From: Lachnospiraceae bacterium
GTDB taxonomy: Bacteria; Bacillota; Clostridia; Lachnospirales; Lachnospiraceae
Length of the DNA: 64,000 nt
Assembly (NCBI GenBank): GCA_017634975.1
Contig: JAGBMJ010000093.1
Coordinates: forward strand, 62,001-126,000
Reading direction: 5' to 3'
Position numbers and translations under genes: made by a program
Notes under the pieces: generated by a model
What the model saw: only the letters and a program-made list of their open reading frames with translations
Told to the model about the DNA's origin: nothing
Database searches by the model: none
Shown: piece after piece, positions 1-64,000 of the stretch
How the letters are laid out: each line of letters begins with the position of its first letter
Position numbering within the stretch: the stretch's first letter is position 1

Positions 1-591
1 CGCAAAAGAATATCCGAGTGACGTACCGATGATGATATTGGGCGGATCACCGCACATGGTCGCCGAACCGCCAAGATTTGCGCAGAAGACTTCTGCCAGG
101 ATCAGCGGCACGGGAGAAAACTTCAGCAATTCTCCCAGTTCCACGGTAACCGCTGCCAGAAACAGGATGACCGTGATACTGTCAATAAACATAGAAAGTA
201 CAAAAGAGATCACCATAAAAGAGATCAGGATCGGTATCGCGCGGTATTTCACCATTTTGGCGATCCGCAGACAGAGCCAGCGGAAAAATCCGGCATGTCC
301 CATACCTTCCACCATGACCATCATACCTGCAATAAAAAAGATCGTCGCCCAGTTAATCCCGGCCGAAGCGCTTTCGCCTTCCCCTTTCGCATACCAGAAT
401 GCTCCCGTTGCGATCTCACGCAGGTTGATAATTTCCCAGATCGTGGAACCGCTGTGCAGACAGATGCCGAATACCACAACCATCATAAGGATACCGCATC
501 CCATGGATACCAGATGCCGTTCGATCTTGTCCGTCACGATCAGGATAAACATCAGTACAAAGATACTGACCGCCAAAATTTGTGCTACCAC
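1..591 (-). CDS. ArsB/NhaD-type ion permease, truncated by window edge
   Basis: N-terminal 197 residues of a polytopic membrane permease; the rest lies beyond the left edge. Several hydrophobic segments are visible, and the stretch ending GGSATMCGDPPNIIIGTS is the re-entrant-loop signature of the ArsB/NhaD/SLC13 (ion transporter superfamily) permeases, which export arsenite or exchange Na+/H+ or organic anions. The substrate cannot be told from this part. I start it at the GTG at 591 because GAGG lies 8 bases upstream and the protein then begins VAQILAVSIFVLMF, as family members do. An in-frame ATG at 645 lacks a ribosome site. The gene stands alone, followed upstream by a repeat-rich gap. 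Confidence 0.8.
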   Translation of the reverse strand, partial: MVAQILAVSIFVLMFILIVTDKIERHLVSMGCGILMMVVVFGICLHSGSTIWEIINLREIATGAFWYAKGEGESASAGINWATIFFIAGMMVMVEGMGHAGFFRWLCLRIAKMVKYRAIPILISFMVISFVLSMFIDSITVILFLAAVTVELGELLKFSPVPLILAEVFCANLGGSATMCGDPPNIIIGTSLGYSFA

Positions 592-744
592 ACTTTCGCC
601 CTCACTTTCCGAATTTGACAGCAAATAAAAAACGCTGCAGAGCATTTTTATGCCGGTTACCGGTTTTTGTATTTGTTAAGGAATCACGACCGCTATCTTA
701 CTACAAACCAAAGAAAATGGCAAGAAAAAAATCGCGGACAGCGA

Positions 745-810
745 GCCACGGGGACGGTTCTTGCGGCAACAAGATCGAAGATCTTTAGCCGCAAGAACCG
801 TCCCCGTGGC
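745..810. repeat. Perfect long hairpin with GGGGACGG core
   Basis: Two 23-base arms (745-767 and 788-810) are exact reverse complements, each containing ACGGGGACGGTTCTTG. The loop itself holds a second inverted repeat, AAGATC-GAA-GATCTT. A further partial copy follows at 816-839. The core matches repeats at 12993, 61570-61697, 62971 and 63986, so this is a dispersed family. No T-run suited to an intrinsic terminator follows on either strand. It fills most of the gap between the permease and the hydrolase gene. Confidence 0.85.
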
Positions 811-815
811 TTGCT

Positions 816-839
816 GCAAGAACCGTCCCCATGGCTCAC
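816..839. repeat. Partial GGGGACGG-family copy
   Basis: GCAAGAACCGTCCCCATGG with flanking GCTCAC; the same arm as the right half of the hairpin at 788-810, in direct orientation, ending two bases before the stop codon of the hydrolase gene. The arm plus GGCTCAC is also found at 12993-13020. Confidence 0.75.
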
Positions 840-841
840 TG

Positions 842-2341
842 TCACTCTATCACCGTCCTTATCTCGTTCCAGGCCGGTGCAAGCAGCGTATCCTCCGGAT
901 AAGCCTGCATCGCCTGCAGGATCACACTTTCCAGTTCTGCATAGGAATGGTTCTGTGCATACCGTGCCAGTCCCTCCACGATCTCATTGCGATAGACTGT
1001 CACCGAACCGTATACCGTCTCATCCACTCCGATATGTACCGGCAGCTGAGGGCTGTCTCCCATATAGCGGTGCAGGAGCAGCACGGCCTTATCGATCGTG
1101 AGGATCTCCGTATTCTGCAGTGTTCTTGCAAACATATCGCTTAAGAATACACTGTCATCCTTAAATACGTAATCTGCCTTTGCATAATGTCCGGAATAAG
1201 CCTCCACCGGCCCGTCATCCAGGATATTGATCTGAAAGAACGCCTGCGGATCGTACGGAAGCGTCACTTCATCGTATGGCGTTTCGATCATTATACGCGC
1301 CATCGAAGTGGCATTCTGCGGCAGAAGCTCTGCAAAAGAGCGTCCCAGTACACCGGGATATCGATCACTCATATGGGTATTAAACCCCCGGGGAATGCTG
1401 TCCCCTGCAGAAGCATATCCCCCCAGTCTGGTCACTTCATCCAGCGGGATCAGCAGATCCGAAGTATAATGGTTTTCCATAACCGGAGCGCTCAGATCAC
1501 TGCACAGACCGATCGGAGACAGTTCTTCCCAACGTGCATAGTCCTTCCCCCCCGGGAAGTATTCCGGCGTCACCTGAAAGCATCCGGTCACCGCTCCGCC
1601 GGTCGGAAAGATCACTGTAGTCTCGCCGCTTTCCGATACTGCGGTATACTTCCGGTTAAAACGGTCGATCTGCGGAAAATGCTGCGTAAAAGTATAGTAC
1701 GGATTGACCATGGCATAATTGGCAACCACTGCGCAGCTGCCCAGCTGCAGTGCATCGATCATCAGCGCGGTATAGCCGCCGGCACTGCTTCCGGCCAGTG
1801 CGACACGCTGCGGATCGATCTGCGGCAGATGCCGCAGGGTATAGAGTGCCGCATTATTAAACACCAGATCATCTTCCAAAAGTGTATTATTGATCGTTCC
1901 GTAAAGATCAAGCGGAGAGGCCACCGCCCATCCATGCCGCAGGTAATTCACCGCTTCCAGCGAATACTCACCCGCTTCATAATGCGGTACAAAAACCAGG
2001 GGAACCGGATCGGAACTATCCGCTGGAAGATACAGCTTCACCATGCCGTACGCCACGATCCCGTCTTTATTGATATAAGGAACCGCGATCTCCTGTTCGG
2101 TTACTCCCTCCTGGTAGGCGATCCTCCAATTGTTCCAGGACAATCCCGACAGGATCCGTTTCAGTTCTTCCTGCCCGGGATCCGTCACCGCATCTTCTGT
2201 ACCTGTCATCTCCGCCGTACCGATCAGACCATCTTCCGGTACGGTCTCTTCCCCCTCCGGTGCCGCCATGACCGGCATCCCCGATAACAGAATACTCCCG
2301 AGCGTCAGGGCGCCCAGGAGTCTTTTGGCTGCATATTTCAT
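842..2341 (-). CDS. Secreted alpha/beta-hydrolase-like protein
   Basis: 499 residues. Residues 1-27 form a signal peptide ending VMA-A, so the protein is probably exported. The central part resembles a prolyl-oligopeptidase/acetyl-esterase-type alpha/beta hydrolase: a predicted oxyanion strand PLVFVPH (114-120) and a nucleophile elbow GSSAG at 184-188 with Ser186. A His such as the one in GFNTHMSD could complete the site, but I cannot assign it. Substrate unknown. The start ATG has AAGG just upstream and lies 41 bases after the stop of the LacI-like sensor gene, so the two are probably cotranscribed. The sensor may report the ligand linked to this enzyme (inference). Confidence 0.7.
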   Translation of the reverse strand: MKYAAKRLLGALTLGSILLSGMPVMAAPEGEETVPEDGLIGTAEMTGTEDAVTDPGQEELKRILSGLSWNNWRIAYQEGVTEQEIAVPYINKDGIVAYGMVKLYLPADSSDPVPLVFVPHYEAGEYSLEAVNYLRHGWAVASPLDLYGTINNTLLEDDLVFNNAALYTLRHLPQIDPQRVALAGSSAGGYTALMIDALQLGSCAVVANYAMVNPYYTFTQHFPQIDRFNRKYTAVSESGETTVIFPTGGAVTGCFQVTPEYFPGGKDYARWEELSPIGLCSDLSAPVMENHYTSDLLIPLDEVTRLGGYASAGDSIPRGFNTHMSDRYPGVLGRSFAELLPQNATSMARIMIETPYDEVTLPYDPQAFFQINILDDGPVEAYSGHYAKADYVFKDDSVFLSDMFARTLQNTEILTIDKAVLLLHRYMGDSPQLPVHIGVDETVYGSVTVYRNEIVEGLARYAQNHSYAELESVILQAMQAYPEDTLLAPAWNEIRTVIE

Positions 2342-2382
2342 TTCCTTATATCAAACCTTTCCGATCTTTTCTTATCTTACGG

Positions 2383-4164
2383 TTACGGCTGCGCTTCCAG
2401 TTTCCTGCTGATCTCCTCGTTGATATTCATCAGGTGCAGCATATGTGCCGCTGCGCCCAGCTGTCCGGTCGCAAACTCCCCTTCTTCAAACATCCCCTCG
2501 GACAGATCGCAGAAGATAAAACCGTAATTCTCTTCGCAGAAATAGAGCGGCAGCAATACGGAAAACCAGCGCGCTTCCCCAAACGCCGCGTTTTTAAAAA
2601 GCAGCTTTCTCGGAAGCTTCACAAACGCTTCCGGTACCGGACGGGAAACTCCGTTTTCGCAATAAGCCTTCACGGTATAGTACTCCTGCACCGGGAATAC
2701 ATCGCCGTCTTTATGGACGATGGGTTTCTCATACAGATACAGGCAGGCGTTCTTTACGTCCACCCACTCCATACAGTTCAGGATCGCCGCATAGGAACTC
2801 TCCGACGCTTCCGAAATGTCCATACTGGAGCGGACAAAATCCCTTATGCCTTCCCGCTTCTTTTCCTGTTCGTATTCCAGCAGACTGTATCGCTTATCAA
2901 CCGCCAGCACCAGTCTCTTGTAGATCTCTGTCAGCAGCTCGCGCAGCTGCAATTCGTCCTCGGGATCATGGATGCGGTTGTCCAGCGCCTTCTTGCTCTG
3001 CTGGTCGATATAATACATCAGTTCTTCCAGATCCATATGGATCACAGCTTCTGTCTTAAACAGATCATCCAGGCAGTTCAGGATCTTCTGTTTGGACAGT
3101 GACAGGAGCAGATCCCCTTCGATAGCCGATCTCACTTCTTCCATCAGCGTCTCAAACCTGCGAAAAGCCTCCTGGGATTTTGCAATACCGTTTTTGCCGA
3201 CATAATGATGAAAAATACGTTCAAAATCTTCCCACAGACTTTCCCGGATTTCGATCGCACCGTGTTCCGCAACGCGTTCCGGCTCCCCGAGGGACTCACG
3301 TACAATAAAGCGTGACGGCAATACCAGACTTCCCTGTTCTCCGCCTTCGATCCTTTTTAACAACGCATCTGCGGCCCGGTTTCCCAGAAGCACCGCATCC
3401 GCTGCAACGGTAGCCAGCGGTGGATTGGTCGCCATACTCCGCTGTTCGTTATCGTATCCCATGATCTTCACATCGATGCCGGGCCTGAGCCCCATTTCCT
3501 TCATCACGTCATAGGCCGCAAAAGCCATGGCATCATTGATACAGAACAGCCCATCCATTCTCGGATTATCCAGGATCAGTGATTTTGCAGCCTGTCTGGA
3601 CGTCAGGGAATCGGACAGATCTCCCTGTGCCCGCATCGTCGACCGAAACGGCAGATTGTGCTTACGCAATACTTCCAGATAGGCACCTTTTCTCTCCTGC
3701 ACGTCGGTATTTCCGTCCGGTCCGTCCAGGATACAGACACATTTGCAGCCTGCCTTGGAGATCATATACTCCATGCCTTCGGTTACAGCATTTTTATTAT
3801 CATAGCTAATACAGGTATAGCCTTCATAATTGGAAGCCACCAATACGCTTGGGATCTCCTTATACTGTTCCAGAAAGCGCAGCAGCCTGTCTTCCGAGGT
3901 CATGCAGCCGATGCTCCCGGCCGCGATGATCAGTCCGTCAATATTCTCTTTATCCACATGGGAAAATACGGTCGAGTACTGATACTCATAGCGTTTCTCG
4001 GGACAATCCGAAAAATCCCGATACAGGTATTTTCCGGGGAAAACCACTACATTCATATCCAGTTCTTCCGCCCCGCGCATCACGCCACGGCACAGGTTTG
4101 CCGTGAAATAATCCGTGATCCCGCTGACGAACATTCCGATCGTATATCGCTTCTTCTCTGCCAT
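2383..4164 (-). CDS. LacI-type ligand-sensor protein lacking HTH and GGDEF
   Basis: 593 residues. Residues about 8-290 match the periplasmic-binding-protein-like ligand domain of LacI-family regulators (TIGMFVSGITDYFTANLCRG, DGLFCINDAMAFAAYDVM, IKIMGYDNE-type core). There is no N-terminal helix-turn-helix and no signal peptide, so it is a cytosolic sensor. A helical linker (about 300-440) and a GAF-like C-terminal domain (about 450-585) follow. In Lachnospiraceae proteins with this layout usually continue into a GGDEF diguanylate cyclase; this one stops at that junction. The start has GGGAG seven bases upstream. It leads the two-gene unit with the hydrolase. Its output is unknown. Confidence 0.65.
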   Translation of the reverse strand: MAEKKRYTIGMFVSGITDYFTANLCRGVMRGAEELDMNVVVFPGKYLYRDFSDCPEKRYEYQYSTVFSHVDKENIDGLIIAAGSIGCMTSEDRLLRFLEQYKEIPSVLVASNYEGYTCISYDNKNAVTEGMEYMISKAGCKCVCILDGPDGNTDVQERKGAYLEVLRKHNLPFRSTMRAQGDLSDSLTSRQAAKSLILDNPRMDGLFCINDAMAFAAYDVMKEMGLRPGIDVKIMGYDNEQRSMATNPPLATVAADAVLLGNRAADALLKRIEGGEQGSLVLPSRFIVRESLGEPERVAEHGAIEIRESLWEDFERIFHHYVGKNGIAKSQEAFRRFETLMEEVRSAIEGDLLLSLSKQKILNCLDDLFKTEAVIHMDLEELMYYIDQQSKKALDNRIHDPEDELQLRELLTEIYKRLVLAVDKRYSLLEYEQEKKREGIRDFVRSSMDISEASESSYAAILNCMEWVDVKNACLYLYEKPIVHKDGDVFPVQEYYTVKAYCENGVSRPVPEAFVKLPRKLLFKNAAFGEARWFSVLLPLYFCEENYGFIFCDLSEGMFEEGEFATGQLGAAAHMLHLMNINEEISRKLEAQP

Positions 4165-4204
4165 TTTGTAACTCCCTTTTTGTCTCCCCGTTCAAAACAG
4201 AGTC

Positions 4205-4233
4205 ATTATATCACAAAACCCGGTCCGGTTCAA
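4205..4233 (-). promoter_or_regulatory. Promoter of the sensor/hydrolase unit
   Basis: On the minus strand TTGAAC (4228-4233), a 17-base spacer and TATAAT (4205-4210), about 40 bases before the start codon at 4164. Confidence 0.7.
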
Positions 4234-4241
4234 TTATGCAA

Positions 4242-4274
4242 AACAGGACATAAGGATCTCCCTTATGCCCTGTT
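4242..4274 (-). terminator. Terminator after the formate dehydrogenase gene
   Basis: Stem of about 13 bp (ACAGGGCATAAGG paired with CCTTATGTCCTGT, one mismatch) with a 5-base loop, followed by TTTTG. It lies 11 bases past the stop of the catalytic subunit and separates it from the next promoter. Confidence 0.75.
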
Positions 4275-4285
4275 CGGAAAGCTCT

Positions 4286-6988
4286 TTATTCCGTATCCGT
4301 GATCTTTTCGATCCGGATCGCACATACCTTATATTCCGGTATTCTGGCATATTTATCCAATGCAGCATTGGTCAGCACGTTGGCGTTGCCATCCGGGAAG
4401 TGGAACGGCATCCAGGTTTCCCGCGGAGACACCTTATCTCCTACCCTGGCCGTTGTCTTGATCGTTCCTCTTCGTGAGGTTGCTCGTATGAGTTCTCCGT
4501 TTTCGATGCCCAGTCTTGCTGCATCCTCGGTATTGATCTCGATATAGCTGTGTCCTTCCCGCTCCATCAGGCCCGGCGTTTTTCCGGTCATCGCTCTGGT
4601 ATTGTAATGATACAGGATACGTCCCGTCATCAGTATGAACGGATATTCCTCATCCGGAAGCTCTGCACTCGGTACATATTCCGCCGGATAGAACCAGCCC
4701 AGTCCTCTGGTAAACTTACCGACATGCATGATCGGCGTGCCGGGATGATTTTTGTCCGTACACGGCCACTGCAGGCCTCCCTCACGATCCAGCCGGTGAT
4801 GGCTGATGCCGCCGAAGCTCGGTGTCAGAGATGCGATCTCGTCCATGATCTCTTCCGAAGTGAGTCTCGGCTGCTTATATCCCATACGGTTCATCAGGTC
4901 AATAAAGATATCGGTGTCCAGCCGCATCTCCCCATCCAGTGTCACCGCTTTGCGCACTCTTTGTACACGTCGTTCTGTATTGGAGAACGTCCCTTCCTTT
5001 TCGGCGTAACTGGTTCCCGGCAGTACCACGTCGGCCAGCTGTGCGGTCTCGGTCATAAAGAGATCGTCTACCACCAGAAAATCCAGACTCTCCAGTGCTT
5101 TACGCACATGATTCTGGTCTGCATCCGTCACGATCGGATCCTCGCCGAAAATGAACAGTCCGCGGATCTCTTTTCGGATCGCCGCACCGAATACATCGGT
5201 CGCAAATACACCGGGTTTCTTGTTGAGCTCTACCCCCCAGGCTTTTTCGAATTTCTCCATCACCGCTGCATCGGTGATCTTCTGGTATCCGGGGAAGTGT
5301 CCCGGCATCGCACCCATATCGCAGGCGCCCTGCACGTTGTTCTGACCGCGCAGCGGATTGACGCCGCAGCCGCTCCGTCCCAGTTTGCCTACCATCATCG
5401 CCATATTGGACATGGACATAACGCCCTCGGTACCGGTAGAATGCTCGGTCACACCCAGACAGTAGATGATCGGCGCCTTCTTTGCCTTCGCATACATCAG
5501 GGCCGCTTCTCTCAAATGATCCGGATCGATGTGGCAGATCTCCGCCACCTTCTCCGGCGTATATTCCATGACGATCTTTTTTAATTCCTCGAATCCTTCG
5601 GTACGTTCTTTGATAAATTCTTCATCGATCAGCCCCTCATTGATAAAGACGTTCATCATGCCGTTAGCAAACGCTACATTGGTACCGGGTTTCAGCTTCA
5701 GATGAATATCCGCCTGTTTGGACAGCCCGATATCACGCGGATCCACTACGATCAGTCTCGTCCCCCGTGCGATCGCCTGGCGGATCTGCATACCCACGAC
5801 CGGATGTGCTTCTTCCGGGTTGGAACCGACCAGCATGATCACGTCCACATCATTTGTGATATCTCCGATGGGATTGGTCATCGCGCCGGATCCCAGCGTC
5901 ATAGCCAGACCATGTACGGATGCGGAATGGCAGACACGCGCACAGTTATCCACGTTGTTGGAGCCGAATGCACAGCGCACCATTTTCTGCAGCATATAGA
6001 TATCTTCATTCGGTGATCTGGAACATGCAAAGCCCGCCAACGCATCCGGACCATATTCTTTCTTAATGTTCAGCATCTTCTGTGCGATCAGATCCATCGC
6101 CTCATCCCAGGATGCCTGTTCAAATTCACCGGTCTCGCGGTTTCGGATGAGCGGATGCTTTAAGCGGGACGGATGATGTACGAAATTGAAGGAACCAAAG
6201 CGCCCTTTGACGCACAGCATACCTTTATTGGACGGACCGTTTGCCGGCTCTACATCCACGATCGTATTGTCTTTTACGACCAGATAATACTGGCAGCCGG
6301 TCGCACAGTGCGGACAGGTCGTAAGCACTTTCTTTACACGCCCCGGCTGGTATTTCTTTTTGTTCTTCGCGATCAGTGCACCGGTCGGACATGCCTCCGC
6401 ACAGTTGCCGCACGATTCACAGGCCGTTTCTTTCCAGTCCGGTCCAAAAGGAGCTTCGATCAGGGTACGTGTCCCCAGCTTCCCGTTATGCAGTACGCCG
6501 TTGCCGGCCACCTTATTACAGGTGCTCACACATCTCTGGCAATTGATGCACAGTTCCGGATAATAGGTCAGGAAAGGATTTTCCTTCTTCGCCGGGATCT
6601 TTGCAGCGTTACCCTCGTATACAGATGTCGCGATCTCGTATTCGTTGGAAAGATCCTGCAGGCGGCAGTCACCGGATTTTGCACAGGAGAAACAGCGTAC
6701 ATCGTGGTTTGCCAGGATCAGGTTGAGCACCTGCTTACGGCTTTTCACGACACGCTCGGAATTGGTATGTACCACCATGCCTTCCTTGATCTTCGTATTG
6801 CAGGACGTCACAAGATGTTCGTTTCCTTCGACTTCCACAACGCACATTTTGCACGCACCGATCTCATTTATATCCTTCAGATAACAGAGCGTCGGAATAT
6901 TGATATCCAAAAATTTTGCTGCTTCCAGTATGGTAAGTCTGTCATCCAGAGCAGCCTGATTTCCATCGATTGTGATATTTACGATCAT
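4286..6988 (-). CDS. fdhA: Formate dehydrogenase catalytic subunit (Cys type)
   Basis: 900 residues; oxidises formate to CO2 (or the reverse) at a molybdopterin centre. N-terminal [2Fe-2S] domain with Cys35, 46, 49, 63; a His/Cys cluster motif at 95-108; two [4Fe-4S] sets (Cys147/150/153/157 and Cys190/193/196/200); the catalytic-domain cluster CPHCATGC (225-232) with Cys259. The active-site motif RVCHSA places Cys353-His354 where many relatives have selenocysteine, so no SECIS is needed. The NuoG-like front end fits electron flow to the GltD/NuoF-type partner encoded just upstream; the start ATG overlaps that gene's stop (ATGA). The neighbouring Mo-cofactor operon supplies its metal centre. 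It could act with NAD(P)+ or ferredoxin; the sequence does not decide. Confidence 0.9.
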   Translation of the reverse strand: MIVNITIDGNQAALDDRLTILEAAKFLDINIPTLCYLKDINEIGACKMCVVEVEGNEHLVTSCNTKIKEGMVVHTNSERVVKSRKQVLNLILANHDVRCFSCAKSGDCRLQDLSNEYEIATSVYEGNAAKIPAKKENPFLTYYPELCINCQRCVSTCNKVAGNGVLHNGKLGTRTLIEAPFGPDWKETACESCGNCAEACPTGALIAKNKKKYQPGRVKKVLTTCPHCATGCQYYLVVKDNTIVDVEPANGPSNKGMLCVKGRFGSFNFVHHPSRLKHPLIRNRETGEFEQASWDEAMDLIAQKMLNIKKEYGPDALAGFACSRSPNEDIYMLQKMVRCAFGSNNVDNCARVCHSASVHGLAMTLGSGAMTNPIGDITNDVDVIMLVGSNPEEAHPVVGMQIRQAIARGTRLIVVDPRDIGLSKQADIHLKLKPGTNVAFANGMMNVFINEGLIDEEFIKERTEGFEELKKIVMEYTPEKVAEICHIDPDHLREAALMYAKAKKAPIIYCLGVTEHSTGTEGVMSMSNMAMMVGKLGRSGCGVNPLRGQNNVQGACDMGAMPGHFPGYQKITDAAVMEKFEKAWGVELNKKPGVFATDVFGAAIRKEIRGLFIFGEDPIVTDADQNHVRKALESLDFLVVDDLFMTETAQLADVVLPGTSYAEKEGTFSNTERRVQRVRKAVTLDGEMRLDTDIFIDLMNRMGYKQPRLTSEEIMDEIASLTPSFGGISHHRLDREGGLQWPCTDKNHPGTPIMHVGKFTRGLGWFYPAEYVPSAELPDEEYPFILMTGRILYHYNTRAMTGKTPGLMEREGHSYIEINTEDAARLGIENGELIRATSRRGTIKTTARVGDKVSPRETWMPFHFPDGNANVLTNAALDKYARIPEYKVCAIRIEKITDTE

Positions 6989-8817
6989 ACCCGGCCTCCT
7001 TCCACCACGCCACAGCCAAAGTGGTCACATCTCAAACATTTCCGGCATTCCTGCATCGCTTCATCATAGGTCATACCGTTTTCTACCGGCTCAAAGTTCT
7101 TCTTGCGCTCTCTGGCGGAACGATCCGTCAGATGCACACGTCCGATATGCGTACGGTCATTTTCCTTCGGCTGCGGATAATCGATCGCCCCCAGGATCTT
7201 GTGATGATATCCCAGATACTCATCGATATTGATCGCCGCCACTTTGCCGGCTCCGATCGCCTTGATCACGGTCGCCGGTCCGAAGACACAGTCTCCGCCC
7301 GCAAAGATCTTTTCATAAGATTTCAGCTTCGCCGTTGGTGTGGTCTCAAAGGTTTTACGTTTCGGATTTACATCATATTCCGCAAACGGTGCACTGATGA
7401 TATCCTGTCCGATCGCAAGCAGTACCACATCGCAGGGGATCACGCGCCTCTCTTCCTTCGCATCGGTCACCGAAGGCTTGCCGGCACGATAGGTTGAGAT
7501 GATCTGCGGCTGCATCTCAAATCCGACTACGTTATTGTTCTCATCCACTTTGATGGAGCGGGGTGCGTTCAGTGTGAGCAGTTCCACACCTTCCTCGATC
7601 GCGCCCTGGATCTCGGTCGGAAGTGCCGTCATATCGATCTGTCTGCGCCGGTATACAACAGTCACTTCATCAGCTTTGCAGCGGATCGCACTCCGGCACG
7701 CATCCATTGCCACATTTCCGCCGCCGATGACCACGACACGCTTGCCGGAAAAATCAGGGATATCGCCTCTGCCGATCCGTCCCAGGATATCCACTGCCGA
7801 ATATACCCCGTTCGCATCCGCCCCGGGTACATCCACACGCTTGCCGGCCTGTGCACCGATGCCGATGTAAATCGCATCGTACTCTGCACTCAGCTGCTCC
7901 ATCGTGATATCCTTCGGGATCTCCACATTATATCTTACTTCGATATTACCGGTGGAAAGGATGGCATTGATATCCTGATCCAGCCGGTCCTTCGGGAGAC
8001 GGTAATTGGGAATACCGTAACGCAGCATCCCACCCAGATGATCTTTCTCTTCAAAAACAACGACCTTATGCCCCATAAGAGACAGATAATAGGCGGCCGT
8101 CAGTCCGCTCGGTCCGCCTCCGACAACGGCTACCTTCTTGCCGGTCGTCACGTTACACTCCGGCACTTTCACCTGATCCGCCGCGATCTGATCCACGGCA
8201 AATTTTTTCAGGCCGCGAATGTTGACCGGACTGTCCAAAAAGTCTCTGCGGCATTTTTCCTCGCAGGGATGTTCACAGATGAATGCACACGCCGTCGGAA
8301 ACGGATTGTCCAGACGGATGCAGTTGATGGCATCCGCATAGCGGTGTTCCCCGATCAGTGCGATATAGTTCGGGATATCCACATGTGCCGGGCAATAGGA
8401 AACGCAGGGAATCTTCTGCCCCACCTCATCCTGACAGCGATGGTCATTGATATGACTCATATATTCGTCTTTGAAGAGTTCCACGCTCTCCAGTACGATA
8501 CGGGCTGCTTCATAACCGATGGCACAGTCTGCGGTATCCTCGATCATATGGCACAGATCCACCATATCCTCGAGCGTCTTCATATCCGCTTTTCCGTCCA
8601 CGATATCCCGCATCATGTTTTCGACCTGTTCCAAGCCGTCGCGGCACGGCACACACTTCCCGCAGGTCTGGCTTCTGGCACTCTGCAGGAAGGAGAGCTG
8701 CACGGCGATCGGGCATACTCCCGGCGGATTCCCCTTGACACGCTTTACAAAACGTTCAAGAAACTTCATTGTTTTTTCATTCATCTCGTTTTTGTAGATC
8801 ACTGTCTGAGAGTGCAT
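6985..8817 (-). CDS. NuoF/GltD-type flavoprotein partner of formate dehydrogenase
   Basis: 610 residues from the ATG at 8817, which has GGGAGG seven bases upstream. Residues about 15-115 resemble the C-terminal [4Fe-4S] part of NuoF (TCGKCVPCRDG with Cys52/55/58 and Cys98). Residues about 130-580 form a glutamate-synthase small-subunit-like reductase with Cys-rich entry (CVSYCPAHVDIP), an FAD site (GGGPSGLTAAYY) and an NAD(P) site (VIGGGNVAMDACR). The tail ends CRKCLRCDHFGCG, a further metal motif. It probably passes electrons between formate dehydrogenase and NAD(P). Translationally coupled to the catalytic subunit by a 4-base overlap. No separate NuoE-like chain is present, unlike many bifurcating enzymes. 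Confidence 0.85.
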   Translation of the reverse strand: MHSQTVIYKNEMNEKTMKFLERFVKRVKGNPPGVCPIAVQLSFLQSARSQTCGKCVPCRDGLEQVENMMRDIVDGKADMKTLEDMVDLCHMIEDTADCAIGYEAARIVLESVELFKDEYMSHINDHRCQDEVGQKIPCVSYCPAHVDIPNYIALIGEHRYADAINCIRLDNPFPTACAFICEHPCEEKCRRDFLDSPVNIRGLKKFAVDQIAADQVKVPECNVTTGKKVAVVGGGPSGLTAAYYLSLMGHKVVVFEEKDHLGGMLRYGIPNYRLPKDRLDQDINAILSTGNIEVRYNVEIPKDITMEQLSAEYDAIYIGIGAQAGKRVDVPGADANGVYSAVDILGRIGRGDIPDFSGKRVVVIGGGNVAMDACRSAIRCKADEVTVVYRRRQIDMTALPTEIQGAIEEGVELLTLNAPRSIKVDENNNVVGFEMQPQIISTYRAGKPSVTDAKEERRVIPCDVVLLAIGQDIISAPFAEYDVNPKRKTFETTPTAKLKSYEKIFAGGDCVFGPATVIKAIGAGKVAAINIDEYLGYHHKILGAIDYPQPKENDRTHIGRVHLTDRSARERKKNFEPVENGMTYDEAMQECRKCLRCDHFGCGVVEGGRV

Positions 8818-8863
8818 GAAGAGACCTCCCTTTCCCAAATTTTCACAAAAAGTTTTATTAACA

Positions 8864-8908
8864 ATAAAAAAACAGGCACGGTAAATCCTTTTCGGTATAC
8901 CAATGCCT
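8864..8908 (-). terminator. Possible terminator/leader hairpin before the fdh operon
   Basis: Imperfect stem pairing AGGCATTGGTA (minus strand, 8898-8908) with TACCGTGCCT (8874-8883), then GTTTTTTATT. It could end transcription of the upstream hypothetical gene or act as a leader hairpin of fdh. Confidence 0.4.
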
Positions 8909-8937
8909 ATTCTATCATATTGTGAAAAATAACACAA
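8909..8937 (-). promoter_or_regulatory. Candidate fdh operon promoter
   Basis: TTGTGT (8932-8937), 17 bases, TAGAAT (8909-8914) on the minus strand, about 90 bases before the flavoprotein start at 8817. Weak -35 match. Confidence 0.4.
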
Positions 8938-8983
8938 GAAAAAATGTGTAAACGCTTACAAATTTGTAGTTTTATACAACTAA

Positions 8984-9607
8984 CTATTTTCTCATCTCTG
9001 CCATCATTCTACCGGTATCCGGTTTTTGTTTCGAGTCCTCTACTTCCATATAGCCGTCATACCGTATCCCCCAGGCATATCGCTCGATCACCTTATGTGC
9101 CTCGTCGTATTTATAATTAAATCGAATGATCACGGGTACTTTTGCCTCGTTTTTATAGACGTACAGCGTATTGGTAACCTCCCCCGGTCTTATGGGTGCC
9201 TCCCAGGCGAAACGACAATCCGACCAATCCAGGTTCATCTCAAAACACATCAAACCATGATCCGTCAGGTAACAGATATCTCCCCGCAGGACATTCCAGA
9301 TCAGCCGGACGATGAGCAGGAAATTGGCAAGAATATATACCTTTAATAACAGACCCAGCAGTCCACTTCCCGACAGATTGCCCCGTCTGCTCCACATAAA
9401 ACACATCAGTACTGCTAACACTACTGCCGTAACGATCTGTGGTGTCGTCTCACGCTGCAGGTTTCCTTCCACGATCACCTCACCGTTTTTTATCATCCTG
9501 CTGCAGAGCAATCGCTGCTTTACAAAGCGGATCATTACATCAATTGTATAGATCACCATCCCGATAAAGATTCCCAGCAAAATGGCGCCATCTCTCGTTA
9601 ATCTCAT
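8984..9607 (-). CDS. Hypothetical membrane protein
   Basis: 207 residues, family not recognised. One hydrophobic segment near the N-terminus (about 8-27) and two near the middle (about 58-73 and 82-107), then a soluble C-terminal half (about 108-207) rich in aromatic residues (LTDHGLMCFEMNLDWSDCRFAWE) that has the feel of a small PH-like membrane-associated fold, though I cannot prove it. GAGAGGG lies about ten bases before the ATG. It sits alone between the terminator of the molybdenum operon and the fdh promoter, so no function follows from context. Confidence 0.6.
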   Translation of the reverse strand: MRLTRDGAILLGIFIGMVIYTIDVMIRFVKQRLLCSRMIKNGEVIVEGNLQRETTPQIVTAVVLAVLMCFMWSRRGNLSGSGLLGLLLKVYILANFLLIVRLIWNVLRGDICYLTDHGLMCFEMNLDWSDCRFAWEAPIRPGEVTNTLYVYKNEAKVPVIIRFNYKYDEAHKVIERYAWGIRYDGYMEVEDSKQKPDTGRMMAEMRK

Positions 9608-9658
9608 TCTGATCTGTCCCTCTCAACCGTCGTTTCCATATGTACAGAAAAAAGTCTC

Positions 9659-9709
9659 AAAAAAATCCGTTACGATCAGCGGCATCCGGCCACTGATTTA
9701 TAACGGATT
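9659..9709 (-). terminator. Terminator after the molybdenum-cofactor operon
   Basis: Long two-part stem: ATCCGTTA pairs with TAACGGAT, and ATCAG-GGC with GCC-CTGAT, followed by a 7-T run. It lies about 100 bases past the stop of the MOSC-MogA gene, the last of the operon. A TTGTGT-18-TATAAT promoter-like sequence (9707-9736) overlaps its left foot and could serve the hypothetical gene at 9607. Confidence 0.75.
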
Positions 9710-9736
9710 ATATCATATCCTGCTCTCCATACACAA
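9707..9736 (-). promoter_or_regulatory. Candidate promoter abutting the terminator
   Basis: TTGTGT (9731-9736), 18-base spacer, TATAAT (9707-9712). The predicted start would fall inside the terminator stem, breaking its outer pairs, so transcripts from here might escape termination and read the hypothetical gene at 8984-9607. Confidence 0.4.
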
Positions 9737-9806
9737 GACAGCAAATTATTCTTCATTAGATCCAGATAAGTGCTCCAGCCATCGCGGTATGCGGAACCGT
9801 TATAAA

Positions 9807-10733
9807 CTATACTCTGCCGCATTCCCCTTCCCGGCCGGTCATGATTCCCATACCATGCCCCAATACCGGCAGTACATAGTCCAGGCATTCCTTCACTGCT
9901 TTGGGACTGCCGGGCAGATTGATGATCAGTGACCGGCCGCGCATCACGGATACCGCACGGGAAAGCATCGCCCTTGGTGTGATCTGCAGACTGTTGTAAC
10001 GGATCGCTTCCGCAATGCCCGGCACCTGCTTTGTCGCGGCACGCAGAGTCGCTTCCGGCGTATTATCCCTCGGTGACAATCCCGTACCGCCTGTTGTAAA
10101 GACCACATCCACGCCTTCCGTATCTACCAGGTGCAGCAGTTCCTGATAAATGGCCTCTTCGTCATCCGGGACTACCGTAACACTCTTCACCTCATAGCCT
10201 GCGCCTTTCAGGCACGCAGCCGCAGCCGGACCGCTTACATCCTCACGCTCTCCTTTGCTGCCTTTGTCACTGGCCGTGATCACCGCTGCGGTATAGCCGT
10301 TTTTTTCCACCACGCACAGTTCGTCTCCGACCGCGATCTCTCCACCACGCAGCACCACGGCAAACACTCCTTCTCTTGGCATGATGCAATCCCCCACCAT
10401 GTGAAAGATCTCACATTCCGAATGGCATTTTTTTCCGATCTGCGTCAGTTCCAGCACGACTTCACCACATCGGAAAATGGTCCCGATGGGCAGTGTTTTA
10501 AAATCATAACCGCTTACCAGCAGATTTTCTCCAAACGCCCCGTCTGCCACTTCCGCACCGCGTGCCCGAAACGCCTCTACAGCCTCATAACTGAGCAGAC
10601 TCACCTGCCGGTGCCATTTCCCGGCATGTGCATCCTTCTCCAATCCCCAGTTTTCGATCAATCTGCATTTCCCGATGTTCTTTTTTGCTGTACCTTTCTG
10701 TTCACTGATACAGACTGCTTTTACGATTCCCAT
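9807..10733 (-). CDS. MOSC domain fused to MogA/MoaB-type domain
   Basis: 308 residues. Residues 1-145 are a MOSC domain, a carrier-like fold found in Mo-cofactor sulfurases, with the conserved Cys in IGKKCHSECEIF. Residues 147-308 are a MogA/MoaB-like molybdopterin-binding domain (VITASDKGSKGEREDVSG, FTTGGTGLSPRDNTPEAT), which adenylylates molybdopterin before metal insertion. The fusion is common in Clostridia. The start has AGGAG six bases upstream. It is the last gene of the Mo-cofactor run, 61 bases after moaA. The MOSC part may handle sulfuration or metal/cofactor transfer; its exact role in anaerobes is unsettled. Confidence 0.85.
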   Translation of the reverse strand: MGIVKAVCISEQKGTAKKNIGKCRLIENWGLEKDAHAGKWHRQVSLLSYEAVEAFRARGAEVADGAFGENLLVSGYDFKTLPIGTIFRCGEVVLELTQIGKKCHSECEIFHMVGDCIMPREGVFAVVLRGGEIAVGDELCVVEKNGYTAAVITASDKGSKGEREDVSGPAAAACLKGAGYEVKSVTVVPDDEEAIYQELLHLVDTEGVDVVFTTGGTGLSPRDNTPEATLRAATKQVPGIAEAIRYNSLQITPRAMLSRAVSVMRGRSLIINLPGSPKAVKECLDYVLPVLGHGMGIMTGREGECGRV

Positions 10734-10794
10734 ACGCTTCTCCTGTCATTTGAAATCCGTGTTTCTCCGGTTGCCTGTATTTTCGGATCCGGAA

Positions 10795-11766
10795 TCACCC
10801 TCCGATCTGATTCATCCGTCGCTGTTCGGTCCGCTCCCGGTCTTTCACGCCAAAGGCGTGCTCTTTGGGTTTCTGCAGCAATGCCTGCGCGATCGCCTCC
10901 TGCAGCTGATTGTCCTCCGCGCCATTGCGCAGCAGTTCCCGCAGATCGATCCCGTCTTTGTAATACAGGCACAGTTTCAATCTGCCTTCCGCCGTCAGAC
11001 GCAGCCGGTTACATTCCGCACAGAACTTATGAGATATGGGAGAGATAAACCCGATCCTTCCGGCAAACCCGGCAAATGCATAATACTGTGCCGGTCCTTC
11101 CCCATCGTAGGGCAGCGCTTCCGCTTTCCCATAGACCTCTTCCATCTGTCTCAGCAGTTCTTCCGTCGGTATCCCCGTAAACTGCCGCCCCTGTCCGATG
11201 GGCATCAGTTCGATAAAACGCACATCGATCTTCCTCTCTTTTGCCATCCCTGCCAGTCGTAACGGCTCGTCCGGATTCAGCTCCCGCACCGGCACACAGT
11301 TCAGTTTCACTTTAAGTCCTTTTGCGTAAGCCGCTGCAATACCATCAAGCACCTCCTGCAGATGCGCTCTTCCGGCCACTCTTTCAAATACTGCCGGATC
11401 CAGCGCATCGATACTGATATTCACATGATCCAGTCCGGCCTCGGTCAGCTCCGGCAGCATCTCTGCCAGCCGCACGCCGTTGGTCGTCAGGGCCAGATGC
11501 TCGATCCCGGGGATTGCATGCAGCTGCCTGAGCAGTTCCGTGATGTTCTTACGCACCAGCGGTTCTCCTCCGGTCAGCCGCACTTTCTTAAGCCCCATTC
11601 CGGCCATCACACCTGCAATACGCGTGATCTCTTCGAGGGTCAGCACATCCTTATGTGCCACGCATGGCACACCTTCTTCCGGCATACAGTATTTACAGCG
11701 CAGATTGCACTTATCCGTTACCGAGATCCGCAGATAATCAATTGTCCGTCCGTAGCTATCTTTCAT
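10795..11766 (-). CDS. moaA: GTP 3',8-cyclase MoaA
   Basis: 323 residues from the ATG at 11766. Radical-SAM enzyme for the first step of molybdopterin synthesis (GTP to 3',8-cyclo-H2GTP). The N-terminal cluster motif CNLRCKYC gives Cys20, 24 and 27. The C-terminal second [4Fe-4S] site is seen in KFCAECNRLRLTAEGRLKLCL, which also holds the GTP-binding Arg residues. An in-frame TTG at 11802 would add 12 residues, but family members begin close to MKDSYGRTIDYLRIS. It follows modC by 122 bases in the same direction; MoaC, its partner in the pathway, is encoded upstream in the same run. Confidence 0.92.
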   Translation of the reverse strand: MKDSYGRTIDYLRISVTDKCNLRCKYCMPEEGVPCVAHKDVLTLEEITRIAGVMAGMGLKKVRLTGGEPLVRKNITELLRQLHAIPGIEHLALTTNGVRLAEMLPELTEAGLDHVNISIDALDPAVFERVAGRAHLQEVLDGIAAAYAKGLKVKLNCVPVRELNPDEPLRLAGMAKERKIDVRFIELMPIGQGRQFTGIPTEELLRQMEEVYGKAEALPYDGEGPAQYYAFAGFAGRIGFISPISHKFCAECNRLRLTAEGRLKLCLYYKDGIDLRELLRNGAEDNQLQEAIAQALLQKPKEHAFGVKDRERTEQRRMNQIGG

Positions 11767-11888
11767 TTTATCCGTAAACGATTCCTTCTCTTCCTCACAC
11801 AATGTCCTGTTTTATGCCTTGTTCCCCACTCCTTCGGATAGCATCGCGTAAACAGCATTTCTGCTGCGGTATGCAGATGCATTTTACT

Positions 11889-12953
11889 TTATCGCTCCAT
11901 CCAGATCACGGCATCTTCCGGAATCGCCAGGCACAGATGAGAGCCGTATTTTTCCTTTTGCTTTTGCCAATCATCCTTCCCGGTCTCATAAGTCAATAAG
12001 GAATACTCCGTCCGGGTCAACAATCCCTTTGGATACAATTGTACCACGATTGAGAATGTATCTTCAATTTCACGGTAGATATCGCACTCGATCCGATTGA
12101 CCGGTATGGTATCTTCGCTTTCCTCTTTTTGCACCGGGACCGCATAATGTGCCCGAAAGCCGGCATACGCATACTCTTTCCCGGAATCCTTCGGAGCCTG
12201 CAGGCAGATCCCCCAATCCGTCGCCAGATAATTTCCGTCCGCCATCTTTATCACATGCGTGACATTTTTACATCCGGTCAGTAATGTGGCCGCCAGTGTC
12301 TTCGGTGCCTTAAACAATACGTGCTTCTCCGAGAGATCCACGATCCTTCCGTTCTCCATCACCGCAATGGTATCCGTCAGCCGATACGCCTCATTACGGT
12401 CATGCGACACAAATACCACCGGTCCTGCAAACCCATCCAGCACATTCATCACTTCCCGTTCCATACGCGCTTTCAGAAAATTATCCAGCGCCGAGAACGG
12501 TTCATCCAATAACAGTGCCTGCGGTTTGGCCGCCAGCATACGCGCCAGAGCCGTCCGCTGCTTCTGCCCGCCGGACAATTGCGCCGGATACAGTTTCTGT
12601 ACCTGTTCCAGATCAAAACGCTCAAGATACGCCTGCACCTCTTTCTTATCCTTCGTTCCGCACAGTATATTCTGATATACGGTCATATTCGGAAACAGGG
12701 CATAGTCCTGGAAGAGATACCCCACCTTACGTTCCTGCGGCGTTAGATCAATGTGCTTTTGGCTGTCAAACAGTACGCGCCCGTCCAGCACGATCTGCCC
12801 CTCGTCCGGCTTCTCCATGCCGGCGATGCACTTGAGTGTCATGCTCTTGCCGCAGCCGGAGGCCCCGAGCAGTCCCAGCACACCATCACTCGCAAAGTTG
12901 ACGTCCAGTTGAAATTTTCCAAGTTTTTTCTTAATACTGACTTCTAAAGACAT
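11889..12953 (-). CDS. modC: Molybdate ABC transporter ATPase ModC
   Basis: 354 residues. Walker A GASGCGKS, signature LSGGQKQRTALARML, Walker B ALLLDEPFSALDN, then a C-terminal regulatory region (about 230-354) of the TOBE/MOP type. It powers molybdate import with ModB and ModA, encoded upstream. The ribosome site is weak (GATGG nine bases before the ATG), and the 83-base gap to modB contains a GGGGACGG-family repeat, which may affect its expression relative to modAB. Confidence 0.9.
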   Translation of the reverse strand: MSLEVSIKKKLGKFQLDVNFASDGVLGLLGASGCGKSMTLKCIAGMEKPDEGQIVLDGRVLFDSQKHIDLTPQERKVGYLFQDYALFPNMTVYQNILCGTKDKKEVQAYLERFDLEQVQKLYPAQLSGGQKQRTALARMLAAKPQALLLDEPFSALDNFLKARMEREVMNVLDGFAGPVVFVSHDRNEAYRLTDTIAVMENGRIVDLSEKHVLFKAPKTLAATLLTGCKNVTHVIKMADGNYLATDWGICLQAPKDSGKEYAYAGFRAHYAVPVQKEESEDTIPVNRIECDIYREIEDTFSIVVQLYPKGLLTRTEYSLLTYETGKDDWQKQKEKYGSHLCLAIPEDAVIWMER

Positions 12954-12992
12954 ATTTGCTTACCATCAAATTCATGTTTGTCGAGCCGGCTC

Positions 12993-13020
12993 GCCACAAG
13001 AACCGTCCCCATGGCTCACC
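12993..13020. repeat. GGGGACGG-family repeat inside the mod operon
   Basis: CACAAGAACCGTCCCCATGG followed by CTCACC; almost identical to the copy at 816-839. It lies between the modB stop (13037) and the modC start (12953). Confidence 0.75.
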
Positions 13021-13036
13021 GCTAAACATGTATCTA

Positions 13037-13690
13037 TCACTCCCTCTTTCGTTCCAGCAGGTTTACCGTCAGCAGCACCACCGTACTGATCACCAGATTG
13101 ACCAGCACCCATGTAAATGCACCTTTTTCATCATTGGTACGCCACAGTTGATAAACCGTTGTAGAGATCGTGGCCGTCCGCCCCGGCGTATATCCGATCA
13201 GCATACTGGTAGCTCCGTATTCACCAAGCGCACGTGCAAACGCAAGTACAATGCCCGCCAGGATCCCCTGTTTGCAGGCCGGCATCCGTATCCTCCAGAA
13301 GATAAAGGCATTCGAAAGCCCCAGCGTCTTTCCGGCATAGGACAGATTTTCATCAAAGCTCTCAAACGCTCCTCTTGCCGTACGATACATCAAAGGAAAT
13401 GCTACAACAACAGCCGCCAGGATACCGCCGTACCAGTTCATCACAAACTTGATCCCAAACTGCAGCAGCCATTGACCAAACGGCCGTTTCACACCAAAGA
13501 TAAGTATCAGAAAATAGCCGCAGACCGTCGGTGGCAGAACCATAGGAAGCGTAAGAAGAACATCCAGGATGCCCTTGAGCACCCTGGGTAATTTTGCTGC
13601 ATAGTACGCCGCTGCGATCCCTGTAAAAAACACGATCACACAGGCGATGGCAGCGATCCTTATCGAGTTCCACAAAGGAAACCAATCCAT
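13037..13690 (-). CDS. modB: Molybdate ABC transporter permease ModB
   Basis: 217 residues, about five membrane segments, of the binding-protein-dependent permease family. The EAA-type loop that contacts ModC is EYGATSMLIGYTPGRT. I choose the ATG at 13690 because GAGGA lies seven bases upstream and MDWFPLWNSIRIA is the usual family start; an ATG at 13708 is possible. It sits between modA and modC in the expected order. Confidence 0.9.
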   Translation of the reverse strand: MDWFPLWNSIRIAAIACVIVFFTGIAAAYYAAKLPRVLKGILDVLLTLPMVLPPTVCGYFLILIFGVKRPFGQWLLQFGIKFVMNWYGGILAAVVVAFPLMYRTARGAFESFDENLSYAGKTLGLSNAFIFWRIRMPACKQGILAGIVLAFARALGEYGATSMLIGYTPGRTATISTTVYQLWRTNDEKGAFTWVLVNLVISTVVLLTVNLLERKRE

Positions 13691-13718
13691 AAAAACGTCC
13701 TCATCCAATCCTGTTTAA

Positions 13719-13751
13719 TTAACGACTTCCCGTATCACAGGAAGCCGTTAA
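13719..13751 (-). other. Intercistronic hairpin between modA and modB
   Basis: TTAACGGCTTCC pairs with GGGAAGTCGTTAA (one mismatch), 8-base loop, no T-run. Hairpins after a binding-protein gene often stabilise its 3' end so that it is made in excess over the permease. Confidence 0.5.
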
Positions 13752-13761
13752 CGCCACTGCC

Positions 13762-14724
13762 TTAGTTCACCCGGCTGAATCCGACTTTCTCAAATACTTC
13801 CATCGCCTCATCCGTCGTCAGAAAGTCCAGAAAGTATTGTGCTGCTTCCGGATTGGCCGCAGTCTTTAATACCGAAGCCGGATAGATGATCTGTCCGCAC
13901 ATATCCTTCGTTGCATAGTCCATGATCGTCAGTCCTGCGCTATATGCATCCGTACAATAGATCACGCCAGCATCCACGGAGCCTTCCGCTACCTGTGTCG
14001 TCACTTCCTTTACATTACTTCCGTAGGTGATCACGCCGTCTGCCGCCAGCTGTTCTTCATCAAGCTCGTAATATGCCAGGATCTTCTGTGTATACTGTCC
14101 TACCGGCACATCACTGTTTCCCATACAGAAAAGGATATCACCATCTTTTAACGCGTCCGCCAGATCATCAAAGGTCTGAAGGTTCTTCGGATTCTCTTCC
14201 GGTACGCACAGTGTCACCTTGTTCTCCAGGATATTGATACGGCTGTTTTCATCTACAAAATCCAGCCCTTCCGTATTGACCTCCGCCGATGCATTGCGAT
14301 CCAGCTGGTTCATCTGCTTCTGTCCTGCAGAAATGAACAGATCACAATCCGCGCCTTCCTGGATCTGCGTTTTCAATGTCCCGGAAGAATCAAAATTATA
14401 AGTGATGGTCACTTCCGGATGTGCAGCTTCATACGTATCCTTCAGTTCCGTCAGAGTCTCCGTCATAGAAGCTGCCGCAAAAACGATGATCTCGCCTTCC
14501 CCGACCGATTCGGTTTCCGCCTGTGCCTCTTCCGTCGGTGCCGCTGCTTCTGCTGCCTGTGCATCCGCAGCCTTCTCTGTTTCGGTTGCTGCAGCCGTTT
14601 CCTGTACTGCCGGTTCTGTTGTCTGCACCACCGGTGTCGTGTTACCACAGGCTCCAAGTGCAGATACACAAGCCGCTGATGCCATCATAACAGTTACTTT
14701 ATTCCACAAATCAAATTTTCTCAT
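13762..14724 (-). CDS. modA: Molybdate-binding lipoprotein ModA
   Basis: 320 residues from the ATG at 14724, with GGAAGGG eight bases upstream. Lipobox LGAC with Cys26, then an Ala/Glu/Thr-rich linker (about 30-80) that tethers the binding domain to the membrane. The binding domain starts EIIVFAAASMTETLTEL and keeps the ModA pattern FDSSGTLKTQIQEGADCDLFISA (oxyanion-binding Ser/Thr). An upstream in-frame extension would run into moaC and is rejected. It delivers molybdate (perhaps tungstate) to ModBC; formate dehydrogenases can use either metal. Confidence 0.92.
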   Translation of the reverse strand: MRKFDLWNKVTVMMASAACVSALGACGNTTPVVQTTEPAVQETAAATETEKAADAQAAEAAAPTEEAQAETESVGEGEIIVFAAASMTETLTELKDTYEAAHPEVTITYNFDSSGTLKTQIQEGADCDLFISAGQKQMNQLDRNASAEVNTEGLDFVDENSRINILENKVTLCVPEENPKNLQTFDDLADALKDGDILFCMGNSDVPVGQYTQKILAYYELDEEQLAADGVITYGSNVKEVTTQVAEGSVDAGVIYCTDAYSAGLTIMDYATKDMCGQIIYPASVLKTAANPEAAQYFLDFLTTDEAMEVFEKVGFSRVN

Positions 14725-14815
14725 TTTATGAACCCTTCCATTATCCATTCTCAATTTGTCGGGTTCAACGCATAAATTACAATACGCTTCCTCTATAGAA
14801 AGCCTTCTCTTTTTT

Positions 14816-15289
14816 CTATCTTTGAAAATGCCCGCTTTTTCCGCCGGATTTTTCCAACAGATGTATATCCGAGATTTCCATACGCTTGTTGATTGCCTTG
14901 CACATATCATAGATCGTAAGCAATGCCACCGACACGCCGGTCAATGCCTCCATTTCCACACCGGTTTTGCCGGACAGTTTGGCTGTGCAGGTGCACCGTA
15001 TGGCCCAGGATGCTTCCTCCGGTTCAAAATCCACCGCAACCTTCGTCAGCATCAGCGGATGGCACAGAGGGATCAGATCCGAAGTCTTTTTGGCCGCCAT
15101 GATCCCGGCCACCCTGGCACACGCCAGTACATCCCCTTTGGGTACGCATCCGTCATATATGGCTCGAAAGACCTCCTCCCCTACTGTAATACGCCCTTCG
15201 GATACAGCGATCCGTTCCGTGACATCCTTTTGGGTCACATCCACCATCACTGCTTTTCCGTTTTCATCCAGATGAGTAAACTCTGCCAT
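14816..15289 (-). CDS. moaC: Cyclic pyranopterin monophosphate synthase MoaC
   Basis: 157 residues, the normal MoaC length. It converts the MoaA product to cyclic pyranopterin monophosphate. Conserved blocks are [14 protein letters not shown] near the start, DLIPLCHPL in the middle and [25 protein letters not shown] near the end, which include the catalytic Lys/Asp positions of the family. It lies between the MoeA-like gene and modA, all on the minus strand. Confidence 0.95.
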
Positions 15290-15389
15290 GACCTTTCATC
15301 CTTTCCCATACACCCTGCGCATCATGAACACCAGGCATCTCACTGTTATCCTAAACAAGCTGTCGGCGATAATCCCGGCAATTCAATCA

Positions 15390-16421
15390 TCAACACTTAC
15401 CAAATCCGCATTTCGGGAAGGTACAGTGTTCGCAGTTTAAGCACATACCGCCTTCTCCGTACCTCGCCAGATCCTCTGCTGTGATCGTATCTTCCGCAAG
15501 TATCCGCGGCAGTACCAGATCAAAGATCGTCCGTCTGGCATACATCACACAGCCCGGCAATCCCAATACCGGCACACGCTTTTCGGTACTTTCATCATAG
15601 GCCAGCAAAAACATAGCTCCCGGCAGCACCGGCGCTCCATAGGAAACCACATTGGCTCCGCTTGCTTTGATCGCCCCCGGTGTCTTATCGTCCGGATCCA
15701 CGCTCATACCGCCGGTACAGATCACCAGATCCGCTCCATGCGCAATATACTCATGTATGCCGGCTACGATCGCTTCCTGATCATCATCCAGGATCTTCTG
15801 GCCGATCACCTCGGTATCATATTCCGCGAGTTTCTTTTTGAGTACCGGTCCGAATGCATCCTCGATCCTGCCTTTAAACACTTCACTGCCGGTCGTAAGG
15901 ATCCCTACCTTAAAATGCCGGAACGGTAATATCTTTAGGATCGGTTCACTTCCTGCAGCTTTCCTGGCTTTCTCCATCTTTTCTGCTTCGATCACCAGCG
16001 GGATCACCCGGGTTCCGGCCAGTTTTTCCCCGGCCTTCACCGGAAAATCCCCATGGATCGTTGCGATCATCATCTCTCCCAGAGCATTGACCGCAAAAAG
16101 CTTCTCACGATCGATCTTCAGAAGTCCGTCCGCATTTGCCCTTATCTCGATCTTTCCTTCCGACGGATCTCCAGCCGTCATATAGGCTCCCATACAGAGA
16201 TCCCGAAGGATGGCCGCCGCTTCGTCTTCGTGCAGTATCCCTTCCGTCTTTTCCCAGACATAGAGATGCTCCTTTCCGACAGACAACAGCACGGGAATAT
16301 CTTTTTCTTCCACGATATGTCCTTTTTTGAATACCGGTCCTTTTACTTTACCGGGTATGATCTGCGTAATGTCCTGGCAAAGCACATGCCCCACCGCATC
16401 CTCGGTCCGTATGAGTTTCAT
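15390..16421 (-). CDS. Molybdopterin-binding protein (MoeA-like) with Cys-rich tail
   Basis: 343 residues from the ATG at 16421 (GAGG five bases upstream; a GTG at 16427 is also in frame). The C-terminal half is a MoCF-biosynthesis domain (ILTTGSEVFKGRIEDAFGP, VICTGGMSVDPDDKTPGAI), while the N-terminal half only loosely resembles MoeA domains. The last 20 residues hold five Cys (CLNCEHC, PKC, GKC), a likely Fe-S or zinc site absent from MoeA. Such proteins are common beside Clostridial formate dehydrogenases and may hand the cofactor to the apoenzyme (inference). The start lies 16 bases after the mobAB stop. Confidence 0.75.
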   Translation of the reverse strand: MKLIRTEDAVGHVLCQDITQIIPGKVKGPVFKKGHIVEEKDIPVLLSVGKEHLYVWEKTEGILHEDEAAAILRDLCMGAYMTAGDPSEGKIEIRANADGLLKIDREKLFAVNALGEMMIATIHGDFPVKAGEKLAGTRVIPLVIEAEKMEKARKAAGSEPILKILPFRHFKVGILTTGSEVFKGRIEDAFGPVLKKKLAEYDTEVIGQKILDDDQEAIVAGIHEYIAHGADLVICTGGMSVDPDDKTPGAIKASGANVVSYGAPVLPGAMFLLAYDESTEKRVPVLGLPGCVMYARRTIFDLVLPRILAEDTITAEDLARYGEGGMCLNCEHCTFPKCGFGKC

Positions 16422-16436
16422 AATCACCTCAAAAAT

Positions 16437-17492
16437 TTATGCGTTGAACAATTCTCTTTTTATGCAACAAAAAACCCCGTGTACATCGTTGATGTCATAA
16501 AGCGGACATCCGGTCTCTACGGGGAATTTAACGTCGGTGGCGATGCAGATCAGCTTATCGGGATCACATACAGGGCTTTGTGAGATTTCCTTCCGTACCA
16601 CTTCCACTTTGGGATAGTCGGAATCTTTCAGTCCCTCTATAATGATAACATCTGTGTGCGGCATCTGCCGGATCAGTTCTGCCGGAGAAATACTTCCCCT
16701 CCGGTGCAGGAAGCTGTGGTTCTGCGAATACACCGCTACACACTCTGCCCCTGCCTGATAGAAACGGTACGAATCCGTTCCCTCGATATCACAGACAAAA
16801 TCATGCCCGTCATGTTTGATCACACCAACCGACCGACCGCCTGTGATAAATTCATTGATGAGTTTCTCGATCAGATAAGTTTTCCCGCTGTTTTTGATCC
16901 CGCTCACACAAAATACCACAGGCTCTCCGATGGCACGGTATTCGTCCCGCGTATTGATATTACGAACGGTCTTAGCATCAAAACAGCTGTATTCCAGACT
17001 CACATATTTGGTCCGTACCGCTTGGAGAATATCCACCAGACGGTACTGCCCCTTTGCGATCTGTGCTTCGATCACGGGAAGCACGGACTTATGATAGATC
17101 GCACACAGAGGATGACAGCGCTTCTCATCCTGAAAAACATAGGCATCATAGTCCGATGAGATAAACTCTGCCAGATACTCCGCCATCTCTTTTTTGAGAA
17201 ATGGCATATCTGCCGCACACACAAAGACATAATCCTTATGGGCATAGATGAGTGCCTGCCGGATGCCTTCGATCGGCCCAATCTCTTTATGTTCATCGAC
17301 AACGACCGTAAGCCCCACATCCGCATAATCGCCGGCATGTGCCGCTGACAAAAACACCTCTCCGCAGGGACGAAACTCCCTCGCAAGCCGGTCGATGAAT
17401 CTCTCATTATTCAGTTTCAGCAGCGCCTTGTCCTGCCCCATGCGGGTGGATTTTCCACCGGCCAGGATGGCGACCGAATACTTCGTTGTCAT
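16437..17492 (-). CDS. mobAB: MobA-MobB fusion
   Basis: 351 residues. Residues 1-185 are MobA, the guanylyltransferase that adds GMP to Mo-molybdopterin (LAGGKSTRMGQDKALL at 10-25; AADMPFL at 93-99). Residues about 190-351 are MobB, a P-loop GTP-binding helper with GIKNSGKT at 198-205. The fusion suggests the dehydrogenase here uses a guanine dinucleotide form of the cofactor (bis-MGD), as formate dehydrogenases of this family do. Part of the minus-strand Mo operon. Confidence 0.9.
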   Translation of the reverse strand: MTTKYSVAILAGGKSTRMGQDKALLKLNNERFIDRLAREFRPCGEVFLSAAHAGDYADVGLTVVVDEHKEIGPIEGIRQALIYAHKDYVFVCAADMPFLKKEMAEYLAEFISSDYDAYVFQDEKRCHPLCAIYHKSVLPVIEAQIAKGQYRLVDILQAVRTKYVSLEYSCFDAKTVRNINTRDEYRAIGEPVVFCVSGIKNSGKTYLIEKLINEFITGGRSVGVIKHDGHDFVCDIEGTDSYRFYQAGAECVAVYSQNHSFLHRRGSISPAELIRQMPHTDVIIIEGLKDSDYPKVEVVRKEISQSPVCDPDKLICIATDVKFPVETGCPLYDINDVHGVFCCIKRELFNA

Positions 17493-17542
17493 AATCTTCT
17501 CACTGATCTATATTATTCCACGATCTATATTATCACACTTTC

Positions 17543-18754
17543 TCAAAAACCGCGCAGCAACCTCACCCGCACCGTATCCCCGACCTCTGCTTTTCTCCCC
17601 GCTTCCAGATCGATAAAGCAGTTGCATTCCGTCAGATTGCTGATCACGGACGAAGCATGCACACCACTCGGAAGAGTCACCTCTCCGTCTTCGTAATACG
17701 CCCGGATCAGTCGGCGATGTTTGTTTACTTTATTGTATTCACTCTTCAGGATTGCCGTTTTGCATAACGGAAGAAAACTGTCACTGCCCAACATTTTCGC
17801 CATCGCCGGCCAGAAATACAGTTCGAAATTGGCCAATGCTGCATAGGGATTTCCGGATAATGCCAGCACAACCTTTCTATTCAGATAAGCTCCCAAGGTT
17901 GGTGTTCCCGGCTGGATATCCGCCCCATGGAATAAGATCTCGGCTCCCATCTCGCTCAGCACACGAGGTACGATATCCTTCTTTCCGACGCTCACGCCAC
18001 CGGTCGTAATGATAAAGTCCGCTTCTTCCAAAGCTTTCATGAGCTCTGCTTTAAGCTGATCTTCATCATCCCGGCAGATGGGACATTCTATTACAGATAA
18101 TCCCTGCTGCTCTATCGCCCCCTTCAGCATCCAGAAGATACTGTTGTAGATCTTTCCTGCCTCCGGCGCTTCCCCTGCATTCTGCAGTTCCGAACCGGTA
18201 GAAATGACCGCCACCTTCGCCGGAATCCTAACCGGTACTTCCGCGATCCCAAGGCTTGCAAATAAGGCCATATGCGCCGGTGTGATCCTGGTACCCTTCC
18301 TGGCCAGTACCGCACCTTCTGCAATATCTTCTCCGATTTTGCAATAATTCTGATAGGACTTCACCGGCGCATAAATCTGCACCTGTTCCATCCCATAGTC
18401 GGTCTGTTCCTGCATCACTACAGCATCATAGGCTTCCGGCACAAACGCTCCGGTCATGATCCGCACCGCAGTCCCTGCATCATAATCCGCATCTTTCTGC
18501 GGTACATCGCCTGCACAGAGTTCTCCCTGCACCTTCAATACCACCGGTGCTACCCTTGCTGCCTCAGCCACATCCTCACTATGCACCGCATATCCGTCCA
18601 TCGCCGATCTCGGAAACGCAGGCACATTCCGTGTCGCCACGACATCTTCTGCCAGGATCCGCCCACAGATCCCGTCTTCCAGCCTTACAGATTCTGCCGT
18701 TTGGCTCGGCTCTATTTTTCCTAAGATCTTATCGAGGCATTCTTCTATTTCCAT
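17543..18754 (-). CDS. moeA: Molybdopterin molybdenumtransferase MoeA
   Basis: 403 residues, typical MoeA length. Domains in order: N-terminal region with RNVPAFPRSAMDGYAV, the MoCF-binding domain (VAVISTGSEL, ITTGGVSVGKKDIV, GTPTLGAYLNRKVVLALSGNPYAAL) and a C-terminal beta-barrel. It inserts molybdate into adenylylated molybdopterin. AGGAG lies ten bases upstream of the ATG. Together with the MogA domain at the other end of the operon it completes metal insertion. Confidence 0.93.
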   Translation of the reverse strand: MEIEECLDKILGKIEPSQTAESVRLEDGICGRILAEDVVATRNVPAFPRSAMDGYAVHSEDVAEAARVAPVVLKVQGELCAGDVPQKDADYDAGTAVRIMTGAFVPEAYDAVVMQEQTDYGMEQVQIYAPVKSYQNYCKIGEDIAEGAVLARKGTRITPAHMALFASLGIAEVPVRIPAKVAVISTGSELQNAGEAPEAGKIYNSIFWMLKGAIEQQGLSVIECPICRDDEDQLKAELMKALEEADFIITTGGVSVGKKDIVPRVLSEMGAEILFHGADIQPGTPTLGAYLNRKVVLALSGNPYAALANFELYFWPAMAKMLGSDSFLPLCKTAILKSEYNKVNKHRRLIRAYYEDGEVTLPSGVHASSVISNLTECNCFIDLEAGRKAEVGDTVRVRLLRGF

Positions 18755-18799
18755 GAAATTTCGTCTCCTGTTTCCGTTTTTCTCAGTTACAAATTCATG

Positions 18800-19570
18800 T
18801 CAATATACCGTATAACTGTCCGGCCAGGCTTTGCAGATCAGCTGCAGACCGTATTCTTTGGCCAGATCCACGGCAGCATCCGTCGGCACCGATTTGCTCA
18901 CCAGCACAGGGACGCGTGCCATAACTGTTTTCTGAACCATATCGACAGGGACACGTCCCGTAGTGTATAGCATACACGCCGTCGGATCCGCATCGGCGAG
19001 CAGCATATGCCCCACCGCCTTGTCCAGCGCATTGTGTCTGCTGATATCTTCAAAGCCGGCGATCGTACCATCCGGCAGATGCAGATAGCAGCTGTGCGTT
19101 CCGCTGGTACTCTTATGCAGTCTGGAATCTTTCTGAAAATAGCCTGCCAGCGCAAAGACAGCCCTGCGATCCACGACCGCCTCCGGCAATACCTGCATTT
19201 TACGTTCTCCGGAAAGAAACTGCCGGTTTCCACTGCAACAGGTCGGCTCCGTTCCCTGATATACCTGAAACGGGACCTCTTCCGACAGTGTCACCTCCGC
19301 GATCGATCCTTTGGCACAGAAAAAGAGCCGTTCAATATCTTCCGTCCCCCGGATCAGCCCTTCCGTATATAACCGACCGGTCACCAGCTCATGCAGATGT
19401 TCTGCCGTGCAGGACAAACGAAAGGCGGTATAGGAATTCACACTCACTTCCAGAAAATGTTCATGGATCAACCGGTCTTCCTCAAGTCTTTCGGTGCCGT
19501 CAGCCGCAATGGTCATGGCCTGTTTTTCTGTGATCGCATCGATTTCTTTGAAATGATCTTCGATCTTCAT
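18800..19570 (-). CDS. fdhD: Formate dehydrogenase sulfur carrier FdhD
   Basis: 256 residues from the ATG at 19570 (GGGAG four bases upstream; a TTG at 19606 is rejected). FdhD passes sulfur from a cysteine desulfurase to the Mo centre of formate dehydrogenase. The sulfur-carrying Cys pair is seen in EPTCCSGN; the GDP/cofactor-binding region includes FEDISRHNALDKAVG. First gene of the Mo run, which links the whole operon functionally to the fdh genes downstream. Confidence 0.9.
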   Translation of the reverse strand: MKIEDHFKEIDAITEKQAMTIAADGTERLEEDRLIHEHFLEVSVNSYTAFRLSCTAEHLHELVTGRLYTEGLIRGTEDIERLFFCAKGSIAEVTLSEEVPFQVYQGTEPTCCSGNRQFLSGERKMQVLPEAVVDRRAVFALAGYFQKDSRLHKSTSGTHSCYLHLPDGTIAGFEDISRHNALDKAVGHMLLADADPTACMLYTTGRVPVDMVQKTVMARVPVLVSKSVPTDAAVDLAKEYGLQLICKAWPDSYTVY

Positions 19571-19734
19571 AATACTCCCTTTTTGAAAGTCCTCTATGGT
19601 AAACAATGCCTATATCCTGTATAATAACGATATAAGTAACTATTCACAGCCTTTTGTGCTGTGATCGTAACCGATATATACTCCGTTTTCCGTTCTGCCG
19701 GATCCATCATGCCTTATTGAAAGTGAGGTGCCCT

Positions 19735-20352
19735 ATGGAAACATCCGAAATGATGAAATACAGTGCTTTGATCTCGCTTGCGGTCATCGTAGCGATCCCC
19801 ATGACCGGGTTTTTGATCCACCTGTTTGTGACCAGGCTGCTTGCCAATCTTCTTTCTCTCATCAATCCTTCCGGAAAGCTCTTTTTGTTCGTAGCCAACA
19901 CGCTCACTTTTCCGGGCGTATGCTACCATGAACTGTCACACGCACTTTTTGCCTTGCTCACCGGTGCCAAGGTTAAGAAAATCGTCCTGTATCACAAAGA
20001 AGGCAATCATCTTGGATATGTGGAAATGATACCGCGCGGTCCCCTGCCTCTCAAATGGATGCAGATGTCTTTCTCTGCCTGCGCTCCCGTCATCACCGGA
20101 CTGATCGGTGAATGCGTGATCCTATGGGTATTCGCAACACTCACCCTGCCCACTTGGGGATATATCCTTTGCGGCTTTTTCTTCTTCTGTCTCTTACTCC
20201 ATATGGAAATGTCCGGAGCGGATATCAAAGGATACCTCAAAGGAATCCCGTTTTTGTTCCTGCTGTTTTTCCTGATGGCTATGGCAGCCTTTCAATACGG
20301 AACTGCCTCTATCGTCGAAAGTGCTTCCTTAAGCGCATCGATCTCACTCTGA
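19735..20352 (+). CDS. M50-type membrane metalloprotease-like protein
   Basis: 205 residues, one of the few plus-strand genes, start chosen by GAGGTG upstream of the ATG at 19735. Four to five membrane segments and a HELSH motif (65-69) inside the membrane-embedded part, as in M50 (site-2 protease-like) peptidases and their small M50B-like relatives. The second zinc-ligand region is not clear. It could cut membrane proteins or be an inactive relative. It is divergent from fdhD and ends at a bidirectional terminator. Confidence 0.65.
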   Translation: METSEMMKYSALISLAVIVAIPMTGFLIHLFVTRLLANLLSLINPSGKLFLFVANTLTFPGVCYHELSHALFALLTGAKVKKIVLYHKEGNHLGYVEMIPRGPLPLKWMQMSFSACAPVITGLIGECVILWVFATLTLPTWGYILCGFFFFCLLLHMEMSGADIKGYLKGIPFLFLLFFLMAMAAFQYGTASIVESASLSASISL

Positions 20353-20446
20353 ATTCCAAAACTATAACGTATTATATCATTCACAACATATGATTGCAAG
20401 GGAAATGTAAGTGTTTACATTCGAGTAAATATCCTCTGACACAAAC

Positions 20447-20479
20447 AAAAAAAGCGTTTCTCTCACGAAACGCTTTTTT
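20447..20479. terminator. Bidirectional terminator
   Basis: AAAGCGTTTC and GAAACGCTTT form a 10-bp stem, with an A-run before and a T-run after, serving the converging genes at 19735-20352 (+) and 20506-21390 (-). Confidence 0.85.
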
Positions 20480-20505
20480 AAGGCTATCCCTATCTTAACC
20501 GTTAC

Positions 20506-21390
20506 TCAATCCATTTCCACAGAAGTATTGCTTACCGGTTTGCCGCAATGCGGGCAGGTCGAGTAGGATACCTTTTCCGCTTCGGTCTTCTCATTCGTCC
20601 ACACGTATTCATGATCACAGGAACGCATCAGTACTACGCTGCCCGGAGCCGGGAATGTCTTGGTATGTTTGATCTGTACGTAATAACAGTATTCGGTGAC
20701 TGCTGCTACCGGAGCTACCGCCTGTGCCGGTGCGGAAACCGCCGGCTGTGCCACGGGAACCGCTCCCAATACCGGATTGGCCTGTCCCGGCACCGTTTGC
20801 GCTGTTGTTACCGGTGCTGCCACGGCCTGCCCCGGAACTGTCTGTACCGGAACAGCCTGCATCGGCACCGACTGAACCGGAGCCGCCTGTGCAGGTACCG
20901 GTGTCGGGGTACTCTCTGCTGCCGGAGCCGGTGCTGCTGCCAGATCCGTTCCGATATTACTGATCTTCTGCGAAGGATCTACGGTCGGAAGCGTTGCCAG
21001 AGAGTTGGAACTCTGGGTGGTCTTCACCGGACCGGCAAACCGCGAGCGGAATACCGGTTTTACATATCCGTTCTGAACCGGTTGCGGCTGAGGTGCCGGA
21101 GCAGGCGCTGTCTCTGCCGTTGTATTGATGCTTCCCTGCGCTGCAACCGGCACACTTCCGGTCGATGCCGGAGCCGGTAAGGGCGCAGGCGCTGTATTGT
21201 TGACGGGTACTGTTGCTGCCGTTCCCGTTTGCTGAAATGCGGGTTTCGCTGCCGAAGGATTCGGCGGTACGGGAGTCGAATCATTCATAAACAGCGCCGA
21301 ATTGATACTGTTATGATCCCATTTGTTCTTGTTCACCTCATCGGAAATCCTGTTTGCGGCCTTTTTGACCATATCCTGAATTGTCCCCAT
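20506..21390 (-). CDS. Pro/Ala-rich protein with C-terminal zinc-ribbon-like motif
   Basis: 294 residues from the ATG at 21390 (AAAGGA upstream). Residues about 1-35 form a charged helix; about 36-230 are low-complexity Pro/Ala/Val/Gln/Thr with many PVP, APAP and QTVPGQA repeats, likely disordered. The last 60 residues are compact and hold CDHEYVW and CPHCGKP, which together could bind one zinc. No signal peptide, so probably cytosolic. Family not recognised; it resembles zinc-ribbon proteins that tether partners, but nothing in the context points to a role. Confidence 0.6.
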   Translation of the reverse strand: MGTIQDMVKKAANRISDEVNKNKWDHNSINSALFMNDSTPVPPNPSAAKPAFQQTGTAATVPVNNTAPAPLPAPASTGSVPVAAQGSINTTAETAPAPAPQPQPVQNGYVKPVFRSRFAGPVKTTQSSNSLATLPTVDPSQKISNIGTDLAAAPAPAAESTPTPVPAQAAPVQSVPMQAVPVQTVPGQAVAAPVTTAQTVPGQANPVLGAVPVAQPAVSAPAQAVAPVAAVTEYCYYVQIKHTKTFPAPGSVVLMRSCDHEYVWTNEKTEAEKVSYSTCPHCGKPVSNTSVEMD

Positions 21391-21466
21391 AACCAAAAGT
21401 CCTTTCCGTTCAAAGTGTATCTCTTTTTGCAGGCATCCCTGCCCGCAAAAGATCATGGTAACTAAT

Positions 21467-21495
21467 ATTATAGCGATATCTTCTCTGACAATCAA
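21467..21495 (-). promoter_or_regulatory. Promoter of the Pro/Ala-rich gene
   Basis: TTGATT (21490-21495), 17 bases, TATAAT (21467-21472), 77 bases before the start codon. Confidence 0.65.
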
Positions 21496-21556
21496 GGTTT
21501 ATCCTTGCTTTTTCATCGGAAAAAACGCACAAAAATCCCCTTCAAAATTTCCCATT

Positions 21557-22792
21557 TCAGAAACCGGCATTCTCCCGGTTCTGTATAATGCCATAGAACG
21601 CATATTTGGGTTTCATCGCCCCGTCAAACGGCAGCGGATTGTACTCCCTGCGCCATGAAGCACTGTCCGTGGTCCCCCAGATCGTCAGGGCATCCATCTG
21701 AACCTTTCCGGCATCCACCCTCTCGAAGATCCCATGGATCAGATCATAATAAAACTGTCCCTGAGCCTTTAAGGTATCTTCGTTCTTTTCATCCGGTTCC
21801 AGATACTTGCCGAGACACACATCCAGCTCGGTCAGCTGCAGTTTCAGCCCGGTCGCCGCCAGTTTATCCATCGCTTCAAAATACAGATCCAGATCATCTG
21901 AGGTATACAGATGTGCCTGCAGGCCAACCCCGTCGATCAGGGATCTTCCGTCTTCGTCTTTCAGAGTTTCAACAAATCCGACCAGTGTATCCGCCTTAAA
22001 CTGTTCATTGTAGTCATTATAATACAGATCTACGGTTTCCGGTGCATACTTGTCCGCAAAATAAAACGCATACCAGTAGTAATCGTCCCCTATGATATCA
22101 TACCAGTGGCATTCCCGCGGGCTGCCATCCTCCATCCAGCCTTCATTGATCACATCGTAGGCATAGAACAGATCCAGATATCCCAGATCTTTTAGCTGTT
22201 CAAAATTCCCTCGGATCATATCCTCCATACGGACCAGCATCTCATCGCGATCGACCAAAGGTTCTTTCGCATCAAAGTTCTCATGGAAAAGCCATTCCGG
22301 CGTCTGACTGTACCATACAAGTGTATGGCCGCGCATGGACATATTGTTTTCTTTGGCAAATTCCAGAAGCGCCAGGGTGTCTTTTCCGTACTCCACCACG
22401 ACATGCCCCTCTTCCTGACTCTTTTTCTGATTCAGGACATAGTCGGGCTTCATTTCATTTCCGCAGGTGATACTGTTAAAATTCGTTACGATCAGTTCCG
22501 CCATCAGTTTGTTTTTGATATCATGTGCCGTCACCCCCGTTCCGGCTTTCATACCATGCTCCGCAAACACACTCTGAATGGTAACCTGCTCTTCTTCCTC
22601 CGGTGTCGGGGTCGCTGTCACCTCCACGCTTTTGGTCGGTTCCGCAGTTTCCGTCGGCTCTGCTGCTTCTGTCGGCTCCGCAGCTTCCGTCACCTCCGGT
22701 TCGACCGTCGGTGTCACCGTCCCTTCCTGCTGTCCGCATCCCCCAAGCAGCAGTACCCCCGCAAGGAGCATTGCGTAAGATCTTTTTTTCAT
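21557..22792 (-). CDS. GH10 endo-1,4-beta-xylanase lipoprotein
   Basis: 411 residues. Lipobox LGGC with Cys19, then a Glu/Pro/Thr-rich linker (about 22-68) with TEAAEP repeats. Residues 70-408 are a glycoside hydrolase 10 catalytic domain: GHTLVWYSQTPEW (155-167), acid/base Glu217 in DVINEGW, and nucleophile Glu322 in LTELDV. It would cut xylan at the cell surface, fitting a gut or plant-fibre anaerobe. GGAGG sits six bases upstream of the ATG. No carbohydrate-binding module and no other xylan genes are nearby. Confidence 0.92.
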   Translation of the reverse strand: MKKRSYAMLLAGVLLLGGCGQQEGTVTPTVEPEVTEAAEPTEAAEPTETAEPTKSVEVTATPTPEEEEQVTIQSVFAEHGMKAGTGVTAHDIKNKLMAELIVTNFNSITCGNEMKPDYVLNQKKSQEEGHVVVEYGKDTLALLEFAKENNMSMRGHTLVWYSQTPEWLFHENFDAKEPLVDRDEMLVRMEDMIRGNFEQLKDLGYLDLFYAYDVINEGWMEDGSPRECHWYDIIGDDYYWYAFYFADKYAPETVDLYYNDYNEQFKADTLVGFVETLKDEDGRSLIDGVGLQAHLYTSDDLDLYFEAMDKLAATGLKLQLTELDVCLGKYLEPDEKNEDTLKAQGQFYYDLIHGIFERVDAGKVQMDALTIWGTTDSASWRREYNPLPFDGAMKPKYAFYGIIQNRENAGF

Positions 22793-22833
22793 CTTTGTCC
22801 TCCTTAATATCGGATCCTTTCGCCCGTCTTCTC

Positions 22834-22990
22834 TTATTCATCCGCAGGGTTCGGATGCATCGCCGTACACGCCAGATGCTTGACAAACATCCGCTCGAGC
22901 ATCCCTGCCTTGACCGGCATACAGATCCCCCCGGTATTTTTTGATCTCCTCTTCCAGATATATTTCCAGTTTTGTCTTGGTTAACGCCAT
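22834..22990 (-). pseudogene. Short frameshifted gene remnant
   Basis: An ATG at 22990 opens MALTKTKLEIYLEEEIKKYRG. After a run of six G (22927-22932) the sensible reading moves by one base to ICMPVKAGMLERMFVKHLAC and then TAMHPNPADE before a stop. With five G the whole would be one 52-residue reading. It resembles, from memory, the start of a conserved Lachnospiraceae protein that continues far beyond this point, so I treat it as a decayed fragment. It sits between the Mbeg1-like gene and the xylanase gene. Confidence 0.45.
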
Positions 22991-23008
22991 GCCACACCCC
23001 CGAAACGT

Positions 23009-24187
23009 TTATTTTCCGTCGTCTTCTTCCGCGTTATCCATCGTTTTCTTATCCTTCATAAAGGGGATCACGGGCACTTTTTTGCCTCCGCCTTCCAGTT
23101 CCTGCCGGCTATGCCCCGGGAAAATACTCGCAAAAAAAGCCTGTCTGGTAAACTCAAACATCACCCGCTTGGTCACCTCACTAGGATTCTTCAGTCTCGA
23201 CTGCACTCTTTTGAATCCTTCCAATCCTTCTCCTGCCAGTTCCGAGATGGTCGTGGCCCCGCCGCTGCTGATCGCCTCATAGATCTCGCTTAAGAAGATC
23301 TTACGCTCTTCCACGCTGGAGCATTCGATCCACCGTTCGATAAACTCATTGACCCATATGCTGATCGGACTGTGTGCTTCCGCCGAAGCGATCTTTCCAT
23401 GATCCACGCCCCAGGTGATCGGTGCATGCTGAAGGGCACCAAGCGCAGAGGACTTGATGATCCTCGTATTCGGAAAATGCATATCAAAGAGCTTTCCGAC
23501 CACCGAAAATTCCGGCTGGATGCAGATCGTCTTTTCCAGTACGTTTGCGATCGGAATCTCTCCCATGACCTCTTTGGACAGGCCCGGTCCGTCGAGATTA
23601 TAAATCCTCTCGATATGATCAAATACTTCCGGATCCATCGTGCAGCCTGCATATACTGCCAGGTTGCCCCCTTTGGAATGTCCTCCCATCATCCAGCGCC
23701 GTTCCGGGCGGTCGGAAACTACCCGTGTTACATAGTCCTTTGCCATCTCCTGGGCTTCTGTTTTGCAAAAACTGGCTATAAAATCTTCGTACCATCCGGC
23801 CAGAGAATCATCCGTTCCTCGGAAAGCGATAAAGGACAGGTCCGATTCATCATGAAACGTCTCTACCGCATACTGTACCGGCGGATCCGATCGCTTGATA
23901 TCAATGTAATCGGTCATACGCAGATTGCCGAATCGTTTGGAATTTACGGCAGCCTGCAGCAGATCCGCATACTTTTTATCATGGATCGCGATCTCCACAT
24001 TTACCTTCCCCGCATCGAGGATCTTCTGTGCATCCCGTACATAGACCGGTCCGTTTGCCTCATCGAACAGTACGGAAAAATCATAATATGCCAGATTGCT
24101 TAAGATCAGTGCATCGACGTCCAGAAATCCGGTTTCCGAAAACGTAAAATCCTGCATCCACAGGATGTAATCGGTTAATGAGTCCAT
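23009..24187 (-). CDS. Mbeg1-like alpha/beta hydrolase (DUF2974)
   Basis: 392 residues from the ATG at 24187, with GGGAGG six bases upstream. Lipase-like core: FIAFRGTDDSLAGWYEDF (oxyanion side) and nucleophile elbow GHSKG (169-173, Ser171). This matches the Mbeg1-like/DUF2974 family found in many Clostridia, whose substrate is not known. No signal peptide. It ends in a charged tail (KDKKTMDNAEEDDGK). Neighbours on both sides run in the same direction but are unrelated. Confidence 0.75.
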   Translation of the reverse strand: MDSLTDYILWMQDFTFSETGFLDVDALILSNLAYYDFSVLFDEANGPVYVRDAQKILDAGKVNVEIAIHDKKYADLLQAAVNSKRFGNLRMTDYIDIKRSDPPVQYAVETFHDESDLSFIAFRGTDDSLAGWYEDFIASFCKTEAQEMAKDYVTRVVSDRPERRWMMGGHSKGGNLAVYAGCTMDPEVFDHIERIYNLDGPGLSKEVMGEIPIANVLEKTICIQPEFSVVGKLFDMHFPNTRIIKSSALGALQHAPITWGVDHGKIASAEAHSPISIWVNEFIERWIECSSVEERKIFLSEIYEAISSGGATTISELAGEGLEGFKRVQSRLKNPSEVTKRVMFEFTRQAFFASIFPGHSRQELEGGGKKVPVIPFMKDKKTMDNAEEDDGK

Positions 24188-24261
24188 GGTTTTCCTCCCT
24201 GCCGCACCGTCTCGAACTCCTTCCGGAGCATACATAAGACTGTCGCGTTTATTTCCATCTT

Positions 24262-25881
24262 TTACTCCCCGGAAGAATGCCCGCCGATCTGCTTATTGCG
24301 TTTCATGGTCATCGCACCTTTTTTCAGGTTCATCCCTTTCAGCACCGCATTCTTTCCGAATTTTTCCTGCATTGCCAGTGTTGCTTCCTGTAATTTCCGT
24401 TCCTTCCTGTCCGCTGCCTCTTCTGCGGTTCTTTGTTTATCCAATGCGTCATAATCCGTGAACAGATCCATCTGGTACGGAGCCTCTTCGGGGATCTCGC
24501 CTTCCGGGATCAGACCGCATGCCACTACATATACCCTGCGTACCAGCAGTTCTTTGTCCACGATCTCTTCATAAAGATCCATCATACAGTCCGTGATCCG
24601 GTGTGTTGAAGACGTCCACCGGTCGAGGTTGCCGGTCCCGTGCGCCGGATGTGGCTGCAAACGTCCGTAACGGTCCACATTGACATTTCCTTCGTACCGC
24701 TTTCCGGTCCCGCAGACAAGATACGTGGAATGTTCCGGGTCTGCGCCTTGCCGTTCACAGACCAGACTGGTCACATCATATACGATGGTCAGTTCGATTT
24801 TTTTGGTGACCAGTTTCTTCCTTACCAGGTCCAGCACCAGCAGCTCTGTCATCTCCCGCACGATCATCGCCGCATCCTCTGCCGTGTACGGCTCGGTCAG
24901 CACCTGCCCGGAAGACAGGCTGTTGGCAGACGGTTTGTACGACTTGATCGCAGCGATATCCGTCGGCTCCCATCCCCACGCATGATCAATGAGCAGTTCA
25001 GCATTGATCCCAAATGCGGAATACAGCACACTTTCATCCACGACGCTCTGCCTGGCGATATCTCCCATCGTATAGATGCCCATTCTGTGTAATCTGCGTG
25101 TGATCCCGCCTCCGCAGCGCCAGAAATCCGTCAGCGGCGTATGGCACCAGAGCTGCTCCCGGTAGCTCTGTTCATTCAGTTCTGCGATACGCACCCCGTC
25201 TTTATCTGCCGGCACATGTTTTGCCACCACATCCATCGCTACCTTGGCCAGATACATGTTACTTCCGATGCCTGCCGTCGCCGTTATGTCTGTTTCACGC
25301 AAAACATCCCGGATCATCTTCATCGCCAGTTCATGCGCGGTAAGTCCGTAAGTCTCAAGATAGCCGCTCACATCGATAAAACACTCATCGATGGAGTACA
25401 CATGCACATCTTCCTCACTTACATATCGCAGGTAGATGGAAAAGATATGCGTGCTGATATCTTCATACAGCTTCATCCGCGGCGGTGCGGTGATATAAGC
25501 CAGCGCAAGAGAAGGATCTGCGGCGAGTGCTTCCGCATCACATGAAGATGCCCGGAAGCATTCCTGTCCGGTCTCCGGATCTTTCGTAAGCAGCCCGAGG
25601 CTCCTCGCCCTGGCCATCCGCTGTACATTCACTTCCTTTACTTTCTGTACCACTTCAAAGAGTCTGGCTCTTCCGGGTATCCCGTATTCTTTTAAGGAAG
25701 GGGATACAGCAAGGCAGATGGTCTTTTCCGTCCTGGTCGGATCCGCCACCACCAGGTTGGTCGTCAATGCATTCAGCCCACGGGCAGCCAGTTCACAGCT
25801 GGCGTAAAAACTTTTCAGATCGATCGCGATATAGGTCTTTTCCACGCCATGCTTTTCCTCCGTTTTCCCGTTCTGTTTCAA
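24262..25881 (-). CDS. Y-family (UmuC/UvrX-like) DNA polymerase
   Basis: 539 residues. Translesion polymerase palm residues: Asp21 in AIDLKSFYAS, and Asp165-Glu166 in YSIDECFIDVSGY. A helix-hairpin-helix and little-finger region follow, and a QMDLF motif in the C-terminal part fits the sliding-clamp binding site. The start is a TTG (25881) with GGAG four bases upstream, one base after the stop of the YolD-like gene; next in-frame starts lie inside the conserved domain. Layout with YolD matches the UvrX/YqjW-type accessory polymerases of Firmicutes, often plasmid- or prophage-borne and damage induced. Confidence 0.88.
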   Translation of the reverse strand: MKQNGKTEEKHGVEKTYIAIDLKSFYASCELAARGLNALTTNLVVADPTRTEKTICLAVSPSLKEYGIPGRARLFEVVQKVKEVNVQRMARARSLGLLTKDPETGQECFRASSCDAEALAADPSLALAYITAPPRMKLYEDISTHIFSIYLRYVSEEDVHVYSIDECFIDVSGYLETYGLTAHELAMKMIRDVLRETDITATAGIGSNMYLAKVAMDVVAKHVPADKDGVRIAELNEQSYREQLWCHTPLTDFWRCGGGITRRLHRMGIYTMGDIARQSVVDESVLYSAFGINAELLIDHAWGWEPTDIAAIKSYKPSANSLSSGQVLTEPYTAEDAAMIVREMTELLVLDLVRKKLVTKKIELTIVYDVTSLVCERQGADPEHSTYLVCGTGKRYEGNVNVDRYGRLQPHPAHGTGNLDRWTSSTHRITDCMMDLYEEIVDKELLVRRVYVVACGLIPEGEIPEEAPYQMDLFTDYDALDKQRTAEEAADRKERKLQEATLAMQEKFGKNAVLKGMNLKKGAMTMKRNKQIGGHSSGE

Positions 25882-25882
25882 G

Positions 25883-26332
25883 TCACTCCAATTCCTGTAT
25901 ACCGGCCAGCCGATTGAAATCTATGGTCAGATTTACGTGACCGATCTCCGTACATTTTACCAGCACGATCTTTTGGTTTGCCGCATCGATACGTTTGATC
26001 TGCTCCTTCGCGGTCACATAGGCCCCGCCGGCCTTCTTTTCGTCCGGTACAAAATACGTGATCGTAACCTCCGGTTGTTCACCGTTTCGTATCCGTTCAT
26101 CAATCTGCGCGAGCGTTCTTCCGATCTCGTCTTTGTCCCAGTCCTCCAGCGCGATCATCTCCTCCGTTGTACGCGCCTCTTCCGTCACCAGTTCATCATA
26201 ACCGGACAATGCCGCAAACGGTGAAAACTGCGCCGCGCGGTCATGCATGCTCATATGCTTGCGCGTCTTCGACTGATGATGCGGCAGATCGATGATATCC
26301 GCGTATTCGGTTCTTGCATTTTTCTGCCCCAT
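25883..26332 (-). CDS. YolD-like protein
   Basis: 149 residues. The core MHDRAAQFSPFAALSGYDELV and the later VTITYFVPDEKKAGGAYVTAKEQIKRIDA fit the YolD-like family, small partners of Y-family polymerases. No good ribosome site is seen just before the ATG; AAAGGAG is 14 bases away, overlapping the end of the GGDEF remnant. Its stop is one base from the polymerase start, so the two are coupled. Confidence 0.8.
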   Translation of the reverse strand: MGQKNARTEYADIIDLPHHQSKTRKHMSMHDRAAQFSPFAALSGYDELVTEEARTTEEMIALEDWDKDEIGRTLAQIDERIRNGEQPEVTITYFVPDEKKAGGAYVTAKEQIKRIDAANQKIVLVKCTEIGHVNLTIDFNRLAGIQELE

Positions 26333-26341
26333 CTCTTAAGG

Positions 26342-26546
26342 TCATTCTCCTTTTCTTCTCAGGTCTGCTTTCGGATGCTTTTCGTAATACGCTTTCTTGT
26401 CCTGATACATCCGCTCATCCGCTTCCTGTATCGCATTATTGATATCATAATCTCCTGTACAATACACGGAACCGACGGCAAAGCTCACGTCGTTTGTCTG
26501 ATCAGCCAAGGCTCTGAGCTGCGTCACCTTTTCCAGCAGTTTTTCT
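26342..26546 (-). pseudogene. GGDEF domain C-terminal remnant
   Basis: Reads IEKLLEKVTQLRALADQTNDV then SFAVGSVYCTGDYDINNAIQ and EADERMYQDKKAYYEKHP, the last third of a GGDEF (diguanylate cyclase) domain. The metal/GTP half with the GGDEF motif is missing. It starts where the EAL protein stops, in a different frame, so a deletion has joined the two. Confidence 0.75.
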
Positions 26547-27735
26547 ATCCTCTCACATCACACAGCGTGATCGTCAATACATCATCCACCGACGGATGTT
26601 TTACAAAAAAGTCGCTGGTCTCCACCTCACGATAGATCCCGTCATCCCCCAGCTGTCTGGTGATCGCCGTTACCGACTCCCTGCCCTGTTCATAGGCCCG
26701 CAGCAGATTTCTCCGGTTGAAGGTCATACGGAAGATATCCCGGTCCTCCGGGTGCATTGTCGCCGTTCCATGCTCGATCAGTTCATCAAAAACTCCGGCG
26801 GACGGACAGGAAGTCGTGGAGAAGTTATCATACACCATCATGTAATAGCTGTTTCTGGTCAGGTTTGCAAAGATGACCAGCGGATACTTCATAAAGACCG
26901 CATCCATCAGGAGTTTCGCCGCGCCGGAAGGCGCCTGGATCTGCAGAATATCCCCGGCATCCATACCGTCATTTTTCTCGATCACCAGCTGCCGGAATTC
27001 TTCCTTCGGCATCGGCTTTGCAAAGATAAATCCCTGGATCTGGTCACAGCTGCAGGTACGAAGAAAGCCAAGCTGTTCCTGCGTCTCCACGCCTTCCGCA
27101 ACGGTCTTCATATTCAAACGTTTGGAAAAATAAAAGATGCTTTCCAGAACGATGCGTTCTTTTTCATTTTCACAGTTTCCGCTGAGCAGGGAACGGTCGA
27201 TCTTTAGCACATCCGCAGGAATATCCTTTACAAACTGAAGGGATGACAGACCGCTGCCGAAATCATCGATGGCAACAGAATACTCCGCATCACGGATTTC
27301 CTTTACCCAGCCCAGGATCTTCTCCGATTCCGAGATCAGCGCCGATTCCGTGATCTCCACTTCCACATACTTATGCGGGATATGGTAACGGTCCACAATG
27401 GTATTCAGTTTTTCAAGGAAATCCGTCTCCTTCACGTGCCATCTGGAAAAATTGATGGACAGCTGCATTTTAACTCCCTGCTCCCGCAGTTCCAGGACCG
27501 TAGCACATGCCTGTTCCAGGATACACCAGTCCACCTGATTGACCGCATCCGTCTGTTCCAGGGCCGGGATAAAAAGCACAGGTGGGATCACATCACCGCT
27601 TTCCTTGATCCAGCGGACCAATGCCTCCGCTCCCACGATCTTGCCGGTGATTGCGTCATATTTCGGCTGGTAATAGGCCTGCAATTCCTTCTTCTCAATT
27701 GCCTCCGCTATGCTTTCTTCGATCGTTTTATCCAT
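26545..27735 (-). CDS. EAL-domain protein (c-di-GMP phosphodiesterase) with PAS-like tail
   Basis: 396 residues. Residues 1-250 are an EAL domain with most catalytic signatures: GAEALVRW (EAL), NFS, EITESAL, AIDDFGSGLSS, KIDRSL, AEGVET and QGFIFAKPM. It should hydrolyse c-di-GMP. Residues about 270-395 look like a PAS-type sensor. The reading stops at LCDVRG; a GGDEF tail follows out of frame, so the ancestor was probably EAL-PAS-GGDEF and this is a shortened but maybe active phosphodiesterase. AAAGGAG precedes the ATG. Confidence 0.85.
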   Translation of the reverse strand: MDKTIEESIAEAIEKKELQAYYQPKYDAITGKIVGAEALVRWIKESGDVIPPVLFIPALEQTDAVNQVDWCILEQACATVLELREQGVKMQLSINFSRWHVKETDFLEKLNTIVDRYHIPHKYVEVEITESALISESEKILGWVKEIRDAEYSVAIDDFGSGLSSLQFVKDIPADVLKIDRSLLSGNCENEKERIVLESIFYFSKRLNMKTVAEGVETQEQLGFLRTCSCDQIQGFIFAKPMPKEEFRQLVIEKNDGMDAGDILQIQAPSGAAKLLMDAVFMKYPLVIFANLTRNSYYMMVYDNFSTTSCPSAGVFDELIEHGTATMHPEDRDIFRMTFNRRNLLRAYEQGRESVTAITRQLGDDGIYREVETSDFFVKHPSVDDVLTITLCDVRG

Positions 27736-27786
27736 AAGACACGCTCCTTTTGCCGTTCACGACAAATAACGTCAAGAACTACCCAA

Positions 27787-27815
27787 CATATAGCATTTTA
27801 CCAAAAATGCGTCAA
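27787..27815 (-). promoter_or_regulatory. Promoter of the EAL gene
   Basis: TTGACG (27810-27815), 17-base spacer, TATATG (27787-27792), about 50 bases before the EAL start at 27735. Confidence 0.6.
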
Positions 27816-27827
27816 AAAAACAATAAA

Positions 27828-27855
27828 TACCGTCATTTTGACGGTATTGACGGTA
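27828..27855. repeat. TGACGGTA repeat cluster
   Basis: Three copies of TGACGGTA: one inverted (27828-27835) and two direct (27839-27846, 27848-27855). The first two form the palindrome TACCGTCA-TTT-TGACGGTA. They lie just upstream of the EAL promoter -35 and at the place where hsdS similarity is lost; an operator or a junction relic. Confidence 0.55.
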
Positions 27856-28003
27856 TTTCTTAATAGAAAGTCTTGGATACTCATCGGATATTTTGCTCAA
27901 AATGTGGCGCTCCGTGAGTATATCGTCTAACTTACGCTGTTCCCAAGCATCAGTAAATTCCGGAAAACGTAGAGCCGGCATGTTTTTCCTATTTTTCATA
28001 ACT

Positions 28004-28567
28004 CTACCACTCTCCCCTTTCCTGCAAATAACTGTAACATCTGGAATAATCCCTTATAAACGAAACATTTTTATTCATTTTCAAAGCTTCAACATTATGG
28101 ATATCAACTTTTTTCAACAATTTGATCAGATCATTTTTGTCTGTCTTCCGCGGCAGGAGACCGCATCCCTCAATCGCTCTTGTTTTCAATAGTATTAAAG
28201 ATGGTATATCCGCAATGTACAACCGGATATTAGAATAATTCTTATCTTCCATCCAGGTAAGCTGATCTATCACTTCATATACTTCCGGCAGATCAATCGG
28301 ATCTGTATTCAGCCAATCCGGTAATAGATTCAAATCCTTCCCCACCGATTCAATCATCAAAATCTCTGTATCATCAAATCTTGCAGCAATGTTGTCAATA
28401 TCTTCGCTGAATCACTGCACTCCGTCGGCATCTCGCAACCCGGCACGCATCATCGCATACCCGCCAATCGCTTTGATCGTCATGACTTTATCCGCTTCGA
28501 TCAGTTTATCATTCAGCAGCCTTAATGCTTTATCAAATTCTTTTACCGTTACCTTCAAATTTGGCAT
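28004..28567 (-). pseudogene. Nucleotidyltransferase-like gene with in-frame TGA
   Basis: ATG at 28567 with GAGGAG six bases upstream reads MPNLKVTVKEFDKALRLLND then KAIGGYAMMRAGLRDADGVQ, stops at TGA, then continues in the same frame FSEDIDNIAARFDDTEILMI to WMEDKNYSNIRLYIADIPSL and LLKTRAIEG. The GGYAMM and later D-x-D pattern resemble the small nucleotidyltransferases (DUF6036/AbiEii-like) found in toxin-antitoxin and defence loci; the family call is tentative. The TGA lies between the two catalytic motifs, so the gene is broken unless it is a sequencing error (TGG would read Trp). Confidence 0.5.
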
Positions 28568-28577
28568 AATATACTCC

Positions 28578-28895
28578 TCAAAATACGACATTCATCTCTT
28601 TATAGATATCCTCATCTTCCGCGGTATCACCGTCGATGATCAGTTTTTCATCCAACGGCTTGGTATTCTTCAACTCGATCAGATTATCCAGATCCATCAG
28701 GAAATCCAAATGATAATAATTTATGATACAGTACATTAGTACCCTGGTTTCCTTACTGGTTTTGCTAAGATCGATCTTGCGAATCTCATCCATACGCTTG
28801 TTGTAATAATACAACATTCGATGAAGATATCTGTGAAGGCTGTAGTAATCATCACTTTTCCAGCCAAACTGATCCAAATAATACGGCTCTGTCAT
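28578..28895 (-). CDS. Small hypothetical protein, partner of the nucleotidyltransferase
   Basis: 105 residues, not recognised. Rich in Tyr, Asp and Glu, with a helical look (YYSLHRYLHRMLYYYNKRMDE) and an acidic C-terminus. GAGG lies eight bases before the ATG, and its stop is 10 bases from the nucleotidyltransferase start, so they form a pair. The pair sits between hsdM and hsdS remnants, a common place for accessory or toxin-antitoxin genes in type I operons. It may be the partner or regulator of the broken gene. Confidence 0.55.
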   Translation of the reverse strand: MTEPYYLDQFGWKSDDYYSLHRYLHRMLYYYNKRMDEIRKIDLSKTSKETRVLMYCIINYYHLDFLMDLDNLIELKNTKPLDEKLIIDGDTAEDEDIYKEMNVVF

Positions 28896-28937
28896 ATTCT
28901 TATCCTCTCTATGTCTTTCAGCAAATTCTTCTATGTA

Positions 28938-29246
28938 TCAAAACGGGAACTTCAGTCCCAACTCTTGAAAGGATTTCTTTAATTCTTTCGATGCCTGAGC
29001 GATATCTACATCGATCTTTTCGATTTCTTCGGTCACTGCATCAATATCGATCTCTTCTTCCGCTTCCGAGGTATCCACATAGCGCGGGATGTTCAGATCA
29101 AAGCCATTCTCCTCGATTTCCTTCATAGATGCCACATGCGCAAACTTATCAATATCTTTTCGGTCCTTATAGGCATCCACGATCCTCTGTATGTGCGCAT
29201 CCGATAGCTCATTCTGATTCTTGCCCTTCCATATTAATCGCCTCAT
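28938..29246 (-). pseudogene. hsdM: Type I restriction methylase (hsdM) tail fragment
   Basis: 102 residues matching only the C-terminal helices of HsdM: QNELSDAHIQRIVDAYKDRK, then FAHVASMKEIEENGFDLNIP, RYVDTSEAEEEIDIDAV, ending FQELGLKFPF. The catalytic NPPF part is missing. Sequence before it is degraded, so the gene is dead. Confidence 0.8.
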
Positions 29247-29249
29247 ACC

Positions 29250-29678
29250 TCATCTGCTTCTCGCCTGTATTGTGTTACTATCTGGCTTTATTTCATTCGC
29301 TCTCGCCATCTTATTCATCTCTCTTCACTACCTATCCCAAAATCCACGGAAACTCCACAAATGTACTATCGAAAATCCTTTCATAAAATACTCCATCTGC
29401 TTTGGGTCATCGACGATCAATGAATCGCTCAGAGCAAGATACTCCTGTTAGAAACCTTTCGTTGCATCTTCCCTGGATATCCTTCTTCCAGAAAGGGTAA
29501 TGGCATTATCGTCATCAAAAGGATACCCGGACATATTTCCAGTTCTTCCAGGCAAAGGAAATCTATCACGTTTTTTTCTTTTCATCCCTCTTTTTAAGAT
29601 CCTGCTTCTTGGTAAATATTTCCAGCAGTTCATCATCTATAATTAACGACCTTGGACTGTATTGTCTCTATCAAAGAC
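29250..29678. other. Degraded AT-richer stretch, no gene seen
   Basis: Between the hsdM tail and vsr. Several short minus-strand open stretches in all frames, with frame changes, none recognised. It looks like a recombination scar of the restriction island. Confidence 0.5.
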
Positions 29679-30131
29679 TTATAATTCCAGATACTCTTTT
29701 TCTGATCGGAGGAAACGTTCAACATTCTCCAACACCCTCTGTTCTTCCTCTTCGGATTTCATCGCTATTCTTATCGTACACTCCCATATCACCAGAACCC
29801 TTATCCCACTTATAGCCAGATTCCGCCTGACATCCTCATCTCTCTTTATATTATTTTCAAATTTTGTCATCCAGAAATTCACCCTGCTTTTAGGAACATA
29901 CGCATACTTACAACCGTTATGCCGATGCCAGTAACATCCATGAACAAATACTGCAGTATTATACTTGGCTAGCCACATGTCAGGATGTCCAAACACATCG
30001 GTGGCATTTTTTCGGTATCGATATCCTCTTTCAAACAGTTTCTTTCTGATATAAATCTCCGGTTTCGTATCTTTGTTCCGGATTCTCGCCATGTTATGGC
30101 TTCGTTCCTCCGGAGTTTTTATATCTGTCAT
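29679..30131 (-). CDS. vsr: Very short patch repair endonuclease Vsr
   Basis: 150 residues, usual Vsr size. It nicks T:G mismatches that arise when 5-methylcytosine in CCWGG deaminates. Visible signatures: TPEERSHNMARIRNKDTKPE, ATDVFGHPDMW (active-site Asp), FVHGCYWHRHNGC (zinc/His site) and WECTI. Its start overlaps the EcoRII-like gene's stop by one base, so it is the third gene of the dcm operon, which fits its job of repairing damage caused by this methylase. Confidence 0.93.
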   Translation of the reverse strand: MTDIKTPEERSHNMARIRNKDTKPEIYIRKKLFERGYRYRKNATDVFGHPDMWLAKYNTAVFVHGCYWHRHNGCKYAYVPKSRVNFWMTKFENNIKRDEDVRRNLAISGIRVLVIWECTIRIAMKSEEEEQRVLENVERFLRSEKEYLEL

Positions 30132-31309
30132 CAGGTAATCCCTTCTATTTCCTTTATATAGTCAACAAATCTGCCTACCGTCCAAATCCGATCACGCCTG
30201 TCCTTTGGATATGCCGTAATATAAGGCTTTGGCACTACAAGTATAACCTTCTCTGCCTGCATTTCATCCATCTGAGCCGCAGATATGCCCTGCTGCATTG
30301 TGCATAGATATTTGTTCTCATCCCGCAGTCTGTCAGCCTCATTGAGAATCTGACGCCATCTGTCCTTACATGTCGTCTTCGCTGCCAGCGTACAAAGTTT
30401 ATCTATTGCGAATGTCATATCATGATACGCCACTTCTGATGGAAACAGAAAATCTGGTTTTTTATTCCCTTCAGTTGTAGCCTGAGGCGCATATTCTATC
30501 TTATTCTCATCAAATATGGCCGCCAGATGATGCTCCAAGCTTTTTCCGGCTCTACTTTTTCTTCTGTTCAGCACTTGGTTCGCCAGTGCTATGAAGTCAT
30601 CCACTGAGGCAAATCCCTTTGCAACTGTCTCTCCATATCTTGCATGCTCTATAGCCCGGAAAAGCCGATATTCCTCTTCTGTCCACTTCAGCAGCATAGT
30701 ATCAGGATCCGCCAATATCAGATGTCTGTTCAGGTATACCTGGTATTGAATCAGCCTTGCAGCTGATGACATCTCCTGTGATGTTGGAAAATCAACCTTA
30801 AGTCCTCCGATAAAAGTATCAATTGCCTGCTTTTCCATCAGCTCCGGATCAACTCTGTCCAGCTCTATCGGCCTGTTGGTTTCTGCCGGCGTAAGGCCAA
30901 AAGAATCCAGAAACTCCTGTATATCCTCATCTGTATTGAAGAGATATCCATAGTACGATTCTTCTGACTCCTTTATCAAAACAAAAAGAGCGCCGGTATA
31001 TTCCGGCCGGAGAAGTTCAAATCCTCTTCCAAATCCGGTAATCCTCAACTCGTTCTTGCTCTCATACCATGTGAATGTGCAATTTGTCGAAAAATCATCC
31101 TGCCATTTTATTGTTCCCGTCTTCTTAAGAATATGGTTTTCTCTCAGTTCCTGCGCTGTATACAGCATGTCCTTTGCTGTCTTGGATATCAGTATTCCTG
31201 ACTGATGCCCTCCGGTCTCACCACTGTCATTGGCGGACAGGAACTTGCAGTATGCGCTTTTCCCGCTCAGTACTGCCTCAACCGCTTTTGTTACAAGTTC
31301 GTCCATCAT
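30131..31309 (-). CDS. EcoRII-type restriction endonuclease
   Basis: 392 residues, the size of EcoRII. The N-terminal effector-DNA-binding domain carries [14 protein letters not shown] (30-43). The C-terminal PD-(D/E)XK catalytic domain carries GKSLEHH (256-262), KPDFLFP (284-290) and [12 protein letters not shown] (311-322), the family's catalytic pattern. It should cut unmethylated CCWGG and, like EcoRII, may need two sites. Its ATG overlaps the dcm stop (ATGA) and its stop overlaps vsr. Intact, no frameshift. Confidence 0.9.
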
Positions 31310-32532
31310 ACTCCCACCGCCTCTCTGGCCGGGTGTCCTTTTTTAACAGGTACAACCTGACCGACTGATTTTACCGGTTTCGACATTTCTTCTTTTGCCT
31401 CAGTCTTTTTTGCGGTTACCCTGTCCATTTCATTCATTTTTGCGCATACCAGACTCGCCACATTTGCCATCAATGGAACCACAACCGAATTTCCAAACTG
31501 ACGGTATGCCTGGGTATCAGAAACAGGAATCTTGAAATCCTCAGGGAATCCCTGCAGTCTTGCACACTCCCTTGGCGTAAGCCTTCGCGGGTTCTTCCCT
31601 TTCTGCGCTATCAGAATTTCCGAACCGTCCTTGTGATATCTGGCGCTAAGCGTTCTGGACACTCCATCCGGATCCGCAATACCATACCCAAACCCATTAC
31701 CTGCTGCCTTATGTTTAGCTGCGTACCCCTGAAGATAATCCCACAGCTTATCTGAAAGCGTGTACTTATCATCTACATTCTTCTCAAGAATATCGCGCAT
31801 CACAGGCTTTGGATCCGCCGGAGTAATATTAAAATCAAACTTGATATTCTTTCCATACCTTCTTCTGTCAAACCCGACAATCAGAATACGTTCTCTGTGC
31901 TGAGGCACGAAGTTCTGACCATCCAACACCTGATAAAACACCTCATAATCCAGTTCATCTAGTGATTCCGTGATAACCTTAAACGTCCTGCCCCTGTCGT
32001 GGCTGCACAGATTCTTAACATTCTCGAGCATAAATGCCTTCGGGCGCTTCGCCTTCAGTATCCTGCAGATATCAAAGAACAGAGTTCCCTGCGTTTTATC
32101 CTCAAATCCGGTTGCCCTGCCCAGGCTTTGTTTCTTCGATACTCCGGCAATAGAAAATGGCTGGCAAGGAAAACCCGCCACCAATATGTCATGATCAGGG
32201 ATTGTATTCTCGTCTACTTTTGTAATATCACCATCGGGTTGTTCTCCAAAATTTGCAAAGTAAGTCTGCTGACTGTACTTGTTCCATTCATTGGAGTATA
32301 CACAATGCCCTCCTGCACTCTCATATGCCAGCCGCATTCCTCCGATTCCTGCAAATAAATCTATGAAGGTAAAGTCCGCATCCGCGGGGACTTCATTCCT
32401 GTTTTGCTGTTGAAGGAACTGGATAATAGCCGATGAAACGGAATCCTGAACCGAAGAATTCGTGCCATCTGTATAATCTGCCAGTGCCTCATAAACAGCG
32501 TCATCCAATCTTATGTGAACTTGCTTAGCCAT
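31306..32532 (-). CDS. dcm: Dcm-type cytosine-5 methyltransferase with RHH N-terminus
   Basis: 408 residues. Residues 1-42 ([20 protein letters not shown] onward) look like a ribbon-helix-helix DNA-binding domain. The methylase follows: DLFAGIGG (58-65), GFPCQPFS with Cys123, an ENV motif, QHRERI, and a final motif with FGNSVVVP. The paired EcoRII endonuclease and Vsr point to CCWGG as target. A dyad (32548-32563) between the promoter and this gene is well placed for the RHH domain to repress its own operon. AGAGGTGATAAT precedes the ATG. Confidence 0.92.
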
Positions 32533-32547
32533 ATTATCACCTCTCTG

Positions 32548-32563
32548 GGTATAAACTTATACC
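32548..32563. promoter_or_regulatory. Dyad, likely operator of the dcm operon
   Basis: GGTATAA-AC-TTATACC: 7-base arms, spanning about +5 to +20 from the predicted start and 16 bases before the dcm ATG. Symmetric site of the size RHH dimers bind. Confidence 0.6.
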
Positions 32564-32574
32564 AATTTTATCCC

Positions 32575-32603
32575 ATTATATCAAAATACTCCTTAAAGTT
32601 CAA
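32575..32603 (-). promoter_or_regulatory. Promoter of the dcm-ecoRII-vsr operon
   Basis: TTGAAC (32598-32603), 17 bases, TATAAT (32575-32580) on the minus strand. Confidence 0.75.
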
Positions 32604-33251
32604 GGGAATATTTTGGTATATTATTTCTCCCTAATGATCTTGATCTCCATATCAGTTTTAAATCATCGACATATAAAAGAGCCTGCCATCAGCTTTCAGC
32701 CGTCAGCAAGCCCTTTCACTCATCTATTCCATTATCCTTCTACCACTTCCGCCCATTCAACTGCCACCAGTCATGGCTCTTAATATTCCTTACTGCCTGC
32801 CTCAATGACTTCTCTCTGGAATGCAGGTGGCAGTATTTGGAATCAGCTGCGCCTTGTGTTTCGGAACGGCAGCCTGCGGGAAGGAAGGGGAAAATGGCTC
32901 CGCAGATGCAGGTATGACAACGGCAAAGACGGCAGAAGAACATCCGAACCCTGAGATCATCATAGCGGATCCTTATGATGTGACCATCATGAGCAGGAAT
33001 ACAGGGCATTACTGGTACCTGCACAATCCCGAATATCCTACGGAGAGCAGTGTGGTTTGCTATCATAAACACAGATATCAACAGCCCTTCCATATGCACT
33101 ACCAAATTCCTCATAACAACTTTTCCCTTTCAATAGATAAAATATATTATATTTTATACGCATGTGATTATAACGATATTATAGAATTCTGCAACCACTT
33201 ACTATTTACATTATTGCTACTTCATGAGTTATCAATTCAAATGCTTAATAC
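32604..33251. other. Intergenic stretch with gene remnants
   Basis: No convincing gene. Plus strand 32821-33114 reads a lipobox-like start (CALCFGTAACG) then HPNPEIIIADPYDVTIMS, NTGHYWYLHNPEYPTESSVV and CYHKHRYQQPFHMHY before meaningless sequence. Minus strand 32740-32820 reads SLRQAVRNIKSHDWWQLNGR ending KW-stop. The two pieces look like parts of small proteins, possibly of one gene cut and inverted. 33115-33251 is AT-rich and empty. Confidence 0.35.
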
Positions 33252-33283
33252 AAAAAACTGCCGGATCGTTCCGACAGTTTTTT
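33252..33283 (-). terminator. Terminator after cysK
   Basis: AAAACTGTCGG pairs with CCGGCAGTTTT with one mismatch, followed by TTTTTTG on the minus strand, 35 bases after the cysK stop. Confidence 0.8.
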
Positions 33284-33317
33284 CCATTCTTTGTCGTGGG
33301 AAGACAGGAAGAATGAT

Positions 33318-34250
33318 TTACTCTGTGAATAATGCGGTGGAGTAATACCGGTCACCGCTGTCCGGAAGGAGCGCAACGATGGTCTTGCCCTTGTTCTCCG
33401 GCTTCTTAGCCAGTTCGATAGCACCGTAAAGAGCTGCCCCGGAGGAGATACCTACGGAGATACCTTCCTTCTTTGCCAGATATTTTGCGGTTTCAAAAGC
33501 CTTATCATTCGGAGCCTTAAAGACCTCATCGTATACCTTGGTATTCAGTACATCGGGAACAAAACCTGCACCGATTCCCTGGATCTTGTGGCTGCCTGCT
33601 TTGCCTTCGGAAAGTACCGGGCTGTCTGCCGGCTCCAGTGCCACTACTTTTACATTCGGATTCTGCTCCTTTAAGTATTCGCCGGTTCCGGTCACCGTAC
33701 CGCCGGTTCCTACACCTGCGATAAAGATATCTACCTTACCGTCGGTATCCTTCCAAATCTCCGGACCTGTGGTTGCACGATGAACAGCCGGGTTTGCCGG
33801 GTTGATGAACTGTCCCGGGATAAAACTGTTCGGGATCTCCTTTGCCAGTTCCTCTGCCTTGGCGATCGCACCCTTCATGCCCTTCGCTCCTTCGGTCAGC
33901 ACCAGTTCCGCACCGTAAGCCTTTAAGATATTTCTGCGCTCCACGCTCATGGTCTCGGGCATGGTCAGTATGATACGATACCCCTTTGCCGCAGCGATAG
34001 ATGCCAGACCGATACCGGTATTTCCGCTGGTCGGCTCTATGATCACGGAGCCTTCCTTCAGCAGTCCCTTCTCCTCCGCATCTTCGATCATGGATTTTGC
34101 GATACGGTCTTTTACACTTCCTGCCGGATTGAAATACTCCAATTTTACCAGGATCGTTGCTTCCAGTCCCAGCTCTTTTTCGATATTCACAACCTCTACC
34201 AACGGTGTGTTACCGATCAAACCAAGAGTACCTTTGTAAATATTCGCCAT
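33318..34250 (-). CDS. cysK: Cysteine synthase (O-acetylserine sulfhydrylase)
   Basis: 310 residues. PLP enzyme that joins O-acetylserine and sulfide to cysteine. PLP lysine in [11 protein letters not shown], substrate loop [12 protein letters not shown], phosphate-binding [12 protein letters not shown]. It lies 84 bases downstream of metY on the same strand with only a hairpin between, so both are under the Cys-codon leader upstream. AAGG sits nine bases before the ATG. Confidence 0.95.
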
Positions 34251-34279
34251 GTCCTTTTACCTTCTTTCTTATTTTATAA

Positions 34280-34307
34280 CCGGCAGCGATCGTGCGACCG
34301 CTACCGG
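34280..34307 (-). other. Hairpin between metY and cysK
   Basis: CCGGTAGCG and CGCTGCCGG arms around a 10-base loop, no T-run. May set the ratio of the two messages or protect the 3' end of metY. Confidence 0.5.
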
Positions 34308-34334
34308 AAACCATTTACTCATACAATCGGATTT

Positions 34335-35618
34335 TTATTTTGCAGCTGCAAAGCCGGCTTCAAGATCTGCGATCAGGTCATCCACATGCTCCGTACCGAT
34401 CGACAGACGGATCGTATTCTTGTTGATACCGGTTTCTGCCAGCGCTTCATCGGAAAGCTGGGAGTGCGTGGTAGAATACGGATGGATCACAAGGCTCTTT
34501 ACGTCTGCTACGTTTGCCAGCAGGGAGAAGATCTTCAGGCTGTCGATAAACTTCCAAGCCTCTTCCTGTCCGCCCTTGATATCAAAGGTAAAGATGGAAG
34601 CGCCGCCGTTCGGGAAGTACTTCTTGTACAGCTCATGATCCGGATGATCCGGCAGAGACGGATGATTCACTTTCTCTACCTGCGGATGCTTGGTCAGGTA
34701 TTCCACGATCTTTTTGGTATTCTCCGAGTGACGCTCTACACGCAGGGATAATGTCTCAATACCCTGCAGCAGCAGGAATGCGTTGAACGGAGAGATCGCA
34801 GCGCCGGTGTCACGCAGCAGGATCACACGGATATAGGTAACAAATGCTGCCGGGCCGACTGCCTCAAACAGATTTACGCCGTGATAGCTCGGATTGGGAG
34901 CCGCGATGCCCGGATAGTTGCCGCTTGCTGCCCAGTTAAACTTACCACCATCTACGATGATACCGCCCAGTGAGGTTCCGTGTCCGCCCAGGAACTTGGT
35001 TGCGGAATGAACCACAACATCTGCACCGTGCTCCAGCGGACGGATCAAAAACGGAGTACCGAAGGTATTGTCAACGATCACCGGCAGACCGTGCTTATGC
35101 GCGATCTCTGCGATAGCATCGATATCGGGAATATCACTGTTCGGATTTCCCAGGGTCTCCAGATATACGGCTCTGGTGTTTGCCTTGATCGCACCCTCCA
35201 CCTCAGCCAGATCGTGTACATTTACAAATGTAGTCTCCACACCAAACTGCGGAAGTGTATTGTTCAACAGGTTGTAGCTGCCACCGTAGATCGTCTTCTG
35301 CGCTACGATATGCCCGCCGTTTGCAGCAACTGCCTGGATCGCATAGCTGATCGCTGCTGCACCGGAAGCTACTGCCAGAGCAGCGCTGCCGCCCTCCAAT
35401 GCTGCCACTCTCTTCTCCAGCACATCCTGCGTGGAGTTTGTGATTCTGCCATATACATTACCGCCGGCTGCAAGGCTGAAACGATCTGCTGCATCCTTGC
35501 TGTCGTGGAATACATAAGAAGTGGTCTGGTAAATAGGAACGGCTCTGGAATCGGTCGCCGGGTCTGCCTGCTCCTGTCCTACGTGCAACTGTAATGTTTC
35601 AAATCTGTACTCGCTCAT
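34335..35618 (-). CDS. metY: O-acetylhomoserine sulfhydrylase (MetY type)
   Basis: 427 residues, the MetY rather than MetB length. Cys/Met-metabolism PLP family: ALASGAAAISYA-type entry, VDNTFGTPFLIRPLEHGADVV, and PLP lysine in HSATKFLGGHGTSLGG. It makes homocysteine from O-acetylhomoserine and sulfide, or can act on related thiols. GGAG lies nine bases before the ATG. First full-size gene after the polycysteine leader. Confidence 0.93.
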   Translation of the reverse strand: MSEYRFETLQLHVGQEQADPATDSRAVPIYQTTSYVFHDSKDAADRFSLAAGGNVYGRITNSTQDVLEKRVAALEGGSAALAVASGAAAISYAIQAVAANGGHIVAQKTIYGGSYNLLNNTLPQFGVETTFVNVHDLAEVEGAIKANTRAVYLETLGNPNSDIPDIDAIAEIAHKHGLPVIVDNTFGTPFLIRPLEHGADVVVHSATKFLGGHGTSLGGIIVDGGKFNWAASGNYPGIAAPNPSYHGVNLFEAVGPAAFVTYIRVILLRDTGAAISPFNAFLLLQGIETLSLRVERHSENTKKIVEYLTKHPQVEKVNHPSLPDHPDHELYKKYFPNGGASIFTFDIKGGQEEAWKFIDSLKIFSLLANVADVKSLVIHPYSTTHSQLSDEALAETGINKNTIRLSIGTEHVDDLIADLEAGFAAAK

Positions 35619-35690
35619 TATTATATTCTCCTTTTTCTATTTATTCAATTTAACTTTTCTTTTATGACTGTTTTCTTTTCTACTCTTTTA

Positions 35691-35722
35691 TAAAATAAAA
35701 AACGGGGCATTTGATGCTCCCG
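35691..35722 (-). terminator. Leader terminator before metY
   Basis: Minus-strand stem CGGG-A-GCAT / ATGCCCCG with a CAA loop and one bulged A (35703-35722), then TTTTTTATTTTA (35691-35702). It lies after the leader gene and 73 bases before the metY start, so it must be read through for expression. Its 5' arm (35717-35726) is also complementary to leader codons. Confidence 0.75.
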
Positions 35723-35815
35723 GGCAAAATGACATATCCAACAGATCGGATCGATCTACAAGATCAGGCGTTTGGGCAGATAGCCCTTGCGCCGGTCATC
35801 TTCCATGCCCGGGAG
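35717..35815 (-). promoter_or_regulatory. Antiterminator pairing of the Cys-codon attenuator
   Basis: CTCCCGGGCA (leader codons 20-23, 35806-35815) is an exact 10-base complement of TGCCCGGGAG (35717-35726), which includes the 5' arm of the terminator; ATGC/GCAT can extend it past a bulge. Forming this pairing prevents the terminator. Seen directly in sequence; the regulatory reading is inference. Confidence 0.65.
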
Positions 35816-35874
35816 TATTGCATTCGACAACAGCACATAAGATACATTCGTTTGTTCATTGCAATACCGGCCAT
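35764..35874 (-). CDS. Polycysteine leader peptide of metY-cysK
   Basis: 36 residues, ATG at 35874 with AGGAG six bases upstream (35881-35885), so it should be well translated. It contains LMCCCRMQ: three consecutive Cys codons (TGC TGT TGT, 35827-35835), with one more Cys near the end. The codons just after the Cys run form one arm of an antiterminator. The gene lies between a consensus promoter and an intrinsic terminator ahead of two sulfide-assimilation genes. This is the layout of a classical amino-acid attenuator: ribosomes stalling at Cys codons when cysteinyl-tRNA is short would leave the antiterminator arm free. The peptide itself probably has no other role. Confidence 0.7.
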   Translation of the reverse strand: MAGIAMNKRMYLMCCCRMQYSRAWKMTGARAICPNA

Positions 35875-35928
35875 CTTTTTCTCCTTTCCGATCCTGTTTT
35901 ACAGAGATCCGTTTGTTTCGATGGTGTA

Positions 35929-35957
35929 ACTATATCATTATTCGCCTACTATGTCAA
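35929..35957 (-). promoter_or_regulatory. Promoter of leader-metY-cysK
   Basis: TTGACA (35952-35957), 17 bases, TATAGT (35929-35934) on the minus strand; start about 50 bases before the leader ATG. Confidence 0.85.
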
Positions 35958-35962
35958 TAGGC
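35944..35962. promoter_or_regulatory. Candidate Rrf2-regulator operator at the metY promoter
   Basis: GCCTA-9 bases-TAGGC inverted repeat covering the -35 of the metY promoter. Shares CCTA/TAGG half-sites with the repeat at 35993-36019 over the regulator's own promoter. Confidence 0.45.
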
Positions 35963-35985
35963 TTTATGTATTTTTTTGAAATTTC

Positions 35986-36015
35986 TTGAAATACCTATTT
36001 ACCTTGCGATATAAT
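35986..36015 (+). promoter_or_regulatory. Promoter of the Rrf2-family gene
   Basis: TTGAAA (35986-35991), 18 bases, TATAAT (36010-36015), 18 bases before the ATG. Confidence 0.7.
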
Positions 36016-36019
36016 AGGT
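35993..36019. promoter_or_regulatory. Candidate Rrf2-regulator operator at its own promoter
   Basis: ACCTATT-13 bases-AATAGGT inverted repeat spanning the spacer and -10, suited to autorepression. Confidence 0.45.
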
Positions 36020-36033
36020 TTGCAGGAGGATAA

Positions 36034-36480
36034 ATGCTTATGATCTCAACAAGAGGACGATATGCCCTGCGGGTTCTGATCGATCTCGCGGAAAACGACA
36101 ACGGAAACTATATCCCGCTTAAGGATATTGCCGAACGACAGGAGATCTCCAAAAAATATCTGGAGATCATCGTAAAAGATCTGGTCACACACAAACTGTT
36201 ATCCGGTGCCAGCGGAAAAGGCGGCGGATATAAACTGGTACGCAAGCCGGAAGAATACTCCGTCGGGGAAGTCCTGGAGCTTATGGAAGGTACTCTCTGT
36301 CCGGTTGCCTGTCTGGCGGATCCGGAATATGAATGTTCCCGTAAAGACCACTGTCTGACTCTTCCGATGTGGACGGAGTTTGATACCATGGTGCACGACT
36401 TCTTTAATAGCAGGACGCTGGAAGATCTCATTCATCCGAAAAAGGCTTCCGGCAAACCGAAGGCACCGAAAAAGAGTTAA
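36034..36480 (+). CDS. Rrf2-family transcriptional regulator (CymR/IscR-like)
   Basis: 148 residues. Winged helix start ISTRGRYALRVLIDLAEND, recognition region ISKKYLEIIVKDLVTHKLLSGASGKGGGYKL. Three Cys (CPVACLADPEYEC and later DHCLTL) lie where IscR-type proteins hold an Fe-S cluster, but CymR-type cysteine regulators in Firmicutes act without one, in complex with CysK. With cysK just across the divergent promoter a CymR-like role is attractive (inference). AGGAGG is four bases before the ATG at 36034; a second ATG at 36040 is possible. Confidence 0.85.
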   Translation: MLMISTRGRYALRVLIDLAENDNGNYIPLKDIAERQEISKKYLEIIVKDLVTHKLLSGASGKGGGYKLVRKPEEYSVGEVLELMEGTLCPVACLADPEYECSRKDHCLTLPMWTEFDTMVHDFFNSRTLEDLIHPKKASGKPKAPKKS

Positions 36481-36485
36481 ATAAT

Positions 36486-36521
36486 AGGTTCCTGTCTGTG
36501 TGTACGACAGGAACCTTTTTA
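36486..36521 (+). terminator. Terminator after the Rrf2-family gene
   Basis: AGGTTCCTGTC and GACAGGAACCT form an 11-bp stem followed by TTTTTAT. Confidence 0.9.
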
Positions 36522-36536
36522 TAGATACTGTTCTTC

Positions 36537-36646
36537 TTACAGGAAGGTCTCACGGATCAGCTTCATCTGCTCTCCGTATAATTCACTCTCACATCTGGCA
36601 AGAATGATCACTTCCTCATCATAGAGCAGATATACATATTCCGACT
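36537..36646 (-). pseudogene. Possible C-terminal gene fragment
   Basis: An open minus-strand stretch reads ESEYVYLLYDEEVIILARCE then SELYGEQMKLIRETFL-stop, protein-like but without a usable start or ribosome site. It follows the ABC gene stop directly, so it may be a remnant of a downstream gene. Not recognised. Confidence 0.3.
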
Positions 36647-36650
36647 CCCC

Positions 36651-38420
36651 TTATCCCGCGATCTGCCAGTTTTCTGCAGCCTGCCGGATCTTCACAAAGC
36701 CGGCATACTTTCCGCCGAGTTTCACCAATTCCTCATGCCGCCCCCTTTCCGCAACATGTCCGTTATCAATCACCAGGATCTGGTCCGCCGCTTCGATCGT
36801 CGCCAGACGATGCGCGATAATGATCACGGTTTTCCCTTTGGAAAGTTCGGTAAGCGCTCCCTGGATCAGATGTTCATTTTCCGGATCGATGCTGGCCGTT
36901 GATTCATCCAGGATGATGATCGGGGAATTTTTCAATATTGCCCTGGCAATGGAAACCCGCTGCTTCTGTCCGCCGGAAAGTGTTCCGCCGCCTTCTCCGA
37001 TCACCGTATCGTAACCATCGGGCAGTTCCATAATAAAGTCATGGCAGCGTGCTTTCTTCGCCGCATCAATCATTTCTTCTTCCGTGACATTGTCCCGCCC
37101 GAAGCAGATATTTGCCCGGATCGTATCATTGAACAGATATACATTCTGGAATACCATGGAAATATTGGATAACAGACTGTCCAGACTGTATTTTCTTACA
37201 TCCACTCCGCCAAGGGAGATCTCGCCTTTGGAAACATCATAAAATCTGGCGATCAGGTTACAGATCGTTGTCTTTCCGCTGCCGGAAGGACCGACGATCG
37301 CTGTGGTAGAACCCTGCGGGATCTCAAAGCTGACATCCTGCAATACCTTCCGGTTTTCCGTGGACACCGCATCGGAATAGGAAAACTCTACATTCCGGAA
37401 CGCGATATCATAGTTCTGCGGGTGGATATCCTCTCCTTCCGCATCCAGCAGATGATCGTCGGAAAACATCTCCATTTTGTCAAACGCATTGTTGATCACT
37501 GCCAGAACATGCGCACTGTCCGTGATCGGCTCTACCGAGTTAAAAACGGACATCGAAAGAAAAGAAACGATCAGCACCATAAACAATTCCAGTTTTCCCG
37601 CCATCCCGGCATACATGACCGCCAGGATCATCCACACGCTCGCTGCCTTCAGCGCAAAGATATGCAAACAGTTATATGGTATGAATCCCCATTCGATCTT
37701 TAACGCGATCTTCTTTGCACTTGCACACGCCTCTGTGAAATCTCTTACCGACGCCCCTTCCATGCCAAAGGATTTTACGACCGGCAGTCCTCTGGTATAT
37801 TCCAGTGCTGCTCTGGTCAGTTTTTCATTCTCCGCATTGAGCACTTTTGTATTGTCTGAACTGTGTTTGGAGATCATCAGCAAAAATACAAACGAAACAA
37901 GGACACCGACGATCGCGATCAGCGCACATTCCGGTACCATAACTCCCAGAAAAATAAGGATACACAAAAAATTCAGATATCCTCCGATGAAATTGTCCAG
38001 CATACGGATTCCCATATTTTCCAGCGTTGCCAGTCCGGTGGTGATTTCATTTAAGATCGCACCGGTATCGTTGGTCTGGAAATAACCGAGTGATACACGT
38101 TTCAATGCTTCCCCGATCTTCATACGGTCTCTTGCCACCAGCTCATAACCGATCTTTTCATGGCAGCGCGCTTTCAGATAGTCAAATAAAAACCTGGCCA
38201 ATACCATCAGGGCGATCATCAGAAAACTTTTTCCCGCAAGGGACGCATCGATCGCATTTCCTTTGCGCAGCTCCCCGATGATCTCACCGATCACATATCC
38301 CGCATACCCCACCGGTGCCGCAATGGCCCACGATGACAAAAACGAAAAGAAAAAACCTGCAAATAAACTTCCTTTAAAATCATCGCACCAGTCGATGATC
38401 CGCTTTACCGTTTTAAACAT
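36651..38420 (-). CDS. ABC half-transporter (pair 1, second gene)
   Basis: 589 residues: about six N-terminal membrane helices (1-310), then an ATPase with Walker A GPSGSGKTT, signature LSGGQKQRVSIARAI and Walker B IIILDESTASIDPENEH. It follows its partner by two bases, and GGAGG lies seven bases before the ATG, so they form a heterodimer. The type IV (exporter-fold) architecture includes true exporters and the siderophore importers IrtAB and YbtPQ. The surrounding metal genes favour the latter, but export of a drug or peptide is possible. Confidence 0.85.
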   Translation of the reverse strand: MFKTVKRIIDWCDDFKGSLFAGFFFSFLSSWAIAAPVGYAGYVIGEIIGELRKGNAIDASLAGKSFLMIALMVLARFLFDYLKARCHEKIGYELVARDRMKIGEALKRVSLGYFQTNDTGAILNEITTGLATLENMGIRMLDNFIGGYLNFLCILIFLGVMVPECALIAIVGVLVSFVFLLMISKHSSDNTKVLNAENEKLTRAALEYTRGLPVVKSFGMEGASVRDFTEACASAKKIALKIEWGFIPYNCLHIFALKAASVWMILAVMYAGMAGKLELFMVLIVSFLSMSVFNSVEPITDSAHVLAVINNAFDKMEMFSDDHLLDAEGEDIHPQNYDIAFRNVEFSYSDAVSTENRKVLQDVSFEIPQGSTTAIVGPSGSGKTTICNLIARFYDVSKGEISLGGVDVRKYSLDSLLSNISMVFQNVYLFNDTIRANICFGRDNVTEEEMIDAAKKARCHDFIMELPDGYDTVIGEGGGTLSGGQKQRVSIARAILKNSPIIILDESTASIDPENEHLIQGALTELSKGKTVIIIAHRLATIEAADQILVIDNGHVAERGRHEELVKLGGKYAGFVKIRQAAENWQIAG

Positions 38421-38422
38421 AA

Positions 38423-40213
38423 TTATGCCTCCATTCCTGCTGCCTGATCATTTCCTGCAGCCCAGTTTTTCGCTCCGATATGCGCCTGCCACATTCTCTG
38501 ATACAACGGCGATCGTTCCATCAGTTCTTCCTGCGTTCCCTGCGCCTCGATCCGTCCGCCGTTCAATACCACGATCTGATCCGCATTCTTGATCGTAGAC
38601 AGACGGTGCGCGATCACGAGCAGCGTTTTTCCTTTGGTCAGGTTGGCGATGGATTCCTGCAGCTTCGTTTCATTCTCCGGATCGGTAAATGCCGTCGCTT
38701 CATCCAGGATCACGATGGGCGCATCTTTGAGCATCATTCTGGCAATGGCGATCCTCTGCCGTTCTCCGCCGGACAGCCGCTTTCCGGCTTCGCCTGCAGA
38801 GGTATTGTATCCATCCGGAAGCTTCCTTATAAACTCATCACAGCAGGCTGCCTTGGCCACGGCAATCACTTCTTCATCCGTCGCCTTCGGATTACCCAGA
38901 CGGATGTTTTCCATCAGCGATCTGGAGAACAGGAAATTATCCTGCGTCACAAAACTGACGATATCTGCCAATGTGGTCACTTTCAGATCTTTGATATCGA
39001 CACCGCCGATCGTTATGCTTCCGCTGCTCACATCCCAGAACCGTGCGATCAGTTTGGCTACCGTCGACTTACCGCCGCCGCTGGGCCCCACCAATGCGGT
39101 GAAGCTGCCTTCCTTCATCGTCAGATCGATCCCATGGAGCACCTCCCCATCCTCTTCGTCGTAGGTAAAATGCACATCCTTCAGTTCGATCACATAATGT
39201 TCCGGCTTCTTCTCCGTTACCGGTTCCGGCAGACTCCGGATATTTAACAGTTTCTGGATCTCCAGTACGGTGTACTGCATCTGCCGTAAACCATTGGAAA
39301 AGATCTCGATCTTGGCCATACTGATGACCATAGACATCGCAAGCATAACGGAAAGAGCCATCTCCGATACCGTCATACTACCTTTTCCTACCAGCAGGAT
39401 GCTTACAGGTATCACCCCCAGCAGGGTAGCCGGCATAAAAGCAAATGCCAGCTTCATCGTTACCCACGTGGATTCCAGCCAGTCAATGACAAAATCCCTG
39501 TAATCCCGGATGGATCCCGCAAATTTCTCGTAGCTCACACCGGCCTTTCCAAATGCCTTGATGACTTCGATCCCCTCCACATATTCCACGATCACACTGC
39601 TCATATGCGCATTGGCTTCCTGATATTTCGTCATATTCTTACCGCTGATCTGAAAGGTCAGTATCATAAAGATCAGGCCAAACGGTAATGCGAGAAGGGC
39701 CGCAAGCGCTACGCGGATATCCACCATCGCCAGCGCCACGAAACAGACGATCGGGAGCACGATGTGTCCTGCACCCTCCGGAACCACATGCGCCAGGGGC
39801 GGTTCGATATCCTCGATCTTATCCACGATCACGCCCTTGATCTCACCGATCGAGTGTGCGTATACCTCTCCGAGGGGGGCCTTCAGAAAAGCATCTGCCA
39901 CCCGTAACCGCAGACCTTCCAGCACATGAAATGCCACGTAATGGGATATGCCCGTTGAAAAACCGAAACATACTACTTTTACCAGATAAGCGATCAGTGC
40001 GATCAGACAAAACTGTATCACATAATTCCGGTCCAGACTCTCCGCGATATACCGGTCCAGAATACGATACACGCAATAGTACGGCACCAGTCCGGCCAAA
40101 AGACTGATCACCGACAGCAGCATCGATGCTCCCAGTCTTCCTCCGCTCCCTTTTGCATAGGAGAGCAATGTTCCAAACCAGTTCTTTTCTTCCTTTGTTA
40201 CTTCTTCCTTCAT
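38423..40213 (-). CDS. ABC half-transporter (pair 1, first gene)
   Basis: 596 residues from the ATG at 40213 (AAAGGA seven bases upstream; a longer reading from 40396 runs back to the TetR gene and is rejected). Membrane domain then ATPase with GPSGGGKST, LSGGERQRIAIARMM and VILDEATAFTDPENE. The Walker B variant DEATAFTDPENE is the form I associate with YbtP/YbtQ/IrtAB-like proteins. Preceded by a TetR gene, probably its regulator, and a hairpin in the 179-base gap. Confidence 0.85.
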   Translation of the reverse strand: MKEEVTKEEKNWFGTLLSYAKGSGGRLGASMLLSVISLLAGLVPYYCVYRILDRYIAESLDRNYVIQFCLIALIAYLVKVVCFGFSTGISHYVAFHVLEGLRLRVADAFLKAPLGEVYAHSIGEIKGVIVDKIEDIEPPLAHVVPEGAGHIVLPIVCFVALAMVDIRVALAALLALPFGLIFMILTFQISGKNMTKYQEANAHMSSVIVEYVEGIEVIKAFGKAGVSYEKFAGSIRDYRDFVIDWLESTWVTMKLAFAFMPATLLGVIPVSILLVGKGSMTVSEMALSVMLAMSMVISMAKIEIFSNGLRQMQYTVLEIQKLLNIRSLPEPVTEKKPEHYVIELKDVHFTYDEEDGEVLHGIDLTMKEGSFTALVGPSGGGKSTVAKLIARFWDVSSGSITIGGVDIKDLKVTTLADIVSFVTQDNFLFSRSLMENIRLGNPKATDEEVIAVAKAACCDEFIRKLPDGYNTSAGEAGKRLSGGERQRIAIARMMLKDAPIVILDEATAFTDPENETKLQESIANLTKGKTLLVIAHRLSTIKNADQIVVLNGGRIEAQGTQEELMERSPLYQRMWQAHIGAKNWAAGNDQAAGMEA

Positions 40214-40324
40214 TTCTTTTTCCTTTCTCACCTTTCTTTTTCTAACGGTTTCGAACCTCTCCGGTTCGTCCCGTCGTCTTCCGTTAACGTTTCGCCCCTT
40301 TTGTTTGCTTACCCCCAAAACGGC

Positions 40325-40361
40325 CTCACCGCCTGATCCCATTACAGAACCAGACGGTGAG
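40325..40361 (-). terminator. Hairpin between tetR and ABC pair 1
   Basis: CTCACCGTCTG and CAGGCGGTGAG arms (one mismatch), 15-base loop, followed by GCCGTTTTG. A weak terminator or attenuator within the operon. Confidence 0.4.
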
Positions 40362-40392
40362 TGAGTATTTCTGATATTTAATTTTAAGTACT

Positions 40393-41001
40393 TCAAACGC
40401 CCATCAGTTTTTTCCAGCCGGGCAGGAAAAATTTTTCAAGCGTCACTAAAGCTTCATCCGCTTCCTCCCGCGGATAGTTGTGAACCACCGGCTCAAACAG
40501 TGCTGTAAGATAGGCCGTCAGCAAAAGATGCAGCTGCTGTGATGCTATTTCCGGCGCATCGATCCCGGATGCTCTCAGCTCCTGCAGGTATTCCAGAAAC
40601 TTATCCTGCGCCAGCTCTGTCATATCGTGCAGGAAGTTTTCGTATTTACTCCCCTTGGATTTTGCGATCAGCAGATGATAGTCTTCCATATCCGGGTAGA
40701 TCACCTCGCGCATCATATCGATAAAGGAATCTTTCCAAATCATCTTCCTGCGTTTCTTTACCGGCTCCTCATATCGCTGCATATGTGCATAGGCCCAGCT
40801 CATCAGTTTTTCTTCTGCCGGAGATACCAGCTGGCAGAAGAGATCCTCCTTGTCCGTGCAATGTCGGTAAATGGCTGCCGCTGTCATCCCGCAGCGGTCA
40901 CCGATGCTGCGCATCGATGCTTTTTCATATCCCATTTCCAAAAATTCCGCTTTGGCTGCCGCCATGATCTTTACGTGACTCGCTGACTTATCTCTCGGCA
41001 A
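40393..41001 (-). CDS. TetR-family regulator
   Basis: 202 residues. N-terminal HTH: KIMAAAKAEFLEMGYEKASM then RSIGDRCGMTAAAIYRHC, followed by an all-helical ligand domain. The start is a TTG (41001) with GGGG eight bases upstream; a Met at residue 13 would cut into the first helix. It lies upstream of ABC pair 1 on the same strand. Repeats of GCTAAC/GTTAAC between its promoter and start (41024-41055) suit autorepression. Confidence 0.85.
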   Translation of the reverse strand: MPRDKSASHVKIMAAAKAEFLEMGYEKASMRSIGDRCGMTAAAIYRHCTDKEDLFCQLVSPAEEKLMSWAYAHMQRYEEPVKKRRKMIWKDSFIDMMREVIYPDMEDYHLLIAKSKGSKYENFLHDMTELAQDKFLEYLQELRASGIDAPEIASQQLHLLLTAYLTALFEPVVHNYPREEADEALVTLEKFFLPGWKKLMGV

Positions 41002-41023
41002 GACCTGTTCCCCTTTCTTTTTT

Positions 41024-41055
41024 GTTAACGCTATATGCTAACATTATTAGCTAAC
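41024..41055. promoter_or_regulatory. Candidate operator of tetR and ABC pair 1
   Basis: GTTAACGCTATATGCTAAC is an inverted repeat; a third half-site GCTAAC follows at 41050. It lies between the -10 and the start codon. The GTTA/TAAC halves also resemble the TTAG/CTAA dyads before the iron-linked genes. Confidence 0.45.
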
Positions 41056-41061
41056 GTGTAT

Positions 41062-41090
41062 ATATTATCAACCGTGCCGATATTTGTCAA
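41062..41090 (-). promoter_or_regulatory. Promoter of tetR and ABC pair 1
   Basis: TTGACA (41085-41090), 17 bases, TAATAT (41062-41067). Confidence 0.8.
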
Positions 41091-41091
41091 G

Positions 41092-41118
41092 AAAAAAACA
41101 GCCGTTAAGCTGTTTTTA
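41092..41118 (-). terminator. Terminator after the DtxR-family gene
   Basis: AACAGC-TTAACG-GCTGTT stem-loop followed by a T-run on the minus strand, overlapping the end of the tetR promoter region. Confidence 0.7.
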
Positions 41119-41143
41119 TGTTACGCAAAGTGTTTTGAGTCGT

Positions 41144-41166
41144 AATCGCGCAGCAAGTGCGCGATT
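41144..41166. repeat. Perfect hairpin AATCGCGCA/TGCGCGATT
   Basis: 9-base perfect arms with a GCAAG loop, extended by TCG/CGA outside. No T-run. Lies 22 bases beyond the DtxR gene stop; possibly a 3' stabiliser or another small repeat element. Confidence 0.5.
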
Positions 41167-41187
41167 CGACTGTGAATGGTAACGTTT

Positions 41188-41562
41188 TTATTCTTTCCTG
41201 CATTCGGCGATATGTTTCTTGATCGCTGCAAAGCTTTCTTCGCTGAGATAATGTTCCACACGACAGGCATCTTTTAATGCATTTTCCTCCGATATCCCAA
41301 GACTGAGAAACCATTCCGAAAGGATCTTGTGCCGTTCATAGATCTTATCCGCGATCTCCATGCCGCTCTCCGTCAGAACAATAAATCCCTGCGAAGTGAT
41401 CCGGACCAGCCCTTTCTCGATCAGATTCTTCATAGCGACACTGACACTCGATTTCTTGTAACCGAGATGTCTGGAGATATCCACTGCCCGTACCATATAC
41501 CCCCGTTCTTTCAGCACAAGGATTGCTTCCAGATAGTCTTCTGCAGATTCATTACTTTTCAT
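41188..41562 (-). CDS. DtxR/MntR-family metal-dependent repressor
   Basis: 124 residues from the ATG at 41562 (GAGGG upstream). N-terminal winged HTH: ESAEDYLEAILVL, then VDISRHLGYKKSSVSVAMKN and LIEKGLVRI. The dimerisation/metal domain has LTESGMEIADKIYERHKILS and DACRVEHYLSEESFAAI, with the usual Glu/His/Cys metal ligands. Short form without an SH3 domain, as in MntR and IdeR-like clostridial proteins. It senses Fe or Mn and may bind the dyads at 42762, 45519 and 53926. Probably the third gene after flavodoxin and DUF3793. Confidence 0.9.
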   Translation of the reverse strand: MKSNESAEDYLEAILVLKERGYMVRAVDISRHLGYKKSSVSVAMKNLIEKGLVRITSQGFIVLTESGMEIADKIYERHKILSEWFLSLGISEENALKDACRVEHYLSEESFAAIKKHIAECRKE

Positions 41563-41630
41563 AGGATTCCCTCTCCCCCCTCTGTCAAGGCGTCTACCGT
41601 TGCCCCATATCTTCCTGCGTTTTACGCCCC

Positions 41631-42197
41631 TTAAGCTGCGACCGTCATATCCGCCAGGCTGCGTCCTTTCCGGTATACTTCCCGGTAGACTGTATTGCAA
41701 TGATCGATCTTTTCAAAGTATGCCGCAGCCCTGTGCGGATCTGAATACACCTTCCACAATCCGCAGATCAGGCAGTTCTTTCCATGATTGTCTATAAATC
41801 CCCGGATATCCTCTACCGGATATCCAAGGAACACACCGATCTCGTGCGGGAAGCGATCCGTTTGACGAAATCGTATTCCCAGATGTGACAGGATCTCTTC
41901 CGTTCCTGCTTTTGCCGGATACCCGTATTCCGCTAGAAATCCGGATACCGCCGGATCTTCCTGCAGCTGATCCACCATATTCCTGCGATAGATCAGGATT
42001 AGATAAAAAGTGGCCTTCTGTGCCAGCAGTTTCAGATACACCCCTTTTTCATTCAATACCCTGCCGGCCTCCGAAAGATTGTGTCTGCAGGATGCTTCCG
42101 ATGCAAAACGGAAATTAAACAGGCTGGCTGTCTTGATCCCCGCCAGCGTCGCCGCCCCATATTCAATAATGCTTTTTTCAAAAGATTTATCCATCAT
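41631..42197 (-). CDS. DUF3793 family protein
   Basis: 188 residues from the ATG pair at 42197/42194; the ribosome site is weak. Conserved DUF3793 features: ATLAGIKTASLFNF near the start, a central LGIRFRQTDRFPHEIGVFLGYPVEDI, and CLICGLWKVYSDPHRA, in which two Cys could bind metal or haem. The function is unknown; in Clostridia these genes accompany flavodoxins and ferrous-iron transport genes, exactly as here. Confidence 0.8.
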   Translation of the reverse strand: MMDKSFEKSIIEYGAATLAGIKTASLFNFRFASEASCRHNLSEAGRVLNEKGVYLKLLAQKATFYLILIYRRNMVDQLQEDPAVSGFLAEYGYPAKAGTEEILSHLGIRFRQTDRFPHEIGVFLGYPVEDIRGFIDNHGKNCLICGLWKVYSDPHRAAAYFEKIDHCNTVYREVYRKGRSLADMTVAA

Positions 42198-42219
42198 TTT
42201 TAACGATCGATCCAACCCG

Positions 42220-42259
42220 CAAAAAAACATAACTGTACAGAACCACTGATCCTGTACAG
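42220..42259 (-). terminator. Hairpin/terminator after flavodoxin
   Basis: Two copies of the self-complementary CTGTACAG (42232-42239, 42252-42259) form a stem around an 11-base loop, followed after TTATG by eight T. It separates flavodoxin from DUF3793 and may let only part of the transcripts through. Confidence 0.6.
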
Positions 42260-42280
42260 CTATGCAGCATCTTTTCTTCC

Positions 42281-42712
42281 TTACAGTTTCGCCAATGCTT
42301 TTCCCAATTCATTGCAGGCCAGAACCGCCTCTGCATCCGGCGCTTCATGTGCAATGACACCGGCTCCGCCTACAACCGTGGCTCCGGCATTCTTCATACG
42401 CTCCGTCCAGTCTCTCATCCACTGTCCGTCGCCCCAGCCATAGGAACCGAAGAGCGCTACGGTCTTTCCTTTTACAATCGCTTCCACTTCTGCAACAAAC
42501 GGTTCCATCTCGCTCTCTTCCAGCACTTCATCGCCCATGGCAGGACAGCCCATGGCAAAACCGGCCACATCCTTCAGGTCATCCACATTTGCCTGACCGG
42601 GCTGCAGATATACCACTTCTTTACCTTCCGCAGTCACGCCATCGCCAACTGCCTGCGCCATCTGACCGGTATTTCCGCCCTGGGTCCAAAAGATTACATA
42701 AACCTTATCCAT
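42281..42712 (-). CDS. Flavodoxin
   Basis: 143 residues. FMN phosphate loop WTQGGNTGQMA near the start, FMN-stacking loops at MGCPAMGDEVLEESE and FGSYGWGDGQWM. It replaces ferredoxin as an electron carrier when iron is scarce. AGGAGG is followed by the ATG at good spacing. Its promoter carries a TTAGT-TTAT-ACTAA dyad over the -10, consistent with iron control by the DtxR-type repressor encoded nearby. Confidence 0.93.
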   Translation of the reverse strand: MDKVYVIFWTQGGNTGQMAQAVGDGVTAEGKEVVYLQPGQANVDDLKDVAGFAMGCPAMGDEVLEESEMEPFVAEVEAIVKGKTVALFGSYGWGDGQWMRDWTERMKNAGATVVGGAGVIAHEAPDAEAVLACNELGKALAKL

Positions 42713-42761
42713 CGAATAAAACCTCCTTGAAATAAATTTAGTTTCATTATTCTACCGTAGA

Positions 42762-42792
42762 TTAGTTTATACTAACTTCTAAAAAAAGTCAA
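42762..42792 (-). promoter_or_regulatory. Flavodoxin promoter with DtxR-like dyad
   Basis: TTGACT (42787-42792), 17 bases, TAAACT (42764-42769). The dyad TTAGT-TTAT-ACTAA (42762-42775) covers the -10. A second half, TTAGTTTCAT (42738-42747), matches ten bases of the site before the ECF operon. Confidence 0.6.
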
Positions 42793-42821
42793 TTACCATT
42801 TCCTCTCATCCGTCAAAACAT

Positions 42822-44213
42822 TTAACCAAAAGGTTCACAGATCCGGTCACAGCACAGATTCATAAACTCATGATCATGCGATACCAGGATCACATACTTC
42901 TCCTGTTTTTTCAGTTCCTTCACGATATCCGCAACCCTTCTTATATTCCCGGCATCCAAACCGCTGGTCGGTTCATCAAACAGTATCACCTCGCGCTTAC
43001 TGAGCAATCCTACCGCAACGGAAAGTCTCTGTTTCTGCCCGCCGGATATGGTATTCGGATGCCGGTCTTTTAAGCCGTACAGATCCAGCCGCTTAAGAAG
43101 CTCGTCCACCTGTTGTTCCGGGATATTCTTTTGTCCGAGTATGCATTCGCCGTATACCGATTCCGCAAACAACTGATAATTGACATCCTGCATAACCAGA
43201 TACGCCTTCTTCAGCAACCGTTTCGGATCCTGTTTTACCCCTTCCAGCGTGATTCCTCCATTGTATTCCCTGTGCAATCCGGCCAGCGTTCGCAGCAGGG
43301 TCGATTTGCCGACGCCGTTTTCGCCGACGATCCCGGTTACACTGCCCCTTGGGATCGACAGATTTATTTCCGCATGCAGCTGCCTCTTTCCCCGCAGCAG
43401 CTTGAGATGTTCCAGACACAGACAGTTCTCTCCTGTCGTTTTACCGCCTGCTTTGTCCGGTGTAAGCGGAGTTTTCCGAACCGATCGAAGCCCCATATCC
43501 GCAAGCTGTTTTTCCGAAAAACCAAGCATCTCCTCTTTGGTAAATTCTCCCTGTATCCGTCCCTTCTTCAGATAGACAAAACGGTCTGCCAGATCCATAA
43601 GATAATAGAGCCGGTGCTCCGCACACAGAACCGTTCGCCCTTCCGACTTTATCTTTTCCAGAGATTGTTTTAGTGAGCCGATTCCTTTTTCATCCAGGTT
43701 CGAAGACGGTTCATCCAGCACATATACTTCCGGCCGTACGGCATAGATGCCCGAAAACGCGATCTTTTGCTTTTCTCCGCCGGATAACTGAAAAATACTT
43801 CTCCCGCGCAGCTCCGCAATCTCCAGTTCCGATGTTACCTCCTCCATTCTCCGTCCGATCGCATCCGGATCCATCCCCATGTTTTCCAGGCCAAATGCCA
43901 GTTCACTGTCCGTATCCGTGTTAAAAAACTGCGTTCTCGGATTCTGAAATACACTGCCGACGATCCCGGACAGTTCATAGCTTTTTCGTTCCCCGACCGG
44001 GCGATCCCCCAGCAGCACTTCCCCACTGAGTTTTCCTTTATGATAATACGGACTGATCCCGTTGATCAGTCTGGTGATCGTTGTCTTTCCGCAGCCGGAT
44101 TCGCCGATCAGTACAACAAATTCGCCATCGCGTATTTTCAGATCCACATCATAAAGGGCTCCTTCGGAAGAGCCCTCATAACAAAAACTGACTTTTTTTA
44201 ATTCTGCTGTCAT
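42822..44213 (-). CDS. ECF transporter ATPase, two fused domains
   Basis: 463 residues with two ATPase halves: Walker A GESGCGKTT and GENGVGKST; signatures QLSGGEKQKIAFSGI and ISGGQKQRLSVAVGL; Walker B VYVLDEPSSNLDE and VILFDEPTSGLDA. This is the fused A/A' subunit of an energy-coupling-factor importer. It lies three bases after the T subunit. The S component upstream sets the substrate. Confidence 0.9.
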   Translation of the reverse strand: MTAELKKVSFCYEGSSEGALYDVDLKIRDGEFVVLIGESGCGKTTITRLINGISPYYHKGKLSGEVLLGDRPVGERKSYELSGIVGSVFQNPRTQFFNTDTDSELAFGLENMGMDPDAIGRRMEEVTSELEIAELRGRSIFQLSGGEKQKIAFSGIYAVRPEVYVLDEPSSNLDEKGIGSLKQSLEKIKSEGRTVLCAEHRLYYLMDLADRFVYLKKGRIQGEFTKEEMLGFSEKQLADMGLRSVRKTPLTPDKAGGKTTGENCLCLEHLKLLRGKRQLHAEINLSIPRGSVTGIVGENGVGKSTLLRTLAGLHREYNGGITLEGVKQDPKRLLKKAYLVMQDVNYQLFAESVYGECILGQKNIPEQQVDELLKRLDLYGLKDRHPNTISGGQKQRLSVAVGLLSKREVILFDEPTSGLDAGNIRRVADIVKELKKQEKYVILVSHDHEFMNLCCDRICEPFG

Positions 44214-44216
44214 CTC

Positions 44217-44900
44217 TTAACCCATTATCCCAAATATGACCAATCCGATGTAACCAAACAAAATAAACATATCCGCCGGCCCAAAGCGTATCTTTAACCG
44301 GCTGGTCCGCGGCTTCGGATTCTCGATCCCTCTTGTAACGGCCGCTACCGACAGTTCATCCGCCGTCTTGGATGCCGACACCAGTATCGGAACATAAAGT
44401 GCATCGATCACCGCCGACGGATTCTTCACAAATCCAACCGGTGTAGGACGCAGCCCGCGCAACGCCATGGCATCTTTAATATGCGACCAGTCCTCCCGTA
44501 CTACCGGAAAGTACCGAAACATCACTGCCAGCGGGATCACTATACTCCGCGGTATTTTCATCTTTGCCATGCCTGCCATAAATTCGCTGATCTGCGTCGT
44601 ACGGATGACGATCCCCGCCAGCATGCAGCAGGGATAGCATTTAAAGATCAGCGCCAGCCACGCCAAAAGACTGGTATGTACGACTCCTCCGATGTGCGGC
44701 AATCCGTAGATTGCAAACAAATACAGCAGAAACCAGATTGCAGCCGGGACAAGGCTTCTTTTTCGTTCTCCCAGCAGCAGTCCTGTGACCATGATATAGA
44801 CGATCACGGCACAATCTTTCACGCCGGACTCTGCAAATGCCGTGTATACCACGACCAGAAGTAACAGAAACAGTTTGGTTCTCGGATCCAGGCGGATCAT
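44217..44900 (-). CDS. ECF transporter transmembrane (T) subunit
   Basis: 227 residues from the ATG at 44900, which overlaps the S gene's stop (ATGA). About five membrane segments; begins IRLDPRTKLFLLLLVVVYT, the CbiQ/EcfT start. The coupling motif AMALRGLRPTP is the ARG signature that contacts the ATPase. Longer readings reach back into the S gene and are rejected. Confidence 0.9.
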   Translation of the reverse strand: MIRLDPRTKLFLLLLVVVYTAFAESGVKDCAVIVYIMVTGLLLGERKRSLVPAAIWFLLYLFAIYGLPHIGGVVHTSLLAWLALIFKCYPCCMLAGIVIRTTQISEFMAGMAKMKIPRSIVIPLAVMFRYFPVVREDWSHIKDAMALRGLRPTPVGFVKNPSAVIDALYVPILVSASKTADELSVAAVTRGIENPKPRTSRLKIRFGPADMFILFGYIGLVIFGIMG

Positions 44901-45499
44901 GCTGCGATCCCTGCTTTCACAAACTGTTTCTTCATCAGTTTGACTCCCAGCATTCCGCTGAGCAGCGCAACGATCACCGTACCGGCAACCATAATGATCA
45001 TGGTCTGTACCGTAGCCACTGCACTCATCTGCGTGATGTATTCCTGCTCCGTGCCCTTGTTCAGCATAAAGCTGATCCACGATTCCCGGTTAAAGAAAAA
45101 TACGATATAGGTTCCCATCGGTCCGATGCTGTATATGATATAGGCCAGTACATTCCATCCCATATTCCGAAACTTTTTCAGACCTGCAACCAGCGCCGCG
45201 ATACAGCAGCAGATCAAATAGCCAAAGTTCATCCCCCAATGCATTCCTGTCAGTGTCCCCAAAATGCAAAGAACTACTCCGACGATCATCAGCCCGCCAA
45301 GCTTCGGTACTTTTGCCAGAAACAGCATAAACACCGGCCCCGCAAGCAACGCTGCACCGATCGGATAGTAAAATGTTAAGGTAGGAACCGCCGCAAACGG
45401 ACCTCCGGTCAGTATTGCACAAAGCAGCAGCAGTACTCCGAATATACCGATCGTGATCAGATCCTTTGCACTGAATCCTTTTTCGTTTCTCTCATTCAT
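44897..45499 (-). CDS. ECF S component, MptD (Trep_Strep) family
   Basis: 200 residues, six hydrophobic segments, with the family's FSAKDLITIGIFGVLLLL start, GGPFAAVPTLTFYYPIGAALLAG middle and a TGMHWGMNFGYLI region. This family of S components has no proven substrate. Its repeated company with AraC regulators and YbtPQ-like ABC pairs suggests a metal chelate or related small molecule (inference). First gene of the ECF operon; a GTTAG-TTTCAT-CTAAC dyad lies just upstream. Confidence 0.8.
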   Translation of the reverse strand: MNERNEKGFSAKDLITIGIFGVLLLLCAILTGGPFAAVPTLTFYYPIGAALLAGPVFMLFLAKVPKLGGLMIVGVVLCILGTLTGMHWGMNFGYLICCCIAALVAGLKKFRNMGWNVLAYIIYSIGPMGTYIVFFFNRESWISFMLNKGTEQEYITQMSAVATVQTMIIMVAGTVIVALLSGMLGVKLMKKQFVKAGIAA

Positions 45500-45518
45500 A
45501 ATCTCTTATCTCCTTTAA

Positions 45519-45534
45519 GTTAGTTTCATCTAAC
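45519..45534. promoter_or_regulatory. DtxR-like dyad before the ECF operon
   Basis: GTTAG-TTTCAT-CTAAC, covering the predicted transcription start. Confidence 0.6.
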
Positions 45535-45536
45535 CG

Positions 45537-45565
45537 ATAGTAATACTTTCTTTTCTCTTTTTCAA
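45537..45565 (-). promoter_or_regulatory. Promoter of the ECF operon
   Basis: TTGAAA (45560-45565), 17 bases, TACTAT (45537-45542), immediately followed by the dyad. Confidence 0.6.
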
Positions 45566-45637
45566 ATATGTTGCAGCCGGTACGTCCGATCCGCACAAAA
45601 TTGCGTCCTATCCGAACCGTATGCCTCCTCGAAAATC

Positions 45638-47353
45638 TCAGCCCTGCAACACCTGCGACGCCCGGCACATCTGTGCATATTTTCCGTTCTGTTGCAGCAA
45701 TTGCACATGAGTACCGCATTCTGCGATCTTTCCGTGATCCACCACCAGGATACTGTCTGCATTCTCCACGATCGACATGGTGTGCGCGATCAGGATCACC
45801 GTCCGCTTTGTTTTCAGCAGGTTTTGGATCGCCCGTTTTACCAGCAGTTCATTCTCGATATCCAGGGAAGCCGTGACTTCATCCAGCAGAATGATCGGAC
45901 TGTTTCTCAAGATGGCCCGCGCGATTGAAAGTCTCTGTCTCTCCCCGCCGGACAAGCGGTTTCCGTTTTCTCCGATCACGGTATCATAGCCGTTTTCCAG
46001 CTGTGAGATAAAATCGTGGCAATTGGCCTGCTTACACGCCTGTATCACCTGTTCGTCCGATGCATCTTCCCTCGCATATCGGATGTTGCTTAATACCGTA
46101 TCGTTGAAAAGAAACACCTCCTGATCCACCATACTGATACAGCGCAGCACTTCTTCTGTGGAAATATCCCGGATGTCCTTTCCCCCGATGCGGATCGTTC
46201 CATGTTCCGGTTCATAGTACTTGCTGATCAGGTTAAAGATCGTGGATTTTCCGGACCCCGAATCCCCAACGATCGCAGTCAGCTGGTTTTCCCGGATCGT
46301 ACACGAAACCCCGTCCAGTACTTTTTCTCCTTCTACATAGGAAAAATCCACATCCTGAAATTCGATGTCGTACGTCTTTGCGTTCAGGTGCTTTTCGCTT
46401 TTCAACTCCTCTTTTTCTTCAAAGATCCCTTCGATCTTTTTCCGGGAGATCAGCAGATTCCGATAGGCAACCAGACTGATGTAAAGACTCATCTCCACTT
46501 TTGCCATAAACAAAAGCATCATCATCAGAATGATCAGTTCCGCTGCCGTGATCCTTTGCGCCTGCAAAGCATTTGCCATCAAAAGCAGTGACGCGGCAAT
46601 ACCGATATAGACCAGAAAGACATAGGCAAACCCGATGGGAAGGACCGCCTTCTCGTATTGAAAGCTGATCTCCGAATATTTCCGCATTGCCTCCGTCAGG
46701 GAAACGTTCTTGGTTCCGGCCAGTGCATAGGACCGCAGCGTCTGGCTTCCGGTAAGATACTCTGTGATCGCACTGACATTTTCCTCCCGCGCCAGGTTTT
46801 TGGCCTTACCATATTGGTTCACCTGTCGAATCGAAAACAGCATGGCCGGGATCAGCAGAATCAGTGTCAGAAAAATGACCGCGCCCACTCCGGGATGAAG
46901 TGTACATGCATACAGGGCCAGCATCATGATCAGTGCTGCAAATTTGATAATGTCCGCCAGCTTATGCGTAAGGATCTGTTCATAGTCTGCCGTCTCACTC
47001 GTCGCCGCATTGATGTAAAAACCGGTCCGGTTTTCCGTAAAAATTCCCAGCGGTATCTTTTTCAACTTATCTCCGATCGATATTCTTATCCTGCGGGTTA
47101 CCTCCGCACCACCCGTCTGACTTCCGGTATAGGCAACCGCATAAAGAACCAGCCTCAAAACATAGATGACCGCAAGATATACAACCGACTGCAGCACATC
47201 TCCGAAATCGATTCCGCCGTCAAAGATCAGATTCAGCAGCCTAAGCAAAACCAGAAAATTCAATCCGGTTAAAAAGCCTTCCAGAACCACGCCGGCGATT
47301 GCCAGTTTCAGCTTCCGCCCCGGGCGGAAGATCTCTGCATATTGCATTTTCAT
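45638..47353 (-). CDS. ABC half-transporter (pair 2, second gene)
   Basis: 571 residues from the ATG at 47353, which overlaps the partner gene's stop (ATGA). Six-helix membrane domain and ATPase with GDSGSGKST, LSGGERQRLSIARAI and IILLDEVTASLDIENE. Forms a heterodimer with the product of the previous gene. The ECF operon begins about 140 bases downstream. Confidence 0.87.
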   Translation of the reverse strand: MKMQYAEIFRPGRKLKLAIAGVVLEGFLTGLNFLVLLRLLNLIFDGGIDFGDVLQSVVYLAVIYVLRLVLYAVAYTGSQTGGAEVTRRIRISIGDKLKKIPLGIFTENRTGFYINAATSETADYEQILTHKLADIIKFAALIMMLALYACTLHPGVGAVIFLTLILLIPAMLFSIRQVNQYGKAKNLAREENVSAITEYLTGSQTLRSYALAGTKNVSLTEAMRKYSEISFQYEKAVLPIGFAYVFLVYIGIAASLLLMANALQAQRITAAELIILMMMLLFMAKVEMSLYISLVAYRNLLISRKKIEGIFEEKEELKSEKHLNAKTYDIEFQDVDFSYVEGEKVLDGVSCTIRENQLTAIVGDSGSGKSTIFNLISKYYEPEHGTIRIGGKDIRDISTEEVLRCISMVDQEVFLFNDTVLSNIRYAREDASDEQVIQACKQANCHDFISQLENGYDTVIGENGNRLSGGERQRLSIARAILRNSPIILLDEVTASLDIENELLVKRAIQNLLKTKRTVILIAHTMSIVENADSILVVDHGKIAECGTHVQLLQQNGKYAQMCRASQVLQG

Positions 47354-49101
47354 ACCGCACCTCCCAATTGGTATTTCGTATTCCTTGCCTCTTTGTATTG
47401 TTCCCATACGCCCGCAAAATAACTGCTTTTCTTCAGCATTTCATCAAAGGAACCGATTGCAGATATTCCCCGGTCTTCCACTACCGCAATACGGTCACAT
47501 TTCTTCACGATATCCAGACGATGTGCCACGATCAAAACCGTCTTGTTTCTGCAGAGATTATCGATCGCCTTGTCGATCTCGACCTGGTTTTCCGGATCCG
47601 CCGCACTGGTTGCTTCATCCAGCAGCAGGATGGGCGCATTTTTCAGGATGGCCCTGGCAATACAGATCCTCTGTTTCTGTCCTCCTGAAAAGCGGCTCCC
47701 ATAGCCGCCGCAGAGCGTATCATAGCCGTCCGGCAGACTCATGATAAAATCATCAATCTGTGCCGCTTTTGCGGCCTCCCGTACCTCCTGCATAGTCACA
47801 TCCATTCCCATGGCAATATTTTCATACACGCTCCCTCTGGTCAGAAAACTGTTCTGAAACACCACCGAAACATGTGCGAGAAGATCCTCATAATCGATCT
47901 CCTTTACATCGATCCCTCCGATCTTTACCGAGCCGGAAGAAACATCGTAAAATCTGGAAACAAGCTGAACGATCGTACTTTTCCCGGCACCGGAGGCTCC
48001 GATGATCGCAATCTTCTCTCCGTTTGCAACCGTCAGATCCGTGTTTTCAAGCACATTATTTTCGCCGTCATAGGAAAACGTCACATCCCGCAATTCGATA
48101 TCGTATTTTTCAGGAAACGGCCTGTCTCCTTTCAGGATCGGTGTATCCAGGATCTCTTTTACCTGTGTGACACCATTTAATACATAAGCCAGATTGTTGG
48201 ACAGTTCCTGCAGCGGCCGTATATCAGCCAGATACTGTGATCCGATAAATGCAAACAGAAGCAGCACACCCGCGGTGATATGGCCGTTGACATACAGATA
48301 GCCTCCGGCCGGAACCAGCATCAGGATGCCGCATTCCAGCAATACCACATATGCCGCATACAACGGTCCTGTAGCCTTCGAGATGTCACACCATAACCGG
48401 TACTGCTGATCGATCGCATCGGAATATTTTCGGAAAGACCGTACGGACTTATTATAAGCTTTGATCAGACGCATACCGTTCACATATTCCCCGACACTGC
48501 CCGACAATGCTCCGGAAGATGCATTCACAGCATCCATAAATTTCCCGAATCGCAGAAACATAAGCATCATCACGATCACGACCGGAACAAGCGGTAAAAT
48601 ACTGAGCAGTCCCAGCTTCCCGTTCACCGTAACCAGGAAGATAAACATAACGACCGGGCCGGACGCATACAATACCAGTTCCGGAAGGTTATGTGCAAGA
48701 AACAGTTCCATTTTTTCAATGCTTTCATTCATTACATACTTGATTTCTCCGGTACTCCGCTCCCCCAATGCTCCAAGCGGCATCTTCGCCATATGTTCCG
48801 TAACCATACATCTGACTCGAAACAGGGTATTGTATGCCCCCTTATGGGAGGAAATCGATGCATACAGATTGCAGACAACCCGCAGCAATGTCGTTCCAAG
48901 CAGGATCAAAGCCAGCCGGATCGCCGTCTGCATGTCAAATACACCCGCTACCAGCGCATCGATCATCCTGTAAAAAATGAAATACGGCACGATCCCGCAA
49001 ATACTTGAGATCAATGCCAAAATGATCGAAAGGTAGATATAGATTTTGTTCCGATCCGACCATTCCATCAATAGAGAAAATCCTTTTTTCTCCTTCTTCA
49101 T
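47350..49101 (-). CDS. ABC half-transporter (pair 2, first gene)
   Basis: 583 residues: membrane domain (about 20-300), ATPase with GASGAGKST, FSGGQKQRICIARAI (signature starts FSGGQ, a small variant) and ILLLDEATSAADPENQ. GGAG precedes the ATG. It is read from a promoter that completely overlaps the divergent araC promoter, so the AraC protein is the probable regulator. The YbtPQ/YbtA arrangement of siderophore uptake is the closest known layout (inference). Confidence 0.87.
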   Translation of the reverse strand: MKKEKKGFSLLMEWSDRNKIYIYLSIILALISSICGIVPYFIFYRMIDALVAGVFDMQTAIRLALILLGTTLLRVVCNLYASISSHKGAYNTLFRVRCMVTEHMAKMPLGALGERSTGEIKYVMNESIEKMELFLAHNLPELVLYASGPVVMFIFLVTVNGKLGLLSILPLVPVVIVMMLMFLRFGKFMDAVNASSGALSGSVGEYVNGMRLIKAYNKSVRSFRKYSDAIDQQYRLWCDISKATGPLYAAYVVLLECGILMLVPAGGYLYVNGHITAGVLLLFAFIGSQYLADIRPLQELSNNLAYVLNGVTQVKEILDTPILKGDRPFPEKYDIELRDVTFSYDGENNVLENTDLTVANGEKIAIIGASGAGKSTIVQLVSRFYDVSSGSVKIGGIDVKEIDYEDLLAHVSVVFQNSFLTRGSVYENIAMGMDVTMQEVREAAKAAQIDDFIMSLPDGYDTLCGGYGSRFSGGQKQRICIARAILKNAPILLLDEATSAADPENQVEIDKAIDNLCRNKTVLIVAHRLDIVKKCDRIAVVEDRGISAIGSFDEMLKKSSYFAGVWEQYKEARNTKYQLGGAV

Positions 49102-49134
49102 CCGTTCTCATCTCCTTTGTTTTATGATTTTGCC

Positions 49135-49164
49135 ATTGTATATCCGAACTGTTTCTGATACAAT
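49135..49164. promoter_or_regulatory. Superimposed divergent promoters of araC and ABC pair 2
   Basis: ATTGTAT (49135-49141), 16 bases, ATACAAT (49158-49164), a perfect inverted repeat. On the plus strand it reads TTGTAT-17-TACAAT toward araC; on the minus strand it also reads TTGTAT-17-TACAAT toward the ABC genes. Each -35 lies on the other promoter's -10, so the two cannot be occupied together. Confidence 0.65.
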
Positions 49165-49248
49165 ATACATTGCTTTCTTTCGTCGGATCGTGTCACAAAA
49201 TCGTCCGATAGGAACATCGCAGAAGAATGGTAAAAGCCGGAGAAAATC

Positions 49249-50229
49249 ATGAGCAAAACAAAAAAAGACCTTAACAGCCGCTACTACAAAGATATGTTCC
49301 AAAGTTCCGGATTTACCTTATGTCCGGATATGGAGGCCTATCCGCCCTGCGGACACACCTTTCAGTTATCCCCACAGATCGGCGACGGCTATTTCTGGTA
49401 TTATGAATCGCCCGGAAAATATAATATCAAGATCCACGATTTTCGTTTTTACGAAGACACGGTCATCAATATGCAGATCCCGGAGTGTTTGAGCATTACC
49501 CGTTACGATTCCATTTCCGGCGAAGAATTGAAACCTTACCGCAAGCTGCGTTCCGGCGTCATCAAAAGTTTTCGTGGCGGATACGAACCGTATCATGCCC
49601 TGATCCACAAAAACGTTCCCATCCGCTCCACCGGGATCGAATACCATCCGAACTATTATAACGATACTCTGAAAACGCTTTTCGGGGATTCCTACCGTAA
49701 TCCTGCCGAAGCCTTTCAAAGCATCGATGAGACTTCAGATTTTCCGGAAATGATGAAACTGTTGTGGGATATCAGAAACTACAAAGGAGATTCTTTGTCC
49801 GCCGCCCTCTTTTTCGAGGGAAAAGCGAACGAAGCACTCTCCCTCGTTTTTCACAGACATCTAATGATCAATTCCCGGAAAAAAGCGGTTCTTTCGGAAG
49901 ATGACAAAGCAATGCTGGATGCCCTGGCTGCTTATATCAATGATCATTACGCGGATAACTTAAGCATCGAATTGCTTTCCAGGATCGGATGCATGGGGAG
50001 TACCAAGCTGAAGAACTGTTTCCGCATCTATTATGACTGTACGGTAAATGAATATATCCGGAACGTTCGTCTGGATCACGCCGAGCATCTGCTGGCCTAC
50101 ACCGATCTTCCGGTCGGTGAGATTGCCAAAGCCGTAGGCTATTCCGCCGCCGGCCATTTTGCAAATCTGTTTGCAAAACATACGGGCGTCCTTCCCTTGG
50201 AATACAGGAAGAGCGCCCGCGACAGCTGA
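49249..50229 (+). CDS. AraC-family regulator (YbtA/PchR-like)
   Basis: 326 residues. N-terminal sensor of about 215 residues, then two HTH motifs: LSIELLSRIGCMGSTKLKNC and LPVGEIAKAVGYSAAGHFAN. The C-terminal form KLKNCFRIYYDCTVNEYIRN is what YbtA/PchR siderophore-sensing regulators show. GGAG is six bases before the ATG. Divergent from ABC pair 2, whose promoter overlaps its own. Confidence 0.85.
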   Translation: MSKTKKDLNSRYYKDMFQSSGFTLCPDMEAYPPCGHTFQLSPQIGDGYFWYYESPGKYNIKIHDFRFYEDTVINMQIPECLSITRYDSISGEELKPYRKLRSGVIKSFRGGYEPYHALIHKNVPIRSTGIEYHPNYYNDTLKTLFGDSYRNPAEAFQSIDETSDFPEMMKLLWDIRNYKGDSLSAALFFEGKANEALSLVFHRHLMINSRKKAVLSEDDKAMLDALAAYINDHYADNLSIELLSRIGCMGSTKLKNCFRIYYDCTVNEYIRNVRLDHAEHLLAYTDLPVGEIAKAVGYSAAGHFANLFAKHTGVLPLEYRKSARDS

Positions 50230-50314
50230 TCATGATATTCTTTTTTAACTATCCCGGCATTGCTTGGCCGGAGTATCCTGCACGCCGATACCTCCCTATT
50301 TGACCAGTTCCATC

Positions 50315-50368
50315 TTAAAATCGCACATTTTTTTTACGCAGTTCACCTTTTTCCTGTTCTGTCAGCAT
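50315..50368 (-). CDS. Possible 17-residue peptide
   Basis: ATG at 50368 with AGGAG upstream reads MLTEQEKGELRKKNVRF. A run of eight A is present; with seven A it would read on as KKMCDFKMELVK. It follows ABC pair 3 on the same strand. Could be a real micro-gene, a slippage product or a remnant. Confidence 0.3.
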   Translation of the reverse strand: MLTEQEKGELRKKNVRF

Positions 50369-50406
50369 ATTCTTTCTCCTTGATGTGTACCGCACTCTTT
50401 TTCCTG

Positions 50407-52146
50407 TTATGCGATCTTCCAGGAAACCGCTTCTTTCCGTTCAGATACGAAATCCTTATAAATACCGTCTTCCTTCATCAGCTCTGCATGTGTTCCTTTT
50501 TGGGTGATCCTGCCGTTTGCGACAACCAGGATCTGGTCTGCTCCGCGAACGGTTTTCAGTCTGTGTGCGATCATTATGATCGTCTTGTTTTGGGTAAGTT
50601 CGGCGATCGCTTTGGACAATTCTGCCTCATTTTCCGGATCGATATTTGCGGTGGCCTCGTCCAGAATAATGATCGGTGCATCTTTCAGTATAGCTCGTGC
50701 AATGGAGATACGCTGTTTTTCCCCTCCGGACAGAGAGGCTCCGCCTTCCCCGATCACAGTATCGTACCCATCCGGCAGACTCATAATAAAGTCATGACAC
50801 CTTGCTTTCTTTGCCGCTTCCATCACCCGCTCCATCGATGCATCCGGTTCACCAAAGCGGATATTGTTTGCGATCGTATCCCCGAACAGATATACCTTCT
50901 GGAATACAAAGCTGAAGTTTTTCATCAGGGAGTCAAAACTGTAGTCCTTTACATTCCGGCCTCCCAGAAGCACCTCACCGCTCGCCACATCCCAGAATCT
51001 TGCCATCAGACTGGTCAGCGTTGTTTTTCCGCCACCGGACGGTCCTACAATGGCGGTAGTCGTATTAGCCGGGATCTTTATTGACACATCATCAATGATC
51101 GTTTTGTCTTCATACGCAAAAGATACATGTTTCAGCTCGATATCCATAGCAGACGGCGTGATCTCTTCGCCGTCAATATCCATCGGTGGGATCGCGAGCA
51201 CTTCATTGGCCTGGCTGACCACAATATTGACATTACGCATCAGCGCTGAAAATCCCCCCATCAGATCCAGGCTTTCATAAACCATAAACGAAGATATGAT
51301 CATCAGGATCGCATACAGCAGTGGCATACTTCCGTTGATACAAAAGTATACGGAAGCCAGCACCATCAGCACGCCGGTCAGCTTTGTCGTAAGTCCCTGC
51401 AAAAACATAAACGGGATAACGGTGAATTCCAATTTCGTATCCGCCGCTCTCTTTTCATTAATGGCACCTTCCAGCTTCTTCGCCGTTTTGTCCGTTAGAT
51501 TAAAATTCTTTACTTCCGCGATCCCCTGAATATATTCGATCACCGCAGCAACAAGACTTTCATCTGCACGGGATTTCCTGGGTGCTGCCGGTTTGGTCGC
51601 CTTCTGCATCATCGTATTAAAGAAGGAAAATAAGCATGTTCCAGCCAGCAGGATCATTGCAATGCGCAGATCAAAGAACAACATACATACAAAGATCACA
51701 CCGGTAGTAATAATGCCCTGTGTAGTGATCATGATCACCAGCGTTGCCACATCCGCCAGCATCTCCATCGTGTTTGTTGTGATACTCGTGATCCGTCCCA
51801 GACTGTTGGCGTTAAAAAAGCCCATAGGAAGATATCTCAAATGCTCTGCGATTTCTACACGTTTTGCACAGCAGGTATTATATCCCCCTTCGCACTGCAG
51901 CATGGTTGTTTTTAATCCGACCAGCACCTGTCCGACTATGGATATGATCATGATCCCAAACGACAGCCATACATTGCGCATACTCATATTATTGTTCAGT
52001 ATCCCATGCAGTACCACTGCGATCGCTGGGATGCGAAAAGCTGCACACATTGCTTTTAATACTCCCAAAAGCATCGCGGTTTGCAGTTTTTTTCGGTTTT
52101 CGTTATTGCAAAAATCAAAGTATATCTTTAATGTTTGAAACATCAT
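50407..52146 (-). CDS. ABC half-transporter (pair 3, second gene)
   Basis: 579 residues from the ATG at 52146, which overlaps the partner's stop (ATGA). Membrane domain, then ATPase with GPSGGGKTT, LSGGEKQRISIARAI and IIILDEATANIDPENEA. Closely parallels pair 1 second gene, so pairs 1 and 3 are probably ancient duplicates. Confidence 0.87.
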   Translation of the reverse strand: MMFQTLKIYFDFCNNENRKKLQTAMLLGVLKAMCAAFRIPAIAVVLHGILNNNMSMRNVWLSFGIMIISIVGQVLVGLKTTMLQCEGGYNTCCAKRVEIAEHLRYLPMGFFNANSLGRITSITTNTMEMLADVATLVIMITTQGIITTGVIFVCMLFFDLRIAMILLAGTCLFSFFNTMMQKATKPAAPRKSRADESLVAAVIEYIQGIAEVKNFNLTDKTAKKLEGAINEKRAADTKLEFTVIPFMFLQGLTTKLTGVLMVLASVYFCINGSMPLLYAILMIISSFMVYESLDLMGGFSALMRNVNIVVSQANEVLAIPPMDIDGEEITPSAMDIELKHVSFAYEDKTIIDDVSIKIPANTTTAIVGPSGGGKTTLTSLMARFWDVASGEVLLGGRNVKDYSFDSLMKNFSFVFQKVYLFGDTIANNIRFGEPDASMERVMEAAKKARCHDFIMSLPDGYDTVIGEGGASLSGGEKQRISIARAILKDAPIIILDEATANIDPENEAELSKAIAELTQNKTIIMIAHRLKTVRGADQILVVANGRITQKGTHAELMKEDGIYKDFVSERKEAVSWKIA

Positions 52147-53897
52147 GCCACCTCCGAATCTCTCGATGATACATGGGCCTCCCACATATCCCGATACAGC
52201 GGACAATTTCTTAACAGCTCCTCCTGTGTCCCGCAAGCCTCTACATTGCCGTCATTGATCACTATGATCTGATCGGCTGATACGATGGTCGACAGTCGGT
52301 GTGCGATAACAATCAGCGTTTTTCCCTGCACCAGTTTTGCGACCGATCGCTGTACCAAAGCCTCATTTTCCGGATCGGTATAAGCCGTTGCTTCATCCAG
52401 GATCACAACCGGTGCATTTTTCAACATCGCTCTGGCAATACTGATCCGCTGCCTTTCTCCACCGGACAAGTGGCCACCTGCTCCGCCCGCAATGGTGTCA
52501 TAGCCTTTTTCCAGCTTTGTTATGAAATCATGACATCCACAAGCCTTAGCCGCATTCATCACTTCTTCGTCGCTTGCCCCCGGGCGTCCCATACGAATAT
52601 TTTCCATAACCGTTTCATCAAACAGATAGTTCTCCTGGGAAACATAACCGATATACCGGTTATATATATCCAATGGGATCTCCTTTATATTCACACCGCC
52701 ATAGGATATCTCCCCGCTGTCCACATCCCAGAACGATGCGATCAGTTTCGCAATGGTTGATTTTCCGGAACCGGAAGGTCCCACCAGTGCATTCACCGTA
52801 CCTTCTTTGATCGTCAGGTCGATCCCATGCAAAACTTCCGTTTCTTTATATCCGAAATGTACATTGCGAAAGCAGATATCCGTTCCCTGCGGTACTTTCT
52901 TCATCTGATCCGGACGATCCATCTCCCGCATTTCCAAAATGCTCGTCACTTCTCCGATGATGGAACTCATCTTCCCCACATTATCCACGTGTCCAGCAAC
53001 AACCATAAACGGTGATACCAGACCAAGAGCCAGAATGATCAGCAAAAGTGCATCCGCACCATCCACACGTCCCGTCATATAAAACCATGCGGTAAACGGA
53101 AGAAGCGTGAGCAGCTGCGCCGGAAGAAGTGCCATCGCAATATTCTGTACCACATTACAGCGCCGCATCCATTCGATAAAGCAATCGGCACCTTCTTTTG
53201 CAGCTTTCGAAAACTTTTCATAAGATGATCTGGTTTTGCTGAATGCTTTGATCACTTCGATCCCATTGATGTATTCCACTGCAGTATCATTCAGGGCTTT
53301 GGTCTTTTCTATGGTATTTTGGTAGCTCTCCGTTGCACCAACCATCATCAGGCAGTAAAAGATAAGTCCGACCGGAACACTGATCAGCGCCAGCAGGGTA
53401 AGATGCCGGTTGATCGTAAACATCAGGATCAGTATTCCAACCGGAACGATCGCGTTAGAGATCACCTCCGGAATGATATGCGCCAACGTGGTCTCGACAG
53501 AATCCACACGCTCCACGATTATATTTTTATAGGACCCGGAAGAATCCTCCAGAACATCTCCCAGAGGCATACGACTTAACTTTTTGGTCAGTCTTCTTCG
53601 GATCTCTGCCAGCACTCCAAATGTCGCTTTGTGCGATGTTGCTGTGGATATGATATGAAATGCACGATTGGCCAGCCAGCAAAGTGCCATATATCCGCAC
53701 TGCGTCAGGTAAAACTGCATATCACGATTACCATCGATCAATGCCCGTACCGTATTGGCCACAAACAGATACGGTATAAATCCGGCGATCACGCTTAGTA
53801 TTGCCATCACAATACTGAACAGATAGGCGCTGCGGTCCATTCCGGCAAATTCCAGTACCCAGGCCAGAGTTCCTTTCTTTTTTTCTTTTTTGTTCAT
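52143..53897 (-). CDS. ABC half-transporter (pair 3, first gene)
   Basis: 584 residues from the ATG at 53897; an ATG at 53924 adds nine residues, and AAGGAGG lies between the two, 14 bases before the chosen start, so the start is uncertain. ATPase motifs GPSGSGKST, LSGGERQRISIARAM and VILDEATAYTDPENEA, parallel to pair 1 first gene. A TTAG-TCTTTT-CTAA dyad lies just upstream and a TetR gene precedes it. Confidence 0.87.
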   Translation of the reverse strand: MNKKEKKKGTLAWVLEFAGMDRSAYLFSIVMAILSVIAGFIPYLFVANTVRALIDGNRDMQFYLTQCGYMALCWLANRAFHIISTATSHKATFGVLAEIRRRLTKKLSRMPLGDVLEDSSGSYKNIIVERVDSVETTLAHIIPEVISNAIVPVGILILMFTINRHLTLLALISVPVGLIFYCLMMVGATESYQNTIEKTKALNDTAVEYINGIEVIKAFSKTRSSYEKFSKAAKEGADCFIEWMRRCNVVQNIAMALLPAQLLTLLPFTAWFYMTGRVDGADALLLIILALGLVSPFMVVAGHVDNVGKMSSIIGEVTSILEMREMDRPDQMKKVPQGTDICFRNVHFGYKETEVLHGIDLTIKEGTVNALVGPSGSGKSTIAKLIASFWDVDSGEISYGGVNIKEIPLDIYNRYIGYVSQENYLFDETVMENIRMGRPGASDEEVMNAAKACGCHDFITKLEKGYDTIAGGAGGHLSGGERQRISIARAMLKNAPVVILDEATAYTDPENEALVQRSVAKLVQGKTLIVIAHRLSTIVSADQIIVINDGNVEACGTQEELLRNCPLYRDMWEAHVSSRDSEVA

Positions 53898-53925
53898 ACT
53901 ACGTTTTCTATCCTCCTTACTCATA

Positions 53926-53939
53926 TTAGTCTTTTCTAA
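53926..53939. promoter_or_regulatory. DtxR-like dyad before ABC pair 3
   Basis: TTAG-TCTTTT-CTAA, with C on the right flank (ATTAG...CTAAC). Same half-sites and 6-base spacer as the site before the ECF operon. Confidence 0.5.
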
Positions 53940-53950
53940 CTCTTCGAGTA

Positions 53951-53977
53951 TAATAAAGGCCTGATCCTCGTCAGGCC
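53951..53977 (-). terminator. Terminator after tetR of ABC pair 3
   Basis: GGCCTGA-CGAGGA-TCAGGCC stem-loop then TTTATTATA on the minus strand, between the TetR and ABC genes. Confidence 0.65.
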
Positions 53978-53989
53978 AATACTATCATC

Positions 53990-54607
53990 CTATAAACCCA
54001 TGATCTGCTTCATACCGGCGATACAAAAAGAGGAAGATAAACAGGTTTCATGGATAGTCTCTTCTTCCGTCATCCCATTCAAAAAACTGTCAAAGACAGA
54101 AGATACCATAAAAAAACTCATGCGCTTGACTACACCGGCAGTTATATTTTCCGGATGTGCGATATAAGGACGGCACTTGTCCAAAAACTCCATCGTGCTT
54201 TCCATTTCACATTCGGCAAGACGGTCGCAATAATCATCATAACCGGTACCACTGCTTGCCGCAAGCAGCAGGCGGAAAATATCTGCATGCTCATAAAGAT
54301 AACGGATCAGGATACGGTCAGAAGAAAAGGTCTGCTCTAATACCTTCGTAATATCGGAAGCAGAATAAATCTCCTGATAGGGTGCATTCTCATTTGTAAA
54401 AAGCTCATTCAAACCGTTCACGACAGGCTCTACCAATTGCGCAAACAGGTCTTCCTTGCTTTTGAAATGGGCATAAAATGCTCCATTTGTTACTCCGGCA
54501 TCTGTACAGATCCGGCGGATCGACGCCCCGGAAAAACCATATTCCGTAAAATGCGACAAAGCGCTTTTTAATATGCGTTCATGCGTTTGTTCAAAATCGT
54601 ATGCCAC
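53990..54607 (-). CDS. TetR-family regulator
   Basis: 205 residues from a GTG at 54607 with GGGAG seven bases upstream; a TTG at 54628 is also in frame. HTH region ERILKSALSHFTEYGFSGAS then IRRICTDAGVTNGAFYAHFK. Its own promoter overlaps a 12-base palindrome TGTAATATTACA, its likely operator. It precedes ABC pair 3 on the same strand, with a terminator between. Confidence 0.87.
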   Translation of the reverse strand: MAYDFEQTHERILKSALSHFTEYGFSGASIRRICTDAGVTNGAFYAHFKSKEDLFAQLVEPVVNGLNELFTNENAPYQEIYSASDITKVLEQTFSSDRILIRYLYEHADIFRLLLAASSGTGYDDYCDRLAECEMESTMEFLDKCRPYIAHPENITAGVVKRMSFFMVSSVFDSFLNGMTEEETIHETCLSSSFCIAGMKQIMGL

Positions 54608-54638
54608 AGATGATCTCCCGGCCCTCAAATTATTACCT

Positions 54639-54671
54639 TGTAATATTACATTGTAATATTTTGATTGTCAA
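54639..54671 (-). promoter_or_regulatory. tetR promoter with palindromic operator
   Basis: TTGACA (54666-54671), 17 bases, TAATAT (54643-54648). The palindrome TGTAATATTACA (54639-54650) covers the -10 and a further TGTAATATT follows (54652-54660) in the spacer. Confidence 0.7.
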
Positions 54672-54678
54672 GCATTTT

Positions 54679-55329
54679 TCATTTTTTTGAAATCTTTTCG
54701 AAATCTGTTTTCGAAAGCGACGTAATATCTACGATCCGCGTGCAGATCTTCTTTGCCAAGGCGATATTGTGCGTGACAACGAGCATTCCCAGATTCCTGC
54801 TTTCCGCTTCTTCCAGCAATACCTTCCAGATCTGTGCCTGCGTAATGGCATCCAGCATGGTACTCATCTCATCCGAAAGAATAAACTCGGTTTCCGGTCC
54901 CAGCACCCTGGCAACACAAAAACGCTGCAGTTCTCCTCCGGAAAGCTCGTTCGGCCACCGTTCTTTCCACTCCTCCCGGATACACAGTCTTCTTAACAAT
55001 CCGGGATCGGCATCCCATCCTTCGCACAGCGACTGCCCGAGTTTCAGGCGTGGATTCAGTGCTTTTTCCGGATGCTGGTAAATCAGCTGTACCGGACAAT
55101 AGCCCTTTTCCGGAAGCCTTTTTCCTTTCCAAAGCACCTCCCCTTCCGATGGTTGCAGATATCCACCCAGGAGTTTTGCCAGCGTACTCTTTCCGTATCC
55201 GGACGGTCCCACTAGGCCGACCCGCTCCCCTTTTCGTATCGTCAGATCCACGCCCCGCAGGATCCACGCATTCTTCTTATATCCAAAACCAAGCTTTCGG
55301 CACTCCAGAAGTGCTTCATCGTTCTGCAT
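54679..55329 (-). CDS. Oligopeptide/nickel-type ABC ATPase (second)
   Basis: 216 residues, short for the DppF/NikE family because the usual C-terminal oligopeptide-transporter extension is lacking. Walker A GPSGYGKST, signature LSGGELQRFCVARVL, Walker B FILSDEMSTMLDA. Its start overlaps the first ATPase gene by 14 bases. Last gene of the five-gene importer operon. The missing C-terminus is more typical of nickel and metallophore systems than of peptide ones (inference). Confidence 0.85.
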   Translation of the reverse strand: MQNDEALLECRKLGFGYKKNAWILRGVDLTIRKGERVGLVGPSGYGKSTLAKLLGGYLQPSEGEVLWKGKRLPEKGYCPVQLIYQHPEKALNPRLKLGQSLCEGWDADPGLLRRLCIREEWKERWPNELSGGELQRFCVARVLGPETEFILSDEMSTMLDAITQAQIWKVLLEEAESRNLGMLVVTHNIALAKKICTRIVDITSLSKTDFEKISKK

Positions 55330-56149
55330 TTCGTTTATCCCTTCTTCCTTTCATAAGCTGCACCGGATCCGCCGGGACAAAGCCATTCTGCGGCAGTGCC
55401 GCCCACAATGCTTTTGTGTACGGATGCTCCAATCCTTTTCCGTCCTCAGCAAAAGCTTCCGCCCTGCAGGTATCGATCACTTCCCCGTCATAGAATACCG
55501 CAATGGTGTCGGCAACATGCAGGGCGATATCCAGATCATGCGTGATCATCAGTATCCCTTTGCCGGCATCCGCCAGTTCCCGGAAATTCTGCATCGTTTC
55601 CAATGCCAGATCTTCACTCAGCCCCGGCGTCGGTTCGTCTGCCAGGATCAGTTTTGCTTCCGTGATCACCGCCGTAGAGATCAGCGCTCTTCTTGCCATT
55701 CCGCCCGACAGTTGAAACGGATATTTTCCGGTCGCCGACTCGTCCAGACCATAGCGTTCAAATGCTTTCTTTCGCTGTGCAGTGCTTCCTTTGATACCCT
55801 GCACCTGTGCTCCGGTTTTCATCAAAGGGTCCAGATACGTCACCGATTGCGGGATCATAATGATCTCTGTACCCACCTTTTCTTTCCGCAGTTTATCATC
55901 CAGCTCGTGTTCTTCATACAGGATCGTCCCACTTGTACGGGCATTTCCCGGAAGCAGCCCGAGTACGGCGTGTGCCAGCACACTCTTACCGCTACCGCTG
56001 GCACCCACGATGGCAACGATCTCTCCTTTGTGTACTGCAATATTCATATTTCTGACAACCGTGAGCGTCCGTTTTTTCAATCCCCGGTCATACATCTGAA
56101 AACTCACACGATAGTCTTTTATTTCCAACAGTTTATTTTGCTCGCTCAT
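55316..56149 (-). CDS. Oligopeptide/nickel-type ABC ATPase (first)
   Basis: 277 residues from the ATG at 56149 (CAGGAG seven bases upstream). DppD/NikD family: Walker A GASGSGKS, signature QLSGGMARRALISTA (a less common GGMARR form), Walker B LILADEPTPGLSED. The C-terminus lacks the Cys-containing oligopeptide-permease tail. Four bases after the permease stop. Confidence 0.87.
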   Translation of the reverse strand: MSEQNKLLEIKDYRVSFQMYDRGLKKRTLTVVRNMNIAVHKGEIVAIVGASGSGKSVLAHAVLGLLPGNARTSGTILYEEHELDDKLRKEKVGTEIIMIPQSVTYLDPLMKTGAQVQGIKGSTAQRKKAFERYGLDESATGKYPFQLSGGMARRALISTAVITEAKLILADEPTPGLSEDLALETMQNFRELADAGKGILMITHDLDIALHVADTIAVFYDGEVIDTCRAEAFAEDGKGLEHPYTKALWAALPQNGFVPADPVQLMKGRRDKRNAER

Positions 56150-56153
56150 CCCA

Positions 56154-56996
56154 TCACTCCTGCGCACTGTACGGATCCATCAGCAGACGGATATTCTTTC
56201 CCAGCACCTCAAACAGTATTACGATCAACAGCAGGCTGATCCCCGGATATACCGCCAGCCACCACATCCCCGTTGTCAGGTATCGCATCGATTCGGATAA
56301 AATGATCCCGATCGCCGGTTCCTCCGGCCGCAGACCAAATCCCAAAAAGGTAACGGAGGATTCGTGCATAATTGCATGCGGAAACATCAGTACCAGTCCC
56401 ACGATGAACTGCGGTATTACGTGCGGCATCATATGATGCAGTGCAACCCACCAGCGGCTCTTTCCCATCCGATAAGATGCCTGTATATATTGTGTGCCTC
56501 TTAACGACAGTACCTCGGCATGTACAATACGCCCCAGCGAACACCAATGCGTAATGATCACACCGATTGCAACTCCTTTTGCTCCTTTTCCGACCAGCAT
56601 CGATATCAGGATCAAAAGGATCAGGTGCGGGATCCCCATAAACAGATCGACCATCCAGTTAAATGCCAGCGCTGCCTTTCCTCCGAAAGTCGCTGCCGTC
56701 ACGCCGAGAAACAGTGCGATCACCGAGGTAAACGCTGAAGCGATCAATCCGATACAGATACTTATTGACAGCCCCTTGATCGTTCTGGCAAACATATCCC
56801 TTCCCATCCAGTCCGTACCAAAGAGATGTCTTACACAAGGCGCAAGATTTTTGTTTGCAAACTGCGGTGCATAGCTTTCCGGATCCAGAAACACACCGAT
56901 CACAGTAATTGCGATCAGCAGCGCCCCCGAAAACAGAATGATCACGATCGTTGTCCGTCTTCGGTTTTGTTCCGATTTTGATTTCTCAGTTTTCAT
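56154..56996 (-). CDS. ABC permease, DppC/NikC family
   Basis: 280 residues from the ATG at 56996 (AAGGAG six bases upstream), overlapping the end of the first permease gene by 11 bases. Motif GTDWMGRDMFAR is the DppC family entry signature, and ALHHMMPHVIPQFIVG-type loop contacts the ATPase. About six membrane segments. Confidence 0.9.
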   Translation of the reverse strand: MKTEKSKSEQNRRRTTIVIILFSGALLIAITVIGVFLDPESYAPQFANKNLAPCVRHLFGTDWMGRDMFARTIKGLSISICIGLIASAFTSVIALFLGVTAATFGGKAALAFNWMVDLFMGIPHLILLILISMLVGKGAKGVAIGVIITHWCSLGRIVHAEVLSLRGTQYIQASYRMGKSRWWVALHHMMPHVIPQFIVGLVLMFPHAIMHESSVTFLGFGLRPEEPAIGIILSESMRYLTTGMWWLAVYPGISLLLIVILFEVLGKNIRLLMDPYSAQE

Positions 56997-57966
56997 GTGC
57001 CACTCCTTCTTCCCGTATTCGCGGATCAATGATCACGTACAGGATATCCGCGATCAGATTTCCTCCGAAAACAAATAACGCCGAGAACAAGGCGATACCG
57101 ATAAATAACGGAATATCTCCCTTCAATGCCGACTGTACCGTAACATTTCCCAGCCCCGGATAGGTAAAGACCGTCTCTGCCAATACCGATCCGCCAAAAA
57201 GTTCGCTGATCGCACCAAACTGAAGTGTCACAAACGGAAGCAGCACATTCCGCAGGCCATGTCTTTGGATGATCTGCGCAGTACTCTCGCCCCGGCTTCT
57301 CGCAAACAGCACATAATCGCTCTCCAGGATTTGCCGGAACTTTTCCCCGGTCTGCAGTGTGATCTTGGACACACCGGTCAGGCCAAGTGTGACTGCCGGC
57401 AGGATCAAGTGACGCAGTCGCTCCGCCAGGCTTGCGCTTTCCGCCGGTACCCCCACCGGCGATGCCAGCCCCATCGGAAGCCATTTCAGTTTTACGGAAA
57501 AGATCAGTAAAAGTACCATCCCTACCCAAAAGGCCGGCGCCGACTCCAACGCCAGACAGTATGCGCGTATTCCCGCTCCCAGTGGCCGGTCTTTGTATAC
57601 CGCCAACAGGATCCCCAGGAGGAGTCCTACCACACCGGACAGGATCCAAGCTGTGATCATCAGCCACAGAGACAGCCGGAAATGTTCTCCGATCACTTTG
57701 ATCACCGGCTGCCGATAGATCATGGATGTCCCCATATCTCCATGTGTAATATTTCCTGCCCATTTCACATAACGAACTACCGGAGGCTCGTTGAGCCCCC
57801 AGTACTCTTCGATCTGCTGCCGTTTTTCTTCGCTGATCCCATTTTCGCCCACATACGCATCCACCGTATCAATCGGCGATAATTCCACCAGCCCGAAAGT
57901 CACAATGCTCACGGCTACCATCAGTATGATTGCCCTGAAAAAACGTACCAGTATCTTCTTTGCCAT
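56986..57966 (-). CDS. ABC permease, DppB/NikB family
   Basis: 326 residues from the ATG at 57966, one base after the binding-protein stop. Six membrane segments; family marks are MVAVSIVTFGLVELSP at the start, the periplasmic loop with YWGLNEPPVVRYVKW, and ALESAPAFWVGMVLL. Pairs with the DppC-like permease. Confidence 0.9.
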   Translation of the reverse strand: MAKKILVRFFRAIILMVAVSIVTFGLVELSPIDTVDAYVGENGISEEKRQQIEEYWGLNEPPVVRYVKWAGNITHGDMGTSMIYRQPVIKVIGEHFRLSLWLMITAWILSGVVGLLLGILLAVYKDRPLGAGIRAYCLALESAPAFWVGMVLLLIFSVKLKWLPMGLASPVGVPAESASLAERLRHLILPAVTLGLTGVSKITLQTGEKFRQILESDYVLFARSRGESTAQIIQRHGLRNVLLPFVTLQFGAISELFGGSVLAETVFTYPGLGNVTVQSALKGDIPLFIGIALFSALFVFGGNLIADILYVIIDPRIREEGVAHEN

Positions 57967-57967
57967 A

Positions 57968-59662
57968 TCATTTCCATTCCCAGTCACAGATATTACTCAG
58001 CACAACCTGTCCATTCGCACAGTGCGGCTGGATCGGCTGCTCTCCGATATCCAGACCTTCCCTTACAAAATAACAGTGATCCGCGCGCACCAGCCAGCAA
58101 TCCGGCGCATCTCCGATCAGACTGGCTCCTGTCTTTCCGTCCCACTGTGCCAGTTTATAGTATTTATATACATCGTTGATGTCCGCAGAGGCCATTGCCT
58201 TTCTCATATACTCATCCACGACCGGATTGGAATAGTATCCTGTATTGCTCCAGCCACTGCCAATCGTATCTGTCGCCGTCATCAGGTAAAACTCGTTGGG
58301 TGTATAATCACCGCGCCCGAATACATAAGGAGTCGAATAAGCAACCGCTTTCACATCATCATTGGAAGCTCCTTTCGGCTCGATCGCAATCCCCAGCGTT
58401 TTGGCCTGCTCTGCCACCGCCATTGCCATCGCCTGACGATTGGCATTTGTTGCCGTATAGTACAGTTCAAACTCCGCTTCCACACCGTTCTTATCTCTGA
58501 TACCGTCATTATTGCTATCTACCCAGCCTGCTTTTTCCAAAATATCGATCGCTGCATCTATACCGGAATTACTTTCGTTCAGCACGGTTTCTTCATTAAA
58601 CCAGGGCATCGTATCGCACATCGAAAACGAAGCTTTTCCATATCCGTTAAACACATCCGTGATCAGCGCCTCCCTGTCCAGCCCTACGCTCAGCGCTCTT
58701 CGGATGGCTACATCCCCGGTCACATCATTTCCGATCGCTCTTCCGTCCTCCGATACTTTTCCTTCGTTCAGCGTAGTCGGAAAAATGATGCCGTAATTAT
58801 CGATCGACTCGATGTTTTCCATCCGGTATCCCGGGATTTCCTGTATGGCCAGATTCTGATTGGTAAATACCAGATCCACATCTCCTCTCTGCGCTGCCAG
58901 AAAAGCCGCATCATCATCCATAAAAAGCAAAACAATCCGCTTGATCGAAGGCTCTTTGCCGTAATAATATTCGTTGTACTCCCAGACGGACTGCTGCCCC
59001 TTTTCCCAGGAAACCAGCTTAAACGGCCCGGATCCGATCGGCTGCTGTCCATAGTTTTCGTCATACAGCGCCTCCGGTACAATGCCCACTTTGTAAGTCA
59101 CATACACAAAGGTGTAATCCGGCTCTTTCAAAGTAAACACAACCGTGGTATCATCTATGGCTTTTGCCGATACGATATTGCTCAGATCCAGGCTTGTGCT
59201 GTTGTCTCTTACTGCTTCGTAGGTAAAAGCAACATCCGATGCCTTCACCGGATCGCCATTGGAATAATATGCATCCTCACGGATCGTAAAGGTCCATTCT
59301 TTTCCGTCATCGCTTACGCTGTACCCTGTTGCCAGATCGTTGGTGATCTCTCCGCCATAGGCTTTGGTAAGTGTGCTCTGCAGGATCGGGTCATAACGCT
59401 GCCCGTATCCGGTGATTGGATCCCAGCCGGATCCCGGTTCGGAATTGATCGCGGCGATCACTTCCGTCTTTGCTTCTCCGTTCTTTGCAGTAGCCGGATC
59501 ATTCTGTGCCGTATCTGCCGTACCACCCGGCAATTCCGCTGTCTGTATCCCGGCACTCTGTGCCTCGCCGCCGGTCGCACTGACCGTTTCCGGTCCGCAT
59601 GCTGCCAGACCCAGAACCATTCCTCCGGCGATCAGCCCTGCCATAAATCTCTTACTTCTCAT
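57968..59662 (-). CDS. Solute-binding lipoprotein, DppA/NikA/CntA family
   Basis: 564 residues from the ATG at 59662 (GGGAGG eleven bases upstream; an ATG at 59689 has no ribosome site). Lipobox LAAC near residue 22, then an SBP family 5 domain (INSEPGSGWDPITGYGQRYD, GSGPFKLVSWEKG, SVGLDREALI). Family members carry peptides, nickel-histidine or metal-opine complexes. A Fur/Zur-like box upstream and the neighbouring zinc lipoprotein argue for a metal chelate (inference). Leads the five-gene importer operon. Confidence 0.87.
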   Translation of the reverse strand: MRSKRFMAGLIAGGMVLGLAACGPETVSATGGEAQSAGIQTAELPGGTADTAQNDPATAKNGEAKTEVIAAINSEPGSGWDPITGYGQRYDPILQSTLTKAYGGEITNDLATGYSVSDDGKEWTFTIREDAYYSNGDPVKASDVAFTYEAVRDNSTSLDLSNIVSAKAIDDTTVVFTLKEPDYTFVYVTYKVGIVPEALYDENYGQQPIGSGPFKLVSWEKGQQSVWEYNEYYYGKEPSIKRIVLLFMDDDAAFLAAQRGDVDLVFTNQNLAIQEIPGYRMENIESIDNYGIIFPTTLNEGKVSEDGRAIGNDVTGDVAIRRALSVGLDREALITDVFNGYGKASFSMCDTMPWFNEETVLNESNSGIDAAIDILEKAGWVDSNNDGIRDKNGVEAEFELYYTATNANRQAMAMAVAEQAKTLGIAIEPKGASNDDVKAVAYSTPYVFGRGDYTPNEFYLMTATDTIGSGWSNTGYYSNPVVDEYMRKAMASADINDVYKYYKLAQWDGKTGASLIGDAPDCWLVRADHCYFVREGLDIGEQPIQPHCANGQVVLSNICDWEWK

Positions 59663-59710
59663 TACTTTGTTTTCCTCCCTTTTTTTCATTTGCTCGATAT
59701 CTTAAATATA

Positions 59711-59733
59711 AAAATGTAAATCATTTTCATTTT
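59711..59733 (-). promoter_or_regulatory. Fur/Zur-like box before the peptide/nickel-type operon
   Basis: AAAATGTAAATCATTTTC with flanking ATTTT, an imperfect inverted repeat resembling the box at 61494. A TATAAT (59746-59751) lies just upstream on the minus strand, placing the box near the transcription start. Confidence 0.5.
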
Positions 59734-59775
59734 AAGCTGTTGCCAATTATACCGTTCTCATATTCATCGGAAGTC

Positions 59776-61452
59776 TTACTGCAATGCTTCTTTGATCACT
59801 TTCAGGTTCTGCGTCATAACCGAAAGATATGTCACTCCGTTTGCTACATCCGAAGAAGTGGTTCCCTGCATAGAATCCAGTGTCAGAATCTGCTGATCTT
59901 TCTTTTCTGTATTATCCCTGATCGCCTCAGCGATTTTATGTTCCGGTCCTTCGATCGTCATAATTGCAGAAAGACCGAGTTCATCTGTTTTTTCTGCAAG
60001 AAACATAATGGTATCGAAACTTGCCTCCGCCTCTGCAGAGCAACCGGCAAATGCCGCATAATAGGAGAGTCCGTAATCATCCACCATGTACCGGAACGGG
60101 AAGTGGTCTCCAAAGAGAAGCGTTTTCACTCCGGCCTCATTCACAGCTGCCGCATAGGCTGCGTCCAGTTCGGAAAGCTGTGCCTTGTATGCCGATGCAT
60201 TCGCCTTGTACTCCTCAGCATTTTCTGCATCGATCTGCCCCAGACCATCCGCTATCGCATCGCACAATAACTGTGTATTTTTCAGAGACAGCCATACATG
60301 CTCATCCATTTCCTCTTCGTGTTCATGCTCACCCTCTTCATGCTCCTCGTGATCATGTTCTTCGTGATCATGTTCTTCGTGTTCATCTTCCTCGTGGTCA
60401 TGTTCTTCGTGTTCATCTTCCTCAGTAATATAATGCTTTAAAAACTCATGGATCATATCTTCCTCAGATGTAATATCCGCCGGATAATAGGTTGGCCAGT
60501 TATACATAATGTCCAGCATCTCCGTGCCATCCTCGCCGCAATAGATATGGAAGTGCTCTGCCTTTGTCGGATAATTCAGGTGATCATCAAACTGCACGAT
60601 TGCAGGTGCCTCTGATGTTGTATCCGTATTCTTAAACTGGTAACGGATACTTGTTTCTCCCCAGCAATCCGAATAGTATCCATCATATTCATAAGTACCG
60701 CTCGTCTTCGTGCCGTCTTCCTTTATGAATTCGATCTCATCCCCCTTGATATTGACATAGCGCACGTCTGTCTCATTCCCTTTATAGAAAAAGTTCCAAG
60801 CTTCTTCTTCCTCTTCAAATCCCTCTGCCTCTGCCATATATGAAGCGGTTTCTGCTTTAAAGTTCTCATTCATAAACGGATACAGCGACTGCCATTCTCC
60901 TTCATAGTCGGAAAGGGTTCTGTCTTCGGGTACTTCTCTCTTCTCATGACTGTGCTCATGTTCATGTTCATGTTCATGCTCATGATCGTGATCATGTTCC
61001 ATGCCTTCCACGATTTCTTCCTCTTTCACACGTTCCCCAAGTACATCCAGCAGGTTGATCACTACCATATCCTTGTTATCTGCGGCCCGGAGCACATCTG
61101 TCACCCACTCATCCGACTCTCCGCCGACATAGACAAACATATCGCAGTCCGAGATTTTCATAATATCCTCTGCCGTAGGTTCAAAACTGTGCAGATCCAC
61201 CCCATTATCCAGCAGCATTGTTATCTCCGCATTTGCCGTCTGATCTCCGAGAATTGTTTTCACCCAGTCGTATTCCGGAAAGATCGTGGTAACCACCTGA
61301 ATAGGGTCTGCGGATGCTCCTGCCTGCGCCCCTTCTTCAACGCCACTTGTTCCTTGCGGCTGCTCCGCATCTGCATTGACTGCAGACCCGCATCCTGCCA
61401 TACAGCTTACGGTATACATCGCAGCCATAGCCATGATCATTCTTCTTTTCAT
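59776..61452 (-). CDS. Zinc-binding lipoprotein: ZnuA with nested ZinT domain
   Basis: 558 residues from the ATG at 61452 (GGAGG nine bases upstream). Lipobox MAGC, Cys21. Residues 51-145 are the first ZnuA lobe (VVTTIFPEYDWVK, His88 in DLHSFEP). Residues 152-170 are His/Glu-rich. Residues about 175-345 form a ZinT domain (LSDYEGEWQSLYPFMN start, metal His in AEHFHIYCG). Residues 347-380 are again His/Glu/Asp-rich. Residues 384-558 are the second ZnuA lobe (His385 in DEHVWLS, His450 in GDHFPF). In AdcA of streptococci ZinT is at the C-terminus; here it sits inside the histidine loop. It captures zinc; no ZnuB or ZnuC lies in the window. Confidence 0.88.
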   Translation of the reverse strand: MKRRMIMAMAAMYTVSCMAGCGSAVNADAEQPQGTSGVEEGAQAGASADPIQVVTTIFPEYDWVKTILGDQTANAEITMLLDNGVDLHSFEPTAEDIMKISDCDMFVYVGGESDEWVTDVLRAADNKDMVVINLLDVLGERVKEEEIVEGMEHDHDHEHEHEHEHEHSHEKREVPEDRTLSDYEGEWQSLYPFMNENFKAETASYMAEAEGFEEEEEAWNFFYKGNETDVRYVNIKGDEIEFIKEDGTKTSGTYEYDGYYSDCWGETSIRYQFKNTDTTSEAPAIVQFDDHLNYPTKAEHFHIYCGEDGTEMLDIMYNWPTYYPADITSEEDMIHEFLKHYITEEDEHEEHDHEEDEHEEHDHEEHDHEEHEEGEHEHEEEMDEHVWLSLKNTQLLCDAIADGLGQIDAENAEEYKANASAYKAQLSELDAAYAAAVNEAGVKTLLFGDHFPFRYMVDDYGLSYYAAFAGCSAEAEASFDTIMFLAEKTDELGLSAIMTIEGPEHKIAEAIRDNTEKKDQQILTLDSMQGTTSSDVANGVTYLSVMTQNLKVIKEALQ

Positions 61453-61493
61453 GTTTTCCAACCTCCTATATAATGCATTTTTGTTTTTTAATA

Positions 61494-61514
61494 TGAAAAT
61501 GGTTTTCATTTTCA
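61494..61514. promoter_or_regulatory. Fur/Zur-like box of the zinc lipoprotein gene
   Basis: TGAAAATGGTTTTCATTTTC, flanked by ATA on both sides; about +11 to +31 from the predicted start. Typical Fur-family dyad; zinc control (Zur) fits the gene. Confidence 0.7.
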
Positions 61515-61530
61515 TATTGCAACGATGGTT

Positions 61531-61559
61531 ATTATACATACCGCACTTCCGTATGTCAA
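61531..61559 (-). promoter_or_regulatory. Consensus promoter of the zinc lipoprotein gene
   Basis: TTGACA (61554-61559), 17 bases, TATAAT (61531-61536): both hexamers match exactly. Confidence 0.85.
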
Positions 61560-61565
61560 TCAAAA

Positions 61566-61706
61566 AAAACCATGGGGACGCACCTCATGGTTTTTTGTTC
61601 TAAAACCATGGGGACGGTCCTCATGGTTTTTTGTTCTGAAACCACGGGGACGGTCCTCATGGTTTTTATTCTGAAACCATGGGGACGGTCCTCATGGTTT
61701 TTATTC
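61566..61706. repeat. Four tandem GGGGACGG-core hairpins
   Basis: Cores at 61570-61590, 61606-61626, 61642-61662 and 61677-61697; period 36, 36, 35. Each is CCATGGGGACGGTCC-TCATGG or a one- or two-base variant (GACGCACC in the first, CCACGG in the third), an imperfect inverted repeat with an A-run before and T-run after, so each also looks like a weak two-way terminator. The array begins right after the MerR-methyltransferase stop. Confidence 0.85.
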
Positions 61707-62888
61707 TTACTTGAAACAGTGATGGAATTCTGAATCGATGTCGATCACGATCTCGCCGTCTTTCGCGATCCGCTCGGCAAAGTATTCCTTCATCCGGCTC
61801 TGCTTAGCACAGATAAACTTTTCCTGTTCCGCAAAGACTTCTTTCATTTTCTGCAAGAGTTCCTCCGCATCCTCATAATGCCAGTGGTTGGTCAGCTTTA
61901 CCGTTTCCACTTTGCTGAAATACTTTTGCAGCACTGCACACTCTTTCTCTTTTTTCACCTCCTGCGCCCGGATCAGATCATCCACAAACTCTGCCTTGAT
62001 CCCCAGTTTCCCCGTCACATTCTGCATAAAGAGATACCACTTGCTGACTGTCGTACCGTTCACGGAGAATACCCCTCCGGGCGCAAGGACTTCCGATGCC
62101 CGCCGGATCAACACTTCCGGTTCCTTCAGCATATACTTCAGATAATGCGCAAGGATCATGGAGTATTCCTTGTTCGTATCGATCCCTGCCCAGGTATCCT
62201 CCTGTTCCAGATCCGCGAATGTCAGCGCGATCTCCACATTGTCAGGGAGTTCTGCGCGATGCTCTTCCACATATTTTGCGAAATCGTCGGCCCAGCTGCC
62301 GTGCAGATCATAGCCGTAGATCTTTGTATTTTCCGGAATCCTGTTCCAGTTGTTTCTCCAGAGTTTTGCAAAGCCGCAGCCCAGATCCAGCACCTTTTCG
62401 CCCTTCTGTATCTTCAGGCTTTCAAAGATCTTCTCATACCAGTCCTGCTCTTTTGCGGTATGCTTCAATGCATCCCAGTGATGCTCATCCGCTTTCTGAT
62501 CCAGACTGATGTTTTGCACCATAACGGCCACATCATCCCAGTCGAGTTCCTTGTCTTTTCGTTCCAGTGTACGACGGATCGCAGCACAAACCTTTTCAAT
62601 CTGATAACGCTTCTCTTCCATCTGCTTCAGCTGAATACGAAGCGCCTCTTCCACATTTCCCGCATCCCCCGCGATCAGGTTATCCCGGATCTCTTCCAGT
62701 GAAAAACCGATGTTCTTTAAGGCTACGATCTTCTCCAGGATTGCCAATGCTCCCTCATCATAAAGCCGGTAATTTCCCTCCGAGTAACCGGTCGGTTTCA
62801 ATAACCCCTTCTCATCATAAAGACGAACTGCTTTCTGGGATACTCCCGCTTTTTTGGCGATCTCGCCGGATGTCATTTTCTTATCCAT
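61707..62888 (-). CDS. MerR-type regulator fused to SAM methyltransferase
   Basis: 393 residues. Residues 1-75 are a MerR HTH (TSGEIAKKAGVSQKAVRLYD, then LKNIGFSLEEIRD), 76-125 a coiled coil, and 130-390 a class I SAM methyltransferase with motif I VLDLGCGFAKLW. A methyltransferase in place of the usual ligand pocket suggests that DNA binding and a methylation substrate are coupled. The methylated substrate is unknown. AAAGGAGG precedes the ATG. Its promoter has the 19-base spacer typical of MerR-controlled promoters, so it probably regulates itself. Confidence 0.85.
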   Translation of the reverse strand: MDKKMTSGEIAKKAGVSQKAVRLYDEKGLLKPTGYSEGNYRLYDEGALAILEKIVALKNIGFSLEEIRDNLIAGDAGNVEEALRIQLKQMEEKRYQIEKVCAAIRRTLERKDKELDWDDVAVMVQNISLDQKADEHHWDALKHTAKEQDWYEKIFESLKIQKGEKVLDLGCGFAKLWRNNWNRIPENTKIYGYDLHGSWADDFAKYVEEHRAELPDNVEIALTFADLEQEDTWAGIDTNKEYSMILAHYLKYMLKEPEVLIRRASEVLAPGGVFSVNGTTVSKWYLFMQNVTGKLGIKAEFVDDLIRAQEVKKEKECAVLQKYFSKVETVKLTNHWHYEDAEELLQKMKEVFAEQEKFICAKQSRMKEYFAERIAKDGEIVIDIDSEFHHCFK

Positions 62889-62918
62889 GTTACTGCCTCC
62901 TTTTCCTTTGATGATCCC

Positions 62919-62949
62919 AGCATAAGGGATTCCCCAAGGGCAGAGTCAA
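62919..62949 (-). promoter_or_regulatory. MerR-type promoter with 19-base spacer
   Basis: TTGACT (62944-62949), 19 bases, TATGCT (62919-62924), with dyad GGGATTCCC (62926-62934) inside the spacer. Overlong spacers are the hallmark of MerR activation by DNA distortion. Confidence 0.65.
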
Positions 62950-62970
62950 TATCCTTTTTTGCATTTTTTC

Positions 62971-63004
62971 AAAAAAACGCGAGGTACGTCCCCGTGGTCT
63001 TCTC
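62971..63004. repeat. Diverged GGGGACG-family copy
   Basis: ACGCGAGGTACGTCCCCGTGG after seven A and before TCTTCTCC; the same layout as one unit of the tandem array, between the XRE gene stop (63026) and the MerR gene promoter. Confidence 0.6.
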
Positions 63005-63025
63005 CTATAGATTCTTTCTATCTGC

Positions 63026-63226
63026 TTAGCTTTTATATTCCATAAGATCTCCCGGCTGACAATCCAGGACCTTGCAGATAGCATCCAGCGTTTCGAAGCG
63101 GATACCTTTCATCTTTCCGGTCTTAAGATTGGACAGGTTCACATTTGTCATCCCAACCTTTTCGGCCAGCTCATTCAACGAAATCTTACGATCCGCCATC
63201 ACACGATCCAGTCTGATGATTATCAT
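63026..63226 (-). CDS. XRE-family small HTH regulator
   Basis: 66 residues; almost all HTH: VMADRKISLNELAEKVGMTN, then LSNLKTGKMKGIRFETLDAI and CKVLDCQPGDLMEY. This is the YozG/Cro-like partner that regularly accompanies DUF2975 membrane proteins. GGAGG six bases before the ATG; 11 bases after the DUF2975 stop, so the two are one operon. Confidence 0.9.
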   Translation of the reverse strand: MIIIRLDRVMADRKISLNELAEKVGMTNVNLSNLKTGKMKGIRFETLDAICKVLDCQPGDLMEYKS

Positions 63227-63237
63227 ATCGATCCTCC

Positions 63238-63849
63238 TTATGCGATACTATCGATATCTTCCTGCAGCTTCACACCATAATCAAAAACCTGCGCCAGTGT
63301 CATGATCGCAAAAGCAATAGCGAACATATAAAATCCGTTTACATCCAGTTCCGCATTGACATATTGGAACTTAAAGAAACACATCAGAAACCTTACCAGC
63401 CCCGGAACGATCGCCAGCGCAAATTGAAGCACTCCGATAAGACGTATCCTGTTTGCGTTTTTATGTGTGAAAGGAGACGCGCCGATGGCGCTGTTTGCGA
63501 TCACAATTGCCACGATCAGCATTGCTCCCAGAAGGATCGAATAGGCCAACCTCTTTGCCTGATGCATCAATGCGCAGTATTTCAGATCCGTTTCCCCATC
63601 CTCGTCCAGAAGCATATACTCATTAACATCTGCATCGCCATAGTTCTCGCCGTTTATATACAGCACATTGATCTCCTGTCCGTTGGTCACCCCAAGCGGC
63701 ATTTCCCTGCGTATCTCATACACATCCCCTTTCGTGAAGATCACTCCGACAAAATCTGTCACCTGTAAAAACAAAAACATGATAATCCCGAACATGAGCG
63801 CCTGCATGATCCTGAGCCTGCTGCGTCTTTTCTTTAATTTCTCTTCCAT
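63238..63849 (-). CDS. DUF2975 membrane protein
   Basis: 203 residues, four membrane segments (about 14-35, 104-122, 135-155, 171-190) and an exported loop (about 40-95) rich in Asp/Glu/Asn. Family function unknown; the constant XRE partner suggests a signalling pair in which the membrane protein influences the regulator. GGAGG eight bases before the ATG. Confidence 0.85.
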   Translation of the reverse strand: MEEKLKKRRSRLRIMQALMFGIIMFLFLQVTDFVGVIFTKGDVYEIRREMPLGVTNGQEINVLYINGENYGDADVNEYMLLDEDGETDLKYCALMHQAKRLAYSILLGAMLIVAIVIANSAIGASPFTHKNANRIRLIGVLQFALAIVPGLVRFLMCFFKFQYVNAELDVNGFYMFAIAFAIMTLAQVFDYGVKLQEDIDSIA

Positions 63850-63879
63850 ATCTCCAACCTCCAGTTTTTAAAGTAACAG

Positions 63880-63893
63880 TTTAAATATTTAAA
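63880..63893. promoter_or_regulatory. Palindromic operator candidate (XRE site 1)
   Basis: TTTAAATATTTAAA, a perfect 14-base palindrome between the DUF2975 promoter and its start codon. A related stretch TTTTTAAAGTAACAG lies next to it. Confidence 0.55.
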
Positions 63894-63913
63894 TTTCTTT
63901 TGTCGACACGGTA

Positions 63914-63942
63914 AATATATCATCTTCGTGCTTAAGTGTCAA
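63914..63942 (-). promoter_or_regulatory. Promoter of DUF2975-XRE operon
   Basis: TTGACA (63937-63942), 17 bases, TATATT (63914-63919). Confidence 0.8.
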
Positions 63943-63949
63943 TATAAAT

Positions 63950-63970
63950 ATTTAAAGTTTTACTTTAAAT
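63950..63970. promoter_or_regulatory. Inverted repeat upstream of promoter (XRE site 2)
   Basis: ATTTAAAG-TTTTA-CTTTAAAT, eight-base perfect arms, sharing the TTTAAA core with site 1 on the other side of the promoter. Confidence 0.55.
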
Positions 63971-63985
63971 TCGATTGACGCACAA

Positions 63986-64000
63986 AAAAACCACGAGGTC
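63986..64000. repeat. GGGGACGG-family copy cut by window edge
   Basis: A-run then CCACGAGGTC at the very end of the window, matching the left part of a tandem-array unit. Confidence 0.45.

Follow-up and report, generated by a model that had tools for sequence, protein, structure and literature searches.

In the attenuators of the trp, his and ilv operons, a leader gene containing codons for the amino acid of the pathway lies before the pathway operon, together with competing antiterminator and terminator structures. A case of leader-peptide attenuation at ilvB is described in PMC11109978; the survey of 50 genomes presented there gives eight uORF candidates and, as far as its main text goes, contains no word beginning with Cys. 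For cysteine, uORFC-8-2 is described before cysS in Rhodobacterales, with two tandem Cys codons and a terminator, and Cys-tRNA attenuation has been proposed for it (Brewer et al. 2021, PMC8632094). In the Cys-rich leaders of actinobacteria, the Cys codons are described as lying close to the stop codon and a conserved terminator hairpin as absent (Seliverstov et al. 2005, PMC1262725), and Cys-responsive attenuation by leaderless short ORFs is the subject, according to its title, of a report on mycobacteria (Canestrari et al. 2020). For Clostridia, the control of cysteine genes is described in terms of T-boxes and Rrf2 regulators (PMC2940859, PMC3828012): a Cys T-box of Clostridium perfringens and its relatives, at which uncharged Cys-tRNA relieves premature termination ahead of cysK and related genes (PMC2940859), and CymR/IscR-type Rrf2 regulation of cysteine metabolism (PMC3828012).

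The element analysed here lies in a 64,000-nucleotide stretch of DNA from a Lachnospiraceae bacterium (GCA_017634975.1, contig JAGBMJ010000093.1, positions 62,001 to 126,000), the whole of which is called the window below. No earlier description of this element was found in the main texts of the open-licence literature or in Rfam 15.

Organization of the locus

On the minus strand of the window, a promoter, a leader gene, an antiterminator pairing and a terminator lie, in this order, between the divergent gene of an Rrf2 regulator and metY-cysK. Read along that strand, the -35 with its box, the -10 TATAGT, a ribosome site, the leader ORF with TGC-TGT-TGT, CTCCCGGGCA, 79 nt, TGCCCGGGAG and the terminator follow one another. 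The features, with the basis for each in brackets, are:

36034..36480, plus strand: divergent gene of an Rrf2-family regulator (TIGR00738, above cut-off)
35945..35961, minus strand: box CCTATTGACATAGTAGG over the -35, an inverted repeat and candidate Rrf2/CymR-type operator (conservation upstream of elements)
35957-35952, minus strand: -35 hexamer TTGACA (inside the box CCTATTGACATAGTAGG)
35929..35934, minus strand: -10 hexamer TATAGT, 17 nt from the -35 (sequence reading)
35881..35889, minus strand: Shine-Dalgarno site of the leader gene, GGAAAGGAG (sequence reading)
35764..35874, minus strand: leader peptide gene, ATG to TGA, 36 codons plus stop (ORF; MCC(C)RM..SRA frame in relatives)
35838-35836, minus strand: ATG directly before the Cys codons (sequence reading)
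35827..35835, minus strand: Cys codons TGC TGT TGT, codons 14-16 (sequence; kept in RNA-only matches)
35821..35826, minus strand: CGA-ATG (Arg-Met) after the Cys codons, near-invariant (RNA-only matches)
35806..35815, minus strand: segment 1, the 5' strand of antiterminator helix P1, CTCCCGGGCA, read in frame as Ser-Arg-Ala (covariation)
35795..35799, minus strand: 5' strand of helix P2, ATGAC (family covariation)
35790..35793, minus strand: 5' strand of helix P3, GGCG as folded in the window (window minimum-energy fold; family covariation)
35767..35770, minus strand: 3' strand of helix P3, CGCC as folded in the window (window minimum-energy fold; family covariation)
35729..35733, minus strand: 3' strand of helix P2, GTCAT (family covariation)
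35717..35726, minus strand: segment 3, the 3' strand of P1, TGCCCGGGAG, which also contains the 5' strand of the terminator (covariation)
35691..35722, minus strand: intrinsic terminator CGGGAGCAU-CAA-AUGCCCCG plus U-rich tract (sequence; family recurrence)
34335..35618, minus strand: metY, O-acetylhomoserine/O-acetylserine sulfhydrylase (TIGR01326, E 1.5e-186, above cut-off)
33318..34250, minus strand: cysK, cysteine synthase A (TIGR01139, E 2.5e-138, above cut-off)

These features bear out what an earlier note on this DNA had described: a 36-codon leader gene with a strong ribosome site (ORF 35874-35764, peptide MAGIAMNKRMYLMCCCRMQYSRAWKMTGARAICPNA, site GGAAAGGAG at 35889-35881), three Cys codons in a row (TGC-TGT-TGT, 35835-35827, minus strand) and two exactly complementary segments, CTCCCGGGCA (35815-35806) and TGCCCGGGAG (35726-35717), which are 79 nt apart and had been quoted in the mRNA sense. 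The terminator that it had placed there, with a T-run and a shared 5' arm, was also found, its stem-loop CGGGAGCAU-CAA-AUGCCCCG occupying 35722-35703 and the T-rich stretch 35702-35691, with the metY start about 73 nt beyond. The leader of 231 nt was more stable than its dinucleotide shuffles (fold z = -3.7), none of 200 shuffles being equally stable.

Comparison with Rfam 15 gave no match in the window at the gathering threshold and none in 35640-36040 (401 bases) at E <= 10, and the T-box covariance model (RF00230) likewise gave none at either threshold; elsewhere in the window's genome there were five T-box matches, one of them over the cut-off. The leader peptide matched no NCBIfam family. 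Two more copies of the element are present in the window's genome, on contigs C143 and C119. By eye, the copy on C119 (L190, G000:C119) precedes a lipoprotein gene and that on C143 (L040/L209, G000:C143) precedes the gene of a second Cys/Met PLP-type enzyme. Also by eye, a minus-strand frame of the window at 31306-32532 resembles a DNA cytosine methyltransferase with an extra N-terminal segment of about 50 residues.

Recurrence in other genomes

In named genomes, scanning with the pattern TGYTGYCGAATG-8N-CCGGGC yielded at least 119 stretches. Over all loci there were 135 distinct pattern matches, and those with an arm complementary at 7 or more of 8 positions plus a T-run were taken as copies, giving at least 106. 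The 29 matches failing on the arm or the T-run were left out; they are partly real copies (at contig ends, or with weaker T-runs) and partly chance matches in unrelated phyla. At least 89 of the 106 copies came from named genomes and, among the matches listed, 85 of these 89 were assigned to Clostridia, one record was labelled Coriobacteriia and three had no class. Among the matches listed, 40 named copies were from Lachnospiraceae and 17 from Oscillospiraceae, with others besides, and the carriers were for the most part metagenome assemblies with few cultured strains, among these Clostridium porci WCA-389-WT-23D1 (L144), Butyrivibrio sp. WCD3002 (L158) and Lachnospiraceae bacterium AC2029 (L101). 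Removal of near-duplicates reduced 105 elements to 100; the counts on 106 elements given below for ribosome folding, the SD-like start and the Met before the Cys run were not dereplicated. Searches with the covariance model R1, described below, matched 40 of 250 genomes of the family at E <= 0.01 (33 at E <= 1e-5), and at E <= 1e-4 there were 12 matching genomes among 341 of the class and 5 among 348 of the phylum. The distribution of the element is patchy.

When the leader peptide was used in tblastn against 60 genomes, the window's own included, 34 genomes matched at E <= 10, much of it noise; the same-genus matches read MCCCRM[QRL]xSRA or MCCRM. Nine peptides, selected for having three Cys codons, all shared the preceding M, the following R-M and S-R-A. 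Across 392 genomes of the order, the pattern ATGTGYTGYTGYMGNATG was detected at 9 places in 8 genomes and its reversed control at 2; two of the nine places (L034, L039) are without the arm and were rejected as chance matches. An in-frame start behind an SD-like site, a permissive motif counted without a control, was present in 102 of 106 elements, and 84 of those 102 starts sit 11-14 codons ahead of the Cys pair. Many relatives' leaders (e.g. L006, L007 and L040; not the window copy) terminate in CGA-TGT-TGA, or Arg-Cys-stop, the second Cys codon adjoining the stop.

Covariation in the antiterminator

As loop lengths vary, a comparison of anchored, ungapped columns gave two clear pairs only, one in P1 and one in P2, and a MAFFT alignment (A2) was used instead. 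This alignment contains 93 elements (92 plus the window) and was cut to exclude every Cys codon; 8 of the 100 elements were kept out of it, by length or by choice. RNAalifold on A2 yielded a helix of 10 bp, P1, four pairs of which show compensatory changes, and mutual information indicated P2 (ATGGC with GCCAT) and P3 (GGGGCGU with GCGCCUC). Individual minimum-energy folds contained P1 in 92, P2 in 69 and P3 in 77 of the 93 sequences; in the window, P3 is formed by GGCG with CGCC, in a register shifted relative to the alignment. Taking P1-P3 together over the 93 sequences, 88.3% of cells were paired, against 84.4% in shuffled alignments and 26-52% in slid registers, with 73 double-change cells (24.4 +/- 4.3 when shuffled) and a covariation of 0.195 (0.131 when shuffled). 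None of 500 shuffles reached the observed value on any of the five measures. P2 and P3 are covarying helices of the antiterminator in addition to P1. The conserved residues SRA, MAGA and RL of the leader peptide fall on strands of P1, P2/P3 and P3, respectively, and are therefore explained by RNA pairing.

Two additional pairings were considered. One, CGAAUG with CAUUUG near the 3' arm, came into question because both are conserved, and was rejected by inspection, since the CAUUUG columns vary (column -2 is T in 64 of 100) and follow P1/P2. The other is a protector hairpin between segments 1 and 2 (UCCCGG with CCGGGG), which would be exposed behind a ribosome at the stop codon; it was unsupported, the arm being paired in 69 of 100 elements, not above the control (64%).

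Search with a model lacking the Cys codons

The covariance model R1 was built from A2 and contains neither the Cys codons nor CGA-AUG. From the 52 rows of the family search, 8 weak ones, 2 antisense echoes and 2 own copies already in training were left out, and from the 19 rows of the class search 3 own copies and 1 repeat. Of the 55 matches kept, 7 were identical to training rows, leaving 48 independent matches from 38 genomes, none of them 90% identical to a training row or to one another over 90 nt. In 47 of these 48 there is at least one Cys in the four codons ahead of a fixed ATG, compared with about 5% expected from the codon use of neighbouring genes. The codon background for this figure was taken from the long ORFs of the window and of the 8-kb loci; one based on the downstream genes was set aside, as MetY contains unusually few Cys and Met residues. 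The 48th match, L197 (G614:C48), carries MCMRM five codons further upstream of the arm.

The Cys sensor itself varies codon by codon (MCC, MCCC, MCM, MCMC, MCMCMC and MMC, and further WCC, MCW, CCI, CMH, CMF, CMD and RCG), with toggling between UGU and UGC at the Cys codons and with single-Cys variants present. Missing Cys codons in these RNA-only matches are mostly replaced by Met, as in MCMRM and MCMCMCRM. A CGA codon stands ahead of the fixed ATG in 43 of the 48, while CGA makes up 6.7-6.9% of the Arg codons in the relatives' loci and the window. The arm TCCCGGGC begins 6 nt past the fixed ATG in 38 of the 48, and five of the six bases in between (columns 12-16) are variable.

P1 was paired in 443 of 480 cells of the 48 matches (shuffled mean 420, maximum 429), with 22 double changes (shuffled mean 4.2, maximum 11; 1,000 shuffles). 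This count includes five out-of-register rows (L186, L193, L223, L224, L226), three of which add double changes; without them, 420 of 430 cells were paired (shuffled maximum 411), and 18 of the 43 in-register rows had a double change (shuffled mean 3.3, maximum 9). The double changes are mostly G-C to A-U at arm positions 6 and 8, which hardly vary in the training set because the search pattern fixed the 5' side there. Moreover, in L179 and L185 the 3' strand of the terminator is changed in step (CCCAGGC), so that the third partner also matches, as expected if segments 1 and 4 compete for segment 3.

Three matches to R1 lay in the phylum outside the class: L239, which has CCCCRM, and L240 (E 5e-6) and L241 (E 6e-5), RNA-only matches without a Cys leader that look false. 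Among the 8 weak family rows (E 6e-5 to 8e-3) a leader is clear in L202 and possible in L203, and the rest are without one.

Chance is excluded, as 106 elements, and 48 found without use of the Cys codons, share the Cys codons, the spacing, the two arms and the terminator. The earlier note had read the locus as an attenuator sensing Cys-tRNA, and had stated that relatives lacking a conserved leader frame or conserved Cys codons would refute this reading. What was found is the opposite: the frame, the Cys codons, the distance to the arm and the competing pairings are kept in many Clostridia, and the pairings covary, with compensatory changes. The earlier observation is correct, and what it described is also part of a wider element.

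A box at the promoter and the genes downstream

With up to 4 mismatches allowed, a 17-bp box was found in the 240 nt or so preceding 94 of 103 elements (none in shuffles) and ahead of 37 of the 48 independent matches (1 in shuffles). In the window's genome there are three exact boxes, which are the three attenuator loci; at 2 mismatches, matches in that genome were no more than those of the reversed control. Over 60 genomes, the window's own included, 28 exact boxes were detected in 13 genomes, against 2 for the reversed control, and 22 of the 28 lead into an R1 match (E <= 2e-6), training members among them. The other six were inspected by eye. Rrf2-like genes follow the box at L242 and L265, the latter in relative G028 and without an attenuator; in the same relative an exact box lies directly before cysK (L256) and before metY (L261), in both cases without an attenuator; and at L249 (G007) the box precedes a metY with a degenerate leader. 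L249, L256, L261 and L265 are natural losses in close relatives. In L243, the box at 856-872 precedes an unrelated-looking gene resembling a ThiF/TcdA-type E1-like protein, without an attenuator.

An Rrf2 homologue was present within 1.5 kb upstream of 24 of 91 elements, in divergent orientation in 23. The box, lying over the -35, is probably an Rrf2 operator, and its combination with a divergent Rrf2 gene would fit an autoregulated one. The window protein stays below the equivalog cut-offs of both CymR (NF047409; 88 of 195 bits) and IscR (TIGR02010; 95.1 of 207.55 bits), and by its sequence it is assigned to the Rrf2 superfamily only, as a relative of IscR and CymR. The regulator encoded at 36034-36480 (plus strand) has Cys at 89, 93, 101 and 107, a set that resembles that of the Fe-S binding IscR proteins, though its neighbours are cysteine genes.

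Among 101 first downstream proteins, in family counts that may overlap, there were 58 Cys/Met PLP enzymes, 26 NlpA lipoproteins and 17 family-3 solute-binding proteins (SBP_bac_3), the rest being 3 permeases, 2 PALP proteins, 1 ABC ATPase and 1 M20 peptidase; 58 of the 101 matched the OAH/OAS sulfhydrylase model at E <= 1e-40. Downstream of the 48 independent matches, 25 Cys/Met PLP enzymes, 12 NlpA and 8 solute-binding proteins, 2 ABC ATPases and 1 M20 peptidase were found, together with other families represented once each. A minority of downstream genes is not obviously sulfur-related (PFL-like, short-chain dehydrogenase, cyclase). The MetY of the window has no Cys and one Met in 427 residues, and its CysK no Cys and 5 Met; of 43 full-length MetY sequences, 34 lack Cys altogether and 31 contain a single Met. 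This near-absence of sulfur amino acids from MetY fits synthesis under sulfur starvation.

Ribosome positions and the proposed mode of control

The footprint of a ribosome extends to about +15 from the P site. By this estimate, the edge of a ribosome stalled with a Cys codon in its A site falls just short of the arm. With a ribosome placed at the first Cys codon of the pair, folding gave P1 as the best structure in 97 of 106 elements, and at the second in 98; with the ribosome on the arm, the terminator was best in 95. The antiterminator P1 was also favoured with no ribosome (70 of 106) and when the ribosome had reached the stop codon, leaving the arm uncovered behind it (86 of 106), and termination must therefore depend on timing or on repeated ribosome passage. 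A simple steady-state or equilibrium picture thus appears, from this modelling, to be incomplete, and the off state probably depends on a ribosome occupying the arm while the terminator is being made.

The element is very likely a Cys-responsive, ribosome-mediated transcription attenuator, probably combined with Rrf2-type repression at the promoter. The RNA would start behind the CCTATTGACATAGTAGG promoter/operator, and a ribosome would initiate on the leader gene and reach the Cys codons. If Cys-tRNA is scarce, the ribosome would stall at these codons, just short of CTCCCGGGCA, and the free arm would pair with the later UGCCCGGGAG (P1, with P2 and P3 supporting), consuming the 5' strand of the terminator; with the antiterminator formed, RNA polymerase would continue into metY-cysK. 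If Cys-tRNA is plentiful, the ribosome would come to lie on the arm and block this pairing, the terminator would form and transcription would stop. We infer in this scheme the stalling, the direction of control, the kinetics and the identity of the protein that binds the box.

Discussion

The comparative evidence, drawn from sequence, extends to the leader frame, the Cys codons, the spacing to the arm, the antiterminator, the terminator, the box and the association with sulfur genes. Cys sensing does not account for two features, the nearly invariant CGA-AUG and the Met codon ahead of the Cys run. Each of three ideas would agree with some of this pattern: sensing of Cys and Met jointly, slow decoding of a codon that acts as a brake and keeps ribosomes parked on the arm, or an effect of the nascent peptide. 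That the Met codons beside the Cys codons are sensors too, with starvation for either amino acid stalling the ribosome short of the arm, is possible but rather doubtful. Met stands immediately ahead of the Cys run in 87 of 106 elements, and accounts for 40 of the 964 other residues of the N-terminal part, lost Cys codons mostly become Met in the RNA-only matches, the targets include metY and NlpA-type proteins, and MetY is itself poor in both residues, as the counts above show. However, were the ribosome to stall at the invariant Met that follows CGA, it would lie over part of the arm, and in that fold P1 formed in only 14 of 106 elements; among the copies read, none has Met codons without Cys, and the Met before the run may be a context effect. 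An arrest peptide, with nascent (C)CCRM arresting the ribosome on a ligand such as cysteine and not through tRNA charging, is unlikely. The R-M after Cys is near-invariant (CGA in 43 of 48), and residues behind the sensor should not matter for a plain Cys stall, but the N-terminal residues expected in the exit tunnel are not conserved, the number and order of Cys vary, and the Arg is encoded nearly without exception by CGA, a rare codon, suggesting an effect at the level of the codon or the nucleotides. Folding cannot tell such an arrest from codon stalling, since stopping at R-M when cysteine is high would obey the same logic.

It is quite improbable that stalling promotes termination, that the leader acts on metY translation or that the Rrf2 operator works alone. 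The boxes of G028 directly before cysK (L256) and metY (L261), with no attenuator, do indicate that the box can serve by itself; nevertheless, the antiterminator forms in 97-98 of 106 elements when a ribosome is stalled at the Cys pair, the terminator of the window ends about 73 nt ahead of the metY start, and the compensatory changes in P1 show that the pairing is selected. Hardly credible is a functional Cys-rich microprotein, with a metal or redox role, to which the RNA structures are incidental: the Cys run does lie in a frame that looks translated, but both flanks of the peptide are variable, single-Cys variants exist, and the conserved SRA, MAGA and RL coincide with strands of RNA helices.

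On the preferred reading, that of a Cys-responsive attenuator, control of cysteine genes in many gut and rumen Lachnospiraceae and related families appears to be done by a leader peptide. R1 and the promoter/operator signature can serve as search tools for the sulfur genes of uncultured gut bacteria. The element also offers natural variants in which to see how attenuation is tuned by the distance from codon to arm, by a rare Arg codon and by Met codons, the losses L249, L256 and L261 included, and L197 is a test case for the ruler. More tentatively, and we regard it as rather unlikely as a whole, the locus could be a clostridial sulfur-starvation switch reading Cys-tRNA and Met-tRNA in one leader, with a fixed CGA-AUG ruler, an Rrf2 operator and, as its main product, a MetY cleared of Cys and Met; if true, transcription start and termination answer to sulfur together.

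With CymR/IscR systems, as described, the locus shares an Rrf2 regulator beside cysteine genes and a palindromic promoter box, whereas the window protein lies under both equivalog cut-offs and its box is a candidate operator. The Cys T-box, by its published description, serves the same physiological task in Clostridia, but binds tRNA directly and without a leader peptide, and no T-box or Rfam match was obtained at this element. The actinobacterial leaders, as far as described, likewise have runs of Cys codons before cys operons; in contrast to them, the element here has a strong SD, a terminator and a covarying antiterminator, and in the window the Cys codons are 14-16 of 36, with the terminator downstream. 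From its description, uORFC-8-2 resembles the element in being a uORF with tandem Cys codons and a terminator for which Cys-tRNA attenuation is proposed; that description (PMC8632094) sets it apart as confined to Rhodobacterales, solely before cysS and with its Cys codons within the first stem, whereas here 85 of 89 copies from named genomes are from Clostridia among the matches listed, with PLP enzymes, transporters and cysK downstream.

The trp, his and ilv attenuators have in common with the element a leader with pathway codons, a competing antiterminator and terminator, and a position before the operon. Here, in contrast, the sensor is for Cys, with an in-frame ruler CGA-AUG-NNN-NNN to the arm in most copies; the three-helix antiterminator is partly encoded as Ser-Arg-Ala, Met-Ala-Gly-Ala and Arg-Leu; the 1:2 protector hairpin is not above control; and a conserved promoter/operator box is attached. 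By the features it possesses, the element belongs mechanistically with the leader-peptide attenuators.
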